Shown: piece after piece, positions 1 through 64,000 of the stretch | Numbering within the stretch: the first letter of the stretch is position 1 | Layout: each line of letters opens with the position of its first letter | Origin: Microbispora sp. NBC_01189 | Lineage (GTDB): Bacteria; Actinomycetota; Actinomycetes; Streptosporangiales; Streptosporangiaceae | Reading direction: 5' to 3' | Assembly (NCBI RefSeq): GCF_036010665.1 | Contig: NZ_CP108581.1 | Location: 4,879,501 to 4,943,500 of the forward strand | DNA length: 64,000 nt | Made by a program: the position numbers and the translations under genes | The notes under the pieces: model-generated | What the model was told of the DNA's origin: nothing | Database searches by the model: none | Seen by the model: the letters and a program-made list of their open reading frames with translations, nothing else

Positions 1-4
1 CTAG

Positions 5-952
<948 letters not shown>

Positions 953-1003
953 CGCCCGCCCGCCGCGCCACCCGTCGGCGGCGCGGTCGTGCGGGCCGGG
1001 GGC

Positions 1004-2698
1004 TCAGTCGAAGACGACTCTGAGGGTGAAGCTCGATCCGGCCTCGCCGGAGGTGCCGCTCAGCCCGACCGCCCGCAGCTTCTCCAGGTCCCGCCGTTCG
1101 GCTTCCCCGGCGCCGCTCAGGTACAGCTTCTCCAGCCGGTCGAGGTCGGCGTACACCGCGTAGGTGGCGTTCCCGGCGTCCGGGACGGCCAGGCGGAACG
1201 TCTCCGACTCGGCGAGCGCGCCGCCGCCGCCGAGCGCGGCGGCGTACTCCGGGGTCGTCGCGAGCACGAACCGGCCGTCGCCACTCGCCGTGGCGAAGTC
1301 CGCCGGCCGCTCGATGCCGTTGAGGTAGGCCTTCACCCTGTCCACCACGTCCTGGGCCTTGGCGGCGTCGGTCGTGAGCACCGCGCCGAAGGCGGGCCGC
1401 GGGCCGTCCAGGCCCTTCTCGTCCAGGGCGAGCGTGAGGTTCCTGCCCAGCAGCGTCACGAGGTCGTCCGGCAGGGACAGGCCGTACTGCCGCGCCGCGT
1501 CGAGCGTCTCCGCGTACGGCCCGCCGCCCGCGCCGTTCGCGGCCTGCTCGATCGAGGGCCACTGCTCGCGCAGCAGGTCGCCCAGGCCGGAGAACGACGC
1601 CGCGGCGACCGTGGTCGCGGGCAGTTCGCCGATCCGCACCGGCTCGGGACGGCCCGGCGCCGTCTTCCCGCCGCGGGTGATCCCGGCCAGTTCCGCGTAG
1701 TCGCCGGAGAATCGGAGGGCGCCGGCGAAGCGCATGCCTTTGACGCGGTCGAGCAGCGGCTCCGCGCCGTCCCGCCTGGGGTACGCGGCCTCGACGGCCT
1801 TCTCCACGTCGGCCCAGAACGACAGCACGCCCGGCTCGCCCAGCGTCTGGAGATCGCCGGCGAAGCGGGGCTCGCCGGACAGCGGCGCCGCCGTGACGTA
1901 CTGGTCGGCCAGCTTCTGGCTCGGGGCGATGACGGCGTATCCGTCGCGGAACGCGAGGCCGCCCTTCCCGTCGCGCGGGCCGAGGCGCGCGATGCCCGCT
2001 CTGGCCGCCGCCTCGTCCCTGACCTGTACGGCGATCGCCCCGACGGGGTCGCCGCCGTCCGCCGAGGGGAGCACGGCGAGGCCGGCCCGGTCGCCCAGCC
2101 ACGGCTCGACGTCCCTGGCGTAGTCGGCCTTCGCGAGGCCGGCGCCGTCCTTCCCCAGTGCGTTGACCAGGGCCTTCCCCAGCGCCTCGCGCGGGTCGTC
2201 GCCGCCGAAGGCGTCCCGGGTCGCGGAGAACCTGCGGCCGATGCCGAACAACGCGAGCTTCTGCTCGGCGGAGGGATCGAGGTCGAGCCGGACGTAGGCG
2301 ATCGCGTTCGCGGGCAGCACGTCCTGCGGTTGCGTGCCGCCGCCGCCGAGCTTCGCGGCCGCCCACACGCCGCCCCCGCCGACCACCCCGACGAGCACGG
2401 CGGCGACGAGCGCGAGGATCCAGCCGCGGGCTCCCCGCCGGCCCTCCGGAGCCGGCGCGGACGGCGGCGGTTCGGCCACCGTGGCGAAGCCGATCTCCTC
2501 CTGCTCGCCCCACGCGGGCAGGTGTACGGTGTGCGTCTCCCGGCCCGGGGACCGGGGGAACCGGTAGGAGATGGTGCGGTCGAGTTCGCTCTCGTCACGC
2601 GGGCTCCAGGGGCCCGGTGCCGGTTCGGGGTGTCGCGGGTGCGGAGTCCGGGAATCCGGCTGCCGGGGGGAGCGGTCGGCGGGCATTGGCTCACTCAC
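1004..2698 (-). CDS. DUF3352 domain membrane-anchored protein
   Basis: A 564-aa protein with a hydrophilic, proline-rich N-terminus (1-90), one membrane segment near 93-115 (WILALVAAVLVGVVGGGGVW) and a large extracytoplasmic part that opens with DVLPANAIAYVRLDLDPSAE, characteristic of DUF3352. Its function is unknown; the topology implies a membrane-tethered domain outside the cell. It is convergent with cysM and divergent from the thioesterase-like gene. A shadow frame on the opposite strand is arginine-rich and has no family features. Confidence 0.85.
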   Translation of the reverse strand: MSEPMPADRSPRQPDSRTPHPRHPEPAPGPWSPRDESELDRTISYRFPRSPGRETHTVHLPAWGEQEEIGFATVAEPPPSAPAPEGRRGARGWILALVAAVLVGVVGGGGVWAAAKLGGGGTQPQDVLPANAIAYVRLDLDPSAEQKLALFGIGRRFSATRDAFGGDDPREALGKALVNALGKDGAGLAKADYARDVEPWLGDRAGLAVLPSADGGDPVGAIAVQVRDEAAARAGIARLGPRDGKGGLAFRDGYAVIAPSQKLADQYVTAAPLSGEPRFAGDLQTLGEPGVLSFWADVEKAVEAAYPRRDGAEPLLDRVKGMRFAGALRFSGDYAELAGITRGGKTAPGRPEPVRIGELPATTVAAASFSGLGDLLREQWPSIEQAANGAGGGPYAETLDAARQYGLSLPDDLVTLLGRNLTLALDEKGLDGPRPAFGAVLTTDAAKAQDVVDRVKAYLNGIERPADFATASGDGRFVLATTPEYAAALGGGGALAESETFRLAVPDAGNATYAVYADLDRLEKLYLSGAGEAERRDLEKLRAVGLSGTSGEAGSSFTLRVVFD

Positions 2699-2896
2699 AA
2701 GCGTCGTCGGGTCGTACGCCCGGAGGCGTCGTAGCCCGGAGGTTAGGAGCGACCGCTAGAAGGGCGCTTGCAGCCCGCTTGACCATGTCGCCCGGGTGAT
2801 GACCAGGTTTTGCCCGGGTGATCCCGCCGAATACGGCGACGAGCGCCACGCTACAGTAACGAGCAGAACATCATTCGGTAGAGCGGCGAGGGGCGC

Positions 2897-3691
2897 ATGA
2901 CCAAGTTCGACGAGGCCACGCGGGCGATCCGGATCGACGACACCACCTACGACGTGTGTCTCGACGACGGATACTCCATGGGCGGGCCGCTGAACGGCGG
3001 TTATCTCATGGCCACCATGCTGCGCGCGGTGACGGACGCCTCGCCGCACCCGCACCCGGTGTCCACCGGCGCCCAGTTCCTGCGGGTGGCCCGGCCGGGC
3101 CCGGCCCAGGTCGTGCTCGACCAGCTCAAGTCGGGCCGTACGGCGACGATGACCCGGGCGCGGCTCGTGCGGGACGGCGAGACGTCCGTCGAGATGCTCG
3201 TCACGACCGCGACGCTGGACGGATCGGCGGCCCCGGACTGGTCGGACGGCCCGTCGGCGGTCATGCCCGGCCTGGACGGCTGCGTGCGCCTGCCCGATCC
3301 CAAGGCCGCGCCGGCCATGAACTTCAGCGCGCGGATGGAGATGCTGTTCGACCCGCCCACGATCGGTTGGCTGACCGGGGAGCCCACCGGGCGGCCCGAG
3401 TCGCGGGCCTACTTCCGGCTGGCCGAGCCGCAGGACCCCGACCCGTTCGTGCTCGCGATGGCGGTGGACGCGCTGCCGCCGGTCGTGTTCTCGGCGGGGG
3501 CGCGGGGCTGGGCCCCCACGGTCGAGCTGACCTGGCACCTGCGCGCCCTGCCCGCCCCGGGGTGGCTGACCCTCATCGGCGGTGGGCGGCTGATCAGCGA
3601 CGGCTGGTTCGACGAGGAGGTCGAGGTGTGGGACTCGGCGGGCCGGCTGGTCGCCCAGTCGCGCCAGCTCGCCCGGCTCGGCCGCGGCTGA
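2897..3691 (+). CDS. Thioesterase family protein (double hotdog)
   Basis: 264 aa with the layout of TesB-like acyl-CoA thioesterases: an N-terminal hotdog with GGPLNGGYLMATMLRAV (about 33-49), then VSTGAQFLRVARPGPAQV and TATMTRARLVRDG, and a second hotdog with AMAVDALPPVVFS and VELTWHLRALP. The likely role is hydrolysis of acyl-CoA thioesters; the chain is not evident from sequence. ATG follows GAGGGGCGC. A TACAGT -10-like hexamer lies at 2852-2857. Confidence 0.82.
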   Translation: MTKFDEATRAIRIDDTTYDVCLDDGYSMGGPLNGGYLMATMLRAVTDASPHPHPVSTGAQFLRVARPGPAQVVLDQLKSGRTATMTRARLVRDGETSVEMLVTTATLDGSAAPDWSDGPSAVMPGLDGCVRLPDPKAAPAMNFSARMEMLFDPPTIGWLTGEPTGRPESRAYFRLAEPQDPDPFVLAMAVDALPPVVFSAGARGWAPTVELTWHLRALPAPGWLTLIGGGRLISDGWFDEEVEVWDSAGRLVAQSRQLARLGRG

Positions 3692-3774
3692 CGGCCGCGC
3701 CCCTCGTGGTCCGGCGCGCGTTGTGAGGTTTCTTACCGTCGGCGGCGGGGACCGGTCCCCTAACCTTGGGAAGC

Positions 3775-4611
3775 GTGCCGGAGGACAACAGCAGGGCGAT
3801 CGGGATCTTTGACAGCGGGGTGGGCGGCCTGACCGTCGCCCGGGCGATCATCGACCAGCTGCCCCACGAATCGATCTTCTACGTGGCCGACACGGCCAAC
3901 CAGCCGTACGGGCCCAAGCGCATCGCCGAGCTCCGCGCCTACGCGCTGGAGGTGATGGACCACCTGGTCGAGCACGGGGTGAAGATGCTGGTGATCGCGT
4001 GCAACAGCGCCAGCTCCGCCGTGCTCAGGGACGCCAGGGAGCGCTACGACGTCCCCGTCGTCGAGGTGATCCAGCCCGCCGCGCGGCGGGCCGTGCGGGC
4101 CACCAGGAACGGCAGGGTCGGCGTGATCGCCACGCGGGCCACCATCGAGTCGATGGCCTACCACGACGCCTTCGCCGCCGCCCCCGACGTCGAGCTGGTC
4201 GCGGTGGCAGCACCCCTGCTGGTGGAGTTCGTCGAGCGGGGCGAGACGATGAGCGACGACCTCATCGAGGTGGTCCGGGGTTACCTCAAGCCGATCCAGG
4301 ACGCGGGCTGCGACACGCTGATCCTCGGCTGCACCCACTATCCGCTGCTCACCGGCGCGCTGTCGTACGTCGCCGGGGACGGGGTCACGCTCGTGTCGAG
4401 CGCCGAGGAGACCGCCAAGGACGTCTACCGGATCCTGCACGACCGGGGGCTGTCCAACGGCGCGGGCGTGCCGGGGCACCGTTTCCGGGCGACCGGCGAC
4501 ACCGAACTGTTCGAACGGCTGGGCCAGCGGTTCCTCGGCCCGGAGCTCCAGTCGGTGGAGCGGACCTCCCCCGGGCTCGGCGAGGCGACCGGCGTGGGGA
4601 GTCCGCGATGA
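3775..4611 (+). CDS. murI: Glutamate racemase
   Basis: Interconverts L- and D-glutamate for peptidoglycan synthesis. Cofactor-independent family with both catalytic cysteines visible, in ACNSASSA and GCTHYPLL, and the N-terminal [14 protein letters not shown]. 278 aa, normal for the family. I prefer GTG at 3775 to the in-frame TTG at 3766: a TAACCT -10 box at 3761-3766 would start RNA near 3773-3775, giving a leaderless message and leaving the TTG untranscribed. The stop overlaps the next ATG (ATGA), so translation is coupled to the MBL-fold gene. Confidence 0.95.
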
Positions 4612-5360
4612 GGCTGACCGTCGTCGGGTGCTCGGGCAGCTTCCCCGGCCCCGACAGCCCGTCCTCCTGCTATCTCCTCGAAGCCGAGGGCTTCCGGATG
4701 CTCGTCGACTTCGGCAGCGGGTCGCTGGGCGCCCTCCAGCGGCATGCCGGGCTCTACGACGTCGACGCCGTCCTGCTGTCCCACCTGCACGCCGACCACT
4801 GCCTCGATCTGTGCGCCTACCACGTCGTCCGCACCTACACCCCGGACGGCCCCCTGCCGAAGATCCCGGTGCACGCCCCCGCCGGAGCGTCCAGGCGGCT
4901 CAACGCGGCGTACGCCATGCCGGACGAGCCGGTGCTGGAGAACTCCTTCGACTTCCTGCGGCTGTCGCCCGGCGCGCGGCACGTCGGCCCGTTCGAGGTG
5001 ACGGCCGCCCCGATGAACCACCCCGTGGAGACGTACGGCTTCCGCGTGTCCCATCAGGGCCGCTCGGTGGCGTACTCGGCGGACACCGGGGAGTCGGCCG
5101 AGCTGGTCAAGCTGGCCCACGACGCCGACGTGCTGCTGTGCGAGGCCTCCTTCCTCGACGAGCCGGGCCTCACGCCCGGCCTGCACCTCAGCGGCCGGCA
5201 GGCGGCCGAGCACGCCGCGCGGGCGGGCGCCGGCACGCTCGTCCTCACCCACCTCGTGCCGTGGTACGACAAGGCACGCGTCCTGGAGGACGCCGCACGT
5301 GGCGGTTTCGACGGGCCGATGGAGTTGGCACGGAGCGGCGCCGTGTATGACCTAGGGTGA
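4608..5360 (+). CDS. MBL-fold metallo-hydrolase (Rv1339-like)
   Basis: 250 aa with the metal-binding motif HLHADH and later metal ligands in [12 protein letters not shown] and YSADTGES. In this gene order it corresponds to M. tuberculosis Rv1339, reported as an atypical class II cAMP phosphodiesterase; that activity is inferred for this protein. The ATG at 4608 overlaps the murI stop. A longer in-frame reading back to 3999 only antisenses or frameshadows murI and is not real. Confidence 0.9.
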
Positions 5361-5365
5361 CCCGT

Positions 5366-6082
<717 letters not shown>

Positions 6083-6113
6083 GCCCTCTCCGACGAGCAC
6101 CGAGGACGACAGC

Positions 6114-6716
6114 ATGAACAAGGTGGTCCTGGCCACCCGGAACGCCGGGAAGATCGTCGAGCTGCGCCGGATCCTCGCCGACGCCGGGGTGCCGGTCGAG
6201 CTGCTGGGCCTGGAGGCCTTCCCGCACATCGGCGACGTGGCCGAGACCGGCCTCACATTCGCCGAGAACGCGCTGCTCAAGGCGCACGCGGTGGCCTCAC
6301 AGAGCGGCCTGCCCGCCGTCGCCGACGACTCCGGCCTGTGCGTGGACGCGCTGAACGGCATGCCGGGCATCTTCTCCGCGCGCTGGTCGGGCCGCCACGG
6401 CGACGACGACGCCAACCTCGACCTGCTGCTGGCGCAGATCGGCGACGTGCCGGACGGCCGGCGCCAGGCCCACTTCGCCTGCTGCGCGGCGCTCGCGCTG
6501 CCGAGCGGGGCGGAACACGTGGTGGAGGGGGCCATGCACGGCTTCCTCATTCGCGAGCGGCGCGGCACGGGCGGCTTCGGCTACGACCCGATCTTCGTGC
6601 CGGACGGCGACACCCGGACGACCTCCGAGATGTCGGCCGGTGAGAAGGACGCGATCAGCCACCGGGGCAGGGCCTTCCGCGCGCTGGCCCCGGTGATCGG
6701 CCAGGCCGTCTCGTAA
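6114..6716 (+). CDS. rdgB: XTP/dITP diphosphatase (Ham1 family)
   Basis: Cleans the nucleotide pool by hydrolysing dITP, dXTP and ITP to monophosphates. 200 aa with the hallmarks VVLATRNAGKIVELRRIL at the N-terminus, TFAENALLKA, VADDSGLCVDAL, GFGYDPIF and the final SHRGRAFRAL. It is 31 nt behind rph in the same direction, an arrangement conserved across actinobacteria. Confidence 0.95.
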   Translation: MNKVVLATRNAGKIVELRRILADAGVPVELLGLEAFPHIGDVAETGLTFAENALLKAHAVASQSGLPAVADDSGLCVDALNGMPGIFSARWSGRHGDDDANLDLLLAQIGDVPDGRRQAHFACCAALALPSGAEHVVEGAMHGFLIRERRGTGGFGYDPIFVPDGDTRTTSEMSAGEKDAISHRGRAFRALAPVIGQAVS

Positions 6717-6763
6717 TCGCGCCGTAAGACCGCCGGGGCGGGGGCGGGCGTAGCGTTCGGACC

Positions 6764-8503
6764 GTGAACGCAGAAGGCATCCGCGAAGGCGCCCGCGAAG
6801 GCATCCGTGAAGGCGCCGGCGTGCCCGCCTGGGCCGCCGTCCTCACCGGTCTCGCCGCCGCCGCGGTGGCGCTGGGGACGGCCCAGGTCGTCGCCGGTCT
6901 GGTCGATCCCGCCGCGGCGCCGGTCGTCGCGGTGGGCGGCGCCGTGATCGACGCCACGCCCGCCGGTCTGAAGGAGTGGGCGATCCGCACGTTCGGCTCC
7001 GGCGACAAGCCGGTGCTGCTGACCGGGATCGTCGTGGTGCTCGCGCTCGTCGCCGCCGGCCTGGGCCTGCTCGCCCGCCGCCGGACCGCGTACGGCATGG
7101 CGGGGCTGGCCGTCTTCGGGCTCGTCGGCGCCGCCGCGGCGCTGTCCCGGCCGGACGCCGGAGCGGCGCACGTGCTGCCCTCGCTCGCGGGGGCCGCGGC
7201 CGGGGCGTACGCCCTCTCGCGGCTGTGGCGGCGCGCCACGCGCAGCGACGAGGACGACTACGTCGCCGCCAGCAGGGCCGCCGAGGCCCGAAGCCGCACC
7301 CCGGCCCAGCCGGTGAACGACGTCGTCCCGGTCGACAGCCCGGCCGGCCCGGCCAAGCCTGCCGTGATGCGGCCGGGAACCATGTCCCCCGGCCTCAGGC
7401 GGCCTTCCGCGCCGGCCGAGGAGGCGTACGCGTTCGACCGGCGCAGGCTGCTGAACGGGGTGGCGGCGGGCGTCGTGGTGGCGGGAGCCGGCGGGCTCGG
7501 CGGATGGCTGCTGTCCGGGCGCAAAAACGGTGAACTGGCCAGGCGCGGCGTGGCGAAGATCCTCCCGCGCGCGGCGCGGCCGGCCGCCCCCATCCCGGCC
7601 GGGGCCGACCTGCGCATCCCCGGCCTCACCCCCTTCGTGACGCCCAACGCGGAGTTCTACCGGGTGGACACCGCTCTCGTGGTGCCGACGGTGGACCCGG
7701 CCCGCTGGACGCTGAAGATCCACGGACTGGTGGACCGGCCGGTCGAGCTGACCTTCGCCGACCTGCTCAAACGGCCCCTGACGGAGGCCGACGTCACGCT
7801 GACCTGTGTGTCCAACGAGGTCGGCGGGTCGTACGCCGGCAACGCGCGCTGGCTCGGCGCGCGCCTGGCCGACGTGCTGCGCGACGCCGGGATCCGGCGC
7901 GAGGCCGACATGCTGCTCAGCGTCTCCCAGGACGGCTGGACCTGCGGCACACCGGTCGACGTGGTCATGGACGGCCGGGACGCGCTGCTGGCGGTCGCGA
8001 TGAACGGCGAGGTGCTGCCCGAGGAGCACGGCTTCCCGGTCCGCCAGGTCGTCCCCGGGCTGTACGGGTACGTCTCGGCGACCAAGTGGGTCACCGAGAT
8101 CAAGGTAACCCGGTTCGACCGGGACGAGGCCTACTGGACGCCCCGCGGATGGGCCCCGAAGGGCCCGATCAAAACCCAGTCGAGGATCGACCTGCCGCGC
8201 GGCGGGGACACGGTCCGGGTGGGCCGCACGACCGTGGCGGGCGTGGCGTGGGCCCAGCACCGGGGTATCGACGCGGTGGAGGTGCGCGTGGACGGCGCCG
8301 GATGGCAGCAGGCCAGGCTGGCCGGCACGACGGGCCCCGACACCTGGCGGCAGTGGTCGATCGAGGTGGATCTGACGCCGGGCAGACACACGATCTCGGT
8401 GCGGGCCACCGACGCCACCGGCCACACCCAGACCGCGGACGAGGCGCCGCCCGCGCCGGACGGCGCGACCGGGTATCACTCCGTCACCGTCACGGCCAGC
8501 TGA
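6764..8503 (+). CDS. Membrane-anchored molybdopterin-dependent oxidoreductase (sulfite oxidase family)
   Basis: 579 aa. The N-terminal third holds several membrane segments (about 20-45, 80-105, 110-130 and 225-250). It is followed by a sulfite-oxidase-type Moco domain with RWTLKIHGLVDRPVELTFADL and TLTCVSNEVGG, whose cysteine is the expected molybdenum ligand, and GLYGYVSATKWVTEI. The C-terminus is the dimerisation domain (VAGVAWAQHRGIDAVEVRVDG). The catalytic domain is probably outside the membrane; the substrate is unknown. GTG start; a TAGCGT -10 box at 6751-6756 places the transcript start at or just before the GTG, so the message is probably leaderless. The first 16 codons repeat EGIREGAREGIREGAG. 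Confidence 0.88.
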   Translation: MNAEGIREGAREGIREGAGVPAWAAVLTGLAAAAVALGTAQVVAGLVDPAAAPVVAVGGAVIDATPAGLKEWAIRTFGSGDKPVLLTGIVVVLALVAAGLGLLARRRTAYGMAGLAVFGLVGAAAALSRPDAGAAHVLPSLAGAAAGAYALSRLWRRATRSDEDDYVAASRAAEARSRTPAQPVNDVVPVDSPAGPAKPAVMRPGTMSPGLRRPSAPAEEAYAFDRRRLLNGVAAGVVVAGAGGLGGWLLSGRKNGELARRGVAKILPRAARPAAPIPAGADLRIPGLTPFVTPNAEFYRVDTALVVPTVDPARWTLKIHGLVDRPVELTFADLLKRPLTEADVTLTCVSNEVGGSYAGNARWLGARLADVLRDAGIRREADMLLSVSQDGWTCGTPVDVVMDGRDALLAVAMNGEVLPEEHGFPVRQVVPGLYGYVSATKWVTEIKVTRFDRDEAYWTPRGWAPKGPIKTQSRIDLPRGGDTVRVGRTTVAGVAWAQHRGIDAVEVRVDGAGWQQARLAGTTGPDTWRQWSIEVDLTPGRHTISVRATDATGHTQTADEAPPAPDGATGYHSVTVTAS

Positions 8504-8621
8504 GACACGCCACGGGCGCTCACAACCGGCTGGGTCTGGAGTTGGGAAAACCCGCCGCGCCTCGTACGGCCCGCCCCTACCATCGGCACCCTGATGGGGC
8601 GCGAAGAGGGGGGCCAAACGC

Positions 8622-10094
8622 GTGAACCAGGAGAAGGCGCGCCGGCATGCGAGGTGGCGGCTGCCGTCGGGTGTGTACAACCCGGTCGTCGCGGCCGACG
8701 GCCGGCGATGGCGGGACTACGAGCAGGCCGCCGAGGCGCCTGCTCCCTCGCTGGGGGACCGCCGCCTGGAGGTGCGGATCGCGGCGCTGCCGCTGGGCGT
8801 GGAGGCCGGGGCCGTGCCGGTCGTCCCCGCCGCCAGGAACGGCGACAACGCGGGCCACGGCCTGAGCATGTCGATCGGCCGCCGCGGCGGGCCGCCGGTG
8901 ATCCGGGACGCCGTGCCCGCCCCGGCACCCCCCGAGGGACCCGGGATCGGCGAGGAACCCGGGATCGGCGAGGACACCGGGATCTGCGAGGACAGGGGGA
9001 CCTGCGGGATCGGGGAGGACGACGCCGTTCCTCAGGCCGCCGTGACCACCGAGGCGACCACCGAGGCGACCACCGAGGCGACCACCGAGGCGACGGCGGA
9101 GGCGACGGCGGGGGGGACCACCGCCGACGCCGTTCTCCATGACTCGGCGCCTGACGCGGAGGACACCGGCATGCTCCCGCCCGTGGACGACGGCCAGAAC
9201 GCTCTCTCCGGAGCGACCGGGACCGACCTCCCCGGTGCCGCGGCCGATCCTCCTTCCGCCGGGGACGACGGCGTGACGGACCGCGTGACGGATACGGGGG
9301 ACGGCGGGCGACCGGCCCCCGGGGAGACGGGCGCGGTCGCCTCGGCCGGGTGCACGTGGCCGGACGAGGCCGTCCCGGAGGCCGACCATCTCGGGCATCC
9401 CGACGAGACCGCCGAATCCCGTCCGGACGAGGAGGACGTCGACGACTTCTGGTCGGCCGTCCTGCGGGACGAGACGGAACGCGACTGGCTGGACGGGCCC
9501 GATCGTCCGCGGCGGCTGGAGGAGACCCGCACGTACGGCCGGCCGGGCGGCCTGGCCGAGGCGGACCGGGATGGTCAGGCGAGCCTGGCACAGGCGGTGA
9601 ACGGGCGCTTCCCGGACCCGCGCGGCACCTGGATCCGCCTCGTCAACGCCGAAGGTCCCACGGAGGACGCGTTCAGGTCCAACAACGCCGTCGACTGCGC
9701 GCTGTCGGTGATGTCCACCTGGCACGGCGAGCCCGTGGTGGCGGCGCGCAGGCATCCCGAGTACGACCCGTCCGGCCGGCCGCTGCTGACCGGGGAGACC
9801 GGGGGGGTCGCGCGGGCCGAGGAGTGGCTCGGTCACCGCTTCGAGTATGTGGGCCACGGCCGCCGGGCGTACGTGGCCGTCGCCCAGCGGCTGATCTTCG
9901 GCGGGCACGGCGCGGCCGCCGTCCTCATCACCCGGTGGGCCGGGGGCGGCAGTCACGCGTGGAACGCCGTGAACTGCCGGGGGGAGGTCCTGTGGATCGA
10001 CGCCCAGCGGGGCCACATGGCGGTGGACCCGCCGTACGAGGACGTCACGGGCGTCTTCGCGGTGGTTGTCGACCGCCAGGGCCGCCGTCTGTGA
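8622..10094 (+). CDS. Tox-PL (papain-fold, glutamine deamidase-like) domain protein
   Basis: 490 aa. Residues 1-310 are low-complexity, acidic and proline/threonine rich, with GIGED-type repeats and four TTEA units encoded by a 12-bp repeat at 9044-9095. The C-terminus is a compact domain with Cys359 in NNAVDCALS, His445 in GGGSHAWN and Asp460 in WIDAQRG, the Cys-His-Asp order of the papain-like toxin domain found in polymorphic toxins and related to bacterial glutamine deamidases. There is no signal peptide, secretion motif or adjacent immunity gene, so it could be a cytoplasmic or ESX-type effector; its role is inferred. GTG start with AGAGGGG upstream. Convergent with the ABC permease. Confidence 0.75.
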   Translation: MNQEKARRHARWRLPSGVYNPVVAADGRRWRDYEQAAEAPAPSLGDRRLEVRIAALPLGVEAGAVPVVPAARNGDNAGHGLSMSIGRRGGPPVIRDAVPAPAPPEGPGIGEEPGIGEDTGICEDRGTCGIGEDDAVPQAAVTTEATTEATTEATTEATAEATAGGTTADAVLHDSAPDAEDTGMLPPVDDGQNALSGATGTDLPGAAADPPSAGDDGVTDRVTDTGDGGRPAPGETGAVASAGCTWPDEAVPEADHLGHPDETAESRPDEEDVDDFWSAVLRDETERDWLDGPDRPRRLEETRTYGRPGGLAEADRDGQASLAQAVNGRFPDPRGTWIRLVNAEGPTEDAFRSNNAVDCALSVMSTWHGEPVVAARRHPEYDPSGRPLLTGETGGVARAEEWLGHRFEYVGHGRRAYVAVAQRLIFGGHGAAAVLITRWAGGGSHAWNAVNCRGEVLWIDAQRGHMAVDPPYEDVTGVFAVVVDRQGRRL

Positions 10095-10149
10095 CGCCCT
10101 GAACCGGAAGGCGGCCACACACGGCGCCCGCATCAGGGCCGGGCGCGTG

Positions 10150-10184
10150 GGCGCCGCGTCCGCCGATCCCGCGGACGCGGCGCC
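10150..10184. terminator. Strong hairpin between convergent genes
   Basis: A perfect 14-bp stem (10150-10163 with 10171-10184) around a 7-nt loop lies between the ends of the Tox-PL gene and the oppositely directed ABC permease. No U-run follows on either strand, so it fits the bidirectional I-shaped terminators common in actinomycetes rather than a classical L-shaped one. Confidence 0.55.
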
Positions 10185-10209
10185 GGCCCCTCATGAGGCC
10201 GCCGGCCGG

Positions 10210-12717
10210 TCAGGAGGCCGCCAGCGCGCCGACGACCGAGGCGCGGGCCGCGCGCCGGGCGGGCAGCACCGCGGCGAGCACGCCGGCCAGGCCCGAGGCG
10301 GCGATGAAGAGCAGGATCTGCGTGACCGGGAGCCGGAAGGAGACGTCCTGCGTCAGCGTCGCCGTGGCCGCCCAGCCGTACACCACCCCGAGCACGACGC
10401 CGACGATCGCGCCCACCAGGCCGAGAACCAGCGCCTCGACCGACAGCATCCCCCGGAGCTGCGGCCGGGTCAGGCCGAGCGCGCGGAGCAGCGCCGACTC
10501 GCGGGTGCGCTCGTGGACCGACAGCGACAGCGTGTTCGCGATGCCGAGAAGTGAGATCACGATCGCGAGGGCCAGCAGCCCGGTGACCACCATGAGCGCC
10601 GTGTCGATCGCCTCGTCGAACTGGCCGCGGATCTCGGTCGTGCTGCCGACCTTCACCGCCGGGTAGGCCGCGGTCGCGTCGTCCACGACCGCGCGCGCCC
10701 GCTCGGCGGGCACGCCGGAGGCGGCGTCCACCAGGATCTGCGCGTCGTCCACCCTGCCGAAGTGCTGCTCGAAGGCCTGCTCGGCCATGGTGAACGGCGG
10801 CAGCAGGGACACGCCGGCCTTCAGCACCGCCACCACCGTGAGCGGGATGCTCCGTCCGCCCGACGCGACGGTCACGTGGTCGCCGACCTTGACGCCGAGG
10901 TCCTGGGCCACGAAGTCGGCCACCGCGACGTCGCCCGCGCCGAAGCCGTCCAGCGTGCCGGTCGACGCCTCCGGCCTGACGGAGGTGCCGAGGGCCGATC
11001 GGGTGACGGTGCCTACCTCGTAGTCGTGGCCGTTCACCTTGGCCTTCTTCCCCCGGAACTCGGTCACCGCGGACAGGTCGCGGCTCGCGCGCAACGTGTC
11101 GGCGATCGAGCGGGGGATCGCGCCCGTCTGCGCCGTCAGGATGTAGTCGGCCGGGAACTGCCGGTCGAGCTGGTCGCTCACGGTGGTCCGCACCGTCGCG
11201 GTCAGGACCGACATGAACGTCATCAGCGTCACGCCGACGGTCAGCGCCACGGTGGTGGTCGCCGCGCGCTTGGGGTTGCGCCGTGAGTTGTCCACCGCGA
11301 GCCGCCCCGGCACGCCGAACAGCCGCGCCGGGATCCAGCCCGCCAGCCCGCTCAGCGGCCGTACGATCACCGGCCCGAGGACCAGCACCGCGAAGAAGAC
11401 GAGCACGCCGCCGGCCATGACCGTCAGCAGCGCCGCCTGGCCCGGTTTCTGAAGCACGCCCGCCGCGGTGAGGCCGGCCCCCGCCACCGTGAACAGGACG
11501 GCGAAGACCACCCGTACGACCCCGGTGCGGAACGTGTGCTCCTCGGCCTGCGTGCCCAGCGCCGCGACGGGCGGCACGCGGGTGGCCTGGCGCGCGGGGA
11601 GCAGCGCGGCGGCCATCGTCACGACGACGCCGGTGCACAGCCCGATGGCGATCGTCTGCGGGGAGAGGCCCACCGTGCCCGTGGGGACGTCCGCGCCGAA
11701 CGCCTTCAGCGCGGCGACGGCGGCGGCGCCCAGGCCGAGGCCGGTCAGCAGGCCGAGCACCGACGACAGCAGGCCGACCACGGCCGACTCCAGCACGATC
11801 GAGGCGAAGACCTGACGTCTCGTCGCGCCGATGCAGCGCAGCAGCGCCATCTCGCGGGTCCGCTGGGCGACCAGGATGCCGAAGGTGTTGTAGATCACGA
11901 GCGCGGCGACGAGCAGCGCGACCGCGGCGAACAGCAGCAGTCCCGTCCGGAGGAACGCCGTGTCCACGTGGTTGCTCCGGGCCAGCTCGTCGCCGCGTTC
12001 CCGCCCGGTCATGACCTTCGCGCCGCTTCCCACGGCCGCCGCGACGGCCGTACGCAGGGTCTCCGGCGCGGGACCGGAGGAGACGACGTCGATCTCCGTG
12101 AAGCCCTTCGCGCCGGTGACGAGCCGGGCCGTCTCCGGCGTGAACGCGACCGCTCCCCGGTACGCGAGGTTCTGGTCGAGACCCACGTCGAAGATCCCGA
12201 CGAGCCGGAACTCATGCCGCTTCCCCGCCTTGTCGAGCACGGCGACGGTGGCCCCGGGCGCGTACCCCTGGGCCTTGGCGGTGTTCCTGTCGAGCACCGC
12301 CTCGCCGGCGGCGGAGGCCGCCCTACCCGAAGTGATCTTCATGCGGCTCGCCGGGATGGAGACGCCGGCGGTGGGGTAGTCGCCCACGACCTTGCCGTCC
12401 CTGCCGATCAGCGGCGCGTCGCCGGACAGCACGGGCTGGGCGTCCCGGACGCCCCGCACCGCCCTGACCGCGGCGAGCGCGCGCTCCGGCAGCATCCCGT
12501 CGTCCTTGGCGTCCTTGGCGTCCCCGTCGTCCGCGGGCGTCACCACCACGTCCACCTTGTCGGCGTCCGCGGCGAACGACTGGGAGAACCCGGCGTCGAT
12601 CGTGTCGGTGAGCACGAACGTGCCCGCGATGAACCCGACCCCGAGCACGATCGCGAGGGAGGTGAGCATCAGGCGCAGCCGGTGCGCCAGAAGCCCGGCG
12701 AGAGTGGTCCGGAACAC
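10210..12717 (-). CDS. ABC transporter permease, FtsX/MacB type
   Basis: 835 aa with an N-terminal membrane helix ([19 protein letters not shown]), an extracytoplasmic MacB-like domain, three central helices with [24 protein letters not shown], a second extracytoplasmic domain, and a C-terminal FtsX module with [20 protein letters not shown] and a last pair of helices. This duplicated FtsX layout is usual for actinobacterial exporters or mechanotransmission ABC systems; the substrate is unknown. The GTG start lies 3 nt behind the stop of its ATPase gene. Confidence 0.9.
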
Positions 12718-12720
12718 GGC

Positions 12721-13464
12721 TCAGGCCTCCAGCGCCATCAGCGCGTCGAGCACGGTCTGCGGCGTCGGCCGCTCCAGCTCGCTCACCAGCAGCCCGTCCC
12801 GCAGGAAGATCACCCGGTCGGCGTACGACGCCGCCACCGGGTCGTGGGTCACCATCACGATCGTCTGCCCGAGCTCGCGCACCGACCTGCGCAGGAACGC
12901 CAGCACCTCCGCGCCGCTGCGCGAGTCGAGGTTGCCGGTCGGCTCGTCGGCGAAGATCACCTGAGGCTTGCTGATCAGCGCCCGCGCCACGGCGACGCGC
13001 TGCTGCTGGCCGCCCGACAGCTCGCTCGGCCGGTGCCCGAGCCGGTCCCGCAGACCGACCGTCTCGATCACCCGGTCGAACAGCGCCTGGTCGGCCTGGC
13101 GGCCCGCGATCTCCAGCGGGAGCCGGATGTTCTGCTCGGCCGTCAGCGTCGGCAACAGGTTGAATGCCTGGAAGATGAAACCGACGCGCTCGCGCCGCAG
13201 CAGCGTGAGCTGCTTGTCGCCCAGCCGGGTGAGCTCGGCGTCGCCGATGGCGACCTGACCGTCCGTCACGGTGTCGAGCCCGGCCAGGCAGTGCATCAGC
13301 GTCGACTTGCCGGAGCCGGACGGCCCCATGATCGCGGTGAAGGCCTCGGCGGCGAAGTCGACGTCGACGCCGCGCAGGGCGTGCACCGCGGCGTCGCCCG
13401 TGCCGTACACCTTGGTCAGGCCCCGCGCGACCACGGCGGTGCGGGTCTGGGTTGTTGTGCTCAT
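12721..13464 (-). CDS. ABC transporter ATP-binding protein, LolD/MacB type
   Basis: 247 aa with Walker A GPSGSGKST, signature LSGGQQQRVAVARAL, Walker B VIFADEPTGNLD and the switch histidine in MVTHD. It is the energising subunit for the FtsX-type permease directly downstream. GNLDSRSGAEV is typical of the LolD/FtsE/MacB group. ATG start at 13464. Confidence 0.93.
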   Translation of the reverse strand: MSTTTQTRTAVVARGLTKVYGTGDAAVHALRGVDVDFAAEAFTAIMGPSGSGKSTLMHCLAGLDTVTDGQVAIGDAELTRLGDKQLTLLRRERVGFIFQAFNLLPTLTAEQNIRLPLEIAGRQADQALFDRVIETVGLRDRLGHRPSELSGGQQQRVAVARALISKPQVIFADEPTGNLDSRSGAEVLAFLRRSVRELGQTIVMVTHDPVAASYADRVIFLRDGLLVSELERPTPQTVLDALMALEA

Positions 13465-13577
13465 AAGCCCACGCTATGGGCGTGATCAGGGCGTTTCCTC
13501 GGCCTCGCGGACGTTCTTGGTCTGCGGCCCCGGGACGGGTGGCGACGCGCGGGTGCGACTTTCGGGGTACTCCCGGC

Positions 13578-14243
13578 TCAGCCCCTCGGATGATCGGGGG
13601 AGACCACCCCGGTCTCGTACGCGTACACGACCGCCTGAGCCCGGTCACGCAGCCCGAGCTTGGCCAGCACCCGGCCGAGATGGGTCTTCACGGTCGCCTC
13701 CGCCAGATGCAGCCGTGTCGCGATCTCGGTGTTCGACAGGCCGCGGGCCACGTGGAAGAGCACCTCCCGCTCCCGCGCCGTCAGCGCGCCGGTGTCCTGC
13801 CGCCGCCGGTCCCCCTCCGGCAGGAGCACGGCGAACCGGTCGAGCAGGCGGCGGGTCGTGCTCGGCGCGACCACCGCGTCCCCCGAATGGACCGACCGGA
13901 TCGCGCTGATCAGCTCGGCCGGGGGCACGTCCTTGAGCAGGAACCCCGCCGCGCCCGCCTTGATCGCCGCGAACGCGTACTCGTCCAGATCGAACGTCGT
14001 CAGGATCAGCACCCTGGGGCCGCCGGGCGCGGCACAGATCACGCGGGCCGCCTCCACGCCGTCCATCCGGGGCATCCGGACGTCCATCAGGACGACGTCG
14101 GCCTCGACCGTACGCAGCGCCTCGACGGCGGCCTGCCCGTCCGCCGCCTCACCCACGACCTCGATGTCCGGCTGCGCCCCGAGGACCATCCGGAACCCCG
14201 TCCGCACCAGTTCCTGGTCGTCGACCAGCATGACGCGTATCAC
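13578..14243 (-). CDS. NarL/LuxR-family response regulator
   Basis: 221 aa. An N-terminal receiver has the acidic pair DD at 8-9, phosphoacceptor Asp54 in VVLMDVRMP, and the conserved lysine in GFLLKDVPP. The C-terminal LuxR helix-turn-helix is LTAREREVLFHVARGLSNTEI followed by VKTHLGRVLAKLGLRDRAQ. I start it at GTG 14243 (VIRVMLVDDQ), the usual length for the family. The frame stays open upstream, but only as a shadow of the kinase gene. It lies 74 nt behind its partner kinase, whose targets are not evident. Confidence 0.93.
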   Translation of the reverse strand: MIRVMLVDDQELVRTGFRMVLGAQPDIEVVGEAADGQAAVEALRTVEADVVLMDVRMPRMDGVEAARVICAAPGGPRVLILTTFDLDEYAFAAIKAGAAGFLLKDVPPAELISAIRSVHSGDAVVAPSTTRRLLDRFAVLLPEGDRRRQDTGALTAREREVLFHVARGLSNTEIATRLHLAEATVKTHLGRVLAKLGLRDRAQAVVYAYETGVVSPDHPRG

Positions 14244-14317
14244 TGCCACTTCGCTCCGCTCGTCACCGTCGCGCTTCCGACACCGTACGCGAGCCCGCCG
14301 GCGGCCGCCGCACCTTC

Positions 14318-15502
14318 TCAGGCGGCCATCCCGGCGGGGATGCGGGCGACCACCTGGAAGCCCCCGCCCGAGCGGGGCGCCGCCTCGACGCTCCCGCCGT
14401 ACATCGCCGCCCTCTCCCGCATCCCGATCAGGCCATGGCCGCCGATCACCCGAGGCGCCGCCGCGCCCCTGCCGTCGTCGCTGACCCGCAGCTCGATCAG
14501 GCCTGGGCCGTACGTCATCTCCACCCGCGCCCGGGTGCCCGGCCCGCCGTGCTTGATCGCGTTGGTCAGCGCCTCCTGCACGATCCGGTAGACGGCGAGC
14601 TGCTCGCCCTCCGGCAGCGCGCGGGGGCTGCCCGACACCGTGAACTCGGTCGGCAGCCCCGAGTCCCTGACCTGCCTGACCAGCTCGTCGAGTTGCGCGA
14701 CGCCGGGCTGCGGCGCGTACTCCTCGGCCGGGCTGCCCGCGTCCTGCCGCAGCACGCCCACCAGCCTGCGCATCTCCGCCAGCGCCTGCCGTCCGGTCGC
14801 CGAGATCGCCTGCATGGCGCGCCGCGCCTGCTCCGGGTCGCTGTCGATCGCGTACGCCGCGCCGTCGGCCTGGACGACCATCACGCTGACGTTGTGCGCC
14901 ACCACGTCGTGCAGTTCGCGGGCGATGCGGGCGCGCTCGGCGGCGGCCGCGATGCGGGCCTGCTGGTCGCGTTCCCGCTCGGCCCGCTCGGCGCGTTCCA
15001 CCAGGCTCTCCACGTATCGGCGGCGGGTGTTGGCGTACATGCCGCCGATCCACACGGCGACGACGAAGACCGAGGCCGACGGCCACGCCCGCAGGGGATC
15101 GGGAGACCAGCTCAGCATGGCGAGCAGCAACCCTCCCTCGGCGACCACGCCGGCGGCCAGTGCCCACCGCCGCGTGCAGCGGGCGGCGACGCCGTACATC
15201 GCGACGAGCACCGCCAGGTTCGCGGGCAGGACGGAGATGTTCAGCAGCCACTGCGCGAAGCTGACCACCGACACCACCGCGAACACCTCACGCGGATGGT
15301 TGCGCCGCCACAACAATGGCACGACGAGCGCGGCGGACAGCAGGAGCAGCACGGGCACGCCGATGTGCCGCGCGTGCATCACTCCGCTGTTGCGACTGAA
15401 GGCATCGACCGTCGACACGCACAACAGCGCCAGCGGGAAGATCGCCAGCGCGTCCACGATCCTGCTGTGGCGCCGGGTCCAGGCGCGCATACTGCCGAAC
15501 AC
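14318..15502 (-). CDS. Sensor histidine kinase (HisKA_3 family)
   Basis: 394 aa with about five N-terminal membrane helices (20-170), a short coiled coil rich in ERAERERDQQ, the HisKA_3 dimerisation box with His in RIARELHDVVAHNVS, and a HATPase domain with VQEALTNAIKHGG and GGHGLIGMRERAAMYGG. It partners the NarL-type regulator downstream. The GTG start at 15502 follows TATCGT by 8 nt and may be leaderless; ATG 15490 is an alternative. Confidence 0.92.
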   Translation of the reverse strand: MFGSMRAWTRRHSRIVDALAIFPLALLCVSTVDAFSRNSGVMHARHIGVPVLLLLSAALVVPLLWRRNHPREVFAVVSVVSFAQWLLNISVLPANLAVLVAMYGVAARCTRRWALAAGVVAEGGLLLAMLSWSPDPLRAWPSASVFVVAVWIGGMYANTRRRYVESLVERAERAERERDQQARIAAAAERARIARELHDVVAHNVSVMVVQADGAAYAIDSDPEQARRAMQAISATGRQALAEMRRLVGVLRQDAGSPAEEYAPQPGVAQLDELVRQVRDSGLPTEFTVSGSPRALPEGEQLAVYRIVQEALTNAIKHGGPGTRARVEMTYGPGLIELRVSDDGRGAAAPRVIGGHGLIGMRERAAMYGGSVEAAPRSGGGFQVVARIPAGMAA

Positions 15503-15668
15503 GTACCCAACGATACGTAGCGGCTGTTCAGAAAGGTCTCACTCTTGCGGCGGATACCGCCATACGACTCAGGTCGCAGCCGGCGGCGGCGCTTACGCCA
15601 TTCTTACGGACCGCAGCGCATCCTGGTTCCCGGGAACGCTTCCTGGAAGCGGGTAAAGGGAGATCTGA

Positions 15669-16454
15669 ATGGCGGGTCAGGACGCGGTGCCGCGCGGCGC
15701 TGAGGACGAGTCGCGCGGCCCGCGCCCAGATCCGGGCGCCGTGCCACAGGAGAGCGCTGTCACGGAGGTGAGCATCGTGCCGCAGGGGAGTGCCGTCACG
15801 CAGCCGGGCACCGTTCCACCGGCGGGCACTGTTCCACAGGCGACGTCGTCTCCACACGGTCCCGCGAACCCTCCCGGACCACCTTCTTTCGTCGGTCCCG
15901 CGGGTCCTCCCGGGCCGCCCTCCTTCGTCGGTCCCGCGGGCACATCGCCGGGGGCTCCAGGACCACGTCCGGCCGGTCCCGCGAACGCGCGCCGCGCCCT
16001 TCCCCCGGGCAGGCCCGCGATCCTTCCTCCGGGCACCACCTCGATCCCTCCGCTGGGCGGGGGGTCCGCGTTCGGCCCCGGAGGGGCCGGGTGGAGCGCT
16101 CCCGGCTGGCGGGAAGCGGCGCCGCACTCCGCAGGCGCCCCTCAAGGCCCGTCCTTCCGGCCGCCGGGAGGCCTGCGCGGACGCCTGGCGGGCCGCCTGC
16201 CGCAGGGCCAGACCGGGCGGTTGATCACCGTTGGCGTCGTTTCGGCGCTCGTCGGAGCGCTCCTCGGCGGCGGTGTCGTGGCCGCCACCAGTCTGATCTG
16301 GGATCAGACGCACGCCGGGGCGAGCCGGGAGGCCGGCGGAGACCAGGACGGCCTGCTTCCTCGTGGCCGGAGCCTCCCGGGCGGGGAGGACGGCCGCCTG
16401 CCCCAGTGGTGCCGGCGCACCGAGAACGGCATCGTCTGCCGGCCGGGCGGCTGA
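15669..16454 (+). CDS. Proline/glycine-rich single-pass membrane protein
   Basis: 261 aa of unknown function. Residues 1-180 are disordered and rich in Pro, Gly and Ala, with a duplicated GPPSFVGPAG. A single membrane segment follows near 184-208 (LITVGVVSALVGALLGGGVV), then a short polar tail containing two cysteines (QWCRR and GIVCRPGG). ATG follows a good AAAGGGAGAT ribosome site. The 3' end is overlapped on the other strand by the readthrough frame of the HNH ORF. Confidence 0.65.
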   Translation: MAGQDAVPRGAEDESRGPRPDPGAVPQESAVTEVSIVPQGSAVTQPGTVPPAGTVPQATSSPHGPANPPGPPSFVGPAGPPGPPSFVGPAGTSPGAPGPRPAGPANARRALPPGRPAILPPGTTSIPPLGGGSAFGPGGAGWSAPGWREAAPHSAGAPQGPSFRPPGGLRGRLAGRLPQGQTGRLITVGVVSALVGALLGGGVVAATSLIWDQTHAGASREAGGDQDGLLPRGRSLPGGEDGRLPQWCRRTENGIVCRPGG

Positions 16455-17130
16455 GACGCCGTTCGCCCGGAGCCGCCGAGACCCCTGGGATCACAGCCAT
16501 TTTCGCGGGCGCCGTTTTTCTTTCGCCTGGAGAATCGCTCTCTGCTGCGAAATCAAAGGCGCTGTGATTTGTATTTGAATTCTTGTGGGGTCGACGAGAT
16601 TCGAACTCGCACTGTACGGCACCTAAAGCCGCGGTCTCCTGCCGTTGGACTACGACCCCTTTTTCTCTTGCCTTTCCTGTGAAATTCTCGGTATGAGAAT
16701 GGCAGTTCGGGCAGAGAAATCTCAGATTCTCTCTTCTGTTGTCCAGCCAGTTTCCGTTGACGTGGTCGACGTGCAATGTCAGCGATCGGCCCTGCCAAGT
16801 GCCGTCTATCTTACAGTCTGCGCACCGGTAGGAGACTCCGGCTTCGAGCAGTGCCCGCCGAAGCTTGGACGGCTTCTCGCGTGGGGCACCCGAGGGCTGC
16901 AGAACCAGCACGTCCGCCGGCAGCCTCCGTCGCGGTGACATCTGGCCCCGCCTGTGGGCCTGGCCGAGGAAGTGGGAGGTGTCTATACCGAAGTGCTTGA
17001 GGCGGCGGCTGATGTGGGCGTGACTGCCGCCCGACCACGAAACGCCGAGATAACGCAGCACGTCGGCGATGCTCGCGGCGTTGGCCGCCGCTTCGGCCAG
17101 TAGTTCGCGGGTGTACTTGTGCTTCGCCAT
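16225..17130 (-). CDS. HNH endonuclease ORF that reads in frame through a tRNA gene
   Basis: The conserved part is about 157 aa, encoded by 16660-17130. It has an N-terminal helix-turn-helix-like region (LAEAAANAASIADVLRYLG, then SHAHISRRLKHFGIDTSHF) and a zinc-bound HNH nuclease core with YRCADC, LHVDHVNGNWLDNRRENL and FLCPNCHSH. ATG 17130 sits 7 nt behind TACATT, which suggests a leaderless message. There is no stop codon before the tRNA gene at 16586-16659; the frame runs through the tRNA and stays open to 16225, overlapping the 3' end of the opposite gene. The true C-terminus is therefore uncertain. Such HNH proteins are often mobile or homing-type nucleases; its target is unknown. Confidence 0.72.
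   Translation of the reverse strand: MAKHKYTRELLAEAAANAASIADVLRYLGVSWSGGSHAHISRRLKHFGIDTSHFLGQAHRRGQMSPRRRLPADVLVLQPSGAPREKPSKLRRALLEAGVSYRCADCKIDGTWQGRSLTLHVDHVNGNWLDNRRENLRFLCPNCHSHTENFTGKAREKGVVVQRQETAALGAVQCEFESRRPHKNSNTNHSAFDFAAESDSPGERKTAPAKMAVIPGVSAAPGERRLSRPAGRRCRSRCAGTTGAGGRPPRPGGSGHEEAGRPGLRRPPGSPRRASDPRSDWWRPRHRRRGALRRAPKRRQR
16586..16659 (-). tRNA. tRNA with anticodon UAG (class I fold, would read CUA)
   Basis: I fold a complete cloverleaf. The acceptor is a perfect 7 bp GGGGTCG/CGACCCC. The D-arm has stem GTC/GAC with a C-A mismatch. The anticodon stem is GCGGC/GCCGT with loop TTTAGGT, so the anticodon is TAG (complement at 16623-16625). The variable loop is ACAGT, the T-arm is GCGAG/CTCGT with loop TTCGAAT, and the discriminator is A. 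CCA is not encoded. The anticodon suggests leucine, but bacterial tRNA-Leu has a long variable arm and this one does not, so charging is uncertain. It lies inside the open frame of the HNH gene. Confidence 0.8.
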
Positions 17131-17187
17131 GACCCGGAATGTATCGGCCGCCGCCGACAATTCTGTGACCTTCGCGAAAGGGGTGGA

Positions 17188-17655
17188 TCAGGAAATTTCC
17201 AGCTCTTTCACGAGGCGGGCGACGTGGCCGGTGGCTTTCACGTTGTAGAGGGCCTTCTCGACCTTTCCGTCGGCGTCGATGACGAACGTGGACCGGATGA
17301 CGCCCATCACGGTCCTGCCGTAGTTCGTCTTCTCGCCGTACGCGCCGTAGGCCTTGTGCACCTCGAGACCGGTGTCCGACAGCAGCGGGAACGTGAGCGC
17401 GTCGCGCTCGCGGAACTGCCGCAGCTTGGCCGGCTTGTCCTTGGACACGCCGAGCACCACGAGACCCTGCTCGGTCAGCGGGCCGAGGGTGTCGCGGAAG
17501 TCGCAGGCCTGCTTGGTGCATCCCGGGGTCATCGCCGCCGGGTAGAAGTAAAGGATGACCCGGCGGCCGCGGAAGGACTCCAGCGAGACCTCCTGGTCGT
17601 CGGCGTCGTTAAGGGTGAAGTCCGGCGCGGCGTCGCCGGGCTGGAGCCTGCTCAT
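17188..17655 (-). CDS. bcp: Thioredoxin-dependent thiol peroxidase (BCP/PrxQ)
   Basis: 155 aa peroxiredoxin that reduces hydroperoxides. The peroxidatic cysteine is in TPGCTKQACDFRD, with the resolving cysteine five residues later as in PrxQ; LQPGDAAPDFTL is the family N-terminus. I choose ATG 17655 because GGAGGA lies 5 nt upstream; an in-frame start at 17697 would add 14 residues without homology. Divergent from the DUF3618 gene. Confidence 0.94.
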   Translation of the reverse strand: MSRLQPGDAAPDFTLNDADDQEVSLESFRGRRVILYFYPAAMTPGCTKQACDFRDTLGPLTEQGLVVLGVSKDKPAKLRQFRERDALTFPLLSDTGLEVHKAYGAYGEKTNYGRTVMGVIRSTFVIDADGKVEKALYNVKATGHVARLVKELEIS

Positions 17656-17789
17656 CACGTCCTCCGGAAAAGGTGACCCGCGGCGATCGGCGGGCAAGCG
17701 ACAACCAAACTACCGGCTCGGCCGCTGTACGGGGCGACTGCCGGACCTGGCAGACTGATCACACACGAATACCACAGGAGGGGGATCGC

Positions 17790-18125
17790 ATGGCGGACAC
17801 CGATCCCGATGCGCTGGAAAAGAGGATCGAGCGCACGCGGGCGGAGCTCGCTCGCACGGTCGACGCCATCGCGGACCGGGTGAGCCCGAAGCGCGTCGCC
17901 GGGCGCGGTGTGGCGAAGGCCAAGGCGAACGCGATGGACTTCGTCGCGTCCGTGGAGGACCTGGTGCTGGGCCCGCCGCGCGGGATCACCACGTACGGCC
18001 CGGAGGGAGCCGAGGCCGAGCCCGGCGAGTATCCGGCGCGGAACCTCGCCCCGGTGCTCATCGGCGTGGGGATCGTGGTGGCCGTCGGCGCGACGATCGT
18101 GCTGCTGCGCCGCCGGTCCCGCTGA
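17790..18125 (+). CDS. DUF3618 domain protein
   Basis: 111 aa. The N-terminus ALEKRIERTRAELARTVDAI is the DUF3618 signature, predicted to be a short amphipathic helix; a single C-terminal membrane helix (LIGVGIVVAVGATIVLL) ends in RRRSR. Function is unknown; in actinobacteria such genes often lie near bcp. ATG follows AGGAGGGGGA. Confidence 0.85.
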   Translation: MADTDPDALEKRIERTRAELARTVDAIADRVSPKRVAGRGVAKAKANAMDFVASVEDLVLGPPRGITTYGPEGAEAEPGEYPARNLAPVLIGVGIVVAVGATIVLLRRRSR

Positions 18126-18162
18126 CCGGCCCGCGCCGTACCCGAAGACAGGGCGCAGGGCG

Positions 18163-19338
18163 TCAGAGGAACGCCATGCCCTCGCCCCGGTACGTCGGCA
18201 CCTCCTCGGCCACCCGGTCTCCCTCGACGAGGTGCAGCACGGGGAACCGCTCGCACAGCTCCCCGGCCTTGGCGTGACGGAACCAGACGCGGTCGCCGAG
18301 GCGCAGCCCCGCCGCGGCCTCCCCGAGCAGGGGGGTCTGCACCTCGCCCGCTCCCTCGTCCGGGTGGTAGCGGAGCCCCTCCGGCAGGTACGGCTGGGGG
18401 AGCCGGGTGGGCCCGGCCGCGCCGGAGGCGGGATAGCCCCCGCCGAGCACGGTCACGACTCCCGGCGAGGGCCGGCGCACCACCGGCAGGGCGAACAGCG
18501 CCGCGGGCCGGCCGGTGAAGCCGCGATAGAAGTCGAACAACCGGGGGTGGAAGAATCCCGAGCCCGCCGCGACCTCGGTGATCGCCCGCTCGGCGATGGT
18601 TTTCTCGATGCTTCCCGTGCCGCCGCCGTTGACGAACTCCAGGTCCGCGACCTGCCGTACGGCCCGCACGATCCGGCCGCGCCGTACGGCCAGTTCGCGG
18701 CGTGACCGCCGCTGCATCCAGCGCACCGCCCCGCCGTACGGCCCGGGGACGTCGTCGCCCACCCCGGCGATCTGCGCCTCGTACGCCATGAGCCCGGCCA
18801 GGCGCAGCCCGGAGCGCCCGGCGACGTCGGCGGCGACGGCGGCGGCCTGCCCGGGCTCCCGGACCGGCGACCGCAGCGCGCCCGCGCGGAACCTGCCGCC
18901 GAAGGCCACGAAGCCCGCGTCGACGTCGAGGCAGACGCGGATCGGGTGAGGCGTCCGAAGACTCTCGATCAGATCGAGGTGCTCGGGGGAGTCGACCGTC
19001 ACCGTGATCTCCCGGGCCGCGGTCTCGTCCGACCCCAGGGCCCGCAGGGCCGTCCGGTCGGCCGTCGGGTACGCCACGAGCACGTCCCGCAGGCCGGTGG
19101 AGACCAGCCACAACGCCTCGGGCAGCGTGAACGCCATGACTCCCGAGAAGCCGTCCACGGCCAGGACCCGCTCCAGCACGGCCCGGCAGCGGATCGACTT
19201 GCTCGCGACGCGGATGGGCTTGCCCCGGGCCCGGCGCACCATGCCGGCCGCGTTCGACCGCAGGGCGTCCATGTCGAGGACCGCGAAGGGGGGCTCCAGG
19301 TGGGCCGTCGCCTGGTCGAGGCGCTGCCGGTCGTCCAT
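18163..19338 (-). CDS. D-threonine aldolase-like / amino acid deaminase-aldolase (fold III PLP enzyme)
   Basis: 391 aa with an alanine-racemase-type TIM barrel. The PLP lysine is in IRVASKSIRC, near residue 47, and the N-terminal PFAVLDMDALRSNAA is typical of D-threonine aldolase and D-serine dehydratase relatives. The C-terminal barrel carries GDRVWFRHAKAGELCERF, where these families hold metal or substrate ligands. The likely activity is on a D-beta-hydroxy amino acid; the exact substrate cannot be read. ATG start at 19338. Confidence 0.83.
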   Translation of the reverse strand: MDDRQRLDQATAHLEPPFAVLDMDALRSNAAGMVRRARGKPIRVASKSIRCRAVLERVLAVDGFSGVMAFTLPEALWLVSTGLRDVLVAYPTADRTALRALGSDETAAREITVTVDSPEHLDLIESLRTPHPIRVCLDVDAGFVAFGGRFRAGALRSPVREPGQAAAVAADVAGRSGLRLAGLMAYEAQIAGVGDDVPGPYGGAVRWMQRRSRRELAVRRGRIVRAVRQVADLEFVNGGGTGSIEKTIAERAITEVAAGSGFFHPRLFDFYRGFTGRPAALFALPVVRRPSPGVVTVLGGGYPASGAAGPTRLPQPYLPEGLRYHPDEGAGEVQTPLLGEAAAGLRLGDRVWFRHAKAGELCERFPVLHLVEGDRVAEEVPTYRGEGMAFL

Positions 19339-19529
19339 GGGGGCAGCTTAACGCCGAATACATGAGCCGAGTTCACGTTAATCGGGTCCGGGCAAAATCT
19401 CGGCCGGGAAGCCGCCATGATCACGCAAGCGGGCGGGTGTCCCGCCGGCCCTGGCGCGGCGCCGATATACCCATGAGGGCGTGACTACCGAGCGGGCCCT
19501 GCGCGGTGCGCGGGAGGGGTGAACGGCTG

Positions 19530-20345
19530 ATGAGCATCCTGCAGGAGATCCTGACGGGTTCGTCGGCCACGAGCGCCAGGAGCACCGGCAGCGCCGGCGG
19601 CCCCGATGGCTCCGGCGGATCCGGCGGCCCCGGGGATTCCGGCGGGGACGTGCGCGCGGAACACGCCGAGTACGCCGAATACCCGGAGGACGCGGTACGC
19701 GCCACGGGAGGCGGAACCGTCATCCGTTCCGGGACCGCCGGCTGGGCCCGGAGCGACGAGGGCGCCGGAAGAGGCGGCACGACCGTTCCCGAGGAGGGCA
19801 CGGCCGGCCGTCGTGGCGCCGCACGACTCCTGTGGCCGGGGCGTACCCCCGCCGCGATCGTCGTCGCCGCCGTGCTCGCCCTGCTCGGCTGGGGGCTCAC
19901 CGTCCAGGCCGTCGCCGTCATGCTCGGCGTGTCCCTGCCCTGGCGGCTGCCGCCCCGCCTGCTGAACCTCACCCTGGCCGACCCCGCCGTCCCGCTCGCC
20001 GCGGTGGGCATGATCGTCTGCGGCGCGGGCCTGGTGGCCCTCGCCGTCGTGCCCGGCCGTCCCCGTCTCGTGCCCCTGCGGTGTGCGGACCCGCTGCTCG
20101 CGATGGGCCTGACCCGTGTCGGGCTGCGCCGCACGCTCATCTCCTCGGCGCGGGAGGTCGAGGACGTCCGGCGCGCCAACGTGCACATCCTCCGCGGCCG
20201 GATCGAGGTCACCGTGGTCACCGGTACGGCGCGGACCGGGGCGGTGCTGCGCGAGGTCGGCGCGGCCGTGGGCGACCGGCTGGCCGGCCTCGGCGTCCAG
20301 GCCCGCCACGAGGTGGTCGTACGGCTCCGGGGGAGGGGAAACTGA
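19530..20345 (+). CDS. DUF6286-type membrane protein
   Basis: 271 aa. Residues 1-100 are disordered and rich in Gly, Ser and Ala. Two membrane helices follow (about 105-130 and 145-170), then a soluble C-terminus with LRCADPLLAMGLTRVGLRRTL and NVHILRGRIEVTVVTGTART. In actinomycetes this family sits with Asp23/Gls24 envelope-stress genes; the next gene resembles their membrane anchor AmaP, which supports an envelope role. ATG 19530 is preferred to GTG 19506 because GGGAGGGG lies just upstream. Confidence 0.7.
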   Translation: MSILQEILTGSSATSARSTGSAGGPDGSGGSGGPGDSGGDVRAEHAEYAEYPEDAVRATGGGTVIRSGTAGWARSDEGAGRGGTTVPEEGTAGRRGAARLLWPGRTPAAIVVAAVLALLGWGLTVQAVAVMLGVSLPWRLPPRLLNLTLADPAVPLAAVGMIVCGAGLVALAVVPGRPRLVPLRCADPLLAMGLTRVGLRRTLISSAREVEDVRRANVHILRGRIEVTVVTGTARTGAVLREVGAAVGDRLAGLGVQARHEVVVRLRGRGN

Positions 20346-20346
20346 C

Positions 20347-20820
20347 ATGCGGCCGCGTCTGGGGAACCGCGTCGGGCTCCTCCTCGTGGGCCTGGTGCTG
20401 GTCGCGGGCGGGCTCGGCCTGCTGGCCGTCGCACGGCGGCCCGGGCCGGCGCCGGCCGGCCTGGACGCGCTCGGCGGCCGGCCGTGGGCGCTTCCCCTGC
20501 TGGCCGGGACGGCGATGCTGGTCGCCCTGGTCGCGACCCGCTGGCTCGTCCTGGCCCTCGGCTGGGGACGGCTCGGCCGTCGCACCGGCGCGGGCATCGC
20601 GATGCTCGGCGTGGCGCTCAAGGGCATCGAGGGGATCGGCCGCCTGTCGGTCAGAGTGGCCGGGGACGGCAGGCTGCGGGTGTCGGTGTCCCTGCAGCGG
20701 CCGGCCGACCTGCGGCAGGTGATCAGGCGCCTGGACGAGTCGGCGGTCTCACGCATTCGCCGCACGATCGGCCGGGACGACGCGCCCGCCGTCGTCCGCC
20801 TGCACGTTCGCAGACGCTGA
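20347..20820 (+). CDS. AmaP-like small membrane protein (alkaline-shock anchor type)
   Basis: 157 aa with two membrane helices (about 9-28 and 48-72) and a C-terminal cytoplasmic region ([17 protein letters not shown], then [21 protein letters not shown]), the layout of Asp23 membrane anchors. It begins 1 nt behind the DUF6286 gene with GGGAGGGG as its ribosome site, so the two form an operon. No Asp23 gene is present beside it. Its last 72 nt overlap the 3' end of the opposite gene. Confidence 0.65.
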
Positions 20821-22194
20821 CCGCCTCCGTCTCCCGGCAGCGTTCCCGGTAGAGGAGCCGGGCGAGATCGCGGGGGCGCCGAGGGCCAGCCCGGCGGCCA
20901 GGCAGGCGAGCGGCACGACGGGCACCACATAACGGTGGTCGAAGGCGGCGATCAGCGGCGGCAGCAGGAGCAGGACCATCGCGGCGGTCCACGGCAGCAG
21001 CGCGGCCCACCGCCGCGCGAGCAGCCCGGCGAGCCCGGCCAGGAGCACGACCGCGAGCAGCGGTCCCCGCAGGAAGCCCTGCTCCTGGTAGGCGCGCAGC
21101 CATCCCGCGAACGGCTCGGCCACCCGCGTGTCCCCCGAGGCGCCCTGGTAGGCGGTGGTGAGCTCGGCCGCCGTACGGCCGCCGGAGGCGATCTTGGAGG
21201 TGAACGGCTTGACCGAGGCGGGGAAGACGTACGCGCTCTGCGGCCCGGAGGAGGGGTAGGGCCTGCGGTCCCATTCGAACGCCCACAGGGCGTCGTGCAG
21301 GCCGGTAGCCAGGAAGTCGAGGGGCTGGCGGCGGATCGCCAGCGAGGCGAACTCGCCCGCCAGTCGCTCCCGGTCCTGCTTCACCCGCTGGATGGGGGAG
21401 CGGGGGTCCCAGATGTAGGCGGGCGCGGCGAGCCGGGGCCCCGACGGGCACAGCACCGCGAGGTCCCGCGGCGGCCTCATCACCGCGCAGTCGGCGAAGG
21501 TCATGGTGCGCGACCACAGCCAGGTGCTGCTGCCGCCCATCCCGTACGACCCGTGGGCGTCGTGGAACCAGACGGCGTACCCGCCGAGGACGGCCGAGGC
21601 GGCGGCGAGCCCGGCGAGCGCGGGCCGCCAGCGCCGGGCGAACAGCACGGGGAGCAGCGCGAGCGCGATCAGCGGAAGACCGAGGGTCCGGGTGACCGCC
21701 GCCAGCCCGAGCAGCAGCAGCGCCGCGACGACGGACCACCCGCCCGGCCGGGGCCGCCCCAGCAGGATCGTCACGGCGGCCACGACCAGGGCGGTGAACA
21801 GCAGGTCCGCCATGACCAGGTGTTCGAGCTGGATCTGGTGGACGTCGAGCAGCACCGGCGCGGCGGCGAGGGCCGCGCCCCAGCCCGGCAGCCGCGTACG
21901 GCGGCGCAGCAGGGCGTAGACGCAGACCGCCATGCCGAGGCCGAGCAGGTGCTGGACGACCACGACCGCGGTGACGCTGTGCAGGGGGCTCAGCGCCCAC
22001 AGGAACAGCGAGTAACCGGACGGCCGGGAGGGCAGGGGCCGCAGGTCGAGGGCGGAGCTGAGATAGGCGAACGAGTCGGCCCAGAACCACAGCGCGGGCC
22101 GGTAGCCGAGCACGGCGAGCGCGCGCAGGGCGGCGCCCGCCGCCAGCAGGACCAGGAACGCCCGATGCGGGCGCAGCGCCTCGCGCCACCTCAC
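20749..22194 (-). CDS. Polytopic membrane protein, GT-C/PMT-like glycosyltransferase
   Basis: 481 aa with about ten membrane helices. The first lumenal loop contains [20 protein letters not shown], where GT-C enzymes carry an acidic catalytic residue, and [18 protein letters not shown] follows. The pattern fits the dolichyl-phosphate-mannose/ArnT-like superfamily, which transfers sugars from polyprenyl phosphate carriers outside the membrane; acceptor and sugar are unknown. GTG start at 22194. It is convergent with the AmaP-like gene and overlaps it by 72 nt. Confidence 0.72.
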
Positions 22195-22267
22195 GTGACG
22201 GCCCTCCTCCTCGTCGGCGAGGGCACCACCCTATTGGGCGTCCTCCGCACGCATGAGGCGAGCGCGG

Positions 22268-23641
22268 TCAGCATTCGATGACGTTGACGGCGAGGCCGCC
22301 GCGCGAGGTCTCCTTGTATTTGTCGAGCATGTCCCGGCCCGTGTCGCGCATCGTCTTGATGGCCTTGTCGAGCGGCACGAAGTGCCGGCCGTCGCCGCGC
22401 AGCGCGATGCGCGCGGCGGTCACCGCCTTGATCGAGGCGACCGCGTTGCGCTCGATGCACGGGATCTGGACCAGGCCGCCGATCGGGTCGCAGGTCAGAC
22501 CGAGGTTGTGCTCGATGCCGATCTCCGCCGCGTTCTCCACCTGCTCGGGGGTGCCGCCGAGGGCCTCGGTGAGGCCCGCAGCGGCCATCGAGCAGGCGGA
22601 GCCGACCTCGCCCTGACAGCCGACCTCCGCGCCGGAGATGGAGGCGTTCTCCTTGAACAGCACGCCGATCGCGCCCGCGGTGAGCAGGAACCGGACGACG
22701 CCGTCCTCGCCGGCGCCCGGCAGGAACCGCAGGTAGTAGGAGAGGACGGCCGGGATGATCCCGGCGGCGCCGTTGGTGGGGGCGGTGACGACCCGGCCGC
22801 CCGCCGCGTTCTCCTCGTTCACGGCCAGCGCGAACAGCGTGATCCAGTCCATCGCCCGCAGCGGGTCGGCCCCCTCGGCCTCGCCCTGCAGCTTGCGGTG
22901 GAGCTGGTGCGCCCGGCGCCGCACCTTGAGCCCGCCGGGCAGGACGCCCTCGCGGGTGGTGCCGCGTCGCACGCACTCGGCCATGACCGACCACAGGTGC
23001 AGCAGGCGGGCCCGGATCTCCTCCGGCGTACGGCCGAAGGCCTGCTCGTTCTCCATCATGAGCCCGGAGATCGACAGGCCGGTCTCCGCGCAGTGCGCGA
23101 GCAGTTCCCGCCCGGTCGTGAAGGGGTACGGCAGCGCCGTGTCGTCGGGCTTGATCCGGTCGGCGCCGGTGGCGTTCTCGTCCACCACGAAGCCGCCGCC
23201 GACCGAGTAGTACACCTTCTCGCGCAGCACGGCGTCGTCGGCGTACGCCGTGAACCGCATGCCGTTCGGGTGGTGGGGGAGCGACACCTTGCGCTCGAAG
23301 ACGAGGTGCTCGCCGACGACGAACGGGATCTCCCGGAGGCCGTGCAGCGTCACGGTGCCGCTCGCCCGCATCGCGGCCAGCCGTTCGTCGGCGGTGTCGA
23401 CGTCGACCAGTTCGGGCTTGTCGCCGGACAGGCCGAGCAGGACCGCCTTGTCGCTGCCGTGGCCCTTGCCGGTCAGCCCGAGCGAGCCGTACAGGACGGC
23501 CTCGACCCGGGTGACCTTCTCCAGCAGCCCGTCCTCGTGCAGCCCGCGGGCGAACCTGTGCGCCGCGGCCATCGGGCCGCCCGTGTGCGAGCTGGACGGC
23601 CCGATCCCCACCTTGAACAGGTCGAAGACGCTGATCGCCAT
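22268..23641 (-). CDS. sdaA: L-serine ammonia-lyase, iron-sulfur-dependent
   Basis: Converts L-serine to pyruvate and ammonia. 457 aa, the single-chain form with beta domain ([20 protein letters not shown] at the N-terminus) and alpha domain with cluster cysteines visible in [14 protein letters not shown] and [19 protein letters not shown]. It is last in the gcvT-gcvH-sdaA operon, so serine formed from glycine is drained to pyruvate. Confidence 0.96.
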
Positions 23642-23675
23642 TGATCGTCGCCTTTCCCGTGCCCGGCCGGGGCCG

Positions 23676-24065
23676 TCAGGACTCGCCGGAGGTGAGCGTG
23701 CCGTACTCGGCGGCGGACAGCAGGTCCTCCGGCTCCCCCTCCAGGCGTACGCGGAACAGCCAGCCGTCGCCGTAGGGGTCGGTGTTAACTAGGGAGGGGT
23801 CGTCCACGACGGCGGCGTTGGTCTCGACGATCTCGCCGGCGACCGGGGCGAAGATGTCGCTCACGGACTTGGTCGACTCGACCTCGCCGACCGCGTCACC
23901 GGCCGCCACCGTCGTGCCCGCCTCCGGCACCTGCACGTAGACCACGTCGCCGAGCTGTCCGGCGGCGTACGCCGTGATGCCCACCGTCACGGTGAGGCCG
24001 TCATCGATCCCGGCCACCCACTCGTGCTCCTTGGTGTAGCTCAGGTCCTCGGGAATGGTGCTCAC
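23676..24065 (-). CDS. gcvH: Glycine cleavage system H protein
   Basis: 129 aa lipoyl carrier that shuttles the aminomethyl group between the P, T and L proteins. The lipoylated lysine is in [18 protein letters not shown], near residue 70. The GTG start at 24065 overlaps the gcvT stop (GTGA), so translation is coupled. No gcvP is in the window. Confidence 0.96.
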
Positions 24066-25153
24066 TTGCTCCTCCTGTAGAAAGGCAGATCGACGACGTC
24101 GACCGGTTCATGGCTGCCCCGGATGCCGACCGTCAGGCCGCCCTCGCGGAGGGCGTCCTCGGTGACGTACGCCATGGCGATCGGCTTGCCGAGGGACTGC
24201 GACGGCGCGCCGCTGGTCACCTCGCCGACGACGGCGCCCTCCCGGGTGACGGGATAGCCGTGGCGGGGCACCCGGCGGCCGCGGGCGACCAGCCCGACCA
24301 GCCGCCGCGTGGCGCCGTTCCGCGCGGCCCGCTCCAGGGCGGACCGGCCCACGAAGTCGCCCGGCTTGTCGAAGCGGACGACCCGGCCGAGACCGGCGTC
24401 GAACGGGGTGGCCGAGGAGGTCAGCTCGTTGCCGTAGAGCGGCATGCCGGCCTCCAGGCGCAGCGTGTCGCGGGCCGACAGCCCGGCGGGGACGAGCCCG
24501 AGGTCGCGGCCCGCCTCGGCGAGCGCGTCCCACAGGGGTACGGCGTGCTCGTTGAGGACGAACAGCTCGAAGCCGTCCTCGCCGGTGTAGCCCGTCCGCG
24601 CGATCATGGCGGGCGCCCCGGCGACGACACCGGGGAGGATGGCGTAGTACTTCAGGCCGTCGACGTCCGCGTCGGTCAGCCCGCGCAGGATCTCGGCGGC
24701 GCGCGGCCCCTGCACGGCCACCAGCGCGTACTCGTCGGACCGGTCCGTCACCCGCGCGTCGTACCCCTCGGACCGGGCGGCCAGCTCGCGCGCCGCGACG
24801 GCGTAGTTGGAGGCATTGGCGACGACCATGTACCGGTCCTCGTCGAGGCGGTAGACGATGAGGTCGTCGAGGATGCAGCCGTCCTCGTTCACGATCATCG
24901 TGTAACGGGCGCGGCCGGGGCCGAGGATGCTCAGGTGGCCCACCAGCGCGTGGTCGAGCGCCTCGCCCGCCTGCGGGCCGGTGACGAAGATCTCCCCCAT
25001 GTGGGACAGGTCGAACAGCCCCGCGGCCGTGCGCACCGCGTTGTGCTCGGCCGACTCGCTGCCGTACCGCAACGGCATCTGCCATCCGGCGAAGTCGGTC
25101 AGGGTCGCGCCAAGGCGTTCGTGAACCCCGCGGAGCGGGGTGGATCGGGACAT
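24062..25153 (-). CDS. gcvT: Glycine cleavage system T protein (aminomethyltransferase)
   Basis: 363 aa tetrahydrofolate-dependent aminomethyltransferase. Family marks are [20 protein letters not shown] at the start, [25 protein letters not shown] and [17 protein letters not shown]. It is the first gene behind the tandem glycine riboswitch, and GAGG lies upstream of ATG 25153. Confidence 0.96.
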
Positions 25154-25199
25154 GCGGACCTCGGAAAGGACGGATGCTGCACTGAACTATCGGGCATCC

Positions 25200-25379
25200 T
25201 CCCCCTCTGTCATCGGCGCCTGAGAGCTTCGTCCGATCTTTGCCGGACTTTCACCTTCGGCGAGGCCTCACGGCCTTCTTTCCAGAGGTCACCTGGCCCG
25301 CGCGGTCCTTTGCCTTGAGAGGTTCGCGGGGAGGGCTTGCTCCTTCAGGGGCCCTGACCGGCTGCCAGGACGCTCTCCC
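25200..25379 (-). promoter_or_regulatory. Tandem glycine riboswitch upstream of gcvT
   Basis: On the minus strand two aptamers follow each other. The first starts at GGGAGAGCG (25379) and contains GAAGGAGCAAGCC, CTCTCAAGGCAAAGGACCG and CCTCTGGAAAG. The second contains GCCGAAGGTGAAA, CTCTCAGGC and GACAGAGGGGGAGGATG (to about 25196). These are the conserved core pieces of the glycine riboswitch, which in gcv operons normally turns expression on when glycine is plentiful. A TAGGCT -10-like box lies at 25406-25411. Confidence 0.9.
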
Positions 25380-25520
25380 GCACGGGATGATCGGTGCGTT
25401 GCCAGCCTAGTGGGTTCGCCGCCGTCCCCGTAACCTGCCACGTCACCCGCTTTGTCCCACCCGCGGCGCCCATTCGTACCCCTAGCGTTAGGCTAGCGAT
25501 GCAACAGGCCGTGTCGGGCC

Positions 25521-25751
25521 TCAGCACGCATCCGGATGCCCAAGCTCCTGGCGGATCGCGCGGACCTCGGCGAGGTCGTCCGGGTCCTTGCCAAGCCTCT
25601 CCGCGTCCGCGCGGGCCTGCTCCAGCCAGCGGAGGCGGTCGGCGAGCCTGATGGCCTCCCGCACCACGTCCGTGGCCGACCGTCCGTCGGCCGTCAGCCG
25701 GGCCAGGATCTGCTCGGTCGTCGGATCAAGCTCGATCGTCAGCACAGCCAT
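25521..25751 (-). CDS. Ribbon-helix-helix (CopG-like) protein, orphan antitoxin type
   Basis: 76 aa. The start AVLTIELDPTTEQILARLTADGRSATDVVREAI has the beta-strand plus two-helix pattern of ribbon-helix-helix DNA-binding proteins, followed by a charged helical tail (LEQARADAERLGKDPDDLAEV) of the kind that binds a toxin. No toxin gene is adjacent. I choose ATG 25751: a TACAGT box 6 nt upstream suggests a leaderless transcript; the longer start at 25793 would lie upstream of it. Confidence 0.7.
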   Translation of the reverse strand: MAVLTIELDPTTEQILARLTADGRSATDVVREAIRLADRLRWLEQARADAERLGKDPDDLAEVRAIRQELGHPDAC

Positions 25752-25803
25752 ATTGTCACTGTACGTGGACGTCGCGCGCAGGTCTTGTGTCACATTGGGT
25801 GAC

Positions 25804-26703
25804 CTAATTTGCGCTCGGAGTGACCCCCCTCGGGGTTGTGTGGCCGCGGGCGGGAAAGGCGTTCAAGGCGTCGCCGGTGAGGATCCGCTGGTGGAGGGCC
25901 TGGGTGTCAGGGGACGGCTCGGTGCCGAGGCGGTCGACCAGGGTGCGGCGCAGCCGCTGGTAGGAGGCCGAGGCGTCATGGGTCCGGCCCGACCGGTGCA
26001 GGGCCAGCATGAGCTGCCGGTGGGGGCGTTCGCGCAGCGGGTGCCGGGTCGCCCACTGGGCCAGGCCGCCGACGATCTCGCGGTGGTGCCCGAGCGCCAG
26101 CCGTACGTCGAAGAGGTCCTCGGTCACCGCGCGCCGGTCCTCGTCGAGCCGTTCGGCCCACGCGCGGAGCCCGTCGATCTGCCGCACATCGAGGAGGGCG
26201 TCGCCCCGCCACAGGCGCAGCGCGTTCTCGAACAACCGCGCCGCATTGTGGTAATCGCCATTCTCGCGAGCGATTCTGCCCTGCGCCGCCCATTGGTTGA
26301 ATTCTGCGACGTCCACGGACCCGGGCCGGACGGAAAGAAGGTATCCGCCCTTCACCGTACGGACCGGAGAAAGGCCGGGATCGCGGGGGGAGAGCCGCCG
26401 CCGCACCTGTGCGACGTAGGTGGTAAGATTGCGCGGCGCTGAAATGGTGGGACGGCCATTCCACAGGAGTCCGGTGAGCTTGTCCCGGTGTAGCGCGATA
26501 TTCGGATTGAGCACGAGCAGCGCCAGGAGCTGCCGATGTCGCGCGGCGAGGCCGGCGATGGCGTCTCCTCGGTCGTTCATGGCCGAAAACGGTCCGAGCA
26601 CGGCGTATAACACGGTTCCCCTCGCGCAAGGCAGCGTGAACGCGCCGACGACGGCGGCTTTGATCGGCGTTTGACGATATCCCTCTCCGGCTTCATTCGT
26701 CAA
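25804..26703 (-). CDS. SARP-family transcriptional activator (AfsR/BTAD type)
   Basis: 299 aa. After a 30-residue leader comes a winged-helix OmpR-type domain (LAARHRQLLALLVLNPN, then ALHRDKLTGLLWNGRP, NLTTYVAQVRRRL and VRTVKGGYLLSV). A bacterial transcriptional activation domain follows with FNQWAAQGRIARENGDY and RRTLVDRLGTEPSPDTQALHQRIL. There is no NTPase domain, so it is a small SARP; such proteins usually activate secondary-metabolite genes, but no biosynthetic cluster lies beside it. ATG 26703; the upstream gap holds a palindrome. Confidence 0.88.
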   Translation of the reverse strand: MTNEAGEGYRQTPIKAAVVGAFTLPCARGTVLYAVLGPFSAMNDRGDAIAGLAARHRQLLALLVLNPNIALHRDKLTGLLWNGRPTISAPRNLTTYVAQVRRRLSPRDPGLSPVRTVKGGYLLSVRPGSVDVAEFNQWAAQGRIARENGDYHNAARLFENALRLWRGDALLDVRQIDGLRAWAERLDEDRRAVTEDLFDVRLALGHHREIVGGLAQWATRHPLRERPHRQLMLALHRSGRTHDASASYQRLRRTLVDRLGTEPSPDTQALHQRILTGDALNAFPARGHTTPRGVTPSAN

Positions 26704-26783
26704 AATTGCGCGTTTTCCGGCCGTCCGCAGATGCGTTGTTCGGCACTCGGCATTGCCGTCCGTAAAGTCATGAATGCCCAGCG

Positions 26784-26801
26784 AACATGCACGTGCATGT
26801 T
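26784..26801. promoter_or_regulatory. 18-bp perfect palindrome in the divergent promoter region
   Basis: AACATGCACGTGCATGTT reads the same on both strands. It lies in the 256-nt gene-free gap between the SARP gene (start 26703) and the membrane protein (start 26960), a good position for a dimeric regulator acting on one or both. The binding protein is unknown. Confidence 0.5.
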
Positions 26802-26959
26802 ATGAAAGCGGTTACATGACCCGGAATCACCACGGGTCGGTGCAAACACCGGCAAGCGGGCTCCCGGTCGGGCCATGATTGCCGGGCCGGGCGGAGCGCC
26901 CGGTGAACGGCTCTCACGAGGTCGCTCTCCTAGACCTCCTGACACTGCCTGGGAGAGTG

Positions 26960-27601
26960 ATGAACGTTTTCCGCGACAGCCGGCGTGGGCCGGAGGACGG
27001 CGACGCCGGTATGGCCGGCGACCCACGCGCGCGCGCCGTACGGTGGAGCCTCTACTCACTGGCCACGGGCGCGTTGGTGTCGAATCTCGTGTCGCTTCCC
27101 TACGGCGTTGTGGCCCTGCTCGCCCCGCTGTTACTGGGATGGGTGACGGTGCGGTTTCCGGACGTCCTCCGGAGAACCGGTTCCTTTCATCGTGCCCTGA
27201 TGCTGACGACAGGATTGGCCTGCGCGGGCGCCACGTGCCTGCGAATGCTCGGTGTAGCCTCCGCCCTGCCGCCGATGGCCGGGGCCATGGCACTCGCACT
27301 GCTCAAGCTGTTGCAGTTCCTGGGGTTCGTCTGGCTGGCGTCCGTCGTCGCGGCCCAGATGCGCGAGAGACGGTGGTCCGCCCTCACCGTGGTGCTGGGT
27401 TGGATCCCGGTCGTGGCAGGCGTGTGCGGCTTCTGCCTGGAAAACTTCCCTGACTTCGGCATCCACGATCCACCCGTCGTCACCTTCGCCCAGTTGAACG
27501 TGCTGGCGACCATCCTCTGGGCGGTGCGATCCGCCCACGAACTGGCGCCCGGCGGGACCAAGGGCGGAGGGGCGGCCCGTCACACGACCCCGGACACGTA
27601 G
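26960..27601 (+). CDS. Polytopic membrane protein of unknown function
   Basis: 213 aa with five or six predicted membrane helices, including ALVSNLVSLPYGVVALLAPL, RALMLTTGLACAGATCLRML, ALALLKLLQFLGFVWLASVV and ALTVVLGWIPVVAGVCGFCL. I do not recognise a family. ATG 26960 has GGGAG 4 nt upstream; longer in-frame starts lack a ribosome site. Divergent from the SARP regulator, which may control it. Confidence 0.6.
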   Translation: MNVFRDSRRGPEDGDAGMAGDPRARAVRWSLYSLATGALVSNLVSLPYGVVALLAPLLLGWVTVRFPDVLRRTGSFHRALMLTTGLACAGATCLRMLGVASALPPMAGAMALALLKLLQFLGFVWLASVVAAQMRERRWSALTVVLGWIPVVAGVCGFCLENFPDFGIHDPPVVTFAQLNVLATILWAVRSAHELAPGGTKGGGAARHTTPDT

Positions 27602-28732
27602 GCGACGGACCGGCCGATTCCGGGGCCGTCCGCGAGCAGGCACTGGCGGGTGAAGACAGCCCTCGACAGCGTGCTGGAAGGAGCCGGGACAAGGGATGTA
27701 GGGCGCATATATCGGTCGTGTATGGGTGATCCGTAGCGTCTGGCGCGTATGCCCCCGGCCTGTGGCGCGTCGACATGATCCCCCCTCTTCGGCAGACGTA
27801 CGCACCTTTCACCCCCGTTCGGTTCCGTCGTACAACCCGGCGAGTGATCGCATCGATCACGGGGCTGGCGATGGAGGCGGCCCTGCTGGTGGTTCCGCCG
27901 CCCGCGGTCGCCGCGCCGGTGGCCAAGGCGGCGCAGGCACCTCCTACACCGGTCAGTGAACGGCCGGACGCCACGTCGGCGGCGTTGTCGGCGAAGCGGA
28001 AGCCGACCTCGCCGGTGGGTCGACAACGCGGGCAAGGGCAAGGGTGAGGTGGTCGCCGCGGCGCCGCCGCACATGTGGGACGCGGCGGCGGCCGACTCCC
28101 CGGACGCGGGCAGGCGGTCGGAGGTCGGCTCGGCGATCGAGAAGGGTTCCGGCGGCCCGGTTCTGGTGCTGAAGCCGTCGATGGACTTCCTGAACGCGCC
28201 GGACGTGACGTACCCGGTGACGATCGACCCGTACATGCAGATGACCCTGCAGACCGACACGTTCGTCTCCGACGACTACCCCAGCTCGGCGACATCGGCG
28301 ACGTGGCTGCACGTGGGCCGGTTCGGGTCGGGGACGAAGACCGCGCGCACGTATCTGCAGTTCGAAGCTCGGCGGGCCGGTCAGCAAGCACATCATGAAC
28401 GCCGACCTGTACCTGGCCGACTACAAGGCAACGCCCGCAGCGGGGTGGCCGCCGGTCTGGCATCCGGGTCAAGCGGGTCACCTTCGCGTGGTCGTCGTCC
28501 ACGCTGACGCAGTCGAACCAGCCGAACTCGACCACCACCGGGATGGTGGACAACACCAGCCAGGCCTACGGCTACGACTCCAGCTGCCCCGAGCACGACC
28601 AAGACCTTCACCCTCGACCCGCTCGGCCGCATCCGCCAGACCATCTCCTCGGCCGGCACCCAGACCAACCACTACACCGGCGGTGGCGACTCCCCGGCCT
28701 GGATCGGCGAGGCCAACGGCACCTGGACCCGC

Positions 28733-30318
28733 GTAACTGGTTAGGTCCCAGAGCCGTGCGCGTGAAATCAGGCTGCGGTAGCCAGCGGCGAGTTGCCGGC
28801 GGGTTCCCGGGTTCCGCTGAGAAGTGCGAGCGCCGGGGTGGCCTCGGGCAGCCAGGGGTATCCCTCGGCGAGTTCGGTGAGGGCGTGGAAGAAGTTGACG
28901 CCGTGCTTGCGGGCGGTGGCCAGATAACTGCGGATTGCGCAGAACTGCTCGGCCCCGGCCAGAGTGCGCAGGCAACCGGAGACCTTCTGCCGCAGCTTGA
29001 TCATCCGGATCTCGCGCTCCGCGGGATTGTTGTCGAACGAGACGAGTTCGTCGCGGGTGAACCGCAGGTAGTCGTCTTGCCGATCCAGCATCCGCGTGGC
29101 CAGCGCGTGGTGTTTCTTCATCAGCTTGCCAGTCCGGGAACGGGTGTCGTGTCTGCCGATCGCAGCTGCCGATCGCCACAGCCGGGCCTGCTCCGCCAGC
29201 GCGACCTGGTCCAGATGCTTCAGCCCGCCGGCCTCGATCGCAGCCTCGACCAGGACCTTCATCTGCAGCAGCGCGTCGGTGGCCTGCTCGGCCCAGCACC
29301 ACTCACCTTCGGGGGTGGTGTCGATGACCTGCTGCAACTCGCGCAGTAGATGAGCGTTACAAAGAGCGTGCGTGGCGTCGGTGTAGGTGTCGTAGGGCGC
29401 CCAGGCGTCGTGGACCGCGACCCCGGTGAAGGCCGGCAGCACCCCGGCGGCGTCCATCGCGGCGGTGCCACGCTTGCGGTGCACGGTGATCAGACTCCAC
29501 GTGCCGGTGGAGGCCGAGTGCACCCAGTGCAGCTTGCCCTCGACGCGGAACCCGGTCTCGTCGAAGTGCGCGACCGGCGCGGCGGCGATCTGTTCAACGC
29601 CGCGGGCCAGGAAACCATCCAACCGGGTGGCAGCCCGGGCGGTCATCGACAGCACAGTGCCGCCGGTCACCGGGACACCGAACAGGTCGGCCAGCGCCTG
29701 AGCAGTGCGATCCTTGGACAGGAACTGCCCGACGTACAAGTACACGATGATCGCAGTGATCCGGGAGCCGTACTGCACCGGCGCGGTCACACCCGCGGGC
29801 GCGGTGCCCTTGGTGACGACGCCGCAGTCGCAGCACCGCCGCTCGACCAACTGATGCTCGGTCACCTGCACCTTGATCGGCGGGATGTCGAAGACCTGCC
29901 GCTTTTCCATGCCGACCTCGGGCGCACCGGCCAGGCCGTCCCCGCAGCCCCGGCACTGCTTCGGCTCGTGCCGCTCCCACTTGTCGGGGCGTTCGACCTG
30001 CGCGAGCGTCGCTCCAGGCGTTCCTTTCGGACGACCGGGCTTACGCTGCCCGCCCTTACGCAGCGACCTGGGCGCGGGCTTGGCCAGCCCATCCGAGCTC
30101 GGCGGCTTGGAGGAGTTGTCCGAGTTCGGCCCCAGCCGGGCTTCCAGCTCAGCTATTCGCCCATTCGCCTTGTCCAGCGCGTCGCTCAGCCGTACCACCA
30201 ACGCCGCCAACTCGTCGTACGACGGCTTGGCGGCGGGGGAACTGGACACCCACCGATGATCGCGGATCACCAGAAGATGATCAAATCGGGCAACGGCCGG
30301 AGAGACCTAACCAGTTAC
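28733..30318. mobile_element. IS66-family insertion sequence, 1586 bp, with target duplication
   Basis: Perfect 15-bp terminal inverted repeats, GTAACTGGTTAGGTC at 28733-28747 and its complement at 30304-30318. The 8-bp target GGACCCGC is present on both sides (28725-28732 and 30319-30326), the length typical of IS66. It carries one transposase gene and no tnpA/tnpB, like the ISBst12-type subgroup. It lies inside the RHS gene; intact ends and identical target copies suggest recent insertion. Confidence 0.95.
28768..30270 (-). CDS. IS66 family transposase
   Basis: 500 aa DDE transposase. In order: an N-terminal leucine-zipper-like helix (ELAALVVRLSDALDKANGRI), the NSDNSSKPPSSDGL motif, a zinc finger (CRGCGDGL and RCCDCG), then the catalytic domain with first Asp in VAHFDETGFRVEGKLHWVH, second Asp in AVHDAWAPYDTY and Glu in FDNNPAEREIRMIKLRQK. 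It appears full length and active-looking. GTG start at 30270. Confidence 0.95.
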   Translation of the reverse strand: MIRDHRWVSSSPAAKPSYDELAALVVRLSDALDKANGRIAELEARLGPNSDNSSKPPSSDGLAKPAPRSLRKGGQRKPGRPKGTPGATLAQVERPDKWERHEPKQCRGCGDGLAGAPEVGMEKRQVFDIPPIKVQVTEHQLVERRCCDCGVVTKGTAPAGVTAPVQYGSRITAIIVYLYVGQFLSKDRTAQALADLFGVPVTGGTVLSMTARAATRLDGFLARGVEQIAAAPVAHFDETGFRVEGKLHWVHSASTGTWSLITVHRKRGTAAMDAAGVLPAFTGVAVHDAWAPYDTYTDATHALCNAHLLRELQQVIDTTPEGEWCWAEQATDALLQMKVLVEAAIEAGGLKHLDQVALAEQARLWRSAAAIGRHDTRSRTGKLMKKHHALATRMLDRQDDYLRFTRDELVSFDNNPAEREIRMIKLRQKVSGCLRTLAGAEQFCAIRSYLATARKHGVNFFHALTELAEGYPWLPEATPALALLSGTREPAGNSPLATAA

Positions 30319-30812
30319 GGACCCGCAACGTCACCGCCTTCACCGGCCTGTCGGCCACGCAGACCAGCGGCGGCACGCTCACGCTGCAACTCACCAACCT
30401 CCACGGTGACGTGGTCGCCACCGCCGCCGATAGCAATAGCGCAACCGGAGTGGACAGCTACGCCGAACAGACCGAATATGGCCTGGATCGTGCTGTTAAC
30501 ACCAGCGACCGCTACGAATGGCTGGGAGGCGCCCAACGAGCCAGCGACACCGTCGCCGACATCGTCCTTATGGGCGTCCGCCTCTACAACCCAGCCACCG
30601 GCCGCTTCCTTCGAATCGACCTCGTCGTCGGCGGCAACGCCAACGCCTATGATTACGGGATCGGAGACCCGGCCAACAAATACGACATATCTGGCATGGA
30701 ATCCGGTCACCAGGATGGGTGGACGCCTTCTGGGCTGACGGTGGAAGTCTGCGCATGAAGTCGGCAGCAGCCTCTCAAGGCGAGCCAGAGAAGGAAAGAG
30801 TGAGATTCTTAG

Positions 30813-31754
30813 GTGCGGCAAATCACCGCGTATCGGTATGGGACCATCGCTGCGACTGTCGTGGTCGCGTATCTGCTGCTCGTGACGATCGGAATCGCCA
30901 GAGCGGTTCACCCCGACATCGATTACTCCGGTGAGTTACTGAGGCTGGTGACATCCCCGCTCAATGAGGTCACCCACGCGTTGCCGATCCGATGGGTCGA
31001 TCTCACTAATGAGATGCAGTCCGCCTGGCCGCTGATGGCTCCGGACATAATTGCCGGGATCCTTCAGGCGTGGCTGCTCTGGGTGATTCTTCGCGGTAGT
31101 CCTCGTAAGGCTGCGGACGATACGCCCATCTCTCTGGCATCCGACTTCGGCAGCCTGCGAATTTCGCTCTATTGGTCTGGCGCACTGGTGATGCTGCTCA
31201 GGTTGGTCAACGCGGTCTTCGACCTGGCGCCTGCGAGCGCCCACGTCATGGGGGTTGTCGCGGGCGTACTTGTGTTCGTGGCGTCGGCCACTTTCCTCTA
31301 TATATCGTTGATGTTCTATCGGGTGTCTCTGAGTCGGGTGAATCGCGTCTACAGTGGCTCCTCCCTGGTTCTTGGAGGGTTACTCGCGCTTGCCTTCCTT
31401 GTGGCTGGGGTACATCTACTGACATCATCCCGCCTACTTTCGGCCGAGTTGCCGTTCGCATTCCTTGGAAGCCTGAGTCCGATATTCTACGTCTGGCTGC
31501 TGTCCGTGGCGGCCGTCCAGTGGCGCAGCGCGCACTGGTCGCGTGCAACTATCTCGCTGGGGCTGATCGCCGCATTCCTCGGACTACTGCTCGCCGTGGT
31601 CTCGTATTATCTGGGGCCGGATAGGCAAATAGAGTTCCACGGCAAATGGGGCTATCTGTGTGAGTTCGTCTACTTCGCTTGGGCGATCCAATCGGGACAC
31701 ACTGCACTGCGTCATCGCCGCCATTCGCCATCGCCAGAAGCTGTCCAGACGTGA
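30813..31754 (+). CDS. Polytopic membrane protein behind the RHS remnant
   Basis: 313 aa with seven or eight membrane helices (for example TIAATVVVAYLLLVTIGIA, VMGVVAGVLVFVASATFLYI, LVLGGLLALAFLVAGVHLLT and ISLGLIAAFLGLLLAVVSYY). No recognised family. Base composition is lower in GC than the window as a whole. Starting 55 nt after the RHS gene end, it occupies the place where immunity genes to RHS toxins are found, so an immunity role is possible but unproven. GTG start with AAGGAAAGAG upstream. Confidence 0.6.
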   Translation: MRQITAYRYGTIAATVVVAYLLLVTIGIARAVHPDIDYSGELLRLVTSPLNEVTHALPIRWVDLTNEMQSAWPLMAPDIIAGILQAWLLWVILRGSPRKAADDTPISLASDFGSLRISLYWSGALVMLLRLVNAVFDLAPASAHVMGVVAGVLVFVASATFLYISLMFYRVSLSRVNRVYSGSSLVLGGLLALAFLVAGVHLLTSSRLLSAELPFAFLGSLSPIFYVWLLSVAAVQWRSAHWSRATISLGLIAAFLGLLLAVVSYYLGPDRQIEFHGKWGYLCEFVYFAWAIQSGHTALRHRRHSPSPEAVQT

Positions 31755-31858
31755 TAATCCGGCTCTGGCGAATCCCTGGCTGGGTGATTCCGGTGATTCA
31801 GGTTGTGGCAGTCGTGATGGTCTCGACATCATGACGATGAATTGGTGAAGGGCTTCGC

Positions 31859-32377
31859 GTGAAGGACGAGTTCGGGCAGTGGATCTCGCTGCTGCGAGAG
31901 GACGAGGCATTTGACGCCGAGGTGGATCGCCTCGGCGCGGAGGACATCACCGAGCTGCGGAGAATCTATGCCGAAGACGGCCTGCTCTTCGGGCATGACC
32001 TTCGAATACGATTGCTCGCCCTGCGGTTCGTTCATGCCGAGAATGCTCTTCGGCTGGTGCTTTCGGACTTTCCCGACCCCGTCGACTGGTGTATCGCTCC
32101 CACAGTCTCGATGGGTGAACCCGCTCGGGAGGGAGTGGTCGTCCACGGGCAGGAAGTGTTCGGGATCGGTTTTCAGGGCACCCTGGTAGAGGTCGCGGCG
32201 AACATTCAAGGGGACTACATCGACGAGTTTTGGCGGGTCTGGCCGTTGTGTCCTGGTCATCGACTCGGTCTGAAGCCGGCGGAGCGGAATGGCGTCGGTG
32301 TGTGGATGTGCGGTTCCGGTCCTCATGAGGTCGCACGAATAGGCAAAATAGACAACGGCAGACTCCGCAAGCGCTGA
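31859..32377 (+). CDS. Hypothetical protein, lower-GC accessory gene
   Basis: 172 aa, soluble and acidic at the N-terminus (DEFGQWISLLREDEAFDAEV). The C-terminus DEFWRVWPLCPGHRLGLKPA with two cysteines, followed by VWMCGSGPHEVARIGKI, recurs in hypothetical proteins near toxin loci, by my recollection only. No family can be named. GTG start with AAGGG upstream. Lower GC than core genes, in line with acquired DNA. Confidence 0.55.
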   Translation: MKDEFGQWISLLREDEAFDAEVDRLGAEDITELRRIYAEDGLLFGHDLRIRLLALRFVHAENALRLVLSDFPDPVDWCIAPTVSMGEPAREGVVVHGQEVFGIGFQGTLVEVAANIQGDYIDEFWRVWPLCPGHRLGLKPAERNGVGVWMCGSGPHEVARIGKIDNGRLRKR

Positions 32378-32470
32378 GGCCCGCCTCGTTTCCCGTACGG
32401 GCCAGCGTGCCCCTACCCGGATGACCGTCGTGTCGGCTCTGTATTGCCGTGCCGTTTCGGGGGGGATTCG

Positions 32471-32839
32471 ATGCGAAGGGTTCAGTGGACCGCCCGGGCG
32501 GTGTGGATCGTGGTGCCGCTCGCCACCGTTCTGCTGTCGATAGTGACCATGGCAGCGGCGGCCACCCCTGGCGTCAGGTGGGTGTTTCGTGCGCCGGTCC
32601 CGCTCGGCTGGCTTCTGCTGTTCTGCGCCTGGCTCACGGCGATACTGGTGGGGAGGCGGCATCGGCCTGTTTTCACGGCCGCGCTGACGCCGATCATCGC
32701 GCTGGTCACACTGGTGACGGACCTGTTCCTGGAGCGGTATGGCATGGCCTACCTGCCCAAGGGGGCTGACGACGGAGGGGAATTCGACGAGTTGGATCGC
32801 CACCTCGGCGGAGACTGGTACCTCTGGATGACGGACTGA
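32471..32839 (+). CDS. Small membrane protein, hypothetical
   Basis: 122 aa with three hydrophobic segments (VWIVVPLATVLLSIVTMAAA, LGWLLLFCAWLTAILV, LTPIIALVTLVTDLFL) and an acidic tail (DDGGEFDELDRHLGGDWYLW). No recognised family. ATG 32471 has GGGGGG upstream. The third gene of the accessory block behind the RHS remnant. Confidence 0.5.
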   Translation: MRRVQWTARAVWIVVPLATVLLSIVTMAAAATPGVRWVFRAPVPLGWLLLFCAWLTAILVGRRHRPVFTAALTPIIALVTLVTDLFLERYGMAYLPKGADDGGEFDELDRHLGGDWYLWMTD

Positions 32840-32864
32840 CCGCTACACAAGCCGGGACAGACGA

Positions 32865-33560
32865 TCAGGAGCGGGTTCCGGCGGCCTCGACCAAGGCGTG
32901 GAACAGGGGGCCGTCTTCGTCGGCCTCGGGGTGCCACTGGACGGCGAGGGCGAACGCCGCGCCGGTGACTTCGACGGCCTCGATCGTGCCGTCGTCCGAG
33001 CGGGCGGTGACCTCCAGGCCGTCGGCCAGGCGGTCGATCGCCTGGTGGTGGTAGTGCGCCGGGGCCAACTCCTCGTCGCCGTAGACCTTGGCCAGCGACG
33101 GCGAGAGCCGTACGGGGAGGCGGCCGAACACTCCGGGGGCGGGGGAGTGGCCGGTGTGGTCCACGACCGCGGGAAGGTGCTGGTGGAGGGTGCCGCCGAG
33201 CGCCACGTTGAGCACCTGCAGGCCCCGGCAGATGCCCAGGAACGGCAGCCCGGCCGCCAGTGCGGCGCTCATCAGTCCGAACTCGGCGTCGTCCCGAAAG
33301 TTCCGGATGTAGCCGGTCTGCTCGGCCGGGGCGGCTCCGTACCGGGCGGGGTCGATGTCGCCCCCGCCCGCGATGATCAGCCCGTCGAGACGGCCGGCCA
33401 GCGCGGCGGGCTCCCCGGCGGGGGGCAGGATGACCGGCTGCCCGCCCGCCCGCACGACGTGGTCGACGTACATGTACGGCAGCAGCGCCGCCGGCATGTC
33501 CCACACGGTGAACCGAGCCGGCTCCACGTAGCAGGTGACGCCGATGACCGGACGGGACAT
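32865..33560 (-). CDS. Gamma-glutamyl-gamma-aminobutyrate hydrolase family (PuuD-like class I amidotransferase)
   Basis: 231 aa class I glutamine amidotransferase fold. Catalytic Cys lies in PFLGICRGLQVLNVALGG, the His-Glu pair in VQWHPEADEDG, and the N-terminal GLIIAGGGDIDPARYG is typical of Peptidase_C26. In puu-like pathways it releases glutamate from the gamma-glutamyl product. It lies last in a cluster with an SDR, an aldehyde dehydrogenase and a GS-like ligase, the same gene set as M. tuberculosis Rv2857c-Rv2860c. Confidence 0.9.
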   Translation of the reverse strand: MSRPVIGVTCYVEPARFTVWDMPAALLPYMYVDHVVRAGGQPVILPPAGEPAALAGRLDGLIIAGGGDIDPARYGAAPAEQTGYIRNFRDDAEFGLMSAALAAGLPFLGICRGLQVLNVALGGTLHQHLPAVVDHTGHSPAPGVFGRLPVRLSPSLAKVYGDEELAPAHYHHQAIDRLADGLEVTARSDDGTIEAVEVTGAAFALAVQWHPEADEDGPLFHALVEAAGTRS

Positions 33561-33630
33561 CGCCCTGCCTCCCCCTCGTCGTGCTGACGTCGAAAGACTC
33601 ATGCTCGACCACCGACCGGCGCCGAGCCCC

Positions 33631-34395
33631 CTACAGCGGGGTGACGTACGCGCCGGAGATGCCGCCGTCGACCAGGAACTCCGAGGCGGTGATGAACGAC
33701 GCGTCGTCGGAGGCGAGGAACGCGACCGCCGCGGCGATCTCCTCGGCCCGTGCGAAGCGGCCGATCGGCACGTGGACGAGACGGCGCTGGGCGCGCTCGG
33801 GGTCCTTGGCGAACAGTTCCCGCAGCAGCGGGGTGTCCACCGGCCCGGGGCACAGCGCGTTGACCCGGATGCCCTCACGGGCGAACTGGACGCCCAGTTC
33901 CCGGCTCATCGCGAGCACTCCGCCCTTGGAGGCGGTGTAGGAGATCTGCGAGGTGGCCGAGCCCAGCACCGCGACGAACGACGCGGTGTTGATGATCGAC
34001 CCCTTGCCCTGGCGCCGCATGTACGGGATCACGTGCTTGCAGCACAGGTACACGCTGGTGAGGTTGACCTCCTGCACCCGCCGCCACGCGTCGATCCCGG
34101 TCTCCAGGATCGAGTCGTCGTCGGGCGGGGAGATGCCCGCGTTGTTGAACGCGATGTCCACGCCGCCGAACTCCTCGGCCGCGGTCCGGTACATCCGGGC
34201 CACGTCGTCGTCGTTCGCCACGTCGACCCGGACGAACAGGCCGCCCACCTCGTCGGCGGCCTTGGCGCCGGCCGCCTCGTCGAGGTCGGCGACCACGACC
34301 TTCGCGCCCTCCTCGGCGAACCGGCGGGCGGTGGCCAGCCCGATGCCGCTGCCCGCCCCGGTGATGACGGCGACGCGGTCCTGCAAACGCTGCAT
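33631..34395 (-). CDS. SDR family oxidoreductase
   Basis: 254 aa classical short-chain dehydrogenase. NAD(P) site GAGSGIGLATA near 12-22, NNAGISPPDD, catalytic Ser region SFVAVLGSATSQISYTASKGG with Tyr and Lys, and PGPVDTPLL after it. An acidic residue after strand 2 (VVVADLDEAAG) suggests NAD. Next to the aldehyde dehydrogenase (4 nt gap), it probably oxidises an alcohol or reduces an aldehyde in the same amine-catabolic pathway. Confidence 0.9.
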   Translation of the reverse strand: MQRLQDRVAVITGAGSGIGLATARRFAEEGAKVVVADLDEAAGAKAADEVGGLFVRVDVANDDDVARMYRTAAEEFGGVDIAFNNAGISPPDDDSILETGIDAWRRVQEVNLTSVYLCCKHVIPYMRRQGKGSIINTASFVAVLGSATSQISYTASKGGVLAMSRELGVQFAREGIRVNALCPGPVDTPLLRELFAKDPERAQRRLVHVPIGRFARAEEIAAAVAFLASDDASFITASEFLVDGGISGAYVTPL

Positions 34396-34399
34396 TGAT

Positions 34400-35755
34400 C
34401 TACTCCGTGGAGATGAAGACGTTCTTGGTCTCGGTGAAGGCGGACAGGGCGTCGGGGCCGAGCTCGCGGCCCAGGCCCGACTGCTTGAAGCCGCCGAAGG
34501 GGGTCCAGTAGCGGACGCTGGAGTGAGAGTTGACCGACAGGTTGCCCGCCTCGACGGCCCGCGCCACGCGCAGCGCCCGGCCCACGTCGCGGGTCCAGAT
34601 CGACCCCGACAGGCCGTACGCCGTGTCGTTGGCGATCCGCACCGCGTCGGCCTCGTCCTCGAACGGCACGACGGTGACCACCGGCCCGAAGATCTCCTCG
34701 GTGAAGGCCCGCCGGAAGGACTCCGAGGACGACCCGGCGAGCACCGTGGGCGGGAACCAGTAGCCCGGCCCGCCCGGGCACGACCCCCGCGCGTACACGT
34801 CCGCCTCGGTGACGAACGAAGCGACCCGCTCCCGGTGCTCGGCGCTGATCAGCGGGCCCATCTGCGACGCCGGGTCGTTCGGGTCACCGACCTTCACCTC
34901 GCGTACGGCCTCGGTGAGCCGCGCGAGGAAGTCGTCGTGGACGGACCGCTCCACCAGGATGCGCGAGCGGGCGCAGCAGTCCTGGCCGGAGTTGTCGAAG
35001 ACCGCCATCGGGGCGGACTCCGCCGCCCGGGAGAGGTCGGAGTCGGCGAAGACGATGTTGGCGCTCTTGCCGCCCAGCTCCAGCGTGACCCGCTTCACCT
35101 GCTTGGCGGCCTTGGCGCCGATCAGCTTCCCGACCTCGGTCGAGCCGGTGAACACGATCTTCCGTACGTCCGGGTGCTCGACGAGGCGGGCTCCCGCGAC
35201 CTCCCCCTCGCCGGGGACGACCTGGAGCACTCCCTCCGGCAGCCCGGCCTCCAGGGCGAGCTCGGCCAGCCGCAGCGCGGTCAGCGGCGTCCACTCGGCG
35301 GGCTTCACGATCACCGTGTTGCCGGCGGCCAGGGCCGGGGCGACCCCCCAGGTCATGATGACCATCGGGAAGTTCCACGGCACGATGATCCCGACCACGC
35401 CCAGCGGCTCGGCGAAGGTGACGTCCACCCCGCCCGCCACCGGGATCTGCCTGCCGTGGTCGCGCTCGGGCGCGCCCGCGTAGAAGTCGAGCACGTCGCG
35501 GACGTTGCCCGCCTCCCAGCGCGCGTTGCCCACGGTGTGCCCGGCGCCGGTGATCTCCAGCCGCGCCAGTTCCTCCGCGTGCTCCTCCACGATTCGCGCG
35601 AAGCGGCGCAGCAGCCGGGCCCGGTCGCCGGGCGCGACCGCCCGCCAGGCGGGGAAGGCCCGTACGGCCCGCTCGACGGCGCGGTCCACCTCGGCGGCGT
35701 CCGCCATCTCGACCTCGGCGATCACTTCCTCGGTCGCCGGATTGACTATCTTCAC
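34400..35755 (-). CDS. Aldehyde dehydrogenase family protein
   Basis: 451 aa NAD(P)-dependent dehydrogenase. Motifs: VGIIVPWNFPMVIM, FTGSTEVGKLIGA, general-base glutamate in VTLELGGKSANIVF and catalytic cysteine in NSGQDCCARSRIL, a Cys-Cys pair. EEIFGPVVTVVPFEDE follows near the C-terminus. The GTG start at 35755 overlaps the stop of the GS-like gene (GTGA), so the two are translationally coupled. Likely oxidises the aldehyde formed from a gamma-glutamylated amine. Confidence 0.92.
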   Translation of the reverse strand: MKIVNPATEEVIAEVEMADAAEVDRAVERAVRAFPAWRAVAPGDRARLLRRFARIVEEHAEELARLEITGAGHTVGNARWEAGNVRDVLDFYAGAPERDHGRQIPVAGGVDVTFAEPLGVVGIIVPWNFPMVIMTWGVAPALAAGNTVIVKPAEWTPLTALRLAELALEAGLPEGVLQVVPGEGEVAGARLVEHPDVRKIVFTGSTEVGKLIGAKAAKQVKRVTLELGGKSANIVFADSDLSRAAESAPMAVFDNSGQDCCARSRILVERSVHDDFLARLTEAVREVKVGDPNDPASQMGPLISAEHRERVASFVTEADVYARGSCPGGPGYWFPPTVLAGSSSESFRRAFTEEIFGPVVTVVPFEDEADAVRIANDTAYGLSGSIWTRDVGRALRVARAVEAGNLSVNSHSSVRYWTPFGGFKQSGLGRELGPDALSAFTETKNVFISTE

Positions 35756-37098
35756 AATCTCTCGAACCCCCGATAGAGCTCCCAGTCGGTGACCGCCGCG
35801 TCGAAGGCGGCCAGTTCGACCCTCGCGTTGTTGGCGTAGTGGTCGACCACGTCCTTGCCGAACGCCTCCTCGGCGATGCTCGATCCCTCCCACAGGGCCA
35901 GGGCGTCGCGGAGCGTGGCCGGCACCCGCTCGGCCGGGGATTCGTAGGCGTTCCCGCCGAACGGCTCCTCCAGATCGAGCTCCGTGTCCACGCCGCGCAA
36001 CCCGGCCGCGATCATCGCCGCGACCGCGAGGTACGGATTCACGTCGCCGCCCGGCACCCGGTTCTCCACCCGCAACGAGGACCCGTGGCCGACCAGCCGC
36101 ATCGAGCAGGTGCGGTTGTCCACCCCCCACTTCACTGCCGTGGGCGCGAAGCTGCCGGGTACGAACCGCTTGTAGGAGTTGACGTTGGGGGCGTAGGAGA
36201 GCGTGAGCTCGCGCAGCCCCGCGAGCTGACCGGCCACGAACCGCCGCCCGGTCTCCGACAGTCCGTACGGCCCGTCGTCCGCCATGACCGGCCTGCCGTC
36301 GGCGTCCCGCAACGAGAGGTGGATGTGGCAGGAGTTGCCCTCGCGCTGGTTCGGCTTGGCCATGAAGGTGATCGACCTGCCCTCCTGGGCGGCGATCTCC
36401 TTGGCGCCGTTCTTGTAGAACACGTGGTTGTCGCAGGTCGTCAGCGCGTCGGCGTAGCGGAAGGCGATCTCGTGCTGGCCCAGGTTGCACTCGCCCTTGG
36501 CGGACTCGACGTACAGCCCGGCGCCCTCCATGCCGAGCCTGATCTTCCGCAGCAGCGGCTCGATGCGCGAGGTGCCGAGCAGCGAGTAGTCGACGTTGTA
36601 GAGGTTGGCCGGGGTGAGGTCGCGGTAGCCGCGCCGCCACGCCTGCTCATAGCTGTCGTCGTAGACGACGAACTCCAGCTCGGTGCCGACCTGGGCGGTC
36701 CACCCGCGCTCGGCGAGCCGGGCGAGCTGGCGGCGCAGGATCTGCCGGGGAGAGGCCACGACGTCCGAGCCGTCCTCCCAGACCAGGTCGGCCAGCAGCA
36801 GCACGGTGCCCTCGTGCCAGGGCACCCGGCGCAGCGTCGGCAGGTCGGGCCGCATCACGAAGTCGCCGTAACCGCGTTCCCAGGACGACATGGCGTAGCC
36901 GTCCACGGTGTTCATGTCGACGTCCACGGCGAGCAGGTAGTTGCAGCCCTCCGCGGCGTGGTCCAGCACCTCCTCCAGGAAGTACCGCGCCGACAGCCGC
37001 TTGCCCTGCAGTCGTCCCTGCATGTCGGTGACGGCGAGCAGGACCGTGTCGACCCGGCCCGCCTCGACATCGTCGCGAAGTCGTTCCACGCCGAGCAC
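35752..37098 (-). CDS. Glutamine synthetase family protein (gamma-glutamyl-amine ligase, GlnA4-like)
   Basis: 448 aa of the GS superfamily. Metal and glutamate-site motifs appear as TELEFVVYDD, AKGECNLGQHEIAFRYAD, NSCHIHLSLRD, NVNSYKRFVPGSFAP and SLRVENRVPGGDVNPYLAVA. It lacks the adenylylation loop context of GlnA. The neighbours (PuuD-like hydrolase, aldehyde dehydrogenase, SDR, GntR regulator) point to ligation of glutamate to an amine such as a polyamine or ethanolamine, as for GlnA3/GlnA4 in streptomycetes. I choose GTG 37098, preceded by GGGAGG; the open frame extends further upstream without homology. Confidence 0.9.
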   Translation of the reverse strand: MLGVERLRDDVEAGRVDTVLLAVTDMQGRLQGKRLSARYFLEEVLDHAAEGCNYLLAVDVDMNTVDGYAMSSWERGYGDFVMRPDLPTLRRVPWHEGTVLLLADLVWEDGSDVVASPRQILRRQLARLAERGWTAQVGTELEFVVYDDSYEQAWRRGYRDLTPANLYNVDYSLLGTSRIEPLLRKIRLGMEGAGLYVESAKGECNLGQHEIAFRYADALTTCDNHVFYKNGAKEIAAQEGRSITFMAKPNQREGNSCHIHLSLRDADGRPVMADDGPYGLSETGRRFVAGQLAGLRELTLSYAPNVNSYKRFVPGSFAPTAVKWGVDNRTCSMRLVGHGSSLRVENRVPGGDVNPYLAVAAMIAAGLRGVDTELDLEEPFGGNAYESPAERVPATLRDALALWEGSSIAEEAFGKDVVDHYANNARVELAAFDAAVTDWELYRGFERL

Positions 37099-37114
37099 GA
37101 CGCCTCCCGTCCAA

Positions 37115-37132
37115 TTGTCTAGAATCAGACCA
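37115..37132. promoter_or_regulatory. Candidate GntR operator between the divergent genes
   Basis: TTGTCTAGAATCAGACCA is an imperfect inverted repeat (TTGTCTAG against TGGTCTGA) lying in the gap between the GS-like gene and the GntR regulator. Its half-sites resemble FadR-subfamily sites (T.GT..). Its place just upstream of the catabolic operon suggests repression by the adjacent regulator. Confidence 0.45.
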
Positions 37133-37240
37133 TTGAAGGCATGCAAGCACCCTGCTCCCCTCGTCGTCAACAACACCGGGACACACGGGGGGTGCGGCGG
37201 GACGTGCCTGGGCTGCGAACGGGCGGAGGGACGGCGAGGC

Positions 37241-37978
37241 ATGGACGGCACCCCGGCGCCCGCTCCCGCTCCCCTGTCGCTGCTGCGGCCGGTGCGGGCG
37301 GGCAACGCGTTCGAGGAGACCGTCGAGCGCCTGCTCCAGGCCGTCAAGCTGGGAGTCGTCGCGTACGGGGAGAAGCTGCCGCCCGAGCGGGAGCTCGCGA
37401 CCCGGCTCGGCATCAGCCGGGTCACCCTGCGCGAGGCGATCCGCGCCCTGCAGGAGGCCGGCTACCTCGACGTACGGCGGGGCAGGTACGGTGGCGCGTT
37501 CGTCGTCTACCGCCCGCCGCGCCCCCGCGAGGGCGACCTGCGCAGAGCGGTCACCCGGATGGGCGAGGACGAGCTCGAGGACGCGCTGACCTTCCGGATG
37601 GCCGTGGAGTGCGGGGCGGCCCGGGTCCTCGCGACGACCGAGCTGACCCCGGGACAGCGGGAAACGCTGAACGCCCGGCTGGCCGAGGTGAACGACGCCG
37701 CCCCGGCCGACTACCGCCGCGGGGACATCGCCTTCCACCTCGCCATCGCGGAGCTCACCGGCTCGCCGCGGCTGGCCGCCGCGTGCGCGGACGCCCGGCT
37801 TCGGGTCACCGACCTGCTCAACGCGATCCCCGTGCTGGGGCCGAACATCGAGCACGCGGCGGTGCAGCACGCCGCCATCGCCGCCGCGATCCTGGCCGGC
37901 GACCCCGAGGCGGCGGGCCGGGCGGTGGCCGAGCACCTGGAGGGGACGGCCGCGCTGCTGCGCGGCTTCCTCGCCTGA
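37241..37978 (+). CDS. GntR-family regulator, FadR subfamily
   Basis: 245 aa. N-terminal winged helix: FEETVERLLQAVKLGVV, GEKLPPERELATRLGISRVTLREAIRAL and GYLDVRRGRYGG. The C-terminal FCD ligand domain contains FRMAVECGAARVLA and metal-type residues in DIAFHLAIAELTGS and HAAIAAAILAGD. It is divergent from the gamma-glutamyl-amine cluster and is its likely repressor. ATG 37241 follows GGAGGGACGGCG. Confidence 0.9.
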   Translation: MDGTPAPAPAPLSLLRPVRAGNAFEETVERLLQAVKLGVVAYGEKLPPERELATRLGISRVTLREAIRALQEAGYLDVRRGRYGGAFVVYRPPRPREGDLRRAVTRMGEDELEDALTFRMAVECGAARVLATTELTPGQRETLNARLAEVNDAAPADYRRGDIAFHLAIAELTGSPRLAAACADARLRVTDLLNAIPVLGPNIEHAAVQHAAIAAAILAGDPEAAGRAVAEHLEGTAALLRGFLA

Positions 37979-38071
37979 CCATAACCGCAAGGCCGCCCCG
38001 GCACCGCATGACTGTTGCCTGACCACTCTGAGGCGGGCCGTAGCATCGGAGACCAGGGGACTGATATCTGT

Positions 38072-38953
38072 ATGGCCGACTGGTTCAACGAACGTGTCGT
38101 CGACGCGCACCGCCTGCCGTTGTTCTGCTTCTTCGTGGCACTGATCACGGCCTTCCTCTGCACGCGGGTGAACGTGCGGCTGATCAGGGCCAGGACGCGG
38201 TGGTTCGGCAACGTCAGCGTCGGCGAGATGCACATCCACCACGTCGTCTTCGGGGTGGTGCTCACCCTGCTCGGCGGGGTGGCCGGACTGATCCTGTCGG
38301 GCGTCTCCCAGGGGTGGTACTCGTTCAGTTCGGCCGTCTTCGGCGTGGGCGCGGCCCTTGTGCTCGACGAGTTCGCGCTGATCCTGCACCTGCGCGACGT
38401 CTACTGGCAGGAGGAGGGCCGCACCTCCGTCGACGCGGTCTTCGTGGCGATCGCGGCCACCGGACTTCTCCTGTTCGGGCTGCACCCGCTCGGCTGGGAC
38501 GGTGGCACCACCGCGGACGACTGGACCGCCCCCGCCTTCCTCGTGGTCAACCTCGTCTTCGCCGTGATCACCCTGCTCAAGGGGAAGATCTGGAGCGGCC
38601 TGCTGGGGCTGTTCGTGCCGCCGTCGCTGTACGTGGGGGCGGTGCGGGTGGCCCGCCCCGGCTCGCCGTGGGCCCGCTGGTTTTACTCGGAGCGGGCGCG
38701 ACGGCCCCGGCCCCGCCTCATGGCCAAGGCGGTCCACCGTGAGGAGCGCTGGCGCAGGCCGGTCATCCGGGTGAAGATCGCCGTGCAGGAGTTCGTCTCC
38801 GGCCGTCACGACCTGCCCGCGCCCGAGTCGCCCGAGTCGCCCGTACGGGGCCACCGGCGGCGGGCGGTGGTCCCGCGTCCCCGGCGGGGCGCGGAGCGGG
38901 GCGCCGAGCGGGCCGGGCGGCACTGGCGGTCGGGACGCCCCCGCGCCCGCTGA
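38072..38953 (+). CDS. Integral membrane protein, uncharacterised actinobacterial family
   Basis: 293 aa with five to six membrane helices between 15 and 205. Conserved-looking features are TRVNVRLIRARTRWF, EMHIHHVVFGVVLTLLGG with an HxHH group, and ALVLDEFALILHLRDVYW. The C-terminal 90 residues are basic and rich in Arg and Pro. Function unknown. I choose ATG 38072 (MADWFNERVV), with AGGGGA upstream. Confidence 0.75.
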   Translation: MADWFNERVVDAHRLPLFCFFVALITAFLCTRVNVRLIRARTRWFGNVSVGEMHIHHVVFGVVLTLLGGVAGLILSGVSQGWYSFSSAVFGVGAALVLDEFALILHLRDVYWQEEGRTSVDAVFVAIAATGLLLFGLHPLGWDGGTTADDWTAPAFLVVNLVFAVITLLKGKIWSGLLGLFVPPSLYVGAVRVARPGSPWARWFYSERARRPRPRLMAKAVHREERWRRPVIRVKIAVQEFVSGRHDLPAPESPESPVRGHRRRAVVPRPRRGAERGAERAGRHWRSGRPRAR

Positions 38954-39080
38954 GCCTTCGGCGGGCAGCCTCCGGGAATGGCGTGAACCACGCGGTCCGC
39001 TGATCGGGCGAAAAGAATTTCGTCGGATTATGTGGGTATTTCACGGGATGTAAATGCTGTCGGGGGGCGGGAGGGTCGGC

Positions 39081-39275
39081 ATGGAGTCTCGCGGGCGATT
39101 CGTGTTCCGGAAAATGGCGGCGCAACTCAAACAGGAGGCGGCGTTCCTCACCGGCGACCGCCTGATGGCGGCCGAGGCGCGCACCGAGGAGGCCGAGGCC
39201 TCCCTGTGCCTCACCTGGTACGAGATCATGGACACGATCAGGGACATCCGGCTGCTGTACGGCGTACGGGGCTGA
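39081..39275 (+). CDS. Small hypothetical protein
   Basis: 64 aa, helical and charged (RFVFRKMAAQLKQEAAFL, then EARTEEAEASLCLTWYEIMD). No recognised family. ATG 39081 has a strong GGGAGGG ribosome site 5 nt upstream, which decides against the start at 39054. An antisense frame of similar length exists but has no ribosome site. Confidence 0.45.
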   Translation: MESRGRFVFRKMAAQLKQEAAFLTGDRLMAAEARTEEAEASLCLTWYEIMDTIRDIRLLYGVRG

Positions 39276-39418
39276 GGGGCCGCTCGTCGCTGTCGCACGA
39301 GGTCACGGGCTGGTCGAGGCCACCGCCCAGAGGCGCGAAATCCCCGCGCGCACCGGTCTTTCCGGTGCGTTAGGGTCCACAGAAGATCGCAGGGTGGGCT
39401 CTCGCGGAGGGGGTTGCG

Positions 39419-41218
39419 GTGGCGACGGACGGCGACGACCCCGGCGACGGTTCACCCGCGCGACAGCGCAGGGCATCCCTGGGGGACCGGGCCGCCTGGC
39501 GGGTGCTGCTCGACCAGGTCCGTCCTCATCGGCGGACGCTCCTGCTGGGCGGCCTGCTCAGCCTCGCCGGCAGCCTCGCCGGGCTCGCGATGCCGCTGAT
39601 GGCCAAGCAGGTGATCGACGCGTTCGGCGCGGGCGGCACGATGACCGGGCCGGTGCTCGGCCTCTCGGCTGCGGTCATGGCCGGCGCGCTGGTCGCGGCG
39701 GCGGGGCGCTTCCTGCTCGAACGCATGGGTGAAACCATCGTGCTCGCCTCGCGCCGGACGCTGGTGGACCGCATCCTGCGGCTCAGGGTCCCAGAGGTGG
39801 ACCGGCTCAGTCCCGGCGACCTGCTGTCGCGCGTCGGCTCCGACACGACCCTGCTGCGGGCCGTCTGCACGGACGCGCTGGCGTCGCTGGTCGGAGGCGC
39901 GTTCACGTTCCTCGGCGCGGCCGTGATGATGGCGATCATGGACGGCCTGCTCCTCGGGGTCACCCTGGCCGTGGTCGCCCTGGTCGCGGTCATGGGCGTG
40001 GTGATCGCCCCGCGCATCCGGCGGGCCTCGCTGCGGGCCCAGGAGGCGCTGGGCGAGATGGGCTCGATGCTCGACCGGGCGCTCCAAGCGTTCCGTACGG
40101 TCAAGGCCAGCGGCGCGGAGATCCGCGAGACCGCGGTGGTGACCGCGGCGGCCACCGAGGCGCGCGACCGCGGGGTGGCCGCCGCCGGATGGACGTCGCT
40201 CGCCGGGGTCGGCGCGTGGACGTCGATCCAGCTCGCGTTCCTCGCGGTGCTGGGAGTCGGCGGCGCGCGGGTCGCGTCGGGGGAGATGGAGATCTCCGCG
40301 CTGATCGCGTTCCTGATGTACCTGTTCTACCTGGTCTCCCCGATCGGGCAGATCATCCAGAGCCTCACCCAGATGCAGAACGGCCTGGCCGCGGTCACCC
40401 GCATCCAGGAGATCGTCCTGCTGCCCGCGGAACCGGTCGCCGCGCCCGCCTCCGTGCCCACCCGGGCGGCGGGCGGCGACCCCGTCGGGGTGACGTTCGC
40501 GGACGTCGTGTTCCGGTACGACGATGACCGGCCGGTCGTGCACCACGGCGTGACCTTCGAGGTGCCCGCGGGCGGCATGACCGCGCTCGTCGGCCCCTCC
40601 GGCGCGGGCAAGTCGACGGTGTTCGGCCTGATCGAGCGGTTCTACGAGGCGGACGAGGGGACCGTCGCGATCGGCGGGCGCGACGTCCGCGACTGGCCGC
40701 TCGGCGAGCTGCGGGCCATGCTCGGGTACGTCGAGCAGGACGCCCCCGTGCTCGCCGGGACGCTGCGGGAGAACCTGGTCTTCGGCGCGCCGGAGGCGAC
40801 CGGCGAGGAGATCGCCCGCGCCCTGGCCCGCACCCGCCTCGACGACCTGGTCGAGCGGCTGCCCGAGGGGCTGGAGACGCCGGTCGGCCACCGCGGGGTC
40901 CTGCTGTCGGGAGGGGAGCGGCAGCGGGTGGCCATCGCCAGGGCGCTGCTGCGCCGGCCGAGGCTGCTGCTGCTCGACGAGGCGACGTCCCAGCTCGACG
41001 CCGTCAACGAGCTGCGCCTGCGGGAGGTCGTGGCGGAGGTGGCGCGGGAGACGACGGTCCTGGTGATCGCCCATCGCCTGTCCACCGTGACCGGGGCCGA
41101 CCGGATCGTGGTGATGGAGGCCGGGCGTGTGCGGGCCTGGGGCACCCACGACGAGCTCGTCGCGGCCGACACGCTCTACCGGGAGCTCGCCGCCACGCAG
41201 TTCCTCGTCGCGACCTGA
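39419..41218 (+). CDS. ABC exporter, fused membrane and ATPase domains
   Basis: 599 aa half-transporter. Six membrane helices lie in 35-320 (TLLLGGLLSLAGSLAGLAMP, AVMAGALVAAAGRFLLE and others). The ATPase follows with Walker A GPSGAGKST, Q-loop GYVEQDAPVLAGTLRENLVF, signature LSGGERQRVAIARAL, Walker B LLLLDEATSQLD and switch His in IAHRLSTVTGADRI. The pattern is that of multidrug or lipid exporters; the substrate is unknown. GTG start with GGAGGGGG 6 nt upstream. Confidence 0.93.
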   Translation: MATDGDDPGDGSPARQRRASLGDRAAWRVLLDQVRPHRRTLLLGGLLSLAGSLAGLAMPLMAKQVIDAFGAGGTMTGPVLGLSAAVMAGALVAAAGRFLLERMGETIVLASRRTLVDRILRLRVPEVDRLSPGDLLSRVGSDTTLLRAVCTDALASLVGGAFTFLGAAVMMAIMDGLLLGVTLAVVALVAVMGVVIAPRIRRASLRAQEALGEMGSMLDRALQAFRTVKASGAEIRETAVVTAAATEARDRGVAAAGWTSLAGVGAWTSIQLAFLAVLGVGGARVASGEMEISALIAFLMYLFYLVSPIGQIIQSLTQMQNGLAAVTRIQEIVLLPAEPVAAPASVPTRAAGGDPVGVTFADVVFRYDDDRPVVHHGVTFEVPAGGMTALVGPSGAGKSTVFGLIERFYEADEGTVAIGGRDVRDWPLGELRAMLGYVEQDAPVLAGTLRENLVFGAPEATGEEIARALARTRLDDLVERLPEGLETPVGHRGVLLSGGERQRVAIARALLRRPRLLLLDEATSQLDAVNELRLREVVAEVARETTVLVIAHRLSTVTGADRIVVMEAGRVRAWGTHDELVAADTLYRELAATQFLVAT

Positions 41219-41472
41219 ACCGGCGACCGGCGGGCCCGCGCGGGCGGGCGATGCGGGCGGGCGATGCGGAACCGTGAGCAGCCCTTACACCTGGCCACAG
41301 CTTCTTTCGACCGGGAGCCGGGAAGGCAGGAGGTGCGTTACCTCTCCTTCACCACCGCCCCGGACGCCGGGGGCAACGCGCGTGCGGGCGCGCCCGGTGG
41401 CCGGGCCGGAGGCGGGGCGCTCCGGTCAGTGGGCCGGGGCGCCCCGCCGCGTTCCGTCTAAGGTGGTGCGCC

Positions 41473-42159
41473 ATGCGGCCCACGGCTTTGATCACCGGCG
41501 CTTCGCGCGGTATCGGCGCGGCGATCGCCCGCGCCCTCGCCCCCACGTACGACCTGCTGCTCGGCGGCCGGGACGGCACGGCGCTCGACGCGCTGTGCCG
41601 CGAGCTGCCCGGGTCCCGTCCCTGGGCGGTGGAGCTCACCGACCTGACCCCCGCCGAGGTGGAGGGGGTGGAGCGGCTCGACCTGCTGGTGCACAGCGCG
41701 GGGATCGCCAGGCTCGGCCATCTCGCCGACACCCCGGCCGAGGTGTGGCGCCGGACGCTGGAGGTCAACGTCGTCGCGGTCGCCGAACTGACCCGGCTGC
41801 TGCTACCCGCCCTCCGGGCGGCCAGGGGGCACGTCGTGCTGATCAACTCCGGCGCGGGGCAGCGGGCCAACCCCAACTGGGGCTCCTACGCCGCCAGCAA
41901 GTTCGCCCTCCGCGCCTACGGCGACGTGCTGCGCGAGGAGGAGCAGCCGAACGGCGTGCGGGTCACCTCGATCTTCCCCGGCCGGGTGGGCACGGACATG
42001 CAAAGGGACGTGCGCGAGCAGGAGGGTGAGCCGTACGAGCCGGGAAGGTATCTGGAGGCGGAGTCGGTGGCGCGCGCCGTGCTGACCGCCGTGACGGCGA
42101 CCCCGGACGCGCATGTCACCGAGATCACCGTGCGGCCGGCGGCGGGGCCCACCCGCTGA
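41473..42159 (+). CDS. SDR family oxidoreductase (short)
   Basis: 228 aa. Nucleotide loop [15 protein letters not shown] at 6-20, [11 protein letters not shown], catalytic residues in [20 protein letters not shown] and the PG loop [10 protein letters not shown]. Length and lack of an extended C-terminus fit small NADP-type SDRs. Substrate unknown. The 254-nt gap upstream holds a 13-bp tandem repeat (GCGGGCGGGCGAT) near 41241-41270 and no convincing gene. Confidence 0.88.
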
Positions 42160-42221
42160 CGGCCCGCCGGACCGGCCGTGGCGCCACGATGCCGCTACCA
42201 TGCCGCCCACCTGGAGGACCG

Positions 42222-43565
42222 GTGCACGTGACTTACTGGTGCGAGATGGCGTGGCTGCCGCCCGGCGAGGTCGTGGAGAGCGTCGCGGTGGCGATCGAGG
42301 GCTCCCGCGTCGCGGACGTCCGGCCGGGCGTGCCGCCTCCGCCGGGCGCCGAGCGGCTGGCCGGGCTGACCCTGCCCGGCCTGGCCAACTGCCACTCGCA
42401 CGCCTTCCACCGCGCCCTGCGCGGCCACACCCAGACGGGCCGGGGCGACTTCTGGAGCTGGCGGGAGCGGATGTACGCGGTCGCCGAGACGCTCGACCCG
42501 GACCGCTACCTCGCGCTGGCCACCGCGACGTACGCGGAGATGGCGCTCGCCGGGATCACCGCCGTGGCCGAGTTCCACTACCTGCACCACGGCCCCGGGG
42601 GCACGCCGTACGCGAACCCGAACGCGATGGGCGAGGCGCTGGTCGAGGCGGCCAGGCGGGCCGGGCTGCGCATCGCCCTGCTGGACGCCTGTTACCTGAC
42701 CGGCGGCATCGGCGACGCCCTCACGGGTGCCCAGGTGCGGTTCGGCGACGGGGACGCCGAGCGCTGGGCGGCCAGGGCCGACGCGCTGGCGGGGGCCCAC
42801 GAGGGCGCGCGGGACGTGGAGATCGGCGCGGCCATCCACTCCGTGCGCGCGGTGCCCCCCGAGCAGATGCACGTCGTGGTCGACTTCGCCCACCGGCACA
42901 CCGGCCCGCTGCACGTCCACGTGTCCGAGCAGCGGGCCGAGAACGAGGCGTGCGTGGAGGCGTACGCGGCGACACCGGTGCAGGTGCTGCACGAGCACGG
43001 CGCGCTCGGGCCGCGCTCCACCGCGGTGCACGCCACCCACCTGTCCGACGTGGACGTGGCGCTCCTGGGTGGTTCGACCAGCCACGTGTGCATGTGTCCC
43101 ACCACCGAGCGGGACCTCGCCGACGGCGTCGGCCCCGCCCGCCGGCTCCTGGACGCCGGCTCGCCCGTCACGCTGGGCAGCGACAGCCAGGCGGTCATCG
43201 ACCTGTTCGAGGAGGCCCGGGCGGTCGAGCTGGACGAGCGACTGGTCACGGGGCAGCGCGGCCACTGGCCGGCCGCCGACCTCCTGCACGCCGCCACCGC
43301 CGCCGGGCAGGCGTCCCTGGGCTTTCCCGACGCGGGGTGCCTGGTGCCGGGCGCGTGGGCCGACCTCGTCTCCGTACGGCTCGACTCGGTCCGCACGGCG
43401 GGGGCGACGCGGGCGTCGGCGGTGGCCTCGGTGGTCTTCACGGCGACGGCCGCCGACGTGCACTCGGTGGTGTCCGGCGGGCGGCGCGTCGTGACGGACG
43501 GGCGGCACGTCCTCGGCGACGCGGGCAGGCTGCTCCGCGAGGCGCTCGCCCCGCTCGTCGCCTGA
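42222..43565 (+). CDS. hutF: Formimidoylglutamate deiminase
   Basis: 447 aa amidohydrolase that turns N-formimidoyl-glutamate into N-formylglutamate plus ammonia in the five-step histidine degradation route. Zinc site [16 protein letters not shown] near 64-75, [35 protein letters not shown] and [16 protein letters not shown] are all HutF features. I start it at GTG 42222, preceded by GGAGG; GTG 42228 is an alternative. hutI follows directly. Confidence 0.93.
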
Positions 43566-43672
43566 CCGGCGCGTACGGCAGGCGTGGGAGGCGCGGAGCT
43601 CCACCCCAACAGGGGATTCCAGGTGGGCCCGGCGGGTTTGCGCGACGCGGGGCCTGGCGAGGATCAGGAGAC

Positions 43673-44836
43673 GTGTGGCCGAGCGACGCGAATTCCATGG
43701 TTTTCACCGAGATCGGACTGCTGTTCACGGCGGACCCCGAGCGGGAGGAGATCCGGGACGCCGCGCTGGTGGCGGAGAACGGGGTGGTCCGCTGGATCGG
43801 GCCCACGGCCGGCGCCCCGCCCGCCGACGAGCGGGTCCGCGTCGAGGGACGCGCCGTCATCCCGGGGTTCGTCGACAGCCATGCCCATCTGGTGTTCGCG
43901 GGCGACCGCACCGACGAGTTCGCCGCGCGGATGGCCGGCCGGCCCTACACGGCGGGCGGCATCCACGCGACCGTCGCCGCGACCCGGGCGGCGACCATCC
44001 CCGAGCTCGTCTCCACGACCGCGCTGCTGGTCGCGGAGATGACGACGCAGGGCACCACGACCTTCGAGATCAAGAGCGGGTACGGCCTCACCGTCGAGCA
44101 CGAGCGCCGCAGCCTGGAGATCGCCCGGCAGTTCACCGGGGAGACCACCTTCCTGGGCGCGCACGTCGTCCCGCCGGAGACCACCGCCGACGAGTACGTC
44201 GAGCTGGTGACCGGCCCGATGCTGGAGGCGTGCGCGCCGTTCGCCAGGTGGGTGGACGTGTTCTGCGAGCGCGGCGCGTTCGGCGAGGACCACGCGAGGC
44301 GGGTGCTCGCGGCGGGCCGCGAGGCCGGGCTCCAGGTCAGGGTGCACGCCAACCAGCTGGGGGAGGGGCCGGGCGTGCGGCTGGCCTGCGAGATGGGGGC
44401 GGCGTCGGCCGACCACTGCACCTATCTCGGCGACGCCGACGTGGACGCGCTCGCGTCCTCCGGGGTGGTCGCCACGCTGCTGCCGGGGGCGGAGTTCTCC
44501 ACCAGGTCGCCCTACCCCGACGCGCGGCGGCTGCTCGACGCCGGGGTCGCCGTGGCCCTCGCCACCGACTGCAACCCGGGGTCGTCGTTCACCACGTCGA
44601 TGCCGTTCTGCGTGGCCCTGGCCGTCCGGGAGATGGGCATGACGCCGCTGGAGGCCGTACGCGCGGCCACCCGCGGAGGCGCGCGGGCGCTGCGGCGCAC
44701 CGACGTCGGCGCCCTGCGTGCGGGCTCCCGCGCCGACCTCGTCATCCTGGAGGCGCCGTCGTACGTCCACCTGGCGTACCGGCCCGGCGTGCCGCTGGTG
44801 GCACAGGTGTGGCGAGGGGGACGCCGCCTTGTTTAG
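43673..44836 (+). CDS. hutI: Imidazolonepropionase
   Basis: 387 aa zinc amidohydrolase that opens imidazolone-5-propionate to N-formimidoyl-glutamate, the substrate of the adjacent HutF. Metal site [20 protein letters not shown]; substrate residues in [33 protein letters not shown] and [16 protein letters not shown] follow. GTG 43673 is chosen because GAGGATCAGGAG lies upstream; ATG 43697 would shorten it by eight residues. hutU and hutH are not in the window. Confidence 0.94.
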
Positions 44837-45061
44837 ACCCAGGATATCTGGGTAATCGGCTTTTCTTCCGGCCCCGCATCCTCCCTGGGGAGGAACTGTA
44901 AACCATTCCCCGGTCGTATTCATTTGGGGAATCTTTGCCATGGACCGGCCGTTGACCGGGTCAGGAGCAGGAAGCCGGGGGCCACGCCGAGCGGGGCGGA
45001 CGGGTCCGGTTCACCGGCTCACGTATTGCATATCGCGGGCGGCGGAACGAGGTGCCATCGT

Positions 45062-45994
45062 ATGGCGACGGGGAATCGGACGCATGAGCAGCAGGTCTCT
45101 GACCGGGATCTGCTGGGGACGTATCTGGCCGAGATCGGCCGCGTTCCGTTGCTGACCGCGGATCAGGAGGTCGAGCTCGCCAAACGGATCGAGGCGGGGT
45201 TGTTCGCCGAGCAGTTGCTCGACAGCGGGCGGGCGGAGCCCAAGGCCGCGGACGCGACCGACGAGGAGCTCGAGCGCATCGCCGTTTCGGGACGGCGGGC
45301 GAAGGACGAGTTCATCCAGGCCAACCTGCGCCTCGTGGTCGCCGTAGCGAGGAAGTACTCGGGGCGGGGGATGCCCCTGATCGACCTGGTGCAGGAGGGC
45401 AACCTCGGGCTGGTCCGGGCGGTGGAGAAGTTCGACTACCGCCGGGGATACAAGTTCTCCACCTACGCCACCTGGTGGATCCGGCAGTCGGTCGGCCGCT
45501 CCATCCACGAGCAGGCGCGGCCGGTGCGGCTGCCCACCCACGCGGGAGAGCAGATGACCCGGCTCATGCGGGTCCGCCGGGACATGCTGGCCGAGTTCGA
45601 CGCCGAGCCGACCGACGCCGACCTCGCCGCGGTGCTCGACCTGCCGATCGAGCGCGTGCAGGAGCTGCGCCGCTGGGCGTCCGACCCCGTCTCGCTCCAG
45701 CTCGGGGTGGGCGACGAGGACGAGACCGAGCTGGGCGACATGATCGCCGACGGGACCTGGGCGGACCCGGAGCAGCAGGCCATGGCCACGCTGGAGAAGG
45801 AGCGCCTGGAGCAGTGGCTGACCGGCCTGGAGGGCCAGATGCGCGACATGCTCCGCTGGCGGTACGGCCTGGTGGACGGCCGGGAGCACACCCTCACCGA
45901 GGTGGGCGAGCGTTACGGCATCGGCCGTGACCGCGCCCGGCGCATCGAGCGCGACGCGCTGTCGCGGCTGCGGAAGATGGCCAGCGCCGCCTGA
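45062..45994 (+). CDS. RNA polymerase sigma factor, sigma-70 group 2
   Basis: 310 aa without region 1.1. Region 1.2 LLGTYLAEIGRVPLLTADQE, region 2 NLRLVVAVARKYSGRGMPLI, EGNLGLVRAVEKFDYRRGYK and FSTYATWWIRQSVGRSIHEQ, region 3 with ADLAAVLDLPIERVQELRRW, and region 4 with LTEVGERYGIGRDRARRIER. The region 4 helix diverges from the HrdB consensus, which suggests an alternative rather than housekeeping role. ATG 45062 has GAGGTG upstream. The 224-nt gap before it holds hairpins (44879-44892 and ATTCCCC/GGGGAAT at 44905-44932). Confidence 0.92.
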   Translation: MATGNRTHEQQVSDRDLLGTYLAEIGRVPLLTADQEVELAKRIEAGLFAEQLLDSGRAEPKAADATDEELERIAVSGRRAKDEFIQANLRLVVAVARKYSGRGMPLIDLVQEGNLGLVRAVEKFDYRRGYKFSTYATWWIRQSVGRSIHEQARPVRLPTHAGEQMTRLMRVRRDMLAEFDAEPTDADLAAVLDLPIERVQELRRWASDPVSLQLGVGDEDETELGDMIADGTWADPEQQAMATLEKERLEQWLTGLEGQMRDMLRWRYGLVDGREHTLTEVGERYGIGRDRARRIERDALSRLRKMASAA

Positions 45995-46022
45995 CGACCG
46001 GCCGTACCGGTATCCCGACGAC

Positions 46023-46047
46023 GCGCACCCCCTGGGGTGCGCGTTTT
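46023..46047 (+). terminator. Rho-independent terminator after the sigma factor gene
   Basis: GCGCACCCC (46023-46031) pairs with GGGGTGCGC (46034-46042) and is followed by GTTTT. It lies 28 nt behind the sigma factor stop and separates it from the amtB operon. Confidence 0.8.
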
Positions 46048-46096
46048 GTCGTTCCCAGCACGTCCGAAACCTGGCCGACACACGGGATCGGCGAGT

Positions 46097-46134
46097 TTCA
46101 CACTGGTGAAACACGCATGGTCATGAGCTGAAAC
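46097..46134 (+). promoter_or_regulatory. GlnR box upstream of amtB
   Basis: TTCAC-n6-GAAAC (46097-46112), then GAAAC again at 46130-46134 with exactly 17 nt between the two GAAAC boxes. This reproduces the gTnAc-n6-GaAAc-n6-gTnAc-n6-GaAAc layout of actinomycete GlnR sites; the third half-site (GGTCA) is poor. It also forms the perfect inverted repeat GTTTCACactgGTGAAAC at 46095-46112. GlnR normally activates amtB-glnK-glnD under nitrogen limitation. Confidence 0.75.
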
Positions 46135-46204
46135 GGCGGAAGAACACGCTTTCGCCAACGTCAGTGAGCCAGCCGGCCGAGGAAGCCCGGGACGACGCCA
46201 CTGA

Positions 46205-47905
<1,701 letters not shown>

Positions 47906-47909
47906 CCGG

Positions 47910-50216
47910 ATGATGAGAGGGGAGGCGCGCTCGTTCGCCGCGACCCGCAAGGACCGGGCCGCGGACATCGACAGATGGCTCACCGATCTGTTCCGCACGG
48001 CGGCCACCCGGCCGTACGCGCGGGAGGAGGGATCGGGAGGGAAGGGCGGCCTCCCCGACGAGCGAGGCCCCGCCGCTCCCACCGGGATGGGCGGCGTGGC
48101 CCTGGTCGCGGTCGGCAGCCTGGGCCGGGGCGAACTCGCCCCCGGCAGCGACCTGGACCTCGTCCTGCTCCACAACGGGCGCGAGGACGTGGCGAGGATC
48201 GCCGACCGCATCTGGTACCCCATCTGGGACTCCGGGATCGGTCTCGACCACTCCGTCCGCACCGTGGACGAGGCGGTGAAGGTCGCCAGGGAGGACCTCA
48301 AGGCCGTGCTCGGGCTGATCCAGGCGCGGCACGTGGTGGGCGATCCCGAACTGACCCGGTCCGCCCGGGAGGCGGTGCTCGTGGAGTGGCGGGCCGACTC
48401 CCGGCGCCGGCTGGCCGAGCTGCGGGCGTCGGCGGACAAACGCGCCGAGACCGGCGGCGAGCTGGCCTTTCTCCTCGAACCCGACCTCAGGGACGCCAGG
48501 GGCGGCCTGCGCGACGTGCAGGCGATGCAGGCCGTGGCCGCCGCCTGGGTGGCCTCGGCCCCCGGCCCCCGCGTCCGCGAGGCGTACGAACTGCTGCTGG
48601 ACATCAGGCACGGGCTGCACCTGGTCACCGCCCGGGGAACCGACCGCCTGGTGCTCCAGGAGCAGGACGCGGTCGCCGGGACGCTCGGCATGCTCGACGC
48701 CGAGGCGCTGATGCGCCGCCTGGCGGAGGCGGGCCGCACCATCTCCCACGCCTTCGACGCCACCTGGCGCACCGTCGACCGGCTGCTGACCGGTCCCGCG
48801 CCACGAGGACGGCGGCCGCTCGCGGACGGCGTCGTCGAACACGGCGGCGAGGTCGTGCTGGCCCGCGGCGTCACCCCACGCTCCGACCCCACGCTCGTGC
48901 TGCGGGCGGCGGCCGCCGCCGCCGAGGCGGGGCTCCCGCTGGCGCCGGCGACGGTCAGCGCGCTCGCCGCCCAGTCGCCTCCGCTGCCCGTGCCGTGGCC
49001 CCCGGAGGCCCGCGGCGCGCTGGTGGCGCTGCTCGGCGCGGGCCGCGCCGCCGTACCGGTCTGGGAGGAGCTCGACCAGGCCGGCGTGCTGGTCAAGCTG
49101 ATCCCCGACTGGGAGCGCGTGCGGCACCGTCCCCAGCGCAACCCGGTCCACCGGTACACCGTGGACCGGCACCTCATCGAGACCGCGGCCGGAGCCGCCG
49201 CCTTCACCCGCGAGGTGTCCCGCCCGGACCTGCTGCTCATCTCGGCGCTGCTGCACGACATCGGCAAGGGCTGGCCGGGCGACCACTCGACCACCGGTGA
49301 GATCGTCGCCCGGGACATCGGCGCCCGGATGGGCCTGCCGCAGGCGGACGTGGAGATCCTCGCCACGGTGGTGCGGCATCACCTGCTGCTGCCCGAGACC
49401 GCCACCCGGCGGGACCTCGACGACCCGGTGACCATCTCCCGGGTGGCCGAGGCGATCGGCTCCCGGGAGGTCCTCGAACTGCTGGCCGCGCTCGCCGTGG
49501 CCGACGGCTCCGCGACCGGCCCGGCCGCGTGGAACTCCTGGAAGGCGTCCCTGGTCTCCGACCTGGTCCGGCGGGTGAGGTCGGTGCTGTCCGGCGCGCC
49601 GCCGGCGCCCGCGCCCGCGTTGTCGGCCGACCAGGCGGCGCTCGCCCGGCACGGCGGCGGAGCGGTGCGGGTGAACGGCAGCGCGGTCACCGTGGTCGCG
49701 CCGGACCGGCCGGGGCTGCTGTGGCGGGCGGCCGGGGTGCTCGCGGCGCACCGGATGGCGGTGCGCGCCGCCTCCGCCGCGTCCGCCGGGTCGACCGCCG
49801 TCATCGAGTTCGTCGTCGTCCCCGAGTACGGCTCGCCGCCGGATCCGGCGACGCTGGAGGCCGACCTGCGCCTCGTCCTGGCCGGACGGCTCGACATCGA
49901 GCAGCGCCTGGCCCGGCGGGCGAGGTCCATGCGCCCTTCCCGGGTGCCGGTGGCGCCGCCGCGCGTCACACTGCTCGACGACGCGTCCAACACGGCGAGT
50001 GTGGTGGAGGTGAGAGCGCACGACAGACCCGGTCTGCTGTGGCGTATCGGCCGCGCCTTCGGCGAGTGCGGACTTGACGTACGCGCCGCGCGTGTGGAGA
50101 CTCTGGGCGCAGAAGCGGTGGATGTCTTCTATGTGGCGGATCGTACGGGCCGCCCCATTGTCGACGAACAGCAGCGGATCCAGGTACGGGAGCACGTCCT
50201 CGCGGCCCTCAGGTAA
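47910..50216 (+). CDS. glnD: PII nucleotidyltransferase (GlnD)
   Basis: 768 aa. Nucleotidyltransferase motif GSLGRGELAPGSDLDLVLL at about 69-87, GlnD-linker RDARGGLRDVQAMQAVAAAW, HD hydrolase domain with LLISALLHDIGKGWPGDHS at about 445-460 and two ACT domains (APDRPGLLWRAAGVLAAHRM near 595 and AHDRPGLLWRIGRAF near 700) that sense glutamine. It modifies and demodifies GlnK; adenylylation is the reported activity in streptomycetes. Begins 4 nt behind glnK. Confidence 0.95.
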   Translation: MMRGEARSFAATRKDRAADIDRWLTDLFRTAATRPYAREEGSGGKGGLPDERGPAAPTGMGGVALVAVGSLGRGELAPGSDLDLVLLHNGREDVARIADRIWYPIWDSGIGLDHSVRTVDEAVKVAREDLKAVLGLIQARHVVGDPELTRSAREAVLVEWRADSRRRLAELRASADKRAETGGELAFLLEPDLRDARGGLRDVQAMQAVAAAWVASAPGPRVREAYELLLDIRHGLHLVTARGTDRLVLQEQDAVAGTLGMLDAEALMRRLAEAGRTISHAFDATWRTVDRLLTGPAPRGRRPLADGVVEHGGEVVLARGVTPRSDPTLVLRAAAAAAEAGLPLAPATVSALAAQSPPLPVPWPPEARGALVALLGAGRAAVPVWEELDQAGVLVKLIPDWERVRHRPQRNPVHRYTVDRHLIETAAGAAAFTREVSRPDLLLISALLHDIGKGWPGDHSTTGEIVARDIGARMGLPQADVEILATVVRHHLLLPETATRRDLDDPVTISRVAEAIGSREVLELLAALAVADGSATGPAAWNSWKASLVSDLVRRVRSVLSGAPPAPAPALSADQAALARHGGGAVRVNGSAVTVVAPDRPGLLWRAAGVLAAHRMAVRAASAASAGSTAVIEFVVVPEYGSPPDPATLEADLRLVLAGRLDIEQRLARRARSMRPSRVPVAPPRVTLLDDASNTASVVEVRAHDRPGLLWRIGRAFGECGLDVRAARVETLGAEAVDVFYVADRTGRPIVDEQQRIQVREHVLAALR

Positions 50217-50291
50217 TAAGGGTCACGATCCTCACCTCTTGGTAACAATTGGGGTGCTGCGGCAGGGGTAGGGCCGCTCGCCTTGATGACC

Positions 50292-50319
50292 TTGTGGTCG
50301 AATTGTCCCCGCTTATAGA
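50292..50319 (+). promoter_or_regulatory. Candidate sigma-70 promoter of the first conservon
   Basis: TTGTGG (50292-50297), a 16-nt spacer and TATAGA (50314-50319). RNA would start near 50326, which rules out the long in-frame start at 50249 and leaves ATG 50333 or 50366 for the kinase. Confidence 0.45.
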
Positions 50320-50365
50320 GCTATGTCACTTCATGCTGTCCAGACGCGTGAAGGCAGGCCGAACG

Positions 50366-53300
50366 ATGGCGGGGCCGGTGAGCATGGAGCAGTCGAATAC
50401 CGATAACCGCAGGCGGAGGAGCCCGTTCTCAGCGCGCAACTGGAGGGTTCCCACACGCCTGACCGCGCTGATCCTCGCACCGACGCTCGTGGCCGTGCTC
50501 CTCGCCGGCCTCCGCGTCGTCAGCTCGATGGACAGCCTGACCGGCTACCAGCGGACCAGGTCGGCGGCGGAATACTCGGTGCATCTGCGGGACCTGGCCG
50601 AGCAGCTCGCCCTCGAACGCGACCTGTTCGTCTGGGGAGGCAACGGCAGGCGCACGTTCGACATCGACGGCCAGACCGAGCTGACCCGCGCCCAGCAGCG
50701 CGCGGTGGTCGACCCCCTGGTGCAGCAGGTGCGGGCCGACCTCAAGAACGTCGACGTGGACTACGGCGCGCGGGCGGGGGAGCAGGCCCAGCAGCTCACC
50801 AGCCGCTTCGCCAGCCTCGCCGGCATCCGCGCCAACGGCGCGCCGGAGGACTACAGCGCACTGATCGCCAACATCCTGCGCCTGCATGACGAGCTTGGCG
50901 CGAGCGACGTCGCCCCCGAGATCGTGGGCAATGTCCGCGCCCTGGGCGGTCTCGCCCACGCCAAGGAGGAGGTGGCCCTGCAGCGGGCCGCCCTCACCCG
51001 CGAGTTCATGGAGCGCAACCAGAACTTCACCACCTTCGAGCTGCAGGACTTCCTGGCCGCCCAGTCGCGCCAGGCGAGCTACCTCGCGACGTTCTACTCG
51101 GAGGCCCCACAGGCCGAGGCGGCCCGCCTGGTGACCCTCTTCGCCGACTCGAACGTGGTGAACGGCGAGCTGACCAAGTCGTGGGCGCTCAGGCTGGGCC
51201 TGCAGAACCAGTCCCTCAGCCGTTACCGCAGCAGGGACACCACGGCCCAGCGGTGGTTCCAGGACAGCACCAAGACCATCGAGCAGATGGCGGCCGTCGA
51301 GGGCCGTGTGTCGTCGCTGGTGCAGGACCGGACCCGTGATCTGCAGTCGGCCGAACAGCGCAACGCCCTCATCGCCGGGGCCCTGATCCTCGCCCTCCTG
51401 CTGCTCGTGCTGGCCACCACGGCGCTCATCGCGCGCTCGATGGTCCGGCCGCTGCGCCGCCTGCGGGTGGAGGCGCTCGACATCGCCGGGCGCCGGCTGC
51501 CCGAGATCGTGCGGCGGATGCGCGAGTCGGACGACCCCGACCGGGAGTCGCAGGTGCAGCCGATCGCGGTCGGCAGCACCGACGAGATCGGTGAGGTCGC
51601 CCAGGCCTTCGACGAGGTCCACCTGCAGGCCGTACGGCTGGCCGCCGAGGAGTCGCGCCTGCGCGCCAACGTCAACTCGATGTTCGTGAACCTGTCGCGC
51701 CGCACCCAGACGCTGGTGGAGCGGCAGATCTCGCTGATCGACGGCCTGGAGCGGGGCGAGGAGGACGGCCGGCGCCTCGCCGACCTGTTCAAGCTGGACC
51801 ACCTCGCCACCCGCATGCGCCGCAACAGTGAGAACCTCCTGGTGCTCGCCGGGCACGAGCCGCCGCGCAAGCGCAGCCAGCCCGCCCGGCTCGTCGACGT
51901 GGTCCGCGCCTCGCTGTCGGAGGTCGAGGACTACGAACGGGTCGTCGTCCGGATCCCCCGCAGCATCGCCCTGGCCGGGCACGCCGCCAACGACGTCGTC
52001 CACCTCCTGGCCGAGCTCGTCGAGAACGCCATCGCCTTCTCGCCGCGCAACACCAAGGTCGTGGTCTCCAGCAGCCCGGTCGAGGGCGGGGCCGTGATGC
52101 TCGGGGTCACCGACGCCGGAATCGGCATGTCCGCCGAGGAACTGGCGGAGATCAACCGCCGCCTCGCCGAGCCGCCCACGATCGACGTGTCGGTCTCCCG
52201 CCGGATGGGCCTGTTCGTGGTCGGCCGCCTCGCGCTGCGTCACGGCATCCGGGTGCAGCTGCGCCGGGGTGACGGCGCGGGCATCATCGCGATGGTGCTG
52301 TTCCCCGCGCAGCTCATCTCCAACGCCGACCAGCCCCTCATGCCGCGTCCGTCGGTCCCGGCCGGGCAGACCGCGGCCGGGCTGCCGGCGCGGCAGGCGT
52401 TCGCCGAGCCCAACCCGGCCGGCCAGGCGCCGGGAGCGGGTCCGTTCGAGCCGTGGAACCCCGGCGACGGCGCGGCCGGCGGCGTGGGGTCGCGCCGGCC
52501 CCCGGCGCCGAGTGGCGCCGGGTCCGGCGGAAACGGCTCGGGCGGCTTCTCCGCCTTCGGCGCTCCGGTCAGGGAGGCGCCGTCCGCGCCGGCCGAGCAC
52601 CCGTACGGACCGCCGGGTCCCGTCGAGGCGCCGCCGACCGAGAGCGCGTACACAGGGAACACGTACACGGGGAACTCGGGGCCGCAGCCGATGCCCGGAG
52701 CGCCGGGAGGATCTCCGGACGCGGACCCCCCACGCCCGGCCTTCGGCGGGCAGCCGGGCGCGTCGTGGCCCCCGGCGTTCGGCACGCCGATCGGCGAGGA
52801 GCCCGCGCCCGGCCGGTCCGAAACCTCCTGGCCGTCGCTGCCCACCGGGCCCACCCCGCTCCCACGGCGGAACGCGGCCACGCAGGCCGGCACGACCGGG
52901 CCCACCGCCTTCCCGCCGTCGACGCGGAGCACGGGTGAGCACGCGTTCCCCCCCTCCGCTCACGGCACCGGTCCGAACGCGTTCCCGCCGTCCCCGCAAA
53001 GTACGGGACCGACCGCGTTCCCGCCGTCTCCCCAGAGCACGGGACCGAACGTCTTCACCCCGGCGCCCCAGAGCGCGGTGCCGCCGGGCGGCACGGGGCC
53101 GACCGCCTTCCCTCCGCCGCCCGCGATGGGGCGAGCCGGCGGCTCCGGGAACCTCGCGTCGGCGACCGGTCCGCTGCCCGCGGTGGAGGACTCGCCGCTG
53201 GAGCGCGGCGACGAGTTCCTGCCGATCTTCGCCTCGGTCGAGTCGGCCTGGTTCCGCCGTCCTTCCGACACCGGTCCCACCGCGGTTCCGCGTACGGACG

Positions 53301-53719
53301 GGGAGACCACCGCGGAGACCACCGGGGAGATCGCAAGAACCGCCGATGCCGCCAAGGCCGCCGCGGCCCCCGCACCGGCGAACGGGCCGGCGGACAACCG
53401 GGCGACGCCCGCGCAGCAGTCCGGCGGCACCGGCGGGTGGCGGTCGCAGGCCGACAGCGGTTTCCAGGCCGCGGCGAGCGTGCGGGACCCGTCGCTCGGC
53501 GGCGTCACCGCGGCCGGACTGCCCAAGCGCATGCCGAAGGCCAACCTGGTGCCCGGCTCGGTCGGCGCGGAGAGCGCCGCCGCGCCCCCGCGTCCGCCGG
53601 TCTCGGCCGAGGCGGTCCGCAACCGCCTTTCCAGCTTCCAGCAGGGTGTGCGGCGGGGCCGGGCCCAAGCGGCCGGCGGCCTCACCGAAGGGTCGGGTAA
53701 CGAGGAGGAGGGCTCGTGA
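50366..53719 (+). CDS. cvnA: Conservon sensor kinase CvnA (NIT-HAMP-HATPase)
   Basis: 1117 aa. Membrane helix 1 near 28-50; an extracellular nitrate/nitrite-sensing (NIT) domain; helix 2 near 334-355 (LIAGALILALLLLVLATTAL); HAMP with VRPLRRLRVEALDIA; a dimerisation helix with FKLDHLATRMRRNSENLLVL; and an ATPase with HLLAELVENAIAFSP and DAGIGMSAEEL. About 465 disordered, proline-rich residues follow, including 12-residue repeats of FPPSPQSTGPTA (about 52890-53060), then short motifs shared with the second CvnA. Conservons resemble a membrane-bound G-protein-coupled sensor. ATG 50366 is chosen; 50333 is possible. Confidence 0.92.
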   Translation: MAGPVSMEQSNTDNRRRRSPFSARNWRVPTRLTALILAPTLVAVLLAGLRVVSSMDSLTGYQRTRSAAEYSVHLRDLAEQLALERDLFVWGGNGRRTFDIDGQTELTRAQQRAVVDPLVQQVRADLKNVDVDYGARAGEQAQQLTSRFASLAGIRANGAPEDYSALIANILRLHDELGASDVAPEIVGNVRALGGLAHAKEEVALQRAALTREFMERNQNFTTFELQDFLAAQSRQASYLATFYSEAPQAEAARLVTLFADSNVVNGELTKSWALRLGLQNQSLSRYRSRDTTAQRWFQDSTKTIEQMAAVEGRVSSLVQDRTRDLQSAEQRNALIAGALILALLLLVLATTALIARSMVRPLRRLRVEALDIAGRRLPEIVRRMRESDDPDRESQVQPIAVGSTDEIGEVAQAFDEVHLQAVRLAAEESRLRANVNSMFVNLSRRTQTLVERQISLIDGLERGEEDGRRLADLFKLDHLATRMRRNSENLLVLAGHEPPRKRSQPARLVDVVRASLSEVEDYERVVVRIPRSIALAGHAANDVVHLLAELVENAIAFSPRNTKVVVSSSPVEGGAVMLGVTDAGIGMSAEELAEINRRLAEPPTIDVSVSRRMGLFVVGRLALRHGIRVQLRRGDGAGIIAMVLFPAQLISNADQPLMPRPSVPAGQTAAGLPARQAFAEPNPAGQAPGAGPFEPWNPGDGAAGGVGSRRPPAPSGAGSGGNGSGGFSAFGAPVREAPSAPAEHPYGPPGPVEAPPTESAYTGNTYTGNSGPQPMPGAPGGSPDADPPRPAFGGQPGASWPPAFGTPIGEEPAPGRSETSWPSLPTGPTPLPRRNAATQAGTTGPTAFPPSTRSTGEHAFPPSAHGTGPNAFPPSPQSTGPTAFPPSPQSTGPNVFTPAPQSAVPPGGTGPTAFPPPPAMGRAGGSGNLASATGPLPAVEDSPLERGDEFLPIFASVESAWFRRPSDTGPTAVPRTDGETTAETTGEIARTADAAKAAAAPAPANGPADNRATPAQQSGGTGGWRSQADSGFQAAASVRDPSLGGVTAAGLPKRMPKANLVPGSVGAESAAAPPRPPVSAEAVRNRLSSFQQGVRRGRAQAAGGLTEGSGNEEEGS

Positions 53720-54135
53720 CTGAGTTGAGCGTGGAAGCACGCAGGTTCGACTGGCTGATCACCGACTTCGTCGGCACCACCCCCGGGGTGGCGCACGCGG
53801 TGGTGGTCTCGTCGGACGGCCTGCGACTCGCCCAATCGGACGGCTTCCCCCCTGACCGCGCCGACCAGCTCGCGGCGGTCGCCGCCGGCCTGCTCAGCCT
53901 CACCGTCGGCGCCTCGCGGGTGTTCGAGGGAGGCTCGGTCACCCAGACCGTGGTCGAGATGCAGCGCGGCCTGCTACTGGTCATGGCAATCAGCGACGGG
54001 TCCTGCCTGACCGTGCTGGCCTCCCCGGACTGCGACATGGGCCTGGTGGCCTACCAGATGACCCTGCTCGTGGAACGGGCCGGACAGGTGCTCACCCCGG
54101 CGCTGCGCGCCGAGCTGCAGACATCGCGGCGATGA
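53716..54135 (+). CDS. cvnB: Conservon roadblock/LC7 protein CvnB
   Basis: 139 aa. [40 protein letters not shown] and VVEMQRGLLLVMAISDG are the roadblock/LC7 fold used by MglB-like regulators of small GTPases; it probably acts on CvnD. GTG overlaps the cvnA stop (GTGA). The end QVLTPALRAELQTS is shared with the second copy. Confidence 0.94.
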   Translation: MTELSVEARRFDWLITDFVGTTPGVAHAVVVSSDGLRLAQSDGFPPDRADQLAAVAAGLLSLTVGASRVFEGGSVTQTVVEMQRGLLLVMAISDGSCLTVLASPDCDMGLVAYQMTLLVERAGQVLTPALRAELQTSRR

Positions 54136-54150
54136 TCATGGGAGTGGGGC

Positions 54151-54510
54151 ATGCGGGATCGTGACGGGACAGAGGATGAGCCTCTGTTCCGTCCGTACGC
54201 CGTCACCGGTGGGCGAGCCGAGCCGCGTTATCACCTGGCGATGGAAACGCTCGTGTCATCGGTGACCTTGAAGAGCAATGACTATTCCCTGCTCGGTCCG
54301 GAGCAGGAATCGATCATGATGTTGTGTCGTACCGTACGATCGGTCGCGGAGATCTCGGCGCTGCTCCGGGTCCCGCTCGGCGTGGCCCGCGTGCTCATCG
54401 CCGACATGGCCGACGAGGGTCTGGTCCGCCTGCACATGCCGCAGCTCAACCAGGGACAGCCAGACCTCAACCTGCTCGAAAGGGTGCTCAGTGGACTACG
54501 CAGGCTCTAG
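54151..54510 (+). CDS. cvnC: Conservon DUF742 protein CvnC
   Basis: 119 aa DUF742 protein with LFRPYAVTGGRAEPRYHLAM and a winged-helix-like core (VRSVAEISALLRVPLGVARV, IADMADEGLVRLH). Function is unknown; it is an invariable member of conservons. It overlaps cvnD by 20 nt. Confidence 0.93.
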   Translation: MRDRDGTEDEPLFRPYAVTGGRAEPRYHLAMETLVSSVTLKSNDYSLLGPEQESIMMLCRTVRSVAEISALLRVPLGVARVLIADMADEGLVRLHMPQLNQGQPDLNLLERVLSGLRRL

Positions 54511-55075
54511 TCGTGGTCTTACCTCGACGAAGATCGTCGTGGCGGGTGGGTTCGGCGTCGGGAAGACGACCTTCGTCGGTGCCGTCTCCGAGATCCTTCC
54601 GCTGACGACCGAGGCCGTGATGACCGACGCCAGCGCCGGCATCGACGACCTGGGGCTCACGCCGAACAAGACGACCACGACGGTCGCGATGGACTTCGGG
54701 CGGCTGTCGCTCGACCAGGACCTCATCCTCTACCTGTTCGGGACTCCGGGCCAGCACCGCTTCTGGTTCATGTGGGACGACCTCGTCCGCGGTGCCATCG
54801 GGGCGGTCGTGCTCGTGGACAGCCGCAGGCTCGCCGACTGCTTCCCGGCCATCGACTACTTCGAGGAGGCCCAGCTTCCGTTCCTCGTCGCGATGAACGG
54901 CTGGGAGGGACAGTTCCTCCACTCGGAGGAGGAGGTGCGCGAGGCGCTGTCGCTGGCCCCGCACGTTCCGGTCGTCCGTACGGACGCCAGGTCGCGGGAC
55001 GGCGTCAAGTCCACGCTCATCAGCCTGGTCGAGTACGTGCTCACGGTCCGCGCCGCGTACGGCAGGACCTACTGA
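54491..55075 (+). CDS. cvnD: Conservon small GTP/ATP-binding protein CvnD
   Basis: 194 aa P-loop GTPase of the MglA/Ras-like type. P-loop GGFGVGKTTFVGAVSEI, switch region with TTTTVAMDFGRL, YLFGTPGQHRFWFMWDDL in place of DxxG, and an NxxD-like stretch MNGWEGQ. It is the last conservon gene; GAAAGGG inside cvnC serves as its ribosome site and the two genes overlap. Confidence 0.94.
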   Translation: MDYAGSSRGLTSTKIVVAGGFGVGKTTFVGAVSEILPLTTEAVMTDASAGIDDLGLTPNKTTTTVAMDFGRLSLDQDLILYLFGTPGQHRFWFMWDDLVRGAIGAVVLVDSRRLADCFPAIDYFEEAQLPFLVAMNGWEGQFLHSEEEVREALSLAPHVPVVRTDARSRDGVKSTLISLVEYVLTVRAAYGRTY

Positions 55076-55451
55076 GCGCTGTCCCGTGAGCCTTCGGCGA
55101 GAGGGCGGCGAGGGCGGTACCCCCGGGTGCCGCCCTTCGTGACGTCCGGGTGCGGCCGAGCCCGTCCGGGCCGCCCGCGTCACCGGATTCCCGGCCTTCT
55201 GCCTGTGGTTTCGTGAGATGGTGACCTAGCCGGAGGGGCAGAATCCGGTAATGAAGACGACCCGATATTTAATCAAATAACATCATCTCCGTGCCTGTAT
55301 AGGTTGTTTGTGCACGGGTGTTCGGTTGGCCTCCCTGGTGTCGGTGTGCTGCAATTACCCTCGCCTGCAGGACGTCTCCCGTGTCACGCCAACCACATCC
55401 GTGACGAGAATTCCCCCCTGTGCGCACATACGGCGAGAGGTTGCGAAGCCT
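55076..55451 (+). other. Intergenic region between the two conservons
   Basis: 376 nt without a convincing gene. A GC-rich first half is followed by an AT-rich block (ATTTAATCAAATAACATCATC, about 55267-55287) unlike its surroundings, and TATAGGTT at 55298-55305 that could serve as a -10 box for the second conservon. An AT-rich block just upstream of a -10 resembles an UP element or a regulator site. Confidence 0.5.
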
Positions 55452-58400
55452 GTGAGGACACTAGACCCCCGGACCGACGAGAGCCCCGGGACCGGGGTTC
55501 CGGCTGAGCAGGAGCCCGACGAGGGAAGCCGGTTCCTCCTGCGTAACTGGCGGGTGCGTTCCCGGCTGGTGGCGCTGATCCTCATCCCCACGCTGGCCGC
55601 CCTGGTGCTCGGCGGGTTCCGCATCGTCAGCTCGGTGACCACCGCGTCGCAGTACCAGCAGACGAGCGACCTGGCCCGGCTGGTGGACCGCGTCGCGAAC
55701 CTCACCCACGAGCTGCAGACCGAGCGGGACCGGGCCGCGTGGAACGCCACCATCGGCCGCCCGCCCAAGGCGGCCGCCGCCGTCAAGGCGCAGACCATCC
55801 TCACGAACAAGGCGGCCACCGCCGTACGCGACCTGGCGAACGAGGTCAGGTCGGGCGTGAGCGACCGGGCCACGGCCGAGATCGAGCACATCCTCGGCAA
55901 GCTCGACGGCGTGGAGTCGCTCCGCGGCCAGGCCGCGGAGGGGAACCTGCAGCCGCGAGCCGTGCTCGACCAGTACACCCTCGTCATCGGCAACCTGCTC
56001 GCCCTGCAGGACGAACTGTCCCAGGGCACGGTCGACGACCGGCTCGGCGCGATGTCGGTCACCCTGGCCGCCCTCGCCCGCGCGAAGGAGAGCGCCTCCC
56101 TGCAGCGCGGCCTGCTGTCCACGGTGCTGACCTCCGGCCGGTTCGAGCAGGCCCAGCTCCAGAGCTTCCTCGGCGCGATGTCCGCGCAGGAGAGCGAGCT
56201 GCGCGCGTTCCGAAAGAGCGCCACGCCGGAGGAACGGACGGACTACGACAACACGGTCTCCGGCGGCAGGGTCGACGAGGCGGAGTTCCTCCGGACGCTC
56301 GTGCTCGACCGGGCCAACTCGGGCTTCGACCTCAGAGGCCTCGACCAGTCCGTACGCGACGACACCCGCCTGTGGTTCGACGCGATCTCGCAGCCGATCA
56401 ACCGGATGCGCACCGTCGAGGCCAAGCTGACGTCGGCCATCGTGGCACGCGCCCAGTCGCTCAAGGACGACGAGCAGCAGCGGGCCGTCGTCGTCGCCGT
56501 CGCCGTCGTCCTCCTGCTGATCGCGGTGCTGCTCGTCACCACCGGCGTCGCCCGCTCGCTCGTACGCCCGCTGCGGCGGCTGCGCAGCGAGGCGCTGGAG
56601 GTCGCCGGGCACCGTCTGCCCGACACGGTCCAGAAGCTGCGCGAGGCCGGCGACGCCGGCCAGGTGCCGGCCATCGCCCCCATCGGCGTGGTCGGCCGTG
56701 ACGAGATCGGCGAGGTGGCGCGGGCCTTCGACGAGGTCCACCGCGAGGCCATCCGCCTGGCGGGCGACGAGGCGCGTCTGCGCAGCAACGTCAACGCGAT
56801 GTTCGTGAACCTGTCGCGGCGTACGCAGACCCTGGTGGAGCGCCAGCTCTCCCTTATCGAGGGCCTGGAGCAGGGCGAGCAGGACGACGACCGGCTGGGC
56901 AACCTGTTCAAGCTCGACCACCTGGCCACCCGCATGCGCCGCAACAGTGAGAACCTGCTGGTCCTCGCCGGGCAGGAGGCCGCGCGCCGCTGGGGCCAGC
57001 CGGTGCCCATCGTCGACATCGTCCGCGCCTCCCTGTCGGAGGTCGAGAGCTACGAACGCGTCGACATCCAGGTGCAGCCCGGCGCGTCGATCGTCGGCCA
57101 GGCGGTCAACGACGTCGTGCACCTGGTGGCCGAGCTGGTCGAGAACGCCATCTCCTTCTCGCCCCGCGACACCAAGGTCACGGTGTCGAGCAACCGCATC
57201 GACGGCGGCGGCCTGATCATCTCCGTGAGCGACCTCGGCATCGGCATGACACCCGAGGAACTGGCCGGGACGAACCACCGCCTGGCGAACCCGCCGGTGG
57301 TGGACGTGTCGGTGTCCCGCCGCATGGGCCTGTTCGTGGTCGGCCGCCTCGCGCTGCGTCACGGCATCCGGGTGCAGTTGCGCCAGCAGGACACCGGCGG
57401 CCTGACGGCCATGGTGCTGCTGCCCGAGTCGCTGCTGGCCCACGCGGGCCCGGCCTTCCCGGGGGTGCCGGGCATGCCCCAGCCGGAGCTGACCAGCCCG
57501 ATGCCGGCCGTCGGGGCCGGGCCGCAGTTCGGCGCTCCCGCGTTCGGCGCGCCCGCTCTCGCCAGCCCGACCCCGTTCGAGAACCCACCGCGCACCCCCG
57601 TGTTCGGCGCGGACGCGCCGGGCGTCGGCGCCCCGGCCGCCGCCGCCTCCGAGCGCGGGCCCTTCGAGACCTTCCCGCGCGAGACGACCGGCTTCGATCC
57701 CGACCCGTTCTCGCGCAATCCGTTCGAGCCGCCGCAGCGGAACGCGGGCAACGACCCCTTCGCCCGCAACCCCTTCGAATCGGGCGGCTTCGAGCGCCCC
57801 GCGGAGCCGGACCCCTTCGCCCGGAACCCCTTCGACAGCGGCGCGTTCGACAGCGGCGCGTTCGACACCGGCGCGTTCGACAGCGGTGCCTTCGGCCAGC
57901 CCGATCCCTTCGCCCGCAGTCCGTTCGAGTCCGGCCCCTTCGACCGGACGGCCTTCGACAAGACGCCCTTCGACAAGGAGCCCGCCGACCGGGACTTCTC
58001 CAACAGGACGCCGTTCGAGAAGACGCCGGCCGAGCGGGACCCGTTCGAGACCACGACCTTCGACTCCGGACCCTTCGACTCGCGCCCGTTCGACTCGCGC
58101 CCGTTCGAATCGGGCGCGTTCGAGTCCAGCCCCTTCGACACCAACCCCTTCAACCGCGGCCGCGTGGGTGAGGCACCCGTCGACACGCCCTGGCCCGGCC
58201 ACCTGCCCCCGCCGGGGAGCACCTCCTGGCCGGGAGGACAGGAGGAAGGCGGCGCGGGCTGGCCCGGGTGGGCCGGACGCGGTCCCTTCGAGGGCGAGGA
58301 CAACACGGGCCCGCTTCCGGTGGTGCGCGACTCGCCGCTGGAGTCGGAGGAGGAGTACCTCCCCATCTTCGCCGCGGTCGAGTCGGACTGGTTCAAGAAG

Positions 58401-58811
58401 GCCGACGCCCCGGAGGAGAAGAGCGACTCCGACGAAGACGGCGCGGAGAGCAAGGCCTGGTCGTCCCCGGCCGACGTCGGCTGGCAGGCGGCCCAGGCGG
58501 CCAGCGAACCGGCCCTCGGCGGGGTCACCTCGTCGGGTCTGCCCAAGCGGGTGCCCAAGGCCAACCTCGTGCCGGGTTCGGCCACCGCTCCGGTGCCCTC
58601 CGCGGAACCCGCCCCCGCGGCGGCGGCCACTCCGCCGCCACCCCCGCCCGTGCTCTCGCCCGAGCGGGTGCGCAGCAGGCTCTCCAGCTTCCAGCAGGGC
58701 GTACGGCAGGGCCGTGCGGTCGCGCGCGGGGAGGCCGGAGAGGACCAGGGATACCCCGGGGCGGCGTCCCTGGGCAAGCCCGATGCCCAGGACAGTGAGA
58801 AGGAGGACTGA
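55452..58811 (+). CDS. cvnA: Conservon sensor kinase CvnA, second copy
   Basis: 1119 aa with the same domain order as the first: helix 1 (LVALILIPTLAALVLGGFRI), NIT domain, helix 2 (VVVAVAVVLLLIAVLLVTTG), HAMP, FKLDHLATRMRRNSENLLVL, ATPase with HLVAELVENAISFSP and DLGIGMTPEEL. The 460-residue tail differs: four exact or near-exact 15-bp repeats (57831-57890) and many units of the type PFDSGAF and ARNPF. It ends with the same LPKR and FQQG motifs as the first copy. GTG 55452 is my choice; the open frame reaches back to 55308. Confidence 0.92.
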   Translation: MRTLDPRTDESPGTGVPAEQEPDEGSRFLLRNWRVRSRLVALILIPTLAALVLGGFRIVSSVTTASQYQQTSDLARLVDRVANLTHELQTERDRAAWNATIGRPPKAAAAVKAQTILTNKAATAVRDLANEVRSGVSDRATAEIEHILGKLDGVESLRGQAAEGNLQPRAVLDQYTLVIGNLLALQDELSQGTVDDRLGAMSVTLAALARAKESASLQRGLLSTVLTSGRFEQAQLQSFLGAMSAQESELRAFRKSATPEERTDYDNTVSGGRVDEAEFLRTLVLDRANSGFDLRGLDQSVRDDTRLWFDAISQPINRMRTVEAKLTSAIVARAQSLKDDEQQRAVVVAVAVVLLLIAVLLVTTGVARSLVRPLRRLRSEALEVAGHRLPDTVQKLREAGDAGQVPAIAPIGVVGRDEIGEVARAFDEVHREAIRLAGDEARLRSNVNAMFVNLSRRTQTLVERQLSLIEGLEQGEQDDDRLGNLFKLDHLATRMRRNSENLLVLAGQEAARRWGQPVPIVDIVRASLSEVESYERVDIQVQPGASIVGQAVNDVVHLVAELVENAISFSPRDTKVTVSSNRIDGGGLIISVSDLGIGMTPEELAGTNHRLANPPVVDVSVSRRMGLFVVGRLALRHGIRVQLRQQDTGGLTAMVLLPESLLAHAGPAFPGVPGMPQPELTSPMPAVGAGPQFGAPAFGAPALASPTPFENPPRTPVFGADAPGVGAPAAAASERGPFETFPRETTGFDPDPFSRNPFEPPQRNAGNDPFARNPFESGGFERPAEPDPFARNPFDSGAFDSGAFDTGAFDSGAFGQPDPFARSPFESGPFDRTAFDKTPFDKEPADRDFSNRTPFEKTPAERDPFETTTFDSGPFDSRPFDSRPFESGAFESSPFDTNPFNRGRVGEAPVDTPWPGHLPPPGSTSWPGGQEEGGAGWPGWAGRGPFEGEDNTGPLPVVRDSPLESEEEYLPIFAAVESDWFKKADAPEEKSDSDEDGAESKAWSSPADVGWQAAQAASEPALGGVTSSGLPKRVPKANLVPGSATAPVPSAEPAPAAAATPPPPPPVLSPERVRSRLSSFQQGVRQGRAVARGEAGEDQGYPGAASLGKPDAQDSEKED

Positions 58812-59233
58812 TGAGGGAGATGAGTCAGGCCGCACGCGGCATCAACTGGTTGATCACGGACTTCGTGAACAACGTGCCCGGTGTGGCGCACACCGTGGTG
58901 GTGTCGGCCGACGGGTTGCCCCTGGCGTTCTCGGACGGATTTCCCAAGGATCGGGCGGATCAGCTGGCGGCGGTGGCCGCCGGGTTGATCAGTCTGACGC
59001 AGGGGGCCTCCCGGGTGTTCGAGGGCGGCCCCGTCACGCAGACCGTGGTGGAGATGCAGCGGGGGTTGTTGCTGATCATGTCGATCAGTGACGGGTCGTG
59101 TCTGGCGGTGCTGGCGGCGGCCGACTCCGATCTGGGTCTGGTGGCCTATCAGATGACGTTGCTGGTGGAGCGTGCGGGGCAGGTGCTGACCCCCGCGGTC
59201 CGGGCCGAGCTGCAGTCCTCCCACCCGAGGTGA
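58811..59233 (+). CDS. cvnB: Conservon roadblock/LC7 protein CvnB, second copy
   Basis: 140 aa, close paralogue of the first CvnB ([57 protein letters not shown]). Its ATG overlaps the last base of the cvnA stop. From about 58900 onward its codons favour G and T at third positions, unlike the C-rich choice of the first conservon. Confidence 0.94.
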   Translation: MREMSQAARGINWLITDFVNNVPGVAHTVVVSADGLPLAFSDGFPKDRADQLAAVAAGLISLTQGASRVFEGGPVTQTVVEMQRGLLLIMSISDGSCLAVLAAADSDLGLVAYQMTLLVERAGQVLTPAVRAELQSSHPR

Positions 59234-59365
59234 CCCGCCGTTCCGCGAGGTGAGACCCGCGGCCGCGGACAGCGGAGCACAGATCGGGAGACGCGCCCCG
59301 GGAGCGGGGCGCGCCGGGTCACCACCGGAAACCCGGAGCGATAACGAGAACGTCAGGAGGACGTT

Positions 59366-59803
59366 GTGGCAAGCGGCGGCTGGAACAACGAGCCCTACCC
59401 GCCGGTGGCCGACGCCCACCGGCAGTACGGCGGTGCGACCCCCAACCCGAGGCCGGCGCAGACGGAGCAGAGCTCCCTCGTACGGCCCTACGCGGTGACG
59501 GGAGGACGCACGACGCCACGCCTCCAGCTGGCGATGGAGGCGCTCGTGTCCTCCGCCACCTCGGTGCAGCAGGACCTCTCCACGTTCACCCCGGAACGCC
59601 AGGCGATCAGCACCCTGTGCCGTCAGGTGCGGTCGGTGGCGGAGGTGTCGGCGTTGCTGCGGATTCCGCTGGGTGTGGTTCGTGTGGTGATCGCGGACAT
59701 GGCGGCGGAGGGGTTGGTGCATGTGCATCAGCCGCAGTTGGAGGCGGGTAAGCCGGATCTGAACTTGCTGGAAAGGGTGCTCAGTGGACTTCGCAGGCTC
59801 TAG
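59366..59803 (+). CDS. cvnC: Conservon DUF742 protein CvnC, second copy
   Basis: 145 aa DUF742 protein with SLVRPYAVTGGRTTPRLQLA, a winged-helix-like core (VRSVAEVSALLRIPLGVVRV) and ADMAAEGLVHVHQPQLEAG. The N-terminal 40 residues are polar and longer than in the first copy. GTG start with AGGAGG upstream. Overlaps cvnD by 20 nt. Confidence 0.93.
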   Translation: MASGGWNNEPYPPVADAHRQYGGATPNPRPAQTEQSSLVRPYAVTGGRTTPRLQLAMEALVSSATSVQQDLSTFTPERQAISTLCRQVRSVAEVSALLRIPLGVVRVVIADMAAEGLVHVHQPQLEAGKPDLNLLERVLSGLRRL

Positions 59804-60374
59804 CCGGGGGCTGACCTCGACGAAGATCGTGGTCGCGGGGGGTTTCGGTGTGGGCAAGACGACTTTCGTGGGGGCGGTGTCGGAGATCGTGCCGCTGACG
59901 ACGGAGGCGGTGATGACCGATGCGTCGGCGGGTGTGGATGATGTGGGGCTGGTGCCGCACAAGACGACCACGACGGTGGCGATGGACTTCGGGCGGGTGT
60001 CGCTGGATCGGGATCTGATCCTTTATCTGTTCGGCACGCCGGGTCAGCATCGGTTCTGGTTCATGTGGGATGACCTGGTGCGGGGGGCGATCGGTGCGGT
60101 GGTGCTGGTCGACACCCGGCGGTTGGCCGACAGTTTTCCCGCGGTGGACTACTTCGAGGAGGCGCGGCTGCCGTTCGTCGTCGGCGTCAACGGCTTCGAC
60201 GGGCAGTATCCGCATGCGGAGGAGGAGGTGCGTGAGGCGCTGAGCCTGGCGCCGCGGATCCCCGTCGTCCGTACGGACGCCCGGGACCGGGGATCGGTGA
60301 AGAGCGCCCTGATCACCCTCGTCGAGCACGCGCTGACCATGCGGGTCGCCGTACCCGGCGGGGGGCGCTCCTGA
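59784..60374 (+). CDS. cvnD: Conservon small GTP/ATP-binding protein CvnD, second copy
   Basis: 196 aa P-loop protein almost colinear with the first copy: GGFGVGKTTFVGAVSEI, TTTTVAMDFGRV, YLFGTPGQHRFWFMWDDL and VNGFDGQYPHAEEEV. It starts inside cvnC at GTG 59784 behind GAAAGGG. The G-rich codon use continues to about 60230 and then returns to the usual pattern. Confidence 0.94.
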   Translation: MDFAGSSRGLTSTKIVVAGGFGVGKTTFVGAVSEIVPLTTEAVMTDASAGVDDVGLVPHKTTTTVAMDFGRVSLDRDLILYLFGTPGQHRFWFMWDDLVRGAIGAVVLVDTRRLADSFPAVDYFEEARLPFVVGVNGFDGQYPHAEEEVREALSLAPRIPVVRTDARDRGSVKSALITLVEHALTMRVAVPGGGRS

Positions 60375-60401
60375 GGCGGCCCCCGCTCGGGAGTCACCGG
60401 T

Positions 60402-61412
60402 CTAGACGCGGACCGCCTCGATGAGGGTGGCGTGGAACGGCAGGCCGTAGGTGCCGGTCAGGCGCAGCCCGGCCGCCCGCAGCAGCGCGTCGTGCTCCGA
60501 CCTGCTGCGCTCCCTTCCCTGTCCGAACAGGCCGAGCATCCGCATGTCCAGGTCCTTCCCGAAGTGCGCCGAGTCGTCGTCCGGCAGGACCAACTCCACC
60601 AGCAGCACCCGGCCGTCGTCACTCATCGCGTCGCGGACCACGCGCAGGATCCGGATCGCGTCCTCGTCATCCCAGTTGTGGATCACACTGCCCAGCAGGT
60701 AGGCGTCGTGACCCGCGGGGACCGACGCGAAGAAGTCGCCCTCGACGATCTCCACCCGCTCCGACAGCCCCCACTCGTCGAAGGCGGCCCGCGCGTCCGG
60801 CAGCACGTGCGCCAGCTCCACCAGCACACCGCGCAGATGCGGGTTGGCCCGCAGCGCCGTCGCCAGGATGTGGCCCCGGCCGCCGCCCAGGTCCACCAGC
60901 GTCTTGACCGACGAGAAGTCGTAGCTCGCGGCCACCCCGTCCGCCATCGGCTGCGACCGCTGGCTCATGAAGTCGTTGAAGACGCGGTTCAGCTCGGGGT
61001 CGGTCCCCAGGTGGTCGTAGAGCACTCCGTACTTCTCGACGAACGCCGACCGTCCCGCGCGCACCGTCGAGGTCAGGGCGTTCATGCCGTACGAGAGCGT
61101 GGGCGCGGTGTTGAACTGGACGGCGGTGCGCAGCGAGCCGGGCACGCCCTCCACGAGCAGCCGGCCCGCGTCGGTCAGCGCGTACGTGCCGGGGGAGACG
61201 GAGGTGAACAGCCCGTTGGCGGCGCACGTGCGCAGCAGGCGGGCGAGGGACGGCGCGTGCGCGCCGCAGCGGGTGGCGAGCTCCTCGACGGTGAGCGGTC
61301 CGTCCTTCAGGTGGCCGGCGCAGTCGAGGTCGACGATCGCGCCGAGCGCCGCGGCCCGGTAGAACCCGCGCAGGTGCTCCCACACGACGCTGCTGGCTTC
61401 TGTCACGTTCAC
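60402..61412 (-). CDS. SAM-dependent methyltransferase (O-methyltransferase family 2)
   Basis: 336 aa. N-terminal winged-helix dimerisation domain (FYRAAALGAIVDLDCAGHL, ELATRCGAHAPSLARLLRTC), then a Rossmann domain with TLVDLGGGRGHILAT for SAM, VEIVEGDFFASVPAGHDAY, a conserved HNWDDEDAIRILR with the catalytic-type His, and LVELVLPDD. Family members methylate hydroxyls on small molecules; the substrate here is unknown. Its GTG overlaps the stop of the upstream ABC ATPase by 1 nt, so it belongs to the transport operon. Confidence 0.9.
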   Translation of the reverse strand: MNVTEASSVVWEHLRGFYRAAALGAIVDLDCAGHLKDGPLTVEELATRCGAHAPSLARLLRTCAANGLFTSVSPGTYALTDAGRLLVEGVPGSLRTAVQFNTAPTLSYGMNALTSTVRAGRSAFVEKYGVLYDHLGTDPELNRVFNDFMSQRSQPMADGVAASYDFSSVKTLVDLGGGRGHILATALRANPHLRGVLVELAHVLPDARAAFDEWGLSERVEIVEGDFFASVPAGHDAYLLGSVIHNWDDEDAIRILRVVRDAMSDDGRVLLVELVLPDDDSAHFGKDLDMRMLGLFGQGRERSRSEHDALLRAAGLRLTGTYGLPFHATLIEAVRV

Positions 61413-62281
61413 TACTCCTTGGTCAGATGTGAGGGGGTGTTCATGAGAGGTGAGGTCGTCATGTGCGGTGGGGCCATGCTGAACTCGGGGCCGAATCCGG
61501 GGCTGAACTCGGGGGTGAATTCGGGTCTGCCGCGCACCAGGCGGCTCACCTCGGCCCGCAGGTGCACGAAGGCGGGCAGCTCCCGGGTCCCGATCTGGTC
61601 GCGGGGGCCGGGCAGGTCCACCCGCAGGTCGGCGGCGACCACGGCGGGCGCCCGGGTCAGCACCACCACCCGGTCGCCGACGTAGACGCTCTCGTCGATG
61701 TCGTGGGTGATCAGGACGATCGTCATGCGATGGTGACCGCGTACGGCGAGGACGAGATCCTCCAGGTCCTCGCGGGTCTGGGCGTCGACGGAGCCGAACG
61801 GCTCGTCCATCAGCAGCAGCGAGGGACGGTAGGCGAGGGCCCGCGCGATCGCCACCCGCTGCTGCATGCCGCCCGACAGCTGCCAGGGATACTTGGCCGC
61901 GGCGCCTTCCAGGCTCACCGCCGCCAGCGCCTCCGCCGCCGCCGTACGGCGGGCCGCCCGGTCGAGGCCGCGCCGCCGCAGCGGCAGCGCCACGTTGTCG
62001 CGCACCGACAACCAGGGGAACAACGACCTGCTGTAGTCCTGGAAGACCACCGCGAGGTCGTCGGGCGTCCCGTCGACCGGGCGGCCCTTGACGCGGACCT
62101 CCCCGCCGGTCGGCCGTACGAGCCCCGCGATCGACCGCAGGAGCGTCGACTTCCCGCAGCCCGACGGGCCGACGACGCAGACGAGTTCGCCCTCGGAGAC
62201 CTTGAGGTCGATCCCGCCGAGCGCCCGGTGGGCCTCCGGTCCGCTGCCGTAGGTGTGGGTCAGGTTGACGACGTCGAGCAC
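61412..62281 (-). CDS. ABC importer ATP-binding protein (nitrate/sulfonate/taurine type)
   Basis: 289 aa with Walker A GPSGCGKSTLLRSIAG, Q-loop VVFQDYSRSLFPWLSVRDN, signature LSGGMQQRVAIARAL, Walker B LLLMDEPFGSVDAQTRE and switch His in VLITHDIDESVYVGDRV, all typical of SsuB/TauB/NrtD. The C-terminus has repeats of P-E-F/G (EFTPEFSPGFGPEF). It serves the two permeases just upstream. Confidence 0.93.
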   Translation of the reverse strand: MLDVVNLTHTYGSGPEAHRALGGIDLKVSEGELVCVVGPSGCGKSTLLRSIAGLVRPTGGEVRVKGRPVDGTPDDLAVVFQDYSRSLFPWLSVRDNVALPLRRRGLDRAARRTAAAEALAAVSLEGAAAKYPWQLSGGMQQRVAIARALAYRPSLLLMDEPFGSVDAQTREDLEDLVLAVRGHHRMTIVLITHDIDESVYVGDRVVVLTRAPAVVAADLRVDLPGPRDQIGTRELPAFVHLRAEVSRLVRGRPEFTPEFSPGFGPEFSMAPPHMTTSPLMNTPSHLTKE

Positions 62282-62290
62282 GGTGTCACC

Positions 62291-63148
62291 TCAGCTTCTC
62301 CGCCCGGCACCCCGGTGCCAGGACAGGGCGCGCCGCTCCACGACGAGGAACGACGAGTTGAGGAGGAAGCCGAGGACGCCGAGCAGCGCGATCGTCCCCC
62401 ACATCCCCGGCAGGTCGAAGTTCTGCTGCGTGTAGATCAGCTCGTAGCCGATCCCGCTGGTCGCGCTGCCCGCGAGTTCGGCGACGACCATGAGGATGAG
62501 CGCGAGCGACAGGCTCAGCCGCAGTCCCGCGAAGATCTTCGGCGCCGCCGCCGGCAGGATCACCCGGAAGAGCAGTTCGCCCCGGGACAGGCCGAACACG
62601 CGCGCCGTCTCGATGTGGAGGCGGTCCACGTAGCGGGCGCCGTCCACCGAGTTGACCAGGACCGGCCAGATCACGCCGTACACGATGGTGGCGAGCTGCA
62701 TCCGCGTGTCCGCCTTGAACAGCACGATGAACAGCGGGATGAGCGTCGGCGGCGGGATCGCCCGGCCGAACTCGATCAGCGGGTCCACGTAGCCCGCCAG
62801 CGTCCGGGACCGGCCGATCGCGACGCCCAGGGCGATCCCGCCCACGCAGGCGAGCGCCCATCCGCCGAACAGATGACCGAGGCTGGGCGGGAAGTCGGCG
62901 ATGGCGGCGTCGCTGAGGAAAAGGCGGGCCGGCGGCCCGGAGAACCACAGCTCCCGCAGCCGGGCCAGGATCGCCGACGGCGGCGGGAAGTAGACGGACT
63001 CCACCGACCGGGCGGCGGCCTCCCACAGGGCGACGACGACCGGCACCGCCCACATCCGCACGGCGAGCCCGCGCGCCCGGCCGGCCCACCGGCCGCCGCT
63101 CACGACGGCGGTCGTTACTGGCGGGGTCGTCACTGGCGGGGTCGTCAC
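62291..63148 (-). CDS. ABC importer permease (SsuC/TauC type), first
   Basis: 285 aa with six membrane helices and the EAA-type loop EFGRAIPPPTLIPLFIVLFK then RVILPAAAPKIFAGLRLSLS. GTG 63148 overlaps the stop of the other permease gene (GTGA). The first codons, VTTPPVTTPPVTT, come from a 15-bp repeat that also repeats the GTG, so GTG 63133 is also possible as start. The frame continues upstream as a shadow of the neighbouring gene. Confidence 0.9.
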   Translation of the reverse strand: MTTPPVTTPPVTTAVVSGGRWAGRARGLAVRMWAVPVVVALWEAAARSVESVYFPPPSAILARLRELWFSGPPARLFLSDAAIADFPPSLGHLFGGWALACVGGIALGVAIGRSRTLAGYVDPLIEFGRAIPPPTLIPLFIVLFKADTRMQLATIVYGVIWPVLVNSVDGARYVDRLHIETARVFGLSRGELLFRVILPAAAPKIFAGLRLSLSLALILMVVAELAGSATSGIGYELIYTQQNFDLPGMWGTIALLGVLGFLLNSSFLVVERRALSWHRGAGRRS

Positions 63149-63918
63149 TGGGCCACCCCCGCACGCGCTGCGTGCCAGCGGAACAGGCCGCGTTCGGCCC
63201 GGACGAGCAGCGCGTTCACGACCAGGCCGATGAGCCCCGCCCACACCGTGGCCGCCAGCATGAGGTCGATCCGGTAGCCCGATCCCGCCTTGATGATGTA
63301 CACGCCGATGCCGCCCTCGCCGCCGGAGAGCAGCTCCGCGCTGATGGCCACCACCAGCGCGACCGACGCCGCCAGGCGTACGCCGGTCAGGACGAACGGG
63401 GCGGCGCTCGGCAGCGCCACCCGCAGCAGCACGGCCAGGCGGCCGAAGCCGAAGGCCCGCATCGTCTCCCTGGCGACCGGGTCCACATCGTGCAGGCCGT
63501 ACATGGTGTTGACGAGAACGGGCCAGCACGCGGCGTAGACGACGATCGTGACCTTCACCGCGCCACCGGTGGCCATGATGAGCGTGACCAGGGGGATGAG
63601 CGCGATCGAGGGGATCGGCCGGAGGAACTCGATGAGCGGCCGCAGCCCGATCTCCACTTTCGGCAGGCTCCCCAGCAGCACTCCGGCGGGCACGGCCAGC
63701 AGGGTCGCGACGAGGAGACCCTCCGCCCACACCTCGACGGTGGCCGAGGCGTCGTGCAGGAACTCGGAATCGACGGCGAGCCCGGCCGCCCCGGCGAGCA
63801 CGGTGGACGCCAGCGGCATGATCTGGGTGTCCATCAGGCCGGTTCGGCCGGCGATCTCCGCGACGACCAGCAGGACCGCGACGCCGACGGCGCCGCGGAC
63901 CACTCTGCCGACGGTCAT
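63145..63918 (-). CDS. ABC importer permease (SsuC/TauC type), second
   Basis: 257 aa with five or six helices and the cytoplasmic loop EFLRPIPSIALIPLVTLIM, RVALPSAAPFVLTGVRLAAS, and a C-terminus with GVYIIKAGSGYRIDLMLAAT. Two distinct permeases in one operon suggest a heterodimeric transporter. ATG 63918 overlaps the stop of the substrate-binding gene. Confidence 0.92.
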   Translation of the reverse strand: MTVGRVVRGAVGVAVLLVVAEIAGRTGLMDTQIMPLASTVLAGAAGLAVDSEFLHDASATVEVWAEGLLVATLLAVPAGVLLGSLPKVEIGLRPLIEFLRPIPSIALIPLVTLIMATGGAVKVTIVVYAACWPVLVNTMYGLHDVDPVARETMRAFGFGRLAVLLRVALPSAAPFVLTGVRLAASVALVVAISAELLSGGEGGIGVYIIKAGSGYRIDLMLAATVWAGLIGLVVNALLVRAERGLFRWHAARAGVAQ

Positions 63919-64000
63919 TGCGGCATCGGCACCAGCAGCGGGGTCACGTCCATCTTGGACTTCAGGTAGCCGTACTCCAGCATCAGGTCGGCGACCCGCT
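63915..64000 (-). CDS. ABC importer substrate-binding protein, C-terminal end only
   Basis: The last 28 residues, ending RVADLMLEYGYLKSKMDVTP and a short hydrophobic tail, lie in the window; the rest runs off the end. The stop overlaps the ATG of the second permease (ATGA). A helix with TYR/GLY plus lysine close to the C-terminus fits SsuA/THI5-like binding proteins. Assigned mainly by operon position. Confidence 0.65.
   Translation of the reverse strand, partial: RVADLMLEYGYLKSKMDVTPLLVPMPQ

Follow-up and report, generated by a model that had tools for sequence, protein, structure and literature searches.

When the reading frame of a predicted HNH endonuclease runs through a tRNA gene on the same strand, the question arises whether this is an accident of sequence or a system in which nuclease and tRNA belong together. 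Such a frame lies in the window analyzed here, a stretch of 64,000 nucleotides from Microbispora sp. NBC_01189. An earlier note on this DNA had claimed that the frame crosses the tRNA, and this was confirmed: the minus-strand frame is open from an ATG at 17130 (alternative start, TTG at 17160) to a stop at 16225-16227. The features of the locus are presented in Table 1.

Table 1. Features at the HNH-tRNA locus, in window coordinates.
Feature	Position	Strand	Evidence
Coding part of the HNH endonuclease (157 codons, ending where the tRNA begins)	16660..17130	-	PHROG 10822, Pfam PF01844
N-terminal three-helix, HTH-like part (predicted), residues 8-46	16993..17109	-	predicted model of relative P0002
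HNH core, CxxC and DH...N...CPNCH, residues 103-144	16699..16824	-	invariant columns, alignment A1
Class I (short variable loop) tRNA-Leu, anticodon UAG, no encoded CCA	16586..16659	-	ARAGORN, Rfam
Anticodon TAG	16623..16625	-	
TAG, tRNA positions 8-10; stop of the HNH ORF in most RHH-less relatives, here out of frame	16650..16652	-	
In-frame linker and first residues (KMAV) of an RHH-like domain lost here	16489..16585	-	comparison with L004, P0002
Remaining open frame, unmatched in relatives with an RHH; overlaps in part, antisense, ORF 15669-16454 (+)	16225..16488	-	
Thioredoxin-dependent thiol peroxidase (peroxiredoxin), constant upstream neighbour of tRNA-Leu(UAG)	17188..17697	-	NF006960, PF00578, synteny

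The open frame and the HNH protein in the window

The tRNA gene was assigned by ARAGORN and also matches Rfam RF00005 (50.6 bits, cut-off 29). In the window copy its 5' end falls exactly on a codon boundary of the HNH frame, and the CEFESRRPH stretch in that frame is the T arm read as protein. Openness of the frame was rejected as evidence when taken alone: a position and frame chosen at random in the window stays open for at least 25 codons with a frequency of 0.76 and for at least 145 codons with a frequency of 0.34, and because 6 of 33 other tRNAs of this GC-rich genome (those with 450 nt of upstream sequence) are likewise crossed by a frame that is open from position -450 onwards, the openness is not above chance. 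What is above chance is the conserved pairing of HNH and tRNA, together with the keeping of the frame in relatives.

The HNH part matches PHROG 10822 ("HNH endonuclease") with an E value of 1.5e-50 and Pfam PF01844 at 20.6 bits, slightly below the cut-off of 21.4, and the conserved alignment residues of the core, catalytic and zinc residues among them, are all present in the window copy. Helices at residues 8-16, 21-28 and 36-46 were placed on the window through an ungapped 157-residue match to the predicted model of P0002, a model of mean pLDDT 54.6 that is poor except at its two ends. Identity of the HNH part with ZorE was considered and rejected, the score (25.9 bits against a cut-off of 600) being far too low. 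With respect to the neighbouring gene, the peroxiredoxin assignment rests on NF006960 (166.5 bits, cut-off 140), and PF00578 also matches.

Past the tRNA, the window frame encodes a linker and the KMAV remnant of an RHH-like domain and then diverges from its relatives. Comparison with relatives found no conserved domain in this tail. Database protein P0009 is shortened at its end in the same way. The window copy is best described as one that has kept the HNH core and the tRNA and has lost the RHH, whereas a locus such as L002, from M. catharanthi, has it intact.

A tRNA gene nested in the HNH-RHH frame of relatives

In the family, 33 loci deduplicated by their flanks (the window included; opposite-strand class II loci, L044 and L045 left out) were compared for frame. 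An RHH-like stretch lies past the tRNA in 19 of them, and in 15 of these HNH, tRNA and RHH share one frame, which ends after the RHH in 13; L041 and L042 were counted as in frame with the stop falling within the RHH, and a TGA interrupts the HNH of L031. Among the 14 RHH-less loci, 10 stop at tRNA residues U8-A9-G10, three stop slightly later and one, the window, is open (15/19 versus 1/14, Fisher p 6e-5, with the kinship of the loci ignored). The distance from the HNH motif to the tRNA is 0 mod 3 before 75-nt tRNAs (8/8) and 1 mod 3 before 74-nt tRNAs (7/7), a phase which, across these sequences, compensates for tRNA length. As HNH, tRNA and RHH share one frame, the comparison therefore shows a predicted tRNA gene nested in a predicted protein gene, a single HNH-tRNA-RHH frame, in part of the family.

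That homologues might end before the tRNA had been set against the original proposal, and this proved true of some and not of others. While the RHH-bearing loci mostly read through, most RHH-less frames end inside the tRNA at U8-A9-G10, and in genus g85 a gap of 59-134 nt separates the HNH match from the anticodon loop. The 120 database homologues listed include 26 whose frame continues across the tRNA and 66 with a GP or GS terminus, which is what a U8-A9-G10 stop would produce; with 29 others these classes sum to 121, one protein being in two classes. An RHH-like end was seen by eye in 24 of the 26 read-through proteins; an RHH motif that was too narrowly drawn matched 13. The RHH-like domain of relatives, a putative ParD-like DNA-binding domain joined to the HNH, falls below the Pfam cut-offs (RHH_1, E 0.068; ParD_antitoxin, E 0.14). 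Foldseek with a structure model that is good only at its two ends gave ParD matches with probability 0.94 and a TM score of 0.76 to the target at E 2.4, and none at E <= 0.001.

The observations on this frame could be explained without fusion, as an ordinary overlap in which an HNH gene sits beside a tRNA, its frame open by an accident of GC content, and the RHH is a separate gene with its own start. The open control tRNAs and the weak RHH_1 match would fit this, as would the Met codon that the RHH stretch often has of its own, the shifted or broken frame between HNH and RHH in L003, L014, L033 and L035, and a linker without amino-acid constraint (median dN/dS over 13 loci 0.91, against 0.23 for the HNH and 0.33 for the RHH). 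It does not, however, account for the excess of single frames in RHH loci, for the phase compensation between 74- and 75-nt tRNAs or for the read-through homologues with an RHH-like end, and we consider it unlikely. Phase compensation and constraint on the RHH speak for a putative fusion protein, in loci that are related and with an unconstrained linker.

Linkage of the HNH gene to tRNA-Leu(UAG) in bacteria

The earlier note had reasoned that homologous pairs elsewhere would make this a system, and such pairs recur widely in family, actinobacterial, g85 and viral loci; on account of this recurrence we regard the arrangement as a system rather than an accident. Of 44 loci fetched for the family, 40 have the HNH in the same orientation as a class I tRNA-Leu(UAG) and immediately 5' of it: 15 of 15 from a search of genome contigs (L002-L016) and 25 of 29 others (L017-L045), even where the HNH is frameshifted, with several species present in both sets. 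L017 and L019, from the window's genus, match the named Microbispora loci L002 and L004, in keeping with the assignment of that genus. In three of the 29 (L039, L040, L044) the HNH is convergent, in opposite orientation just past a class II tRNA-Leu(UAG), and L045 is without such a tRNA. An HNH match at E <= 0.001 was found in 37 of 150 family genomes; many matches are weak or partial, the weakest are short and some copies are broken. In a class-wide search, 53 of 394 genomes matched at E <= 1e-10, and in all of 21 further actinobacterial loci (L163-L183) a tRNA-Leu(UAG) of the same orientation follows the HNH at a distance of up to about 420 nt; the peroxiredoxin is visible in 13 of these short loci.

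Genus g85 (family f18), which we take to be Streptomyces, has the HNH in 80 of 131 genomes. For 67 genomes with both matches, the anticodon loop follows the HNH match at the distance given above in 64. This count leaves out non-Leu pattern matches (TTAGGG[AG]CTCGCC and strays) except in G542, which was shown as far; in G515 and G564, also far, the tRNA is about 440 nt from the listed HNH match, and 13 HNH genomes without a tRNA pattern match stand outside it. Many g85 genomes have two tandem HNH matches before the tRNA, and some loci add partial N-terminal repeats.

Comparison across these loci, with the viral ones described below, shows that the predicted nuclease is tightly linked to tRNA genes with a bias to tRNA-Leu and to UAG, and that the putative element is often present or absent at an otherwise kept locus. 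A patchy HNH at a fixed site, of which HNH-less alleles are also present, is what is expected of a free-standing homing endonuclease. Of the possibilities put forward earlier, a nuclease that inserted at a tRNA is now the best reading of the pair.

The short tRNA-Leu(UAG) and its turnover

Although tRNA genes are taken to be conserved, the mobile nuclease appears to turn over what is seemingly the only tRNA for a sense codon, structural class included. The window tRNA-Leu(UAG) is 74 nt long with a 5-nt variable loop and is of class I; it does not have the long variable arm (class II) that is canonical for bacterial tRNA-Leu. The genome has 55 tRNA matches in total, and ARAGORN found no other UAG tRNA among the remaining 54. 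A second, canonical tRNA-Leu(UAG) was also sought with a class II query and rejected, partial matches being all that was returned (best E 0.29). The window gene appears to be the genome's only tRNA for one leucine codon. As for the other tRNA-Leu genes of this genome, CAG and GAG are of class II, and UAA and CAA are, like UAG, of class I. The latter two lie outside the window (G000:C1:1948861-1948933 and G000:C1:5822480-5822554), and no HNH match was found at either. Of 150 family genomes, 65 show a class I UAA pattern, and G003, G100 and G122, which keep a class II UAG, are among them. In one family locus (L034, genome G052) the anticodon loop of tRNA-Leu(UAG) reads CCTAGGA, which would make position 33 a C instead of a U. 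A second leucyl-tRNA synthetase was considered as an explanation of class I tRNA-Leu. Among the matches listed, TIGR00396 gave two in most genomes, probably fragments of a single gene; a second, separate match is also among those listed for G067, at two contigs, and for some other genomes of the family.

Across the 150 family genomes the class I UAG pattern was found in 92, the class II pattern in 23 and both in none (p 1e-11; the zero overlap was counted by eye). Among 23 fetched class I loci without an intact HNH (L119-L135, L137-L142), 22 have the peroxiredoxin upstream in the same orientation, and none was found in L127; the same arrangement is seen in nine of ten class II loci (L149-L158), the peroxiredoxin of L153 being on the other side. 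Given the same neighbour and the mutual exclusion, one structural class has replaced the other at a single locus.

In g85, 115 loci were fetched and ARAGORN found a UAG tRNA in 114 (not in L512), amounting to 89 distinct tRNA-Leu(UAG) sequences of both classes in 114 genomes, a number that depends on the ends set by ARAGORN. For 3' halves in 27 g85 genomes, tRNA-Leu(UAG) showed 18 types with a mean identity of 0.69, and tRNA-Leu(CAG) four types with a mean identity of 0.91 among the CAG matches listed, the CAG types having been read by eye in 30 genomes, 27 of them usable. By comparison, tRNA-Leu(UAG) genes are shown to be hypervariable and to switch between class I and class II. Class I was found in 33 of 60 g85 genomes with a full HNH and in 5 of 50 without (p 7e-7). 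A common class II type has the opposite distribution, 3 of 60 against 21 of 50 (p 3e-6); with a more sensitive HNH search, the class I fractions were 33/65 and 5/43. The peroxiredoxin, upstream in 76 g85 loci and long enough in 74, was used in 69 for a weakly supported tree, on which the HNH changed state at least 20 times and the tRNA class 15 times. A paired, tree-corrected test of the association of HNH with class I rested on five supported pairs, of which 2.9 went the same way and 0.1 the other; it pointed in the expected direction and was not significant (median p 0.25).

Phage and viral relatives

The window protein as query matched 193 phage records, of which 12 were examined. The gene following the HNH is a tRNA-Leu(UAG) in three (Maleficent, phiPsa347 and PPSC2); next to the HNH of SP22 is a tRNA-Leu of which the anticodon is not given, an unnamed tRNA overlaps the HNH ORF by 15 nt in D69, and tRNAs lie near the HNH in Francesca, ESa2, B8 and S-CRM01. 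No tRNA is annotated in Gilson or Atu_ph07, and V45v66 is a record without annotation. Against viral contigs the single protein gave no relatives, so an alignment was used as query; this returned at least 600 stretches and at least 509 relatives, of which the best 80 of 509 were kept. Among these 80, 73 contigs have a tRNA and 7 have none in the locus; the tRNA is within 250 nt in 68, an adjacent tRNA-Leu was found in 49 and an adjacent tRNA-Leu(UAG) in 27. For the same best 80, 58 of 101 adjacent tRNAs are tRNA-Leu, compared with 63 of 389 other tRNAs (p 8e-16). In six viral contigs (L223, L229, L237, L241, L249 and L251) the HNH ORF stops after the first 10 nt of the following tRNA, which is also the pattern of the bacterial loci.

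A search with the class I tRNA-Leu D-arm pattern gave at least 125 matches in at least 120 viral stretches, and 107 of the 125 listed lie in tRNA-Leu genes, all of them short. The viral tRNA nearest to the class I UAG gene is at best 74-76% identical; for the UAA and CAA genes of the window's genome, the nearest viral tRNA-Leu is 81-85% identical. A quick tree of 96 HNH sequences places the 45 actinobacterial rows, without exception, in a single supported group that also contains one viral row. The simplest reading is few transfers followed by long residence at one locus.

These data bear on whether the nuclease had any part in the change of tRNA class, as the class I tRNA-Leu may instead have originated at its present site when the variable arm was lost, the HNH being attracted to the locus without taking part in the replacement of the tRNA. 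The wider spread of class I UAG in the family (92/150, against 37/150 for the HNH) is consistent with this, as are the 65 genomes whose class I UAA has no HNH in its story. Several unlike types of both classes within one genus are harder to reconcile with it, however, as are class I tRNA-Leu genes of the same core which are common in viral contigs (the 107 of 125 among the matches listed), and an origin in place seems doubtful.

A proposed explanation and its relation to known systems

The explanation we favour, with a probability of roughly 0.7, is that a phage-related, free-standing HNH homing endonuclease is resident at tRNA-Leu(UAG) and co-converts the tRNA, cutting and homing being activities that we infer. 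The HNH gene has the peroxiredoxin gene on one side and the tRNA on the other, and is joined directly to the 5' end of the latter. The nuclease would cut a tRNA-Leu(UAG) locus without the element, and repair would copy the HNH along with its own diverged yet working tRNA, which would be immune to cutting; the HNH may later decay and the swapped tRNA stay. From an unprocessed transcript, read-through translation would give an HNH-RHH protein, and maturation of the tRNA by RNase P would leave a non-stop HNH mRNA and keep nuclease output low. The competition between tRNA maturation and nuclease output, to which the earlier note had pointed, would follow from the nested anatomy. Several results nonetheless weigh against homing with co-conversion: the association of HNH with class I lost significance after tree correction, the HNH also lies beside class II tRNA-Leu(UAG), on the far side and in opposite orientation in 3/29 loci, the class I UAA and CAA genes of the same genome are without an HNH match, viral identity to the class I UAG gene is low, and a tRNA is absent from the locus in 7 of the best 80 of 509 viral contigs and from the annotation of Gilson and Atu_ph07.

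That the HNH-RHH protein with its nested tRNA is instead a domesticated regulator, kept as a switch to tune the supply of tRNA-Leu(UAG) and not selfish, would agree with the anatomy of selB, which has tRNASec inside it (PMC8124441, in its accessible portion), and with the likeness of the RHH to ParD antitoxins, which are repressors, but an HNH found in 37 of 150 family genomes, often weak, partial or broken, and changing state at least 20 times on the weakly supported g85 tree is too unstable for a needed regulator, and we regard this as very improbable.

A more far-reaching form of homing with co-conversion is put forward tentatively, with the odds somewhat against it. Here the nuclease would destroy the recipient's only tRNA-Leu(UAG) and supply a working substitute that it cannot cut, and repeated swaps, including class II to phage-type class I, would have followed, with the tRNA inside the nuclease frame. 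Both the tolerance of leucyl-tRNA synthetase for a short tRNA-Leu and the evolution of tRNA identity become testable, and the competition of tRNA processing with translation becomes measurable in a nested gene.

Introns in tRNA genes that carry homing endonucleases, the group I intron of cyanobacterial tRNA-Leu(UAA) among them, have homing to a tRNA-Leu gene in common with this locus; here, however, there is no intron, and the tRNA beside the nuclease is not split. A 2008 study by Brok-Volchanskaya reportedly dealt with SegB and the tRNA gene region of T-even phages. In the accessible part of PMC13096335, SegB is a free-standing homing endonuclease that moves or amplifies tRNA genes in that region. 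This makes it the closest system in behaviour, although SegB is a phage-borne GIY-YIG enzyme, whereas the HNH is biased to tRNA-Leu, resides at one bacterial chromosomal locus and overlaps the tRNA. The same part describes a defence which cuts the variable loop of tRNA-Tyr (PMC13096335), which suggests, by analogy, one reason to lose a long variable arm.

Closest in anatomy is selB/tRNASec, as described in the accessible portion of Mukai 2021 (PMC8124441): tRNASec (selC) is nested inside selB in Alphaproteobacteria, its processing would leave a non-stop mRNA, and the same competition between tRNA maturation and protein output was proposed. The selB extension is a C-terminal tail, whereas the HNH system has a conserved domain beyond the tRNA, and its tRNA is an elongator tRNA-Leu, not tRNASec, in the gene of a nuclease with phage relatives. 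That portion of the article presents selC in selB as the first case in bacteria of a tRNA gene nested within a protein ORF; the present arrangement would be a second kind, now with a conserved domain beyond the tRNA. HNH genes also accompany tRNA genes, as in the window, in horizontally acquired mycobacterial tRNA clusters for which a phage origin was suggested (PMC6582537, PMC9569102), and the tRNALeu(TAG) of such a cluster has a short variable loop (PMC6582537), according to the accessible portions. Those cluster tRNAs are extras beside a normal tRNALeu(TAG), whereas here the sole chromosomal tRNA-Leu(UAG) is the short one. Neither the HNH-tRNA-Leu(UAG) fusion nor a class I tRNA-Leu in the family was found in the open-licence PMC literature, and both may exist in print elsewhere; the accessible parts of PMC9437257 and PMC7609411 make no mention of the fusion or of class I tRNA-Leu. 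Elsewhere in the window, tandem glycine riboswitch aptamers were identified on the minus strand at 25197-25390 (Rfam RF00504, 51.1 and 66 bits).
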